Origin: a virus
Strand: one strand, 5' to 3'
IMG/VR virus record: IMGVR_UViG_3300027852_000152
Span: 1 to 26,668 of that record
DNA: 26,668 bases
Made by a program: the position numbers and the translations under genes. The notes under the pieces were generated by a model that saw only the letters and a program-made list of their open reading frames with translations, had not been told where the DNA came from and did no database searches. Positions 1 to 26,668 of this stretch are shown one piece after another. The first letter of the stretch is position 1, and each line of letters starts with the position of its first letter.

Positions 1-36
1 AAGAACAGGGGTTCCTTGCGGATCAACGAACGGCAT
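1..36 (-). CDS. Start of next virion gene, cut by window edge
   Basis: Only the first 12 codons are visible (MPFVDPQGTPVL). The ATG lies at 36-34 and is preceded by a strong Shine-Dalgarno GGAGGT at 46-41. It overlaps the end of the 759-aa upstream gene by 14 nt, as is common in this operon. In a T7-like order the gene after the gp15-like protein would be the large gp16-like internal core or ejection protein, but twelve residues cannot show this. The existence of a coding start is well supported by the ribosome binding site and overlap; the product is unknown. Confidence 0.6.
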   Translation of the reverse strand, partial: MPFVDPQGTPVL

Positions 37-2302
37 CGCCACCTCCCGCCTTGGCGGCATCTTGGACACGGTCGCGCATATTGTCCAAGGTCATGGGGCC
101 AGAATCATTTTGTGCGGCCAGTTCACGCTTAAAGCGCGCAACCTGCACCTTACCGTCACGGTCCGCCTGCGGATACCAGCGCAGCACCCCGCCTTGGCCA
201 TCTTGCAAAGGCTGGTATACACCTTGGGCATCCATCACGAACACCGGATAGGTTGGGGCCATGCCCGCCCCGACTTCGCGCGCCGTTTGGCTATCGGCTT
301 CCATGCGCACGCGCCCATCCAACGGAACATCCGGGTCCCACATGCCAGCCGCGCCGACGTCAGCCAGCAATTGTTCGCGCATCCACGCCCCATCGGCGTC
401 GTTGGCTTCCCCGGACAGGCCCGAACTGGCCAAACCGTAATAGGCTTCCGGCGGGTATTTCATCAAATTCAACTCGCCATTGACGGCGCTTGCCCCCCAC
501 GTGCGGGAAAACTCGCGCAACGCATTGGCTTTGGCGATATCTTTGTCACCGGTTCGGTCGTGCCAATCTTCGAACAGCGCGCCGAATTCTGCTTGGGCCT
601 GTAACGATGCACCGCGCGTGTCGTCCAGGCTCACGTCGTTGCTGGGGCCGAACGGCACAAAGTCCAAAAACCCCGTGGGGTTGACCGCGTTTTCAATCCA
701 ATCGCCGTAGCTATCGGAATATTTTTCTGTTTTGCGTTCCGCCTTACGCGCCACACGCACCACCTCATTGGTGGGGTCGATGGCCTCTCGCGCACGGGTC
801 ACGGCATCCTCTGGCGTAACACCCGCGCGCACCAATTTGTTGACCTTTTGCGCCAACGCCAGATCGCCGCGAGCGAAGACGTCCAGGGCCTTGGGGCGTG
901 TTTCCTCGATACGCGCCACTATGTCTGCGGACATGGCGATTTGCTCTGGGTTTCCACCAGACAGGTGCGCGCGCAGCGTGCCTTTAACTTTGGTGGGGAT
1001 GACGCCAGTTGACGCGATGAAACTGGAAACATTCGCAGCAATCGTGCTTGCATCTTGGCCCTGAATGGTCGGAGCGACAGCGGATTGAAATTGTGCGTCC
1101 GCCGCCTTGATGTGTTCGGGGTTCTTGGCGTCGGCTACGGCTTCACCAGTGACGAAAGCCGCCCCCATCACCACAAGGTCCGCATCGTCTTGGCGTTTTT
1201 TCGCCTTCGCATCAGCCGCTTTATAGATCCTGGTCCGGGCTTTGGTGTCGAATTCGAACAAGCCGTTTCGGTCAGCCTCTTCAATGTCGGCGTGACCGGC
1301 TTGCCCGCGTGACACGTTGATTTCCAGACTTGAGATGTTCACCGCGTTGGTGCTTTTTTGCCCCGCGTCGCGTTCCTTGATTTGCGCGTTTTGCTCATTG
1401 AGCACGTCGCGCAACTTGGCGGACATTTCACCCGCCACGCGGGCTCGTGCATCCGGGTCTTTAATGGCGTCTGATTGCTCAAACACAGAAATAAATGCGG
1501 CAGCGGACTCAGGGCCTTCGGCCAGCGCGCCGTCAAATTCACCAAGAACGCTGTGGCGTTGCCATTCCCGTTCCACGATGGCTGCGGTTTTCACTTTGGC
1601 TTGCGGGCTTAAATCTGTACGCGCATCGATCGACGCTAATGCTTGGGCTTGGCTTCCTTGCGCAGTTTCAACGTCGCCCCGGCGCAAGGCATCGGCCATC
1701 TCGGCCATGTACGTGTCGGACGCTTGCATATGGGTGGCGTTGGCTTCGTTGGCTGCATTGGACAAAGCCTTGGCTGTGACCTTATCCATCACCTCCATAC
1801 CTTTGCGTTGTGTCGCCCGGTCAAAAGCAGGTTGCCACGAATGCGGCAGGTTGGCGCGCATGGCTGCCACTTCATCGCCGTAAGCCTTGGCGAAGGCTTC
1901 AGGGTCAGCGCCATGTTCGCGAACCAGTTCCGCCGTGCGTTGGCGCAGACCCAAGTCTAATTCTTCCAGATAACCAGTTTGCAAAGACCTATTGAACGCT
2001 GCCGCCGCCACGGTTTCGTCTGCGCGCAGTTTCACCGCATCATTCGCGACAAACGCGCGGGCGGCCTCAACTTGCCCGGCCTGTGTAGCTTTTTGGGTGA
2101 CGCTCTCGACTTGGTTTTTAATGTCTTGATCGACCAGAGCCGTGCCTAAGCGTCCAATGGCTTCAAACGTCACATCAGCAACGCCACCGCTTGCGCCGAC
2201 GGACGCAAAAGACGGCCCCATGGCACCCAAATCACCGATGGTGCGCGCACTGCGGTTAAAGCGCGGGGCCGATGGTGCGCGGTTGGTGGTGCGTGTGACC
2301 AT
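23..2302 (-). CDS. Internal virion protein, T7 gp15-like (inferred)
   Basis: A 759-aa protein, alanine-rich and mostly helical in appearance, with many charged heptad-like stretches and no signal peptide or membrane segment. I see no catalytic motif. The start at 2302 has GGAGGG eight bases upstream. It lies directly after the gp14-like gene and the tail tube genes, and its length is close to T7 gp15 (747 aa), a component of the internal core that is ejected with the DNA. The assignment rests on position, size and helical character rather than on recognised residues. A phage structural protein of another type, such as a tail-needle or fibre-associated protein, cannot be excluded. Confidence 0.6.
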   Translation of the reverse strand: MVTRTTNRAPSAPRFNRSARTIGDLGAMGPSFASVGASGGVADVTFEAIGRLGTALVDQDIKNQVESVTQKATQAGQVEAARAFVANDAVKLRADETVAAAAFNRSLQTGYLEELDLGLRQRTAELVREHGADPEAFAKAYGDEVAAMRANLPHSWQPAFDRATQRKGMEVMDKVTAKALSNAANEANATHMQASDTYMAEMADALRRGDVETAQGSQAQALASIDARTDLSPQAKVKTAAIVEREWQRHSVLGEFDGALAEGPESAAAFISVFEQSDAIKDPDARARVAGEMSAKLRDVLNEQNAQIKERDAGQKSTNAVNISSLEINVSRGQAGHADIEEADRNGLFEFDTKARTRIYKAADAKAKKRQDDADLVVMGAAFVTGEAVADAKNPEHIKAADAQFQSAVAPTIQGQDASTIAANVSSFIASTGVIPTKVKGTLRAHLSGGNPEQIAMSADIVARIEETRPKALDVFARGDLALAQKVNKLVRAGVTPEDAVTRAREAIDPTNEVVRVARKAERKTEKYSDSYGDWIENAVNPTGFLDFVPFGPSNDVSLDDTRGASLQAQAEFGALFEDWHDRTGDKDIAKANALREFSRTWGASAVNGELNLMKYPPEAYYGLASSGLSGEANDADGAWMREQLLADVGAAGMWDPDVPLDGRVRMEADSQTAREVGAGMAPTYPVFVMDAQGVYQPLQDGQGGVLRWYPQADRDGKVQVARFKRELAAQNDSGPMTLDNMRDRVQDAAKAGGGDAVR

Positions 2303-2305
2303 CCC

Positions 2306-3016
2306 TTAAGCCCTCCCCACACTACCGTATCGGTCAAACGTGCTCGCTGTGCCGACGCCTAAGTCAAGCAAGCTCCCAACCATCGCCCCGGATCGCTTGC
2401 GCCCCACTGCACGGCGTTTATAGTCGTAGGTTTGTTCAACCGTTCGCCCGCCTTGATCCAACATTTTGCGCCGACTGTCATAAAGGCCCAATTCGTCTTT
2501 AGCGTCGTAATACCCCGCATCCATAAGGTTCGCGCTTGAGCCCGACGACAGGTCAGCACCGAACGCGTTTGCGCGTACGGTCATGGCCGCCAACGTTTGC
2601 TTCAAGCGGTTCTCGGCGTTTAGCGAGCGTTGGGAAAGGTCCAGTCCATCGTTGGCGTTCTGGAGCTTGTTTTGTCCCTCTTGCATCGCCAGCATGGCAT
2701 CTTGCTGGTCAGCTGCGGCACCTGCACCGAATAAGCCACCGACGGTCGATAGCCCCTGCATGCCCACGCCGAACTTTGACATGGTGGACATCCCCGACCA
2801 CCCACTTGCAAGCGATGAAAAAAGACCGCCCGCCGCCGCGTTCGATGCCGTTGTCGCGGACGCAATACCGGCCACGCTTGAGCTGCCAAACAGCGCCGAC
2901 CCACCCGCCGCGCCAGCACTAGCGCCGACACCCACAGCCCCCGCCATAGCAGGAATAGCCCATGGGGCGGCGGCTAACGCCACCAATGGAAGAATTTTTC
3001 CAACCTTTCCGCCCAT
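2306..3016 (-). CDS. Internal virion protein, T7 gp14-like
   Basis: A 236-aa protein. The first 95 residues are very rich in Gly, Ala and Ser with hydrophobic stretches (LPLVALAAAPWAIPAMAG near residues 9-26). The rest is a charged helical domain with heptad-like spacing (about 105-150), then a Tyr/Arg-rich segment containing YDYKRRAVGRKRSGAM. This two-part layout is typical of gp14-type inner-core proteins that are ejected into the cell and may line a channel through the envelope. The start at 3016 has GGGAG eight bases upstream. It ends 3 bp before the next gene, whose ribosome binding site overlaps its stop. The family call comes from composition and gene order. Confidence 0.65.
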   Translation of the reverse strand: MGGKVGKILPLVALAAAPWAIPAMAGAVGVGASAGAAGGSALFGSSSVAGIASATTASNAAAGGLFSSLASGWSGMSTMSKFGVGMQGLSTVGGLFGAGAAADQQDAMLAMQEGQNKLQNANDGLDLSQRSLNAENRLKQTLAAMTVRANAFGADLSSGSSANLMDAGYYDAKDELGLYDSRRKMLDQGGRTVEQTYDYKRRAVGRKRSGAMVGSLLDLGVGTASTFDRYGSVGRA

Positions 3017-3029
3017 TTCCTAAACTCCC

Positions 3030-4994
3030 TTACATCGCCACATGGGTTGCTATGGACTCGATGGTAATCGGCAATTGCCCCGTCATGCTCACGGTTGCGG
3101 CCTTTGTCTCGCCGCGTGACCGACCTAAGAAACGTATGGTTTTGACGCCTGCAAACGGTTCAGGCGCACTGTTCAGCGTCACGGAACCCATGCGCCGGAG
3201 CGCCACACTTCGGCCATTGACCGCAATTTCATATGCACCACGCATGCGAATATCGGCCTTGAAAATGCGATAAGGCGCATTGTCCATGCCTTCGCCCAAC
3301 ACCGGCGGCATCGGCTCCAGCGCCCAATCAAGCGCCATGCCGGCCTCCATCTCCGTGACGTCTATCGCGGTGCCGCCATCCATCACAGTGACGACGCCAC
3401 CCGTGACCACGGCGTCGTCGCGCAACGCGCCGTCGGCCCACACCTTGAGCGTCTCGCCTTCAAGATGTCCGAACCCCGCCCATGCAGACTTTGCCACGGC
3501 GTCCGTTTGCTTGACGGAGCTATCAAAAAATGCGTCGTCGTCGAGATATTCGATAAAATACTTTTTCACCCCACCGATGGTGCGTTCGACCAAGAATGCC
3601 ACCGTCCCGCCAACCACCGCAGGGCGTTGCAGCTTATCGGTGCCCGAATTTCCGGGGCTATCCCACCATGTCCACGCCAGCATGTTTTGTGACCGCCTGG
3701 AATGCAGCACCGCCGCCGTGCCATCGTCATTGCTGATGAACACGTGCTGCGCGCCCGCCGGGGTCGCGCCTTTGCGCGTGGCGATTCCGTTTGGTCCGGT
3801 CATCACATGCGGACACAGCAAGCTCAAGTTTTCGGCCACGTAACGCGTTGCGTTCGAATTCGCATCGACGACCAATTGATACAATCCGGTCGCCGTGCCG
3901 CTTTCGTCAGCACCAACAAACGCCACCGTTTCCTCCAGCTCAATCGGCGGCAACGATGCGCTGGGAACGGCAGAATTTTTCACCGGCAAAAAATTAGACG
4001 GCGTCAGGGAGCTTTCATTGACCGCGAATAGGCCGCCTGTTGTGAACGCAAACAGCGATTGCATCGCCGACACGCGCTTGACTTGATTTACTTGATTGCC
4101 GTGGGTCAAGGTCGCGTCCAGGCTTTCGTCGTCCAGCGCTTCCCAGGTGTTCTTGAAATCGAAAAACTTCCCCGACCTCGACCCCCATACCTTGTCCAAC
4201 AACGTGCTAGACCCGCCTGCCATGGTGCGGCCCTGGTAAAAGTCGATGGACGCGGGCCAGCCGCGGGCATCAGACCACACGTTCTCTTCAATTGACCAGT
4301 CCCCAGCTTCAATGGCGCTCGTGTCTTTGAAATCCTGCTTAACGTCGATATTCACCAACTTTGCCGACGTCACGGCGGTGATCACGGCCTTACCTTGATT
4401 GCCAACGATCCACTTGCCCACGTCGGCGGTGCCTGGAAATGTGAATTCATCGTCTACAGCCGTAAACGTTGTCGATCCCGTGGCGGCGGTCGGCGTGCCC
4501 GTGCCCGTCGTCACCGCGCCAAACCGATAGGTCGGCATGTTGGTGAAACTCAATGCGCTCAGCGCCCAAGACGTGTGGTCTCCTTGACGCTCCAATTTCT
4601 GGGTTTGCGTGGCGGCGTGTGCGACCAGCATGGTGTCGAGCTGTTGGGTGAAATCCAATCCCGAAAGGTCAGTGCTGATCCACGGGGCAACGATGGCGGT
4701 TTGCTGTTGCCAATCCATGAACACGGTCAACAGATTGTTGGTGAAACCGATCAAATAGACCTGTTCTTTGTTGAATTCGAACCGGGCGATTTCCGCGCCC
4801 GTGCTGGCGGCATCGAACGCACAGCCGAACCGCAACCCACCGCGCCGTTTCATGCCGCCATGGCTCAACGATGTGAAGTTGCGGGCCTCTAACGCACCGT
4901 CGTAATAGCGCTTGAGATCCTTACGCGCTTCCAACGAATCGCCCAATAGACCAGCGCCTAAACTGTAGGTTTGTTTTGCGACACGTTGCGCCAT
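3030..4994 (-). CDS. Tail tubular protein B / nozzle, T7 gp12-like
   Basis: A 654-aa beta-rich protein. Near the N-terminus it has the run SLSHGGMKRRGGLRFG (about 43-58), which matches the G-x-x-(K/R)-R-x-G-x-x-F signature common in nozzle proteins of short-tailed phages. The body has many short Val/Thr/Gly strands, as expected for a propeller-like nozzle. In T7 this protein forms the distal tail tube under the gp11 ring. The ATG shares one base with the stop of the gp11-like gene (TGATG at 4996-4992), so translation is probably coupled and the two tail proteins made in fixed proportion. It is shorter than T7 gp12 (794 aa) but within the range for the family. Confidence 0.8.
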   Translation of the reverse strand: MAQRVAKQTYSLGAGLLGDSLEARKDLKRYYDGALEARNFTSLSHGGMKRRGGLRFGCAFDAASTGAEIARFEFNKEQVYLIGFTNNLLTVFMDWQQQTAIVAPWISTDLSGLDFTQQLDTMLVAHAATQTQKLERQGDHTSWALSALSFTNMPTYRFGAVTTGTGTPTAATGSTTFTAVDDEFTFPGTADVGKWIVGNQGKAVITAVTSAKLVNIDVKQDFKDTSAIEAGDWSIEENVWSDARGWPASIDFYQGRTMAGGSSTLLDKVWGSRSGKFFDFKNTWEALDDESLDATLTHGNQVNQVKRVSAMQSLFAFTTGGLFAVNESSLTPSNFLPVKNSAVPSASLPPIELEETVAFVGADESGTATGLYQLVVDANSNATRYVAENLSLLCPHVMTGPNGIATRKGATPAGAQHVFISNDDGTAAVLHSRRSQNMLAWTWWDSPGNSGTDKLQRPAVVGGTVAFLVERTIGGVKKYFIEYLDDDAFFDSSVKQTDAVAKSAWAGFGHLEGETLKVWADGALRDDAVVTGGVVTVMDGGTAIDVTEMEAGMALDWALEPMPPVLGEGMDNAPYRIFKADIRMRGAYEIAVNGRSVALRRMGSVTLNSAPEPFAGVKTIRFLGRSRGETKAATVSMTGQLPITIESIATHVAM

Positions 4995-5566
4995 CAGCTC
5001 AACCTCGCATCGATCAAGGTGAAGTCTTCGAACTTCACCGGCGTTTGTTGCTGGCTATCGATCAAGCGCGCGCGCGACAATCCTTTTTCCGCATAAGCCA
5101 ACAGCGCATCGGTGCGTGAGTTGCTTTCCGTCAATGGCGCGCAAAACTCAGCGGCCAGTTTCGTGACCAAAACATCATCGAAAAACGGTGGTGTCGTGGC
5201 CTCGTCGGCGCGAAAGATGTACGACAGCACCGCCGGATCTGCATTGGTGTGAATGCGTCGTTCAAGAATGCGATATTCCGCCCCGCGTCCCACGTTTTCA
5301 GAACGGCCCAATGAAATGGCGCGCAAAAAATCGGGCGGCAATTGATAGGCGTATTCAAAATCAGCCACTGGGGCCGCCGTAAGGCGCGTCAACGTGATTT
5401 GACCAGTTGAAAACGACCACGGGTGCGCAGAAAGAAGGGCGTCGCGCACCGACGGGTACAGTCCCGCCGCGATTTCAGCTTCTGCGGTGCCTTCGTCAAA
5501 GCTCTGAATGGCGTTAAGCCCAAGCTTCAACAAGGCTTTTGAGCTGGCTTCAATGTCACTCAGCAT
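4994..5566 (-). CDS. Tail tubular protein A / adaptor, T7 gp11-like
   Basis: A 190-aa protein with the typical layout of podoviral adaptor proteins. It has an N-terminal helix with repeated Ala/Leu, the stretch YPSVRDALLSAHPWSF (about 37-52), then FEYAYQLPPDFLRAI (about 70-84), and a C-terminal helical part. The pattern of a helix, 'HPW.F', and 'Y.Y.LP.D.LR' is characteristic of the gp11-like family (T7 gp11 is 196 aa), which forms the ring between portal and nozzle. The start at 5566 has AAGGG about eight bases upstream. It is followed without a gap by the nozzle gene. Confidence 0.85.
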   Translation of the reverse strand: MLSDIEASSKALLKLGLNAIQSFDEGTAEAEIAAGLYPSVRDALLSAHPWSFSTGQITLTRLTAAPVADFEYAYQLPPDFLRAISLGRSENVGRGAEYRILERRIHTNADPAVLSYIFRADEATTPPFFDDVLVTKLAAEFCAPLTESNSRTDALLAYAEKGLSRARLIDSQQQTPVKFEDFTLIDARLS

Positions 5567-5588
5567 AACGCGCGCCCTTCGTTTCCGA

Positions 5589-5930
5589 TCAGGTGTTGTC
5601 GTTCAGAAACGCCGCAGCCTTAACCGCGGCATCCTTCTGCGCCTGCGCTTTCAAGGCCTTCTCGGTCTTGAGCGCCATAGCGTTGCATTGGGCCAAGGTG
5701 GCTTGACGCGGTGGCTCTTGCGGGGCTTCCGGTTCCGGCACAGGGTCGGGAAGTCGATTGGCAATGCCAGCCGCCGCAACCATCTGTTTCGTGACGACAA
5801 AGCCGCACGTTTCTTTCAAAACGTTGCAGCTCGGGTGTCCGTCTTTGTTCCAGTGCGCGTCGTCGGCAGGGTTCAAACCTTTCGCCGCCTCACGCACCGC
5901 GTCCAATTGATCTTGGGTAAATTCAGACAT
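5589..5930 (-). CDS. Small virion-module protein of unknown function
   Basis: A 113-aa protein between the capsid and the tail adaptor genes. The N-terminal half carries the segment DDAHWNKDGHPSCNVLKETC (about 23-42), followed by GFVVTKQMV. I recognise 'D..HW..DG.P....L' followed by a short helix as a small domain found in many phage structural-module proteins. The middle is rich in Pro and Glu (residues about 61-74) and the end is a Lys/Ala helix. It may be a capsid decoration or head-completion protein, but that rests only on its position. The start at 5930 has AAAGGA seven bases upstream. The 116 bp before it hold the hairpin that follows the capsid gene. Confidence 0.6.
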   Translation of the reverse strand: MSEFTQDQLDAVREAAKGLNPADDAHWNKDGHPSCNVLKETCGFVVTKQMVAAAGIANRLPDPVPEPEAPQEPPRQATLAQCNAMALKTEKALKAQAQKDAAVKAAAFLNDNT

Positions 5931-6024
5931 ATCGGAGTCCTTTGTCCTTGAATGTCGTTGAGCCGTAATGAGCGCCGTGACCGGGGCGGCGGGTGGAGGG
6001 CATCCGATCCCACCACCCCAATCG

Positions 6025-6055
6025 AACGGCTTAAGGCGTTCTCGCCTTAGCCGTT
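6025..6055 (-). terminator. Hairpin at the end of the capsid gene, attenuator-like
   Basis: A 13-bp stem with one bulged base (arms 6025-6038 and 6043-6055, core AACGGC..TAAGGCG) and a 4-base loop. It overlaps the last codons of the major capsid gene. No U-run follows on the minus strand, so it is not a textbook intrinsic terminator. It could be a partial terminator or an RNA 3'-end stabiliser. T7 also has a terminator just after its capsid gene, so the placement is suggestive. Confidence 0.6.
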
Positions 6056-7066
6056 GGTCTGAAGCGCCACGATGCGGATTTTCTTGCGGTCCACGACACG
6101 GTTCCAGTTGGCGGCAAGCGCCAGTTCCGCGTTGGTTGGGCTCTTGCCCGCCATCGACGTAGACGAAAACGCAATACCGCGTGGATGCATGACGAAGTTC
6201 ATGCGTGAGAACAGCGTTTCTTGACCGCTGCCAGCGCCAGCGGCTTCGTCGCGTTCAACCGCCGTCGGTGTTTTCGGCATGCCGTCGGCATAGGCGACAG
6301 AGCCTTGACCCAGCAAGAACGTGGTGTAGGTGATGCGGTTTGTGCCAACAACAGCAGGCAGCGCATCATCAACGACGACGCGTTTGTCGATGTACTTCTG
6401 GATGGTTGAACTGCCGTCCGAGGTCTTTTCGGTGGTGATCAGATCTTGTTTCAAAAGCGACGCATGAACCACGGAATGCATGGCGATCATGGACAGCCCG
6501 CCGGAGGCATCACCCATGGTTTGCATGGCGTTGATCGCCGCAGTGCCGCTGATCAGTTCCGCCGCTGCAGGCGCGGCAAGGTCGTCGGTGGCAATGTTCA
6601 CCACCATATCGCCCGAATCATTGGCAACGTTGTCAGCGATAAGACCGGTCAAAGAGGCGATCAGCTTGCGCTGTTTTTGGCGATTCCAGTACTCGGCCAC
6701 CAAATCACCCATCACTTTCATGGGGTCGGTGTTGGCACCTTTTCCGGTCAGGTTGGCCGTCAAGTCCATGGACGACCAGGAATTGTTCAAGAAGTGCTGA
6801 ACCGCCCGGTCTTGCCCGCTGGTGATGTTCCCCGGCGTGGATTTTACGGCGGGGTCGTCGGAACTGATGTTGGCTTCGTCATCGGCCAAATCAGTCCAAA
6901 ACGGAACGTCGATAACGCTGCCACCGGCTTGGGCCAGGCGGGTGATATCGGGATGCGACGTGATGACGCCGGATTGATAAAAAGCGTTCGTTTCCGTCGA
7001 GCGCTCAACGACGTAATCGGTAAACGTTGTCGGTTCGACAACATCAGAAATGCGAACCTCAGCCAT
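6047..7066 (-). CDS. Major capsid protein
   Basis: A 339-aa coat protein. The N-terminus (ISDVVEPTTFTDYVVERSTE, residues 5-24), the GGSVIDVPFWTDL segment (about 49-61) and the DDPAVKSTPGNITSG segment that follows are typical of the Gp13-like major capsid family, which has an HK97-type fold. Length is close to T7 gp10A (345 aa). The C-terminal part (FVMHPRGIAFSS, then a helix near NAELALAANWNRV) is also usual. The start at 7066 has AGGAG ten bases upstream. It lies directly downstream of the scaffold gene and is followed by a strong hairpin, as expected for the most highly expressed virion gene. Confidence 0.88.
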   Translation of the reverse strand: MAEVRISDVVEPTTFTDYVVERSTETNAFYQSGVITSHPDITRLAQAGGSVIDVPFWTDLADDEANISSDDPAVKSTPGNITSGQDRAVQHFLNNSWSSMDLTANLTGKGANTDPMKVMGDLVAEYWNRQKQRKLIASLTGLIADNVANDSGDMVVNIATDDLAAPAAAELISGTAAINAMQTMGDASGGLSMIAMHSVVHASLLKQDLITTEKTSDGSSTIQKYIDKRVVVDDALPAVVGTNRITYTTFLLGQGSVAYADGMPKTPTAVERDEAAGAGSGQETLFSRMNFVMHPRGIAFSSTSMAGKSPTNAELALAANWNRVVDRKKIRIVALQTNG

Positions 7067-7103
7067 GATTTAGGTCTCCTAATTCCTATGTAAGGCGTTG
7101 CGA

Positions 7104-7934
7104 TCAGGCCGACGCGGCCTGTTCTTTGAGGGCAGCGGCCAGCTCGGGGTTGTCCCGAACGATGTCGCCTTGCGCCGTCAAATTGAATGTGTCTTGTGCC
7201 CACGGGTTGGGGGCGTCGCTGGCCTCAGAGGGCCGCGGTCCGGCACCCACACGCGTGGCGTTCTGAAACGCCTGAAGCATCGCAATGCCGTTCGCCGTGG
7301 TGGTTGAAAATGTAATTTCTTCGCTGATGCCGGGGTTGGCTTTGATGGCGTCGGCCAGCACGTTGACCGCCCAATTGCCGACCTCTTGGGCCTTTTTCAA
7401 CGCGCCCTCTTCACCCAGCACGCCTTCGGGGTCGAACGCCTTGACCAGCTTTGCGGTTTCGTCATTCTTGGCCTGGGCGTCGGCGACGTGCCCGGCCAGG
7501 ATGTTTTCGCATTCCATCGCCACCAAGGCATCGACGGTGTCTTGGCCCCAGTTTTTGTCCTTGGCGATTTCGAACAGCTTGGCCACGCGCGGGTCGTCCG
7601 CGTCGGGTTTGACTTTATCGGCCAGCGCTTCCGGCACGTTCAACGCATAGCCATCTTCCGGCACATGCGACGCACCCGCGTCATCGACTTGCTTTTGCAG
7701 TTCAGCAACGTGCTTGGCCACGTCCTCGCCGACCTCAACGTCAGCGTCGCCAATCTTGATGGTGCCCAAAGGCGGCTCGTCTGCCGGTTCCTGTGCAGGG
7801 TCAGGTGCGGGCTCGGGCGCAGGGTCCGGCTGCGGGGCTGGATCTGGCGTCGGCGCGGGCTCGGGGCTCGGGTCCGGTGCTGGATCAGGTGCGGGGGTGG
7901 CGGTCGGGTCGATCAGGGGTTCTGTGTTGGTCAT
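7104..7934 (-). CDS. Head scaffolding protein, T7 gp9-like
   Basis: A 276-aa acidic protein. I chose the ATG at 7934 because GGAGGG lies nine bases upstream and overlaps the stop of the preceding gene; an upstream in-frame ATG at 7979 lies inside that gene. Residues about 11-53 form a proline repeat of the type P-(A/S/T/Q/E)-P-(D/E), which reads as GC-rich low-complexity DNA at about 7775-7905. The rest is helical and charged, ending in a basic/alanine helix. Scaffolds of this kind fill the procapsid, bind coat protein through a C-terminal helix and then leave. Position between portal and capsid supports this. The repeat could vary in length between relatives by slippage. Confidence 0.82.
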   Translation of the reverse strand: MTNTEPLIDPTATPAPDPAPDPSPEPAPTPDPAPQPDPAPEPAPDPAQEPADEPPLGTIKIGDADVEVGEDVAKHVAELQKQVDDAGASHVPEDGYALNVPEALADKVKPDADDPRVAKLFEIAKDKNWGQDTVDALVAMECENILAGHVADAQAKNDETAKLVKAFDPEGVLGEEGALKKAQEVGNWAVNVLADAIKANPGISEEITFSTTTANGIAMLQAFQNATRVGAGPRPSEASDAPNPWAQDTFNLTAQGDIVRDNPELAAALKEQAASA

Positions 7935-7938
7935 GGGG

Positions 7939-8160
7939 TTAGCCCTCCGGTTTCGCATTGTTTTCAATTGCGCGAACAAGCGCGCGTTGCGCCTCCAGCG
8001 TGCGCAGCTGCGCTTCTGTGGCGTCCGTGCCCAACGGCACGCGTTCGATGGTGATGTGGCGCAGGTGCTTAAGAACCGCCGCCCCGTCTTCGGTCATGAA
8101 CACGCGGCGATAGACCGGCTTCATTTCGTTCAAATCGGTGGTGTTGAGGCCGTCACTCAT
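7939..8160 (-). CDS. Bbp19-like small phage protein
   Basis: A 73-aa protein with YRRVFMTEDGAAVLKHL (about 17-33) and, near the end, AQRALVRAIENN. This matches my memory of the Bbp19-like phage domain ('F..VF.T.dG..VL..L', then a helix with 'eGqR.lv..I'). The role of this family is not known; it is usually found beside portal genes. Its ATG overlaps the portal stop by four bases (ATGA at 8160-8157), so translation is probably coupled. The stop is 4 bp before the scaffold start. Confidence 0.7.
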   Translation of the reverse strand: MSDGLNTTDLNEMKPVYRRVFMTEDGAAVLKHLRHITIERVPLGTDATEAQLRTLEAQRALVRAIENNAKPEG

Positions 8161-9761
8161 CCCATCATCCCCGCCGACAAATCGGGTGGTGCGGTGGCGT
8201 TATCGTTGGCACCCCCTCCCCCGCCTTGCATGGCCATCGCGGCCATTTGCATCATTTGGTTTTGTTCCGCGTTCGCTTGGGCGGCCTTCTCATCGACGAT
8301 CAGGTCCTTGGCCACGCCCTCGCGTTCCAGGCGACGGCGCAGGTATGCCTTGATGTCCACAACGTCGGAAACGCCTTCGCCCAGCAATTGCACGGCAGCA
8401 GCGACCGCCGCGTCCGCTTGGGCATCTTTGCGCTTGCGCTTGACCGCCTCATCAGGGCCTTCCAACGCATCCATCAACGCGTCCAGGGTGGCGCTTGCAT
8501 CCAGATCGCCAAACGGGCGCAGGTGATAGCGCGACCCGGCCATGCTCGGGTGCATCAGGATGTACAGCCCCCGCTTGACCAAGCGCATAAACAGCTCCGG
8601 AATCAATCGGCGCAGGTGCGGGCCTTCGATGGTTTCGAACGCGCGTACCCGTTCGCCAATTTCAAACGCGGTGGATTGTCCGGCGTCTTCAATCGGCGGT
8701 AAATCTTGGCCAAAAATCTTGCGGCGAATGCGTTTGCGGCGATCTTCCGTCATCAATTGCGCCACATCGAAACGCCCAGGTGCCGCCAATGGCGTCAAGC
8801 CCGTGGAGCCCATGGCCTTGGGAATGATCGCACCCGGCACCAACTTGATGTTGGCCGGGTTCAGCACACCGTCATCGTCGGCTTGCCAGATACCCGTCAC
8901 CGCGATAGACGCATTTTTCAGCGTCAGCTCGTCGGTTTTGTTGGCCACCTTGATGTCGGGCATCGCCGCCAAAACAGGGCCACGGCCCATGGTTTCACCA
9001 GGCGCTTTGTCGGTGCGAAACGGGATCGTGCGCCCCACCTCGTCAACACGTTCGAACAACACCGCGCCATCGGTTTCAACCAACACCGTGTAAGTCGCCT
9101 TGGCGCTGGCGTGATCGAAGATTTCCGCCTCGATAATCTTGACTGGCTTGTCGGCACCTTTATCCGTCAAGGTCTGCGGCACTTTTGCACCCGGCCATTT
9201 GGCGGTGATGTCGCTGACCGGGATTTCGAACTTGCGAAAATTGGTGCGAATGATGCCGTCGTATGAATCTTCCGGCGTCACTTGGCCAATGGGCAACGCT
9301 TCCAGATTGAACGGGTTTTGCGTGGTGCCGAAATCGAACGTGATGGTGCCGACGGAAATATAGGCCTCGCGCATCGCGGTAACGATTTCGGCCATGAAAT
9401 TGGAATTGTCGAACGCCGATTGCACCGTATCGAACGCGTCTTTGGCATAATCGGCAAACGCTTTGTCGTAGATCTGCTCAAGGTCAGCTTGCGCCCCAAC
9501 CCAGGCTTCGGAATCGGGGAACAACGCATCGACGGTGTACGCTGCGCGATCTTCCAACGCTTCGCCGCCGGTGCCGTCAAACACCTCCAACCCCCGCTTT
9601 TCACCGCGTTGGTTGTCGTTTTTGGTTTGCCCCGTTCGCGCCGAAACCGCGCCGTAATTGGGCAGGCAATAAGCGTAGGCATCCGCCAGCATAGGGTCCC
9701 ACAAGCGCCGTTTGGCGTGCGCTTTCTTGAACCGCTTCAAAATGGGATGATTGGCGGCCAT
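8157..9761 (-). CDS. Portal protein (head-to-tail connector), T7 gp8-like
   Basis: A 534-aa protein, nearly identical in length to T7 gp8 (536 aa). It starts with a helical region containing FKKAHAKRRLWDPMLADAYAYCLP (about residues 11-34; the motif breaks up as K..+...WDP...da..Y.LP). VFDGTGGEALEDRAA (about 60-74) and the later W.GA.ad segment are typical of the podoviral head-tail connector family. The C-terminus ends in a Met/Gln-rich helix, then GGGGG and a flexible tail, also usual here. It forms the dodecameric ring through which DNA is packaged by the terminase encoded just upstream. The ribosome binding site is weak (GGGGGC about ten bases upstream). Confidence 0.88.
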   Translation of the reverse strand: MAANHPILKRFKKAHAKRRLWDPMLADAYAYCLPNYGAVSARTGQTKNDNQRGEKRGLEVFDGTGGEALEDRAAYTVDALFPDSEAWVGAQADLEQIYDKAFADYAKDAFDTVQSAFDNSNFMAEIVTAMREAYISVGTITFDFGTTQNPFNLEALPIGQVTPEDSYDGIIRTNFRKFEIPVSDITAKWPGAKVPQTLTDKGADKPVKIIEAEIFDHASAKATYTVLVETDGAVLFERVDEVGRTIPFRTDKAPGETMGRGPVLAAMPDIKVANKTDELTLKNASIAVTGIWQADDDGVLNPANIKLVPGAIIPKAMGSTGLTPLAAPGRFDVAQLMTEDRRKRIRRKIFGQDLPPIEDAGQSTAFEIGERVRAFETIEGPHLRRLIPELFMRLVKRGLYILMHPSMAGSRYHLRPFGDLDASATLDALMDALEGPDEAVKRKRKDAQADAAVAAAVQLLGEGVSDVVDIKAYLRRRLEREGVAKDLIVDEKAAQANAEQNQMMQMAAMAMQGGGGGANDNATAPPDLSAGMMG

Positions 9762-9766
9762 GGCGC

Positions 9767-10006
9767 TTAAGCCCCCAACGTCGATTTGAGACCGGCTGCG
9801 TTGGCCGTTTCCGGCGTCACGCCACGCGCGTCAGCAAACAACAACGAAGAACGACCAGAGCGTCTGGCTTTAACGTTGCGCCGCTTGGCCGCGTTCTCAC
9901 GCTCCAGCTTGGCGCGGTCCGCGTCGGCCTGCTCACGCTGCGCGTCGAGATAGCTTGTGTCGGGTTGTTGGGGCTCCGGTGCCCCGCCGCCCAAAATGCT
10001 GCCCAT
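9767..10006 (-). CDS. Small structural-module protein, Gly N-terminus
   Basis: A 79-aa protein. The ATG at 10006 is chosen because AAGGG lies seven bases upstream; an in-frame ATG at 10045 lacks a good site. The layout is MGSILGGG, a Pro/Gln stretch, then a charged helix (about residues 22-50) and a basic segment ending RRSGRSSLLFADARGV. This pattern of a Gly-rich start, Ala/Glu helix and 'GR.S.L....G' near the C-terminus recurs in small proteins encoded beside phage portals. Function is unknown. The 74 bp upstream to the next gene contain no clear promoter. Confidence 0.6.
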   Translation of the reverse strand: MGSILGGGAPEPQQPDTSYLDAQREQADADRAKLERENAAKRRNVKARRSGRSSLLFADARGVTPETANAAGLKSTLGA

Positions 10007-10080
10007 GAATGCACCCTTGCGATCAAAAGTATCGGATGTTCGCAAGTGTGGGGGCCGGGGCGCTGATTTTAAGAAATGCG

Positions 10081-10281
10081 TTACGCTTTTTTCATCAGCC
10101 GCTTAATGGCCTGCGAAATCGCTTGCGGGTCGCCCGCCACGTCGCGGTCCAGTTGGCGGGTGATGAGCAAGGTTTCGATCATGTCTTGATTGACCTCAAC
10201 CGTGACCACTTGCACGCCGTCACGTTGGCGTTGCCTGTAGCGTCGCATGCGAATGGCGTTTGGGCTTTTCTCGTCAGCCAT
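10081..10281 (-). CDS. Small basic protein, unknown
   Basis: A 66-aa protein with a very basic N-terminal segment (RMRRYRQRQRDGVQVVTVEV, about 11-30), then a likely helix that ends in RLMKKA. The 'RRYRQRQRDG' start followed by a beta-like VTVEV stretch is common in small alphaproteobacterial phage proteins. It resembles a nucleic-acid-binding or ribbon-helix-helix-like arrangement, but I cannot assign a family. It overlaps the upstream 175-aa gene by eight bases and sits between terminase and portal. Confidence 0.55.
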   Translation of the reverse strand: MADEKSPNAIRMRRYRQRQRDGVQVVTVEVNQDMIETLLITRQLDRDVAGDPQAISQAIKRLMKKA

Positions 10282-10801
10282 CGCCGCCCCTCTTCGCCGC
10301 GTCGTGCGCTTTGCTCAAATGCTTGTGCAGTGACCACGGCGTCCATACCCACGGCGCTTGAATGCCCAGCACATGCTTGACCGCCGACACGCACGTGAAC
10401 AGCCCGCGAAAGCGCCAATGCTGCCCAGGCTGAACCGGGGCGACGACAATGTGCGCCAGCCCGGCGTCATCCATGGCCATCATCAGGTCGTGATAATCGA
10501 CGAAATGCCGCCCCGCCAACGGCCCATCGCCCAACGCACCGGGAATATCCACCGGCGATCCGTCGCGCACCTCAAACAGCGCCACCCCGCCGGACCCCAC
10601 GTTGAGCACCACCCAACCGTTAAAGTTTTCCGCCCGCCGCATCGCCCACACATGGCGAAACCCAGGCTTGAGCAGCCCCAACAACCGATACAAAACCCGG
10701 TCGCGCAGTTTCACCCGCCGCCAATCATCGGCCAAGATCGGCTCCGGATCCGAAAACACCACCAACCACGCCTCGCCAATCCCGTTGCCCATGTTGATCA
10801 T
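10274..10801 (-). CDS. Possible permuted papain-like cysteine peptidase
   Basis: A 175-aa protein encoded between the terminase and portal genes. Its ATG overlaps the terL stop by four bases (ATGA), with GAGGTG five to six bases upstream. Residues of note are FRHVWAMRR (about 48-56) and FTCVSAVKHVLGI (about 137-149), followed by PW.WTPWSLHKHL. A His early and a Cys late, the latter in an aromatic-Cys-V...V..LLG helix and followed by 'TP..L...L', is the order seen in permuted NlpC/P60 (YiiX/YaeF-like) proteins. If so it could cut peptides or amides in the cell wall or virion. The gene is secure; the peptidase reading is inference. Confidence 0.6.
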   Translation of the reverse strand: MINMGNGIGEAWLVVFSDPEPILADDWRRVKLRDRVLYRLLGLLKPGFRHVWAMRRAENFNGWVVLNVGSGGVALFEVRDGSPVDIPGALGDGPLAGRHFVDYHDLMMAMDDAGLAHIVVAPVQPGQHWRFRGLFTCVSAVKHVLGIQAPWVWTPWSLHKHLSKAHDAAKRGGDG

Positions 10802-12252
10802 CCCATCACCTCAAAATCTGTGTTGGCTTGGGTCGGCTGAGGCGTGGCTGTTTTGCGCGTCGCTTTGCGCCCAAACCCGACGCCCAGCCCCCAATACTGT
10901 TCGGCCTCGCAAACGTGGGAATAGATGTTCTTATCCGGCTTCTCTGCGTATTTTGCTTCACCGATCGATGGCATCTTGCGATAGGCATAACGTCCGGCCA
11001 TGCCGCCCCGCAGATAGGTGCAGCGCCGCCCTATCATCAATTGCGGCTTGCCCCCGACCAGCTTGGCCAAAGGCTGCGAAATGGCCGACACCCGCACATC
11101 CCAATCGTTGGTGCTGGCTGGTCGGAACGGCAACCCCTCGGCCTGCATAATGGCAAAGACATTTTGCGATTTGTCCGTTTGCATCCGCGTAACCCCGGAC
11201 GGGTCCCCCGTCATACGCGAAGTGTCCAATTCGAAATCCGGGTATTCGTTGGCCATTTTGTGGTTGATCAGGTGCGCCAGATCTTTGGCGTCGGCGTCTT
11301 CGGTAACAACTTCGTCAAAGATGATGGCCGTACCATTGGGCAGCACCTGCCCCATCACCGCCGCAGGCGTCAGCCCCCAATCCGCGCCCATCGATACCGG
11401 GATGCCCGGCACAGGATCAATATCGGCCACATGCAGGGTATCGTTAAACCCAGCCCAAATCGGTTTTCCAGACTTCACCAAGGCATAACCACACGCCATA
11501 TAGACCGTGATTTCTTCGTCGGTGAACGACGTCAGCATGTTGGCGTAATAATCAACCGGCAGGTTCTTGAGGTTTTCCGCCTGGGGGTTTAACTCCCAAC
11601 TGTTGCCAACCCGCACCACAGCGCCCGGCTGGCGAAACACTTCCCAATTTTGCGGCGTTTCTTTCTCGGCAACGTCATAGAACCAATGATCCTCGGGCAT
11701 GCCGTTGGTGTCGCCGACGATGCCGTACCACGTTGGCCCGCCATCGCGCATGGCCGGATAGCGCCCAATGCGCCCAATGCCCACGGTAACGACAACGCGC
11801 GGCAGTTCCGACAGTTCGTTGTAATAAATCCCCGTCAGCTCCAGCGACAACAGCTTGTCCACATCATCCTCGCGGTCCATGGCCAGAAAGATGAACTCAG
11901 CTTCTACGCTGGTGCCGTCGTTCATGGTGAACTGCAAGAAGTGATCCGGCGGGTGACCTTGACGAAACTTACCGAGAATGCCTTCGGGGCGGTCAAAAAG
12001 GGCGCGCCATGACTTGATTGTGGTGGTTTCAAGTTCTGGATATGTAGACCGCACCACAGCCCAACGGGTGCGGCGCACACCTTGCTTATCGGGTTTTTGC
12101 TCACGCGCCCGGCGGTACAATTCCGTCATACATCCGGTTGTTTTGGCAGATCCGAAAGGCCCAAATATCAAACGCACCAGCGCCGTTGACATATGGAAGC
12201 GGCGCAGCGCATCCCCTTGCGGGCGATACCTCAAACGATGTTCAGCCGCCAT
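10798..12252 (-). CDS. terL: Terminase large subunit (packaging ATPase/nuclease)
   Basis: A 484-aa protein. The ATPase domain has Walker A GPFGSAKT (residues 31-38, Ala in place of the usual Gly before Lys). A hydrophobic strand leading to an acidic pair, LTGIYYNELSEL (about 138-149), is the probable Walker B and catalytic Glu region. The C-terminal nuclease domain starts near SMGADWGLTPAAV and includes FDEVVTEDADAKDL and TGDPSG, supplying the acidic metal ligands. The N-terminal LRYRPQGDALRRFH is typical of this terminase group, which supports the start at 12252 over the internal ATG at 12192. It overlaps the small subunit gene by 11 bases. It packages DNA through the portal encoded downstream. 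Confidence 0.88.
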   Translation of the reverse strand: MAAEHRLRYRPQGDALRRFHMSTALVRLIFGPFGSAKTTGCMTELYRRAREQKPDKQGVRRTRWAVVRSTYPELETTTIKSWRALFDRPEGILGKFRQGHPPDHFLQFTMNDGTSVEAEFIFLAMDREDDVDKLLSLELTGIYYNELSELPRVVVTVGIGRIGRYPAMRDGGPTWYGIVGDTNGMPEDHWFYDVAEKETPQNWEVFRQPGAVVRVGNSWELNPQAENLKNLPVDYYANMLTSFTDEEITVYMACGYALVKSGKPIWAGFNDTLHVADIDPVPGIPVSMGADWGLTPAAVMGQVLPNGTAIIFDEVVTEDADAKDLAHLINHKMANEYPDFELDTSRMTGDPSGVTRMQTDKSQNVFAIMQAEGLPFRPASTNDWDVRVSAISQPLAKLVGGKPQLMIGRRCTYLRGGMAGRYAYRKMPSIGEAKYAEKPDKNIYSHVCEAEQYWGLGVGFGRKATRKTATPQPTQANTDFEVMG

Positions 12253-12754
12253 CGTCGGGCTCCCCGGTCAGGTTGAAGTCAAACACCGCATTCACGCTCA
12301 CACCGTCGTTCTTGAGGATGCCCGTATGCTTGGCCAGCGCGTCCAGCGCGGCGGTCTTGGAATGCATCTTGACCTTGACGCCAAACCGGCCTTGAGACAC
12401 TTCGCTAACCGCTTGCATGGCTTGCTCGGACAGCTTTTCGGAATCCTTCAAGGTCACGCTGGAACCTTCCCATGACGCGATCATGCCGACGTTGGCAAAC
12501 CCGATGTTCATGTACTCGCGCAACACCGCCTCGGCTCTCACATCGACCTTTTCCACCAAGGCTTTCATGCCTTCCTGCACCGCATCCCAAACATGAGGCT
12601 TAGTGCTTTTAGCCCTACTTTCCGCTACCCACATGGGCGCTTTCTTTTCCGCCGTCGAAACGGCAAAGCCAGCAGCCTTGGCGGAACGGGTGGCGTTTTT
12701 GTCCACCAAATATTCGCGGACGAAATGCAGTTCCTTGGCGTTAAGACTGGACAT
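12242..12754 (-). CDS. terS: Terminase small subunit
   Basis: A 170-aa protein. I chose the ATG at 12754 because it shares one base with the upstream stop (TGATG) and has GGAGG four bases before it. The N-terminal part (SLNAKELHFVREYLVDKNAT, then SAKAAGF) is the helix-turn-helix pattern of Terminase_2 proteins: 'Lt.kq..Fv.eYl.d.Nat.AA..aGy'. The middle is helical (about 60-110). The C-terminal HSKTAALDALAKHTGI (about 125-140) matches the family's usual 'dk..AL..L.kh.G.'. It recognises the packaging site and activates TerL. Confidence 0.85.
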   Translation of the reverse strand: MSSLNAKELHFVREYLVDKNATRSAKAAGFAVSTAEKKAPMWVAESRAKSTKPHVWDAVQEGMKALVEKVDVRAEAVLREYMNIGFANVGMIASWEGSSVTLKDSEKLSEQAMQAVSEVSQGRFGVKVKMHSKTAALDALAKHTGILKNDGVSVNAVFDFNLTGEPDDGG

Positions 12755-12999
12755 CACCCCTCCCAATCCGGCGAAATGTCGCCTTTTTGGTCCGCAATCG
12801 CCCATCTGTCGCAGGACCCTGTTATGTCGTCAAATCGCATAGCTGGCGCGCCGCAAGCGCTCGCGTATCCGTATTTCCCAAGCATCGTGTAAAAGAACCG
12901 TTCTTCCCCACTCGACCGTTCCAACATAAGCGCCGCAAAATAGTGCCCTTTGCTTCGCAGTCTCGCGGCCTGATCGGCGTATGGTGTTGCCTTTACCAC
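12754..12999 (-). CDS. Small protein of unknown function, GTG start
   Basis: An 81-aa protein starting at GTG (12999-12997), with GGAGG eight bases upstream that also spans the stop of the preceding gene. It contains ARLRSKGHYFAALMLERSS (about 12-30), a likely helix, and the short motif RFDDITGSCDRWAIAD near the C-terminus. I do not recognise a family. Its one-base overlap with terS suggests coupled translation, but that does not show a packaging role. Confidence 0.55.
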   Translation of the reverse strand: MVKATPYADQAARLRSKGHYFAALMLERSSGEERFFYTMLGKYGYASACGAPAMRFDDITGSCDRWAIADQKGDISPDWEG

Positions 13000-13002
13000 C
13001 CC

Positions 13003-13218
13003 TCAATCCTCCAACAAATTACGGCCACCGTGACGCACGACGCCAAGAGCGCGAAGCTGTTCACGCCCCCCCCCGGGCAGAAACTCAGCCTTACGCACCT
13101 CTTGCAAAAACGCCCACGTGTTCTCGGCAAATTGTTCAGGGTCGCTGAACCCGCATTCATGGGCCATATCCAGCAAGTCCTGCTTGCTCGTTGCTAGATC
13201 CACACATGCAATCGCCAT
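13003..13218 (-). CDS. Small protein of unknown function
   Basis: A 71-aa, mildly acidic protein with a helical N-terminal part (LATSKQDLLDMAHECGFSD) and a C-terminal segment with PGGGREQLRALGV. GGGAG lies nine bases upstream of the ATG. It is packed tightly between the replication gene and the next small gene (2 and 3 bp gaps). No family is recognised. The DNA stretch CCCCCCCCGGG at about 13067-13077 encodes the Pro-Gly-Gly-Gly turn. Confidence 0.5.
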   Translation of the reverse strand: MAIACVDLATSKQDLLDMAHECGFSDPEQFAENTWAFLQEVRKAEFLPGGGREQLRALGVVRHGGRNLLED

Positions 13219-13220
13219 GT

Positions 13221-14042
13221 CTAATTTCTCCCTTCCTTGTCGTGTCCATTGCTCATCCCCGCCGCCGCCAGTTTCACCGCAGAGGCTTCCTCAGCCCCCG
13301 GATAAGGCACACCCGCTTTGAGGTATGCCGCTTTCAGGGCTTCGTCTTTGCTCATGGCGTTGAGCTTGTCGGGATCGACGCCGTAACGTTTGTTGGCTTC
13401 GTCCAGGCGGCGCTTACGGTCTGCCTCCCAAAACGCGGCGCGTTCTTCGCGGGTGTGATAATCGAACGTGCCACGCAGGTCGCGCTCGTCGGCGTCGCGA
13501 ATGGCCTTCAACCGTTCCAGCGTCTTGCGCATTGGCGCGGCGACGCCCAACAAGAACACCCGCAGTTCGCCAAAGGACGGGAACCACGTAAAATGGACCG
13601 TCGCATCGGACAGCGTTTGCTCGGTGAAACACGCCTCGGGCAAGTTCAAGACCAACAATTGCTTGGCGTACACCGCGGTGATGATTTGTGAGTTTTTCGC
13701 CACATCGGGGCGCGTCGCGCAGAGCGTCCCAAGCCCCGAAATCCAATCTTTCAACGTGGCGATAGACGGCGGCGCAAGCTCGGCGCGCAAATTTTGAAAC
13801 GCGAGCGCTGCGCGCTGTTTGGTATCCGCGTCGATCAGCGCGGGCAAGCGCCACGTCTCGAAACTTTCCGCGGGGCCGAACAGTACGACGTCACCTCCCT
13901 TTCCGTCTGGCTCTGCAATGTTGCCGCCCAACCGGAAATCGACGTGCGACTTAACCGCCTCGGCCAAATCAGGGTCCAGTCGATCGCGCAAGTCCGGCGC
14001 GACGGTGACATGGCAGGATCGTTTTGCAATGGCCGTGCTCAT
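13221..14042 (-). CDS. Putative helicase-loader-like replication protein
   Basis: A 273-aa protein. Its middle (about 95-170) has the pattern of small helices around WISGLGTLCATRP, YAKQLLVLNLPEACF and FTWFPSFGELRVFL. Alphaproteobacterial phage proteins encoded beside a replication initiator often show the same 'l..l........a....vY...L...p........a......FP...EL...l' arrangement, which is reminiscent of lambda P or DnaT-type helicase loaders. The C-terminal part is highly charged (TREERAAFWEADRKRRLDEA). Its start overlaps the initiator's stop by four bases (ATGA), as O and P are paired in lambdoid phages. It probably recruits the host DnaB helicase. The role is inferred from context and pattern. 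Confidence 0.55.
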   Translation of the reverse strand: MSTAIAKRSCHVTVAPDLRDRLDPDLAEAVKSHVDFRLGGNIAEPDGKGGDVVLFGPAESFETWRLPALIDADTKQRAALAFQNLRAELAPPSIATLKDWISGLGTLCATRPDVAKNSQIITAVYAKQLLVLNLPEACFTEQTLSDATVHFTWFPSFGELRVFLLGVAAPMRKTLERLKAIRDADERDLRGTFDYHTREERAAFWEADRKRRLDEANKRYGVDPDKLNAMSKDEALKAAYLKAGVPYPGAEEASAVKLAAAGMSNGHDKEGRN

Positions 14043-14863
14043 GACGTACCCCCGTGACCTTGCGCCAATTGACCGGCGAACCCACCCCCGTCATCGGGCG
14101 GCGGTTTGCGGTCGTCCCGGTCGTAATTGCCTTCCATGACCTTGACGAAGTTCGCGGCCTTCACCAGCCAATCGAACGTGATGCGAAAATCTGTTTTCTG
14201 GCCGGACAAGAACGGGCTTTCCCGCACCTTGCCCAGGGCAATGTCCCAGCCGTCCAGTCCGCCGCAATCTTTAATCCGCGCGCGCAATGCGGCGCGACGC
14301 GATGCGGTAAGCTTTTGCACCAAGGGAACGCTTAAATCCTTCGCCAAGGCATTGAACCGTTCCGCCGCCTCAGACGTCAGATCGGGTTCAGCGTCCGGGG
14401 ACACTTCCGGGTTCCCTTGTCCGTTCCCTTCCACGTTCCCTTCCTCTTCCCTTCCCTTCCCTTCCTGTGGTTCCGGGTGCGTCCCCGGTACGTCCCCGGT
14501 GCGTCCCTCTTTGGGTTTGGGTGGTTCCGGGTACTTCGTGGGTGCGTTCAATTCTTTCGTTTGCAACCGTTGATGCTCGGTAAATGTTGGGATGAACCCC
14601 CAAGATTTTTCATTGTCTTCAAACGGTTGCACGAATCCGTGATCGACCAGTGCGGCCAGCGTTGCGGCCATGTCGAAATCGAGGAACGGCAAAATGTCGA
14701 GCTTCAACATCCGCGGCTTGTACGCAAAAACGCCGTTTTTGTCGCAATGACCGAACAGCCCGGCAAACACCAGCATGATGTGCAGGCCGGGCTTGTCGCG
14801 CTCCAGATCCTGCAACTCTTCGTGCCTGAAAAATTCAGGTTTAATGGTTCGAATGCGTGCCAT
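14039..14863 (-). CDS. Phage replication initiator / replisome organiser
   Basis: A 274-aa protein. The N-terminal domain (about 1-105) begins MARIRTIKPEFFRHEELQDL and continues with LVFAGLFGHCDKNGVFAYKP, a winged-helix pattern seen in many phage replication initiators. A linker (about 108-160) rich in Pro, Gly and Glu is encoded by repetitive pyrimidine-rich DNA. The C-terminal domain (about 165-245) has KLTASRRAALRARIKDCGG and SPFLSG....FRITFDWLVKAANFVKVMEG, the usual helicase- or loader-contact domain of these proteins. GAGAGGT lies five bases upstream of the ATG. As with lambda O, the origin may lie inside the gene. Confidence 0.75.
   Translation of the reverse strand: MARIRTIKPEFFRHEELQDLERDKPGLHIMLVFAGLFGHCDKNGVFAYKPRMLKLDILPFLDFDMAATLAALVDHGFVQPFEDNEKSWGFIPTFTEHQRLQTKELNAPTKYPEPPKPKEGRTGDVPGTHPEPQEGKGREEEGNVEGNGQGNPEVSPDAEPDLTSEAAERFNALAKDLSVPLVQKLTASRRAALRARIKDCGGLDGWDIALGKVRESPFLSGQKTDFRITFDWLVKAANFVKVMEGNYDRDDRKPPPDDGGGFAGQLAQGHGGTS
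14411..14532 (+). repeat. Iteron-like tandem repeats inside the initiator gene, possible origin
   Basis: GTTCCCTT occurs at 14411, 14423 and 14435 (12-bp period) and is followed by further TTCCC units to about 14465. CGTCCCC/T occurs at 14480, 14491 and 14502 (11-bp period). The 12-mer GTGGTTCCGGGT occurs at 14467-14478 and again at 14521-14532. All fall in the part of the initiator gene that encodes its flexible linker, with strong purine/pyrimidine asymmetry between strands. This is where lambda O carries its iterons. Origin function is inference; codon repetition in a low-complexity linker is the alternative. Confidence 0.5.
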
Positions 14864-14890
14864 GGGGCACCTCTCTTGAATGTTTGTTTG

Positions 14891-15025
14891 TCATGGCACC
14901 ACAACCTTGCAGCACGTCTTCAGCACAATCGAAACAGCGGCGTAGGCGGCGACGACGCCGGTCAACGCCACCCCGATCAGGAACTCAAGCCAAGCCTGTT
15001 TGCGTTCACGCTGGCGCTTGTTCAT
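14891..15025 (-). CDS. Single-TM membrane microprotein
   Basis: A 44-aa protein. I chose the ATG at 15025, preceded by a GAGGGGG site about six bases upstream; an in-frame start at 15082 lies deeper inside the upstream gene. It has a basic N-terminus (MNKRQRERKQ) and one hydrophobic helix (about 12-34, LEFLIGVALTGVVAAYAAVS), then a short tail with a Cys pair. The charge pattern predicts the N-terminus in the cytoplasm. It overlaps the upstream gene by 20 bases. Function is unknown. Confidence 0.5.
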   Translation of the reverse strand: MNKRQRERKQAWLEFLIGVALTGVVAAYAAVSIVLKTCCKVVVP

Positions 15026-15275
15026 GATCCGCCCCCTCGTCCCAATCCTGTTCGGCGCAACGCACGGCATGACGTACTGCAATCGACAACAAGGTGGCCG
15101 ATTCAGGCCCGCTACAATCCGCGCTGACCCAGTTCACGCCTTTGTCACCGCAATAAACGACAACGACCTTTTGATAGGTTTGCGGGCGCAATTCAGCCGA
15201 CCTGCATATCTCGGCAAGCCGTTCATGGGCTGTTGCCCCAACCTTCCACATCGGCATATCCGACACATTGCTCAT
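15006..15275 (-). CDS. Small protein of unknown function
   Basis: An 89-aa protein. The ATG at 15275 is chosen because GGAGGT lies six bases upstream and the start overlaps the methyltransferase stop by four bases (ATGA). It includes the segment TYQKVVVVYCGDKGVNWVSA (about 33-52), which looks like two beta strands, and ends in an acidic tail (EQDWDEGADHEQAPA). I do not recognise the family. Tight coupling to the methyltransferase gene may mean a related role, but nothing in the sequence proves it. Confidence 0.5.
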   Translation of the reverse strand: MSNVSDMPMWKVGATAHERLAEICRSAELRPQTYQKVVVVYCGDKGVNWVSADCSGPESATLLSIAVRHAVRCAEQDWDEGADHEQAPA

Positions 15276-16039
15276 GGCCCCACCTCCAACCCCAATTGAT
15301 CGCCGCAGACGACGCGCTCCGCGTTCGGGTCCACCCAATCGCGGCCATAGGGTCCGTCGTAGTCTTCGGGACGCTCCAGGCGCTTGCGGCACTGTGGTAT
15401 GAGGACAACGGGAAAATGCACAAGGTTGCCCGGCATCAGCCCACCGAACACGCGCCGCTTATCCATCACGAACACACCATAAGCGGTGGCACTGCCACCG
15501 CTTTCGTCAACGCGCCCCGCAAACATCGGCAAGCGCTCAACGAATTGCGCCCATACAACGTGCGCTTGGTGCGGCGTCCACAGATGATTGTGACGGCTGA
15601 TGCCCTCTTGCATCTGAATTCGGGCGAAGAACACCACCCCGATACGGGCAATGTTGATGGCGGCGCGGAAAAACTGCTCAATGTCCTTGAACGGTGGGTT
15701 TGTCACCACCCAATCAACGGGGCCGTATGGCTCCGGATCCGCCAAACCTAAACCGTCAGCATTGAGAAAATCATGCGTATCAAACCCCATGCCATAATCG
15801 AAAATGTCGCTTGCATGCACGGTGTTGAAGAATTCTTTGAGCGGCCCGACCAGATGCCCAACACCGCATGTTGGTTCCCATACGATATCGTCTGGATGGA
15901 ACAGGCCCATGCCTTTGCCGCCCTTGCCGATGTATTCGATCACGGCCCGCATGCCCCACGGTTGGGTCGGCACAAAATCAAGCCCATCCTTTGGCATGAT
16001 GCGCTTGCTCATCACGGCGGTTGAGGTGTTTTGCCCCAT
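15272..16039 (-). CDS. Adenine-type DNA methyltransferase (orphan)
   Basis: A 255-aa protein. The ATG at 16039 is supported by GAGGGG six bases upstream and a one-base overlap (TGATG) with the preceding stop. It carries the SAM-binding motif EPTCGVGHL (55-63), an acidic SAM ligand in ASDIF (D78), and the catalytic TNPPF (113-117) typical of N6-adenine or N4-cytosine enzymes. 'FVPTQPW' (about 22-28) is common in this phage group. The motif order I then IV fits a gamma-like class. No restriction endonuclease gene lies nearby, so it probably protects or marks phage DNA. I see no separate large target-recognition domain. Confidence 0.8.
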   Translation of the reverse strand: MGQNTSTAVMSKRIMPKDGLDFVPTQPWGMRAVIEYIGKGGKGMGLFHPDDIVWEPTCGVGHLVGPLKEFFNTVHASDIFDYGMGFDTHDFLNADGLGLADPEPYGPVDWVVTNPPFKDIEQFFRAAINIARIGVVFFARIQMQEGISRHNHLWTPHQAHVVWAQFVERLPMFAGRVDESGGSATAYGVFVMDKRRVFGGLMPGNLVHFPVVLIPQCRKRLERPEDYDGPYGRDWVDPNAERVVCGDQLGLEVGP

Positions 16040-16377
16040 CACGCACCCCTCGCTTCGATCAATGATTGGTCTGAAAACAAGAGTTGCGCACGACCATTCC
16101 GGTAAGAGCGGGCGTTCCTTTGCTGCGCCGCATTCTCTCTCTCGCGCTCTTCGCGTGTTTTCCATTCAGCTACGGCAATGATGGACGCCATCACGTCGAA
16201 TTCCGACAGCAGCACCCACGACGTGACCTTGACCAGTTCGCACTCTTGCTCAGCAATGCCGCGCTTGTGCTGGCGGCGTATCTTTTCAAGGTGCTTGCGT
16301 TGATCCATCTTTAAGGCCAGCACGCGCGCATGGTCTTGCCAAAGCTCGGCTATCGGTTGCCCGTTTGGTGCGTTCAT
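16039..16377 (-). CDS. Coiled-coil-like small protein, unknown
   Basis: A 112-aa protein. The ATG at 16377 has GAGGG seven bases upstream and overlaps the preceding small gene's stop by four bases. It is rich in Lys, Arg and Glu, with long helices around MDQRKHLEKIRRQHKRGIAE (about 24-43) and EWKTREERERENAAQQR (about 71-88). It ends in a segment containing RNGRAQLLFSDQ. A longer in-frame reading from 16452 would overlap the neighbouring 47-aa gene and lacks a ribosome binding site. No family is recognised. Confidence 0.5.
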   Translation of the reverse strand: MNAPNGQPIAELWQDHARVLALKMDQRKHLEKIRRQHKRGIAEQECELVKVTSWVLLSEFDVMASIIAVAEWKTREERERENAAQQRNARSYRNGRAQLLFSDQSLIEARGA

Positions 16378-16517
16378 GACAAAGCCCTCGTTTTGCGGTT
16401 GCGCCAGCGCTTGACGATCGCGCGCCAGCCGTCGCGGATGCACTCGAACCACGATCGACGCGGCTTGATCGGCGTGAACAGGCTGTTCAATTCGTCCAAA
16501 GAATGCGGATACAGCAT
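16374..16517 (-). CDS. 47-aa basic microprotein
   Basis: A short gene supported by context. Its ATG at 16517 shares one base with the rusA-like stop (TGATG), GGAGG lies eight bases upstream, and its stop overlaps the next ATG by four bases (ATGA at 16377-16374). The protein begins MLYPHSLDELNSLFTPIKP and continues with RRSWFECIRDGWRAIVKRW, then a basic tail, giving a strongly basic amphipathic C-terminal helix. Function is unknown. Overlap at both ends makes chance unlikely. Confidence 0.6.
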   Translation of the reverse strand: MLYPHSLDELNSLFTPIKPRRSWFECIRDGWRAIVKRWRNRKTRALS

Positions 16518-16975
16518 CACAGTAACCTCCCGTACCTAGGCTCTATGGCGATTTCCACCCGGGGGTTTTCCTTGTCGATGCCATGATCGACGATGCGCGT
16601 GCGCACCTGTCGGTCGTTGGCGTAAACCAAGCCCTGGAGAGCGTCGAGCACTAGGCTCTCGTCCAGATCCGGGCGCTGGTTGGCGTAAAAAATCTGAATG
16701 TAGGCCGTCAATTCTCCGACCAAAGGCCTGGCCAAAGGGCGCACTTGAGCCTTGACGGCATCCACGAACGCCAGCGCCTTGGGGCTTTTTATGAAGGCCA
16801 CGAATGGCTTTCCGGCGTTGCTTTTGCGCGGCGCGGGTTGGCGAGAATTGGCTTTTGACGCGCACTCACCATGAACGACAAGGAACGCCGCCCCCGCTCC
16901 TGGCTGGGGTAAGCGGTCTCCCCATCCCATACGGGGGGGAGTATTGGAGCCAGAAGCGGAAAGCGGCGCATCCAT
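16517..16975 (-). CDS. RusA-like Holliday junction resolvase
   Basis: A 152-aa protein. The segment ASKANSRQ (about 39-46) and the acidic cluster PDLDESLVLDALQG (102-115) followed by YANDRQV (118-124) are the RusA hallmarks. The metal-binding acids would be D103, D105, D111 and D121. E. coli RusA is 120 aa; the extra length is a Pro/Gly-rich N-terminal region of about 30 residues. Such enzymes cut four-way junctions made during recombination or before packaging, which fits the exonuclease/annealase pair in the other arm. GGAG lies six bases upstream of the ATG and overlaps the preceding stop. Confidence 0.82.
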   Translation of the reverse strand: MDAPLSASGSNTPPRMGWGDRLPQPGAGAAFLVVHGECASKANSRQPAPRKSNAGKPFVAFIKSPKALAFVDAVKAQVRPLARPLVGELTAYIQIFYANQRPDLDESLVLDALQGLVYANDRQVRTRIVDHGIDKENPRVEIAIEPRYGRLL

Positions 16976-16978
16976 GAC

Positions 16979-17494
16979 TTACTCCGCCGCCTGCGGTTGT
17001 TCGTCAGCACCGAACCCCTGGCCGCCGTCCATGACGCTGACGTCATCCATCAAGCCCGGCTGGTCGGGGTCCGCTTCGGGCACGTCACCGCCCATGTAAG
17101 CCTCAGCATCAGCCACAACCAACAATACCCGACCACCGACATGATCCATGGCGGTATGGCGCTGCTCATCGGTGCGCGGAATCGTCACCTTGAATTCAAT
17201 CGGCTTGATGGTGTCGGCGGGCACTTTGGCGTCCCCCAACGTCGCATAGATGACCTTGCGGCCATCTGAGGCAATCGTGCTCACCGTTTGGCGCGCTACG
17301 CCTCTTGCCTTTTCGCGTGCGGCATCGATCCACCCTTCCTGTTCTTCTTGGGTCATTTGCTCCCAAGTCTTATCCAGGAACCGCACGCGGTCGATCAACC
17401 ACGTCGCAAGGTTTCCAGCAACCGTATCGGCTGCCTTGATGATAGTGTCTTCGGAAACCTCTTCGGCTCCCGCATTTTGTACGTCTTCACTCAT
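16979..17494 (-). CDS. Acidic early protein of unknown function
   Basis: A 171-aa protein. I chose the ATG at 17494 because GGAGGG lies four bases upstream; an upstream ATG at 17509 has no such site. It contains helices around KAADTVAGNLATWLIDRV (about 19-36), then a mixed region with KVPADTIKPIEFKVTIPRTD. A strongly acidic tail runs to the end (EADPDQPGLMDDVSVMDG and beyond). An acidic tail of this kind is common in DNA-mimic or ssDNA-handling partner proteins, but there is no motif to support that. It is encoded immediately before the resolvase, with three bases between. Confidence 0.5.
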   Translation of the reverse strand: MSEDVQNAGAEEVSEDTIIKAADTVAGNLATWLIDRVRFLDKTWEQMTQEEQEGWIDAAREKARGVARQTVSTIASDGRKVIYATLGDAKVPADTIKPIEFKVTIPRTDEQRHTAMDHVGGRVLLVVADAEAYMGGDVPEADPDQPGLMDDVSVMDGGQGFGADEQPQAAE

Positions 17495-17541
17495 GTTGCC
17501 CTCCAACATCTATATTTAGCGCCACCTACAAGCCCTTGTGG

Positions 17542-17572
17542 TTTTCCGGCGGCGACACACAAGACCGGAAAA
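17542..17572. repeat. Perfect 8-bp inverted repeat upstream of the 171-aa gene
   Basis: TTTTCCGG (17542-17549) and CCGGAAAA (17565-17572) form perfect arms around a 15-base spacer. They lie in the 184-bp gap between the ASCH gene and the 171-aa gene, about 50 bp before the latter's start. No good -35/-10 pair is seen on the minus strand here. It could be an RNA hairpin in a leader or a protein-binding site. Confidence 0.4.
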
Positions 17573-17617
17573 AGGCAAAAAAGAGAGGCCGCAGATGCGA
17601 CGTGTTCTCACCCCTTC

Positions 17618-17648
17618 GGCCCCGCCACCCGATGAACGGGCCGGGGCC
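17618..17648 (-). terminator. GC-rich hairpin after the ASCH gene
   Basis: Outer arms GGCCCCG (17618-17624) and CGGGGCC (17642-17648) enclose an inner CCCG/CGGG helix (17628-17631, 17637-17640). It begins about 30 bp after the ASCH stop in the direction of transcription. A T6 run on the minus strand lies some 35 bases further on, too far for a classic intrinsic terminator. It may attenuate transcription or protect an mRNA end. Confidence 0.4.
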
Positions 17649-17678
17649 TGGGGCGATACGTCGCGAATGGGCGTCCCG

Positions 17679-18059
17679 TCAAAACTTAGGCAGATAGCCG
17701 AATTCAATCCGGGTGCAAATATCGGCGCGGGTCGCCGGCCTGTGGCCACCTTCGCCGTTGGGAACCTTCGCGCCTTTCAACAGCACGTCATCAATGAACT
17801 GGTCTGGCGTCAGATCGGGAAAGCCCTCGCGCACCACATCGCCTTGCGTGATGGCGTCCACACGCTCACGGCGCACGCTCACGACATCGATCATCGCCAA
17901 CCGCACAACCTGCTCGCCCTTCTTGAGCCCCATACCCTTCTCAACGCCGCACAGAATGTCGCCGGACTTCAAGAACGCCCAACCAAAGCGGCGCGTCACG
18001 GTTTTGGACCGATCGCGGATTTGCTGTTTTGTTTTGGCGAATGAAATATTTCTAGCCAT
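17679..18059 (-). CDS. ASCH-domain protein
   Basis: A 126-aa protein. The ATG at 18059 has GGAGGG four bases upstream. QQIRDRSKTVTRRFGWAFL (about 12-30) and GMGLKKGEQ (about 42-50) fit the pattern of phage ASCH proteins ('qqi.d.tKtvTRR.gW..LkpGd.l', 'kGmGlkkGE'). These are PUA-like beta-barrel domains thought to bind RNA or modified nucleic acid. The late EGFPDLTPDQFIDD segment is also usual in the family. It is the first clear gene of the leftward arm, separated from the next by 184 bp with two inverted repeats. Its molecular role in phages is not settled. Confidence 0.75.
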   Translation of the reverse strand: MARNISFAKTKQQIRDRSKTVTRRFGWAFLKSGDILCGVEKGMGLKKGEQVVRLAMIDVVSVRRERVDAITQGDVVREGFPDLTPDQFIDDVLLKGAKVPNGEGGHRPATRADICTRIEFGYLPKF

Positions 18060-18310
18060 CACACCCTCCCCCAAGACACCGCCATGGCGGACATACCGAC
18101 ACGGACAAAAGAAGTGGGCCGGGGCGAACGCACGGAACAATCCGCACCCTCGCCACCGGCCCCAGTTGGCGCTTGGTGGAGGCGTAAACTGTGGCGGTGC
18201 TGGTCGGTGCTGGGCAGCGCCCGACCATTTCGTGCACCGGACGCACCGCGCGCCCGGCTTTCACCTCGGGGGGAGGATGAAATTAGCAAATTCTGAATTT
18301 TATTCTTCAT
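18060..18310 (-). other. GC-rich structured leader, with a doubtful 83-codon ORF
   Basis: This stretch precedes the ASCH gene and is much more GC-rich than the AT-rich block next to it. It holds clear inverted repeats: TTTCACCTC (18259-18267) with GAGG-A-TGAAA (18273-18282), and GGTCGG (18202-18207) with CCGACC (18221-18226) enclosing an inner GCTG/CAGC pair. An ORF from 18310 (GGGGG five bases upstream) ends in TGATG at the ASCH start, which would allow coupling. Its Ser/Arg/Gly-rich product has no recognisable domain. An untranslated structured RNA, or a leader acting on transcription, fits as well as a gene. Confidence 0.4.
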
Positions 18311-18438
18311 TTAAACCCCCTGTTGCTTCGATCTGCACAATCAAAAAAACACTATATTTTGTATTTATTTGACTTACCCACAATACGGATAGGTCAATGA
18401 TTCTTTAATCTTTACTCAATTCTTAAAAATGTCTTAAG
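18311..18438. other. AT-rich intergenic block, probable leftward promoter region
   Basis: A strongly AT-rich block between the HTH gene's terminator and the GC-rich leader. On the minus strand it offers several poor hexamer pairs (for example TTGTGG at 18383-18378 with AT-rich -10 candidates 17-18 bp on), but none is convincing. Since the leftward genes need a promoter and none is seen in the GC-rich leader, it probably lies here. The GGGACA/TGTCCC operator of the control region is absent. Confidence 0.35.
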
Positions 18439-18470
18439 TGCCCCTGCTGACGCGCCAACGTCAGCGGGCA
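18439..18470 (-). terminator. Intrinsic terminator-like hairpin after the 86-aa HTH gene
   Basis: Arms TGCCC-CT-GCTGACG (18439-18452) and CGTCAGC-GGGCA (18459-18470) form 12 base pairs with a two-base bulge and a 6-base loop. It begins one base after the HTH stop codon. On the minus strand a T5 run follows about nine bases later. This would stop the short repressor transcript before the leftward arm. Confidence 0.65.
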
Positions 18471-18471
18471 A

Positions 18472-18732
18472 TTAGGCGGCGCGAAGTTGCGCCAATTCAG
18501 AAAGGACTTTCAAGGACACGCCTTTAAACTTCCTTTTTTGGGATGCCTTCACAGTGGCAGCCCAATAGCCATCAGGAATTTTGTTCCTCTGGCTCCATTT
18601 GCGAACCGCTTCGGGGCGAACCTTGCCGGGTGTGCCAAGCGCTTCATTAAGGTCGAGTGCGAATGAACCCGCATCCGGCCATAGGTCTATGATCTCTGAA
18701 AATGAACTCATCATGTCGCGACATTGGGACAT
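18472..18732 (-). CDS. Small HTH regulator (Cro/YdaS-like)
   Basis: An 86-aa protein (80 or 79 aa if the ATG at 18714 or 18711 is used). FSEIIDLWPDAGSFALDLNE (about 11-30), VRPEAVRKWSQRNKIPDGYW (about 38-57) and a following helix match the short helix-turn-helix regulators in which 'V..W..R..IP..yW' is the recognition and wing region. The ATG at 18732 has AGGGG five bases upstream. However, a promoter at 18749-18721 would start transcription at the ATG at 18714, giving a leaderless mRNA. The gene is transcribed away from the 169-aa regulator and ends at a hairpin. It is a candidate repressor or Cro partner for the operators between the two genes. Confidence 0.7.
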   Translation of the reverse strand: MSQCRDMMSSFSEIIDLWPDAGSFALDLNEALGTPGKVRPEAVRKWSQRNKIPDGYWAATVKASQKRKFKGVSLKVLSELAQLRAA

Positions 18733-18779
18733 ATTGTCCCCTATGTCAAGGACAAACTGTCTCGTGACAAAGTGTCACG
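18713..18779. promoter_or_regulatory. Operator cluster between divergent regulators
   Basis: Three related inverted repeats with a 3-bp centre are present: GGGACA-TAT-TGTCCC (18726-18740), AGGACA-AAC-TGTCTC (18749-18763, imperfect) and CGTGACA-AAG-TGTCACG (18763-18779). A perfect 12-bp palindrome, ATGTCGCGACAT, lies at 18713-18724. Centres of the first three are 23 and 15 bp apart. A half-site GGGACA also lies at 18802-18807 inside the 169-aa gene. The same motif recurs at 20348-20395, so these are probably the binding sites of one of the two HTH proteins. Confidence 0.75.
18721..18749 (-). promoter_or_regulatory. Promoter for the leftward HTH gene, leaderless candidate
   Basis: TTGACA (18749-18744), a 17-bp spacer and CAATGT (18726-18721) on the minus strand. 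The -35 is consensus and the -10 is weak. A start seven bases after the -10 falls exactly on the A of the ATG at 18714. The first operator lies inside the spacer and the second touches the -35, so bound regulator would block it. Confidence 0.5.
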
Positions 18780-18790
18780 GAAGGGGTTCG

Positions 18791-19300
18791 ATGATGTTTA
18801 TGGGACAAAGCCTTACCAATTACGAAAAAGGGATCATGGCGCGCACGGTTGAAGCGCGAAAGAAACGCTTCCCCAATCAGACCGAGATCGCCGCCAAAAT
18901 TGGCGTTACCAGAGAAACCTATGCAAAGTATGAAAATCGCGGCGTAATCCCCAGCCGCTATATTTCTGCATTTTGTGAGGCTGTTGGAATTAGCGAGAGA
19001 TATTTACTGACCGGCGAGGCCGCCGACGCCAACCTCGCGCCACACACACAAACAGAACCGCCCCTATCCACCGATGAAGTTGAAAAACTGGTCTACGACT
19101 CCGTGGTTGAGGCTTGGCTGATCGCCGACGAAAACGAATTTGAATTCGTCCACACGGAATTCGCCAAGCTAGTTTCGAGCGTCGCCATGACGTTCTTGTC
19201 GATCAAGCAAAAAAACCCAGACATGGACGATCAAAGCGTCAAGGCCGCCACCCATGCGGCGATCGACAACGTGGTGCGCGGCGTCAAATTCGGCGGTTAA
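18791..19300 (+). CDS. CI-like HTH repressor without protease domain
   Basis: A 169-aa protein starting at 18791 (or 18794), with AAGGGG four bases upstream. The helix-turn-helix domain spans about residues 17-75 (FPNQTEIAAKIGVTRETYAK, then GVIPSRYISAFCEAVGISER, ending YLLTGE). After a Pro/Thr-rich linker the C-terminal 75 residues form an acidic helical domain that could dimerise. There is no S24 Ser-Lys peptidase domain, so RecA-driven self-cleavage as in lambda CI is not expected. Induction would need another route, perhaps the partner HTH protein. It lies beside the operator cluster and is transcribed towards the early operon. Confidence 0.75.
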   Translation: MMFMGQSLTNYEKGIMARTVEARKKRFPNQTEIAAKIGVTRETYAKYENRGVIPSRYISAFCEAVGISERYLLTGEAADANLAPHTQTEPPLSTDEVEKLVYDSVVEAWLIADENEFEFVHTEFAKLVSSVAMTFLSIKQKNPDMDDQSVKAATHAAIDNVVRGVKFGG

Positions 19301-19354
19301 GCACGCACTTTACCGCCAACGATACCTCCTTAAAATTGCACGCAAAAAAGACTA

Positions 19355-19383
19355 TTGACGCTTTAGTTGCGCATAACGATAAT
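19355..19383 (+). promoter_or_regulatory. Near-consensus sigma-70-type promoter for structured RNA
   Basis: TTGACG (19355-19360), a 17-bp spacer and GATAAT (19378-19383); each hexamer differs from consensus by one base. A start seven bases after the -10 is A19390, the first paired base of the folded RNA described next. No GGGACA operator overlaps it, so it may be active in the lysogen. It is the best-matching promoter I find in the window. Confidence 0.7.
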
Positions 19384-19389
19384 GCCGCT

Positions 19390-19527
19390 ATGCACCCACT
19401 GCGTGAAAAGCCGATACGGGATGCAAAGAGGGTTACCTCCCCTCTCACAACGCCGGGCAATCTCACCTGCCCGTCTGGATTAAACCAGCCGTACCGGACC
19501 CTAGCCAGGGCACGCGATACGATGCAT
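19390..19527 (+). ncRNA. Structured leader RNA, unknown class
   Basis: About 138 nt with nested pairing. Outer helix ATGCA (19390-19394) / TGCAT (19523-19527). Next GCGTG (19401-19405) / CACGC (19511-19515). Then CCGATACGG (19411-19419) / CCGTACCGG (19489-19497), eight of nine pairs. Inside are three hairpins: AGAGGG/CCCTCT (19427-19432, 19440-19445), CGGGCA/TGCCCG (19454-19459, 19468-19473) and CTGG/CCAG (19475-19478, 19485-19488). A fourth small hairpin CCCT/AGGG lies at 19499-19510. The fold begins at the predicted +1 and ends one base before a G7 ribosome binding site. The CCTC in the first hairpin loop is complementary to that G-run. I match it to no known riboswitch. Confidence 0.6.
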
Positions 19528-19539
19528 GGGGGGGACCAA

Positions 19540-19695
19540 ATGAGCAATACGCGAGATAACATAAATTTGATTTCAGCAACAAAGCGTGACAATTCAACAC
19601 GTTGCATGCAGCCGTGGCTGATCGCCACCACTTTTTTATCGGGCGGGTCGTTCGTTATTTCATTGCTGTTAATGGTGATATTCGCTGTCAAATGA
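19540..19695 (+). CDS. 51-aa membrane peptide behind the structured leader
   Basis: The ATG at 19540 follows a G7 Shine-Dalgarno (19528-19534) by five bases. The first half is polar (MSNTRDNINLISATKRDNST). The second half is one hydrophobic helix, about residues 25-51 (WLIATTFLSGGSF, then VISLLLMVIFAVK), ending almost at the C-terminus. Size and layout resemble small hydrophobic peptides of type I toxin-antitoxin systems, small holin-like proteins, or phage superinfection-exclusion peptides. The sequence cannot choose between these. An in-frame reading extends upstream through the RNA region to 19336, but it lacks a ribosome binding site and crosses the folded region, so I reject it. Confidence 0.6.
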   Translation: MSNTRDNINLISATKRDNSTRCMQPWLIATTFLSGGSFVISLLLMVIFAVK

Positions 19696-19776
19696 CGATT
19701 ATTCGCATTTTGCAAACGGCGCTTACGACGCAAAACATACATATTCTCGTGATAACCGCTTTTACAGAATGCTAAG

Positions 19777-20097
19777 CTATTGTGTCACAACGCGATAAAT
19801 AGGTTTTAGTCCTAGGTAGCCATAGGCACCGAACCCGCATTCATAAGCGCCGCGTTTCATCATTGTATCGCCGCGCACCATAGCTTGATCCCACGCCCAC
19901 ACCTTGCAGGCGCTCACAGTGGCGAAACCTTCTAGGCGCTCAAGTTCCCACATACGATCGGCATCAGGATAATAATAGGCGTCAACAGTTTCCCACGGTG
20001 CAGGGCTCTCTGGCCAAAACAATGATGCGACTTCATTTTTTGGATTGCACCCCGTTAACGTGAATGCAGCGGCTATCATTAATACAACCCGCATCAT
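19777..20097 (-). CDS. Small secreted lipoprotein
   Basis: A 106-aa protein with a lipoprotein signal: a basic residue, hydrophobic stretch LMIAAAFTL and lipobox LTGC (14-17), so Cys17 would be lipidated. After it are aromatic-rich segments (VDAYYYPDADRMWELERLEG) and two Cys in VSACKVWAW and YECGFGAYG that could form a disulfide. 'C..W......YECG' is a pattern I recall from small exported alphaproteobacterial proteins. The start overlaps the 62-aa membrane gene by four bases (ATGA), with an alternative ATG three bases on. It may act in the envelope, for example in exclusion or as lysogenic conversion; it is not Pro-rich like Rz1 spanins. Confidence 0.65.
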   Translation of the reverse strand: MMRVVLMIAAAFTLTGCNPKNEVASLFWPESPAPWETVDAYYYPDADRMWELERLEGFATVSACKVWAWDQAMVRGDTMMKRGAYECGFGAYGYLGLKPIYRVVTQ

Positions 20098-20282
20098 CCG
20101 AACACCCCCCAAAGAATCGTGCCATATACAGCAGCTCCCAAGACAAATGACGCCGCCAAGCCCTGAATAGGGTGGCCGTTTTGGATGATTCCGAGCGTCT
20201 GCGCAGGCGTTTGGACCATTTTTAGAATGCTGGTCCCCACACTCACCCCGCCACCAATCAAAAACCAAGCCCATACTGGCAA
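20094..20282 (-). CDS. Two-TM small membrane protein, TTG start
   Basis: A 62-aa protein starting at TTG (20282-20280), with GGGAGGG four bases upstream. It has two hydrophobic segments (about 3-17, WAWFLIGGGVSVG, and 42-60, GLAASFVLGAAVYGTILWG) joined by a polar loop. This is a holin-like size and layout, but there is no endolysin next to it. It is coupled to the lipoprotein gene downstream and diverges from the rightward early operon. The pair may form a membrane complex expressed from the prophage. Function is unknown. Confidence 0.6.
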   Translation of the reverse strand: MPVWAWFLIGGGVSVGTSILKMVQTPAQTLGIIQNGHPIQGLAASFVLGAAVYGTILWGVFG

Positions 20283-20347
20283 AGCACCCTCCCGCCATGG
20301 TTAGAAAATCCACCACCAATGCTACCTGATGCGCCGAAAAACTAAAC

Positions 20348-20395
20348 GGGACATTTTGTCCTTGACCTGCGCCTCGATATAGGACATTATGTCCC
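20348..20395 (+). promoter_or_regulatory. Rightward early promoter bracketed by two operators
   Basis: Two operators, GGGACA-TTT-TGTCCT (20348-20362) and AGGACA-TTA-TGTCCC (20381-20395), have centres 33 bp apart, about three helical turns. Between them a promoter reads TTGACC (20362-20367), 17-bp spacer, CATTAT (20385-20390). One operator abuts the -35 and the other covers the -10. They match the motif at 18726-18740, so the early operon is probably silenced by the same regulator. The divergent membrane/lipoprotein genes start about 65 bp to the left and may be affected too. Confidence 0.75.
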
Positions 20396-20418
20396 ACAGA
20401 GAGACACAGGAGCCCGTC

Positions 20419-20802
20419 ATGGAAACGAACGTCACATACCCATTCTGCTACCCGCTGCGCATCAATGGCCGTCTGGTCAGCGAGATCGAAGGCACATGCA
20501 CGCTCACGGTCAAGAACCGGGGCGACCACCTGTACGTCCTCGACGCAACCGACATCGAATTCCCCTACATCGACGCCGACCCCGAAAACCTGATCATCAA
20601 GCACGGCACCTGCACCGCAGAAAGCCGCGCCATGAACGACGCGGAAAAGGCCCTGGCGTGGGGCCTGAATGCGGCGATCAATTATTGGCTGGTTGACGGC
20701 GACGGAAGCGCCGCCGCCCTAGACGCCGTCGCCGACGACGTGCGCGAAGGCCTCAAAGCCACCGCATCCGAAGCCCGTCACGCCTTTATGGCCGCAGAGT
20801 GA
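20419..20802 (+). CDS. First early gene of the rightward operon, unknown
   Basis: A 127-aa acidic protein. The ATG at 20419 has AGGAG six bases upstream. The N-terminal half looks like a beta-rich domain (TYPFCYPLRINGRLVSEIEG, then CTLTV and HLYVLDATDIEFPYIDADPE), the second half helical (NDAEKALAWGLNAAINYWLV, then an Ala/Asp-rich helix). I do not recognise the family. As the first gene after the operator-controlled promoter it should be expressed earliest on induction, a place often used for host-takeover or anti-repression proteins. Confidence 0.6.
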   Translation: METNVTYPFCYPLRINGRLVSEIEGTCTLTVKNRGDHLYVLDATDIEFPYIDADPENLIIKHGTCTAESRAMNDAEKALAWGLNAAINYWLVDGDGSAAALDAVADDVREGLKATASEARHAFMAAE

Positions 20803-20850
20803 CGGCCAAGCACCACAGTAATCATTTACCCGAGAGAGGAATATTTCAAC

Positions 20851-21351
20851 ATGAGCACCAACTACAGCACCGCCATTTTTCTGATCAACAAAGACGTTCG
20901 CGCCATCGCAGTGACGTATGAAGAAATCGACCTTACCAAAGACACCACGAAGATGAAGTACCAACCGGCGTACTTGTCGGGCGGCAAGCTGCCCAACGGG
21001 GCGACGGTTTTCAAAACCATGGACCCTAAAATCAAGGTTGATGATTTTGTCATCGTCCCAACTGGCACTCGCCACGGCATGACCGTTTGCAAGGTTGTCG
21101 CAGCAGATATCGAAATTGATCTCGAAAGTGACAAGGAATGCCATTGGATTGTGGGCACGGTGGACACCACCGAATTTGAAAAAATTCGCCAACTGGAAGA
21201 ACAGGCGATCATTGCGATTAAGGCCGGTGAAGTTAAGGCCAAGCAAGCGACGCTCCGCAACAACATGCTGGCTTCTCTCGGCGACCATGCGCTCGACATT
21301 CCCATGCAAAACGTCATCGAACACAAACCCAAAACTGTAAAGGAGGACTGA
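20851..21351 (+). CDS. Conserved-looking early phage protein, unknown
   Basis: A 166-aa protein with GAGAGG upstream of the ATG. It begins MSTNYSTAIFLINKDVRAIA and includes FKTMDPKIKVDDFVIVPTGT (about 54-73), RHGMTVCKVV and HWIVGTVDTTEFEKI, then a long charged helix (about 115-150). The 'vDD.VvvPT.TRH.mTV.KVv' stretch recurs in early proteins of other phages in my memory, where it is uncharacterised. It looks like a small beta-barrel domain followed by a coiled-coil-like helix. Function is unknown; a role in recombination or replication is suggested only by neighbours. Confidence 0.6.
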   Translation: MSTNYSTAIFLINKDVRAIAVTYEEIDLTKDTTKMKYQPAYLSGGKLPNGATVFKTMDPKIKVDDFVIVPTGTRHGMTVCKVVAADIEIDLESDKECHWIVGTVDTTEFEKIRQLEEQAIIAIKAGEVKAKQATLRNNMLASLGDHALDIPMQNVIEHKPKTVKED

Positions 21352-21409
21352 CGCCCGCCCGCCGTCATGGATTAGGCCCTTGTGCTCAGTTCAAACCCCA
21401 GAGGGGGCC

Positions 21410-21583
21410 ATGACGGCCAAGCCTGTTTCGCATTCGCTCAACAGGTTAATGAACAAGTTCATTAAGCGGAAAAGCCGCAGCACTGACCCGGTGGGGTACG
21501 GCCACGGGGCCGAGTTTAGCGAAGGGTCGCGCTGCGGTGTTTTCCGACCAAACGAAGGACAGATCAATGGCGAGTTGCCCTAA
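21410..21583 (+). CDS. 57-aa basic protein, unknown
   Basis: The ATG at 21410 has GAGGGGG two bases upstream. The N-terminal half is basic and helical (LNRLMNKFIKRKSRS). The second half is Gly/Glu-rich with one Cys (GYGHGAEFSEGSRCGVF). The 58 bp upstream form a weak GGCCC/GGGCC pairing that could cover the ribosome binding site. It overlaps the zinc-ribbon gene by 17 bases. No family is recognised. Confidence 0.45.
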   Translation: MTAKPVSHSLNRLMNKFIKRKSRSTDPVGYGHGAEFSEGSRCGVFRPNEGQINGELP

Positions 21584-21722
21584 ATGCGGACGGCAGAAAC
21601 TGCGCAAGTACACGTGCCCTAAATGCGGGCCGGTCGCGAGCAGGATCGCCACAAAGGAACGAATTGACGCCGCAATGATCGCCATCAGCAACAAAGCACA
21701 GCAGCAGAAAGAAGGAGCCTAA
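21567..21722 (+). CDS. 51-aa zinc-ribbon protein
   Basis: It begins MASCPKCGRQKLRKYTCPKC, with two CPKCG knuckles twelve residues apart (residues 4-8 and 17-21), a four-Cys site expected to bind one zinc. A basic linker and an Ala/Gln-rich helix follow (KERIDAAMIAISNKAQQQKE). GAAGGA lies about seven bases upstream of the ATG. Small zinc ribbons in early phage operons often touch nucleic acid or RNA polymerase, but no target can be read here. It overlaps the preceding gene. Confidence 0.6.
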   Translation: MASCPKCGRQKLRKYTCPKCGPVASRIATKERIDAAMIAISNKAQQQKEGA

Positions 21723-21725
21723 GCC

Positions 21726-21884
21726 ATGGAAGCCCTCGCAATCTTCGCCGCCGCCGCCGTTGTCCTCGCCGTGCTGTGCATCGTGCACCGCATCCGCCGC
21801 CGCAAACGCACCGAAAACACCGCCATGGGCATGCTCGCCATGTCCGAAACGCCAGCCGTGCGCGCCAGCCGCAACGTGTGTTGA
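21726..21884 (+). CDS. 52-aa membrane microprotein
   Basis: A short gene with AAGGAG eight bases upstream of its ATG, 3 bp after the zinc-ribbon stop. The protein starts with a hydrophobic helix (about 2-20, EALAIFAAAAVVLAVLCIV), then a very basic stretch (HRIRRRKR) and a polar tail ending in VC. The charge distribution predicts the N-terminus outside and the tail in the cytoplasm. The helix region is alanine-rich and its codons give a GCC-repeat run. Function is unknown. Confidence 0.55.
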   Translation: MEALAIFAAAAVVLAVLCIVHRIRRRKRTENTAMGMLAMSETPAVRASRNVC

Positions 21885-21898
21885 AGGGAGTTTGTGAC

Positions 21899-22174
21899 AT
21901 GCGCGACAGAGGGCTACTGCACAACTCGCGACTAGATGATTTTGTCACTTGGGCCGCCGGTCAGGATTACGCCCAAGAACCGCCAAAGGGTCCGTATGAA
22001 GTGTTGAGACTGAAGCGCGAAGGGGAGCCGCCCGTGATTTACCACGAACGTAGCGGGTGGCGTCACCAAAACCCGCAACACATCACCGCTCACGGTCTCG
22101 GCTTGAAATTGGTTCGCAGATTTATTCAGGAAACCAAGTGCGCCCGTTCATGGTGCAGCAAATCTACAGATTAA
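21899..22174 (+). CDS. Small protein of unknown function
   Basis: A 91-aa protein. The ATG at 21899 has GAAGGGAG eight bases upstream; the longer upstream reading overlaps the membrane microprotein and has no ribosome binding site. It contains RLDDFVTWAAGQDYAQEPPK, YEVLRLKREGEPPVIYHERS and a C-terminal basic helix with GLGLKLVRRFIQET. I see no motif. The alternation of YEVLRLKR and PVIYHE suggests a small beta sheet. Confidence 0.5.
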   Translation: MRDRGLLHNSRLDDFVTWAAGQDYAQEPPKGPYEVLRLKREGEPPVIYHERSGWRHQNPQHITAHGLGLKLVRRFIQETKCARSWCSKSTD

Positions 22175-22186
22175 GGATCAACCGCC

Positions 22187-22411
22187 ATGACCGCCACCAT
22201 CGCAGAACTGAAAGTCACCGCCGAGCAGGAACGCAAAAGCGCCGAGGACTTCTTGATCAAGGCAAAGGCCGACCCGATCAGAGGCGAGGAATATGTTGCC
22301 TGCGCAGCACTCTGTTACGCCAACGCCGAAGCCGCAGAACTCGAAGCCGCATTGGTCGCCGAATCCCTGCGCGCCCACGCTTACCCGATTGGTGGAGAGC
22401 GTCATGTCTGA
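22187..22411 (+). CDS. Small helical protein next to exonuclease
   Basis: A 74-aa alanine- and glutamate-rich protein, probably all helical (TIAELKVTAEQERKSAEDFL, then EYVACAALCYANAEAAELEA). The ribosome binding site is modest (AAGGA about nine bases upstream). Its stop overlaps the exonuclease start by eight bases, so the two are probably translated together. Function is unknown. Confidence 0.5.
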   Translation: MTATIAELKVTAEQERKSAEDFLIKAKADPIRGEEYVACAALCYANAEAAELEAALVAESLRAHAYPIGGERHV

Positions 22412-23492
22412 GCCCCTGAAAATCACAGAACCCGGCGTCTACTTCGATATGTCGTTTGCCGACTACCTCAACGATCCGTCGTTGTCGGCATCTGGCATCA
22501 AAAACCTTTTGGTTGCCCCGGAAACATTCTGGGAGGGCTCAAAAATGAACCCCGACCACGAACGCAAAGACACCGCAGCTTTGACCATTGGCAGCGCATA
22601 TCACGCCCGCATTCTCGAAGGCCGCGACGTGTTCGACGCAGAATATGCCATCATGCCAGACAAATCAGACCATCCGAACGCAATCGATGGTTCGAAAGCG
22701 CTGAAGGATATGTGCGGCGAACTCGGCTTGCCCAAAAGCGGCAAAGTTGAAGAGTTGTCCAAACGCATCGAAACCGCAGACCCAACCGTTAAAACGTGGC
22801 TTGGTATCGTGCGCGACTTCGAAGCCGCCAACGAAGGCAAAGCGTATCTCACCAGAGAATGGGGCGACCGCATCGAAGGCCGCGCCCAACTTTTGGAAAG
22901 CATCCCCGAAGTCGCCAAAGCCATCACTGGCGGTTATGCCGAGGTTTCCATTTTCTGGCGAGACCCGCAAACCGACGTGCCGATGAAAGCGCGGATTGAC
23001 TACCTCAAAGCGCGCGCGCAGATCGACCTCAAAAGCTTCACCAACCCCAACCGCATGCCCGTCGATGTGGCGATCGCCCGCGCCGTGGCCAACAACCGCT
23101 ATCACTATCAAGCCGTGGTGCATTCCGAAGCTGTCGCCCAGGCCAAGGTTCTGATGCGCTACGGAAAGTATGACTTGGGACACAAGACGCTCAACGACGA
23201 ATGGCTCAACACATTCCTCAACACACCAAACAGCGTGTTCGTATTCCTGTTCTTGGAAAAGACCGATGTTCCGACCATCCGCTTGAAAGAATTCCCCCGC
23301 TACAGCGCGCCCAATGGCCCCGGCTCTAAAACTGTGTCGTTGGCATGGGAAACCGGATACGGCGCGTTTCGCATGGGGCTCAACCGTTACGTCGATTGCA
23401 TGGAACGGTTCGGCCCCAACACCCCTTGGCAGGAAGTCCCGCCTTTGTCGCGCTTTTGCGACGAAGACTTCCCGCTCTACATGATGGATTGA
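22404..23492 (+). CDS. PD-(D/E)XK exonuclease, DUF3799 (RecB/Cas4-like)
   Basis: A 362-aa protein. The ATG at 22404 has GGAGAG four bases upstream. FADYLNDPSLSASGIKNLL (about 18-36), a conserved His in TIGSAYHARI (H67), AEVSIFW (about 179-185), ARIDYL (D199) and IDLKSF (D208, K210), then YHYQAVVH, give the full order of the phage exonuclease family with a Cas4-like nuclease core. A segment ALKDMCGELGLPKSGKVEEL (about 99-118) looks like a SAP-type helix-loop-helix insertion that may bind DNA. The enzyme would resect DNA ends to give single strands for the Sak4-like protein encoded next. Confidence 0.82.
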   Translation: MSEPLKITEPGVYFDMSFADYLNDPSLSASGIKNLLVAPETFWEGSKMNPDHERKDTAALTIGSAYHARILEGRDVFDAEYAIMPDKSDHPNAIDGSKALKDMCGELGLPKSGKVEELSKRIETADPTVKTWLGIVRDFEAANEGKAYLTREWGDRIEGRAQLLESIPEVAKAITGGYAEVSIFWRDPQTDVPMKARIDYLKARAQIDLKSFTNPNRMPVDVAIARAVANNRYHYQAVVHSEAVAQAKVLMRYGKYDLGHKTLNDEWLNTFLNTPNSVFVFLFLEKTDVPTIRLKEFPRYSAPNGPGSKTVSLAWETGYGAFRMGLNRYVDCMERFGPNTPWQEVPPLSRFCDEDFPLYMMD

Positions 23493-23503
23493 TGGAGGTT
23501 CAA

Positions 23504-24541
23504 ATGTTCACCATCGAAAAAGCCGAACGCAAAGGCACGCCAGCGCTTATCGCCCTGTGGGGCGGGTCCGCTTCCGGCAAAACCTATTCCGCGTTGCGTG
23601 TCGCCCGTGGCCTTGTCGGCCCGCAAGGCAAAATTTGCGTGATCGACACCGAAAACCGCCGCGCCGAATTCTATTCTGATTTGGTCAATGGGTGGTTTCA
23701 CCTCGACTTACAGCCGCCGTTCACTCCAGAACGGTATACCCAAGCGATCGACGCATGCATTTCCTACGGTGCCGACGTGGTGATCGTGGACAGCATGTCG
23801 CATGTTTGGGAAGGCGAAGGCGGCGTGCTCGACATGGCCAACAGCAACGGCAAAAAGGGCGCGCAACAATGGGCTGCGCCGAAAATGGCCTACAAACGCA
23901 TGCTGAATCATCTATTGCGCGCACCATGCCATGTCATTTTCTGCCTGCGCGCCAAAGACACAATGGATTGGGACAGCGCCAAGCCAAAAAGCCTCGGGCT
24001 GACACCAATTAGCGGGAAGAACTTCATTTACGAAATGACGGTTTCTGTCTTGTTAGGCAACACCCAAATGCCAGCATTCCAAGGCAGCAATGGGGCCGTA
24101 ATGTGCGACCCGCAAATTCCCCCCGTTAAGGCTCCAGCAGATTTGTGGCACACCATCGTGCCAAACCAACACCTTGATGAAGATGTCGGACAAGCCATCG
24201 CCGCGTGGGTGGGCAGTGCCGCCGCGTTCGATTTCGACATGGCCGCCCTGCGAAAAGAAGCCCGCGACCTCGCGACCATGGGCCGTGCGCGCATGACCGA
24301 ATGGTGGGGCACGCAGGACAAGGCAAAACAAAAATCACTTCTGCCAATTAGGGACGAGCTGGGCAGTATTGCCGATCAAGCTGACCGTGAAGCCGCCGAA
24401 GCAGCAGAGAGCGGGCAAGGCGAAAATGTCAGCAACCACCTTGGTGACAACCCGCTTGATGACGCCCCCGGCGCATCTACGCCGCCGCAAAACGGTGGGT
24501 CAAATGAGCCCGCAAGCGACGGCATACCGTTCGACACATAA
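23504..24541 (+). CDS. Sak4-like RecA-fold recombination ATPase (AAA_24)
   Basis: A 345-aa protein. The ATG at 23504 has GGAGGT four bases upstream; an ATG at 23492 overlapping the previous stop lacks one. It has Walker A GGSASGKT (20-27), ICVIDTENRRAEFY (44-57), Walker B DVVIVDS (91-97) and a strand CHVIFCLRAKD (142-152). This is the layout of phage AAA_24 / Sak4 proteins, single-domain relatives of RecA/Rad51 that aid annealing. The C-terminal third is helical and then acidic and disordered, ending in ASDGIPFDT, which resembles the SSB C-terminal tip (…DDIPF). With the exonuclease upstream it forms a two-gene recombination system. Confidence 0.78.
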   Translation: MFTIEKAERKGTPALIALWGGSASGKTYSALRVARGLVGPQGKICVIDTENRRAEFYSDLVNGWFHLDLQPPFTPERYTQAIDACISYGADVVIVDSMSHVWEGEGGVLDMANSNGKKGAQQWAAPKMAYKRMLNHLLRAPCHVIFCLRAKDTMDWDSAKPKSLGLTPISGKNFIYEMTVSVLLGNTQMPAFQGSNGAVMCDPQIPPVKAPADLWHTIVPNQHLDEDVGQAIAAWVGSAAAFDFDMAALRKEARDLATMGRARMTEWWGTQDKAKQKSLLPIRDELGSIADQADREAAEAAESGQGENVSNHLGDNPLDDAPGASTPPQNGGSNEPASDGIPFDT

Positions 24542-24549
24542 CCCCCTTC

Positions 24550-24607
24550 GGCGGTGGTTGCGGGCGGGCTCCATCTCTCCCCTCCCACACCACCCGCAAT
24601 CGCCGCC
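24550..24607. repeat. Long imperfect inverted repeat after the recombination genes
   Basis: Two 18-base arms (24550-24567 and 24590-24607) pair throughout except for one C-A mismatch and two G-T pairs; the core is GGCGG...TTGCGGG. The loop is 22 pyrimidine-rich bases. It begins nine bases after the ATPase stop. No U-run follows, so it is not a typical intrinsic terminator, though it may end or protect the early mRNA. Together with the repeat at 24809-24854 it fills a gap of 332 bp that holds no convincing gene. Confidence 0.65.
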
Positions 24608-24808
24608 GGATCTAAACACTACCCATTCAGTCGCGCGGATCAGCCCCACCCGCGCCGGGCGTGACACTTAACCGGGGCCATCGACAGACAAGAAAGGCCG
24701 TTATCTTTTGGAAACCTTGGAACCGTTTTTCACAAACGCAAATTGCGTATCGCCAATCGTAGCGCCCGCGATCGGTCTACGGCCAACACTCTCGACCCCC
24801 CGTCACCT
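24608..24808. other. Non-coding gap before the recombinase
   Basis: No gene is supported here: readings from TTG at 24708 or ATG at 24743 run into the recombinase gene in other frames and lack ribosome binding sites. A short palindrome, CGCAA-A-TTGCG, lies at 24737-24747, next to the direct repeat TTGGAAACC/TTGGAACC at about 24709-24726. These could belong to a recombination or regulatory site of the serine recombinase. Confidence 0.35.
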
Positions 24809-24854
24809 GCCCCATGTGGGCGGCACGGTACGGGCAACCCCGAACGCATGGGGC
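24809..24854 (+). repeat. Inverted repeat in front of the recombinase ribosome binding site
   Basis: GCCCCATG (24809-24816) and CATGGGGC (24847-24854) are perfect 8-bp arms around a 30-bp GC-rich spacer. The recombinase ribosome binding site GGAGG (24864-24868) lies ten bases further on. It may be a leader hairpin or part of the recombination site; small serine recombinases often act on sites just upstream of their own gene. Confidence 0.5.
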
Positions 24855-24873
24855 CTCTTCACAGGAGGCTACG

Positions 24874-25461
24874 ATGTTACTCGGATATGCACGGGTTTCG
24901 ACAGACGACCAACGTCTGGACCTTCAACAAGACGCGCTCTCACAAGCGGGCGTGGCCAACGACAATGTCTATCAGGAACAAGTTTCGGGCGTCGCGACCA
25001 AGCGGCCCGAACTGGAACACCTGAAAAAGGCATTGAGACCCGGCGACACGCTGGTCGTCTGGAAACTGGACAGGCTGGGCCGCAGCGTCAAAGAACTGAT
25101 CGCGCTGACCGAATGGCTGCGCGAACGGGACATCGAACTTGTATCGATCAAAGACAACATCGACACGACCACGGCTGTGGGCAAGATGGTCTTTCACATG
25201 CTGGCGGCGTTCGCTCAATTCGAACGCGACATCATCAGCGAACGCACGATTGCGGGCTTGGCGGCAGCCCGCGCACGCGGACACCGGGGCGGACGCAAGC
25301 CAAAAATCACAAAGAAAATTCTCCGCGCCATGGAAGCACTGCTTTCCGATCCCACCGTGACGATGAAAGAAGTCGCGGATCAATTCCACGTGTCACGAGC
25401 AGCGATCTATCGCGCCCGGCAACGCGCAGCACAGGACAAAGCGGGCACCGTTGCCGCATAG
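24874..25461 (+). CDS. Small serine recombinase (resolvase/invertase family)
   Basis: A 195-aa protein. The ATG at 24874 has GGAGG five bases upstream. LLGYARVSTDDQRLDLQ holds the nucleophile Ser9 with R7. WKLDRLGRSVKEL (63-75) supplies the active-site arginines, and AVGKMVFHMLAAFAQFERDI (about 103-122) is the start of the long dimer helix. The C-terminal DNA-binding helix-turn-helix is MKEVADQFHVSRAAIYRARQ (about 165-184). All catalytic residues are present. It is of resolvase/invertase size, not a large phage serine integrase, so it more probably resolves or inverts DNA than integrates the phage. No invertible tail-fibre segment is seen in the window. Confidence 0.88.
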   Translation: MLLGYARVSTDDQRLDLQQDALSQAGVANDNVYQEQVSGVATKRPELEHLKKALRPGDTLVVWKLDRLGRSVKELIALTEWLRERDIELVSIKDNIDTTTAVGKMVFHMLAAFAQFERDIISERTIAGLAAARARGHRGGRKPKITKKILRAMEALLSDPTVTMKEVADQFHVSRAAIYRARQRAAQDKAGTVAA

Positions 25462-25470
25462 GCGGTGCTT

Positions 25471-26640
25471 ATGGGTGACAAGACCAAAATTACTTGGGTG
25501 CAAAACGAAGACGGCACGCCGGGGCACACTTTCAACCCTGTGTGGGGCTGCACAAAGGTAAGCCCCGGGTGCGACCACTGCTATGCCGAAAGCATGTCAA
25601 ATCGCTTTGGCAAGTGGTGGGGTCAAGGAACCCCACGCCGCGAGTTTGGTGATAAGCACTGGAATGACCCGTTGCGCTGGAACCGTAAGGCCGAAAAGAC
25701 GGGAATTCGTCACCGTGTATTTTGCGCATCGATGGCCGATGTGTTCGACAAAGATTGGCCAGATGGCACCCGTGAACGCCTTTGGGCGCTCATCAAAGCC
25801 ACCCCGTGGCTGGATTGGATCATCGTCACCAAGCGGATCGGCAACGCCAAGAAAATGTTGCCCGCTAATTGGGGCGACGGATACCCCAACGTGTGGCTTC
25901 TCATCACCGTGGTGAACCAGGAAGAAGCCGCCCGGGATGTGCCTAAGTTGCTGGACACACCAGCCATGTTGCGGGGCCTGTCCATTGAACCGCAGATTGA
26001 GAGCATTGATCTAACTGATTTAGAAACCACAACTGTTGGGGTGATGCATCATCAAGACGCCTTGAACGGCAATACCTTTTGGCCCTCTTTCGATGAACAC
26101 GGAAAGACTGGCGGAAGGGATTTCATGCGAACGGACAAGCAAGGCCTTAACTGGGTCATTTGCGGGGCAGAAAGCGGCCCTTGTCGTCGCTCGTTCAATG
26201 AAGATTGGGCACGCAGTTTGCGCGATCAATGCTGTGAGTCCGAAGTGCCGTTCTTCCTCAAGCAAATGCCCGGTGGCAACACCCGCAAGGGCGTGATCGA
26301 AACGCCAGAACTTGACGGCCAACAGTGGGTGCAACTCCCGCGTTCTGACACGCCAAACATAGCAATGAGTGACCTTCCCAGACTTAAAATCGGAGAGGTG
26401 AATATTGGCGAGATGGCCGCTGACTGGTTCATCGCCTTTATCCGAGATGGACAAGGTATCGACTACCTATTGGGCACCGTTTTACCCGACATCAAAACCA
26501 TCACTGACGAGGCTGTAAGTGCTGAGCGAAAGCGCTGTGCAGAGATAGCCAGAAACCACAAAACATTCGCGATAGGCGAAGGTGGTGATGTGGCTGACGC
26601 GATTATGTCCGTCCAAACAGACACGAAAACAGAGGATTAA
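25471..26640 (+). CDS. DUF5131 / phage Gp37-Gp68 family protein with C-terminal extension
   Basis: A 389-aa protein. I use the ATG at 25471 (a GTG at 25465 is possible; the ribosome binding site is poor, GGCGG about five bases upstream). FNPVWGCTKVSPGCDHCYAE (21-40) gives C27, C34 and C37 in a C-X6-C-X2-C pattern, followed by PLRW, VFCASMADVFD, WIIVTKR and GAESGP, the usual order of this family, thought to have a radical-SAM-like fold with an iron-sulfur cluster. Residues from about 295 on form an extra part ending in AERKRCAEIARNHKTF and an acidic tail, which I do not recognise. Function is unknown; DNA or nucleotide modification or repair is a guess. Confidence 0.8.
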   Translation: MGDKTKITWVQNEDGTPGHTFNPVWGCTKVSPGCDHCYAESMSNRFGKWWGQGTPRREFGDKHWNDPLRWNRKAEKTGIRHRVFCASMADVFDKDWPDGTRERLWALIKATPWLDWIIVTKRIGNAKKMLPANWGDGYPNVWLLITVVNQEEAARDVPKLLDTPAMLRGLSIEPQIESIDLTDLETTTVGVMHHQDALNGNTFWPSFDEHGKTGGRDFMRTDKQGLNWVICGAESGPCRRSFNEDWARSLRDQCCESEVPFFLKQMPGGNTRKGVIETPELDGQQWVQLPRSDTPNIAMSDLPRLKIGEVNIGEMAADWFIAFIRDGQGIDYLLGTVLPDIKTITDEAVSAERKRCAEIARNHKTFAIGEGGDVADAIMSVQTDTKTED

Positions 26641-26644
26641 GACA

Positions 26645-26668
26645 ATGCAAGATATTGCCAAAATGATC
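26645..26668 (+). CDS. Start of next gene, cut by window edge
   Basis: Eight codons are visible (MQDIAKMI) from an ATG four bases after the DUF5131 stop. GAGG lies about nine bases upstream and overlaps that stop. The reading continues past the window. Product unknown. Confidence 0.45.

Follow-up and report, generated by a model that had tools for sequence, protein, structure and literature searches.

Does the DNA downstream of the repressor gene of this virus hold a gene for a small membrane peptide with a promoter of its own, and does a structured RNA leader set the translation of that peptide? The window, that is, the whole stretch of DNA analysed here, comprises 26,668 bases (positions 1 to 26,668 of the IMG/VR virus record IMGVR_UViG_3300027852_000152). 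The reading that we tentatively favour, at a little short of even confidence, is that this uncharacterised temperate phage carries an accessory gene of the moron type in its immunity region, with a putative promoter of its own and a leader that may tune production of a predicted membrane peptide.

The lysogeny region and its host context

The features that surround the locus are as follows.

18472-18732, minus strand: cro-like gene, divergent from the repressor gene, with a weak carph-isopro match
18727-18777, no strand assigned: three GGACANNNTGTCC operators, identified by sequence, the outer copies degenerate
18791-19300, plus strand: CI-like HTH repressor gene (phrog_8, E 3.3e-12; Pfam HTH_3 above the cut-off)
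19777-20097, minus strand: lipoprotein-like 106-residue ORF, convergent with the peptide gene
20094-20282, minus strand: hydrophobic 62-residue ORF, convergent with the peptide gene
20349-20394, no strand assigned: two GGACANNNTGTCC operators, both perfect, bracketing the rightward promoter-like site
20362-20390: rightward promoter-like site, overlapped by the two perfect GGACANNNTGTCC operators

The two groups of GGACANNNTGTCC dyads likely form the operator set for the CI-like repressor. Between the repressor gene and the rightward operon lie the peptide element and the two small minus-strand ORFs, which converge on it from the right. The 106-residue lipoprotein-like ORF had insignificant matches only, to an Rz-like spanin (E 0.026) and to the Cor exclusion family (E 0.12). 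Beyond the cro-like gene, positions 18300-18440 are AT-rich (~33% GC), and stable hairpins are predicted there on either strand (z ~ -4.5); this stretch is probably a terminator region.

Positions 24814-26640 carry a serine resolvase-type recombinase followed by a DUF5131 gene, and this region shares 67.5% DNA identity over ~410 bp with a Skermanella plasmid gene (phage Gp37/Gp68 family protein), a match that hints at an alphaproteobacterial host. Among deposited phages the nearest terminase is that of Burkholderia phage BcepC6B (41%), while a viral contig from a metagenome and an assembly from an alphaproteobacterium contain closer relatives (47-48%). The lysogeny region was absent from all relatives examined that were found via the terminase or the recombination ATPase.

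A promoter-like site and a frame for a putative small membrane peptide

Three features make up the proposed gene apart from its leader.

19355-19383, plus strand: sigma-70-type promoter-like site TTGACG-N17-GATAAT, 10/12 consensus bases
19528-19534, plus strand: G7 ribosome binding site (RBS), which can pair with the anti-SD CCUCC including one G-U
19540-19695, plus strand: 51-codon ORF with its start ATG at 19540, a polar N-terminal half and one hydrophobic C-terminal segment

A preliminary description of this DNA had placed a promoter here with A19390 as the predicted +1, and it is present as described: TTGACG (19355-19360) and GATAAT (19378-19383) are separated by a 17-nt spacer, and A19390 is the seventh base after the -10. 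With both strands scanned, no other site in the window reaches 10 of the 12 consensus bases; by chance ~1.75 such sites would be expected per window, and none arose in 200 shuffles at the gap. A search of the sequence near this site found no repressor operators, so we may fairly infer, though not as a result, that the peptide gene is expressed in the lysogen. As judged by sequence, the ORF has one mark of a moron gene, as it lies in the lysogeny region behind a promoter-like site of its own that is apparently outside repressor control.

The hydrophobic segment reaches a maximum Kyte-Doolittle mean of 2.41 over 19 residues. We scored the combination of a start codon with an RBS, an ORF of 30-120 codons and a hydrophobic 19-residue segment inside it, and when the gap (19301-19776) was shuffled 1000 times by mononucleotide, this combination never appeared. 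Four such ORFs exist in the whole window, including one antisense to gene 6047-7066 which is probably spurious. The sequence therefore bears out a short ORF for a putative membrane peptide in the lysogeny region, behind a G7 RBS and with a separate promoter-like site. Because the promoter match is unique in the window and the combination is absent from the shuffles, the 51-codon ORF, which lies between the gene for the CI-like repressor and the operators of the rightward promoter-like site, probably represents a genuine accessory gene of the "moron" type. Its codon usage is not coding-like (1.8% of coding windows score lower and 79% of non-coding frames score higher), and codon usage is also poor in the two small ORFs next to it.

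Upstream, the peptide frame stays open as far back as 19336, and within it lies an ATG at 19390, on which the preliminary description was silent. Transcription from the A of this ATG would yield a leaderless message for a protein of 101 residues with a membrane anchor at its C terminus, in which case the leader would be coding sequence and its folding incidental. This ATG coincides with the predicted +1 and shares the frame of the peptide, which stays open through 101 codons to 19695, and leaderless messages are known for phage repressors, e.g. lambda cI transcribed from PRM. However, codon usage across 19390-19539 looks non-coding (lower scores in 0.9% of coding windows, higher ones in 91% of non-coding frames) and ATG19540 is preceded by a strong RBS, so a leaderless gene would seem quite unlikely. 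Two further candidates were rejected. The terminator-like hairpin at 19614-19628 inside the ORF was considered as a sign of a non-coding RNA, but such sites are equally frequent in shuffles. The 152-codon minus-strand ORF at 19284-19742 belongs to no family that we found, and its codon usage is non-coding in the 3' half and coding-like in the 5' half.

Predicted folding of the leader and possible competition for the G7 tract

The elements of the leader, all on the plus strand, are listed here.

19390-19527: 5' leader, predicted to close end to end when folded alone
19390-19394 with 19523-19527: helix A, ATGCA with TGCAT
19401-19405 with 19511-19515: helix B, GCGTG with CACGC
19411-19419 with 19489-19497: helix C, CCGATACGG with CCGTACCGG, 8/9 pairs
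19427-19445, 19454-19473, 19475-19488 and 19499-19510: four hairpins
19440-19447: CCCUCUCA, predicted to pair alternatively with AGAGGG at 19427-19432 (hairpin 1, RBS open) or with UGGGGGGG at 19527-19534 (RBS buried)

The three nested helices, the four hairpins, the G7 tract and the ATG were all found in the sequence as the preliminary description gave them, and when 19390-19527 is folded with exactly these ends, the structure that it drew comes out as the minimum-energy fold (-47.6 kcal/mol, z -2.64; one of 200 shuffles was as stable). Compared with 1000 dinucleotide shuffles, 0.8% are as stable and 1.3% close end to end. Only 0.2% of the 1000 match the stability of the leader alone and also have 95% or more of their length inside a single exterior helix, an optimistic figure in that the boundaries, although set by the predicted +1 and the RBS, were noticed after reading 26.7 kb. 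By these predictions the isolated leader is unusually self-contained. Its z score is less distinctive: values below -2.6 occur in 4.6% of 138-nt windows across the phage, a lower z is found for 8 of the 33 other segments upstream of genes, and an equally good local fold arises in 36 of 160 shuffles of the whole gap.

Once the G7 tract is included, the best fold differs (-52.9 kcal/mol with the RBS buried, as compared to -48.3 with G7 held open) and helices A, B and C drop to a predicted probability of 0.01-0.04. The nested helices, which had been put forward as the dominant structure, are thus 1-4% probable in silico in the RNA that includes the RBS, whereas a structured RNA class would call for the proposed fold to dominate there. 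This longer piece is also of ordinary stability (z -1.42, 16 of 200 shuffles as stable). The earlier suggestion that G7 could pair with hairpin 1 holds as a possibility; the best partner, however, is the 3' arm CCCUCU plus CA and not the CCTC of the loop.

Burial of G7 is usual for a leader of this composition, as G7 is on average 83% paired in shuffles and 16% of them bury it as deeply. The cost of opening it is 4.6 kcal/mol, versus 9.2 +/- 3.0 in shuffles, 96.8% of which cost at least as much. In this model the unusual feature is therefore the cheapness of the open G7, not its burial, which fits a leader that folds on itself in competition with RBS burial, as computed for one sequence with one energy model. 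It is possible that the leader could affect or tune translation of the peptide, or even act as a translational switch.

We hypothesize that the promoter-like site, away from the repressor operators, would transcribe the peptide gene in the lysogen from a start near 19390, and that the leader would fold on itself while being made. The emerging G7 tract and AGAGGG (19427-19432) would then be rivals for CCCUCU (19440-19445), with one leader fold freeing the RBS and the alternative fold burying it. The likeliest outcome would be that translation of the 51-residue peptide, with its single predicted membrane span, is tuned modestly and to a fixed level rather than switched by a ligand or an RNA. The peptide could perhaps serve in exclusion or another form of lysogenic conversion, a role suggested by its position and the absence of repressor operators at its promoter.

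A stronger version would make the leader a bistable regulatory element, in which a protein, a small RNA or the kinetics of transcription and translation switches CCCUCU between its two competing partners, hairpin 1 and the RBS. The two mutually exclusive predicted folds lie just 4.6 kcal/mol apart and an open state as cheap is seen in only ~3% of shuffles, but these values come from one sequence and one energy model, G7 pairs with C-rich stretches in most shuffles (with the 16% that bury it as deeply), and there is no candidate factor. We therefore regard a bistable leader as rather unlikely. It would seem very unlikely that it is a genuine bistable leader, flipped by a phage or host factor, that controls an exclusion- or toxin-like membrane peptide in the lysogen and is the first of an undescribed leader class. 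The predicted gap between the buried and open states shrinks from 7.5 kcal/mol at 15 C to 3.8 at 42 C, too little for us to call the leader a thermosensor.

Relatives and known systems

Our searches of phages, plasmids, IMG/VR and about 385 bacterial genomes revealed no homologs of the leader, the peptide or the full repressor, the latter showing similarity at the HTH level only. The peptide had no peptide or toxin family matches, and an Rfam search of the leader gave no match. A covariance model (R1) built from the single leader sequence found only the window itself over 79 sources, and its one weak match in the 385 genomes, inside a GGDEF-like gene with the pairs broken, is a chance match. 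With no homologs found, no Rfam match and R1 at chance level, the idea of a possibly new RNA class is unsupported on present evidence. Records very near the window may have been left out of the searched collections, so the absence of relatives is no proof that there are none. Several other matches were discarded: the single plasmid match for the peptide (E 0.4) falls within a large polyketide-synthase-like ORF but in another frame; a peptide match in the 385 genomes is interrupted by stops, and its E of 0.005 for one genome amounts to chance for 385; DNA matches to the leader and region are 30-55-nt chance matches only; and an exact 19-mer of hairpin 2 in two viral contigs, which have nothing else in common with the window, is a coincidence.

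The simplest alternative is that nothing specific is encoded here and that a non-functional intergenic stretch happens to contain a promoter, folds and an ORF. The lack of homologs found, a fold z score that is common in the phage, codon usage that is not coding-like and the ~1.75 such promoters expected per window are all consistent with this. Against it, the promoter, the G7 RBS and the hydrophobic ORF occur together in the correct order and spacing, and 0 of 1000 shuffles gave the combination of RBS, ORF and hydrophobic segment; we thus consider it unlikely that the locus is a product of chance.

The accessory-gene reading is favoured because the best promoter match in the window is without operators, whereas the promoter at 20362 is overlapped by them, and because a position downstream of the repressor is usual for such genes. 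The absence of the RBS, ORF and hydrophobic-segment combination from the shuffles, the self-contained leader and the cheap open G7 likewise argue for it. It is weakened by the lack of any homolog found for leader or peptide, and hence of conservation, as well as by the non-coding-like codon usage, the number of promoters expected by chance and the ordinary stability of the RNA including the RBS.

Accessory genes are often found downstream of the repressor, as in the case of lambda rexAB and BTP1 bstA (PMC7067206). Like these (PMC7067206, PMC8585504), the 51-codon gene is an addition to the immunity region that follows the gene for a CI-type repressor, and it is likely to be expressed in the lysogen; the likeness is one of position, with no sequence relation found. 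In contrast, bstA encodes a large cytosolic defence protein and is transcribed from the cI promoter (PMC7067206, PMC8585504), while the gene described here has 51 codons and its own promoter-like site. The BTP1 aba self-immunity element (PMC8585504), a short element at the 5' end of bstA just downstream of the repressor, is placed like our leader. However, aba acts as DNA and spans 63 bp, and the likeness is again one of position. Small superinfection-exclusion proteins of phages are likewise small membrane peptides of the lysogeny region, although no homology to the 51-residue peptide was found.

Membrane type I toxins are usually shorter than 60 residues with one helix, and RBS-burying mRNA elements are known for some of them (PMC8309996). 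The peptide, with 51 residues and one hydrophobic segment behind an RBS that can be buried, resembles TisB, Hok and Ldr in these predicted respects (PMC8309996), and the locus might be a type I toxin-antitoxin-like unit in which a membrane toxin is silenced by RBS burial together with an antisense RNA. Unlike these systems, it has no toxin family match, and the minus-strand promoter-like sites within 19300-19800 reach at most 8/12 consensus bases, leaving no visible promoter for an antisense antitoxin; such a unit is highly improbable. If the gene is real, it would encode an orphan membrane peptide of the lysogeny region, its translation perhaps set by the leader, and this peptide might be considered for a part in excluding phages or modifying the host. 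For now it is one among many orphan accessory genes of temperate phages.

Finally, two other segments of the window stand out in structure prediction. The strongest predicted fold of the scan lies at 21403-21550 (minus strand z ~ -7 at 21421, plus strand z ~ -3.8), between and over very small ORFs after gene 20851-21351, and is by prediction a better structured-RNA or terminator candidate than the leader. A long near-perfect inverted repeat at 24521-24646 (~18 pairs, local z ~ -5), just past the recombination ATPase gene (stop 24541), is possibly a terminator or processing site.
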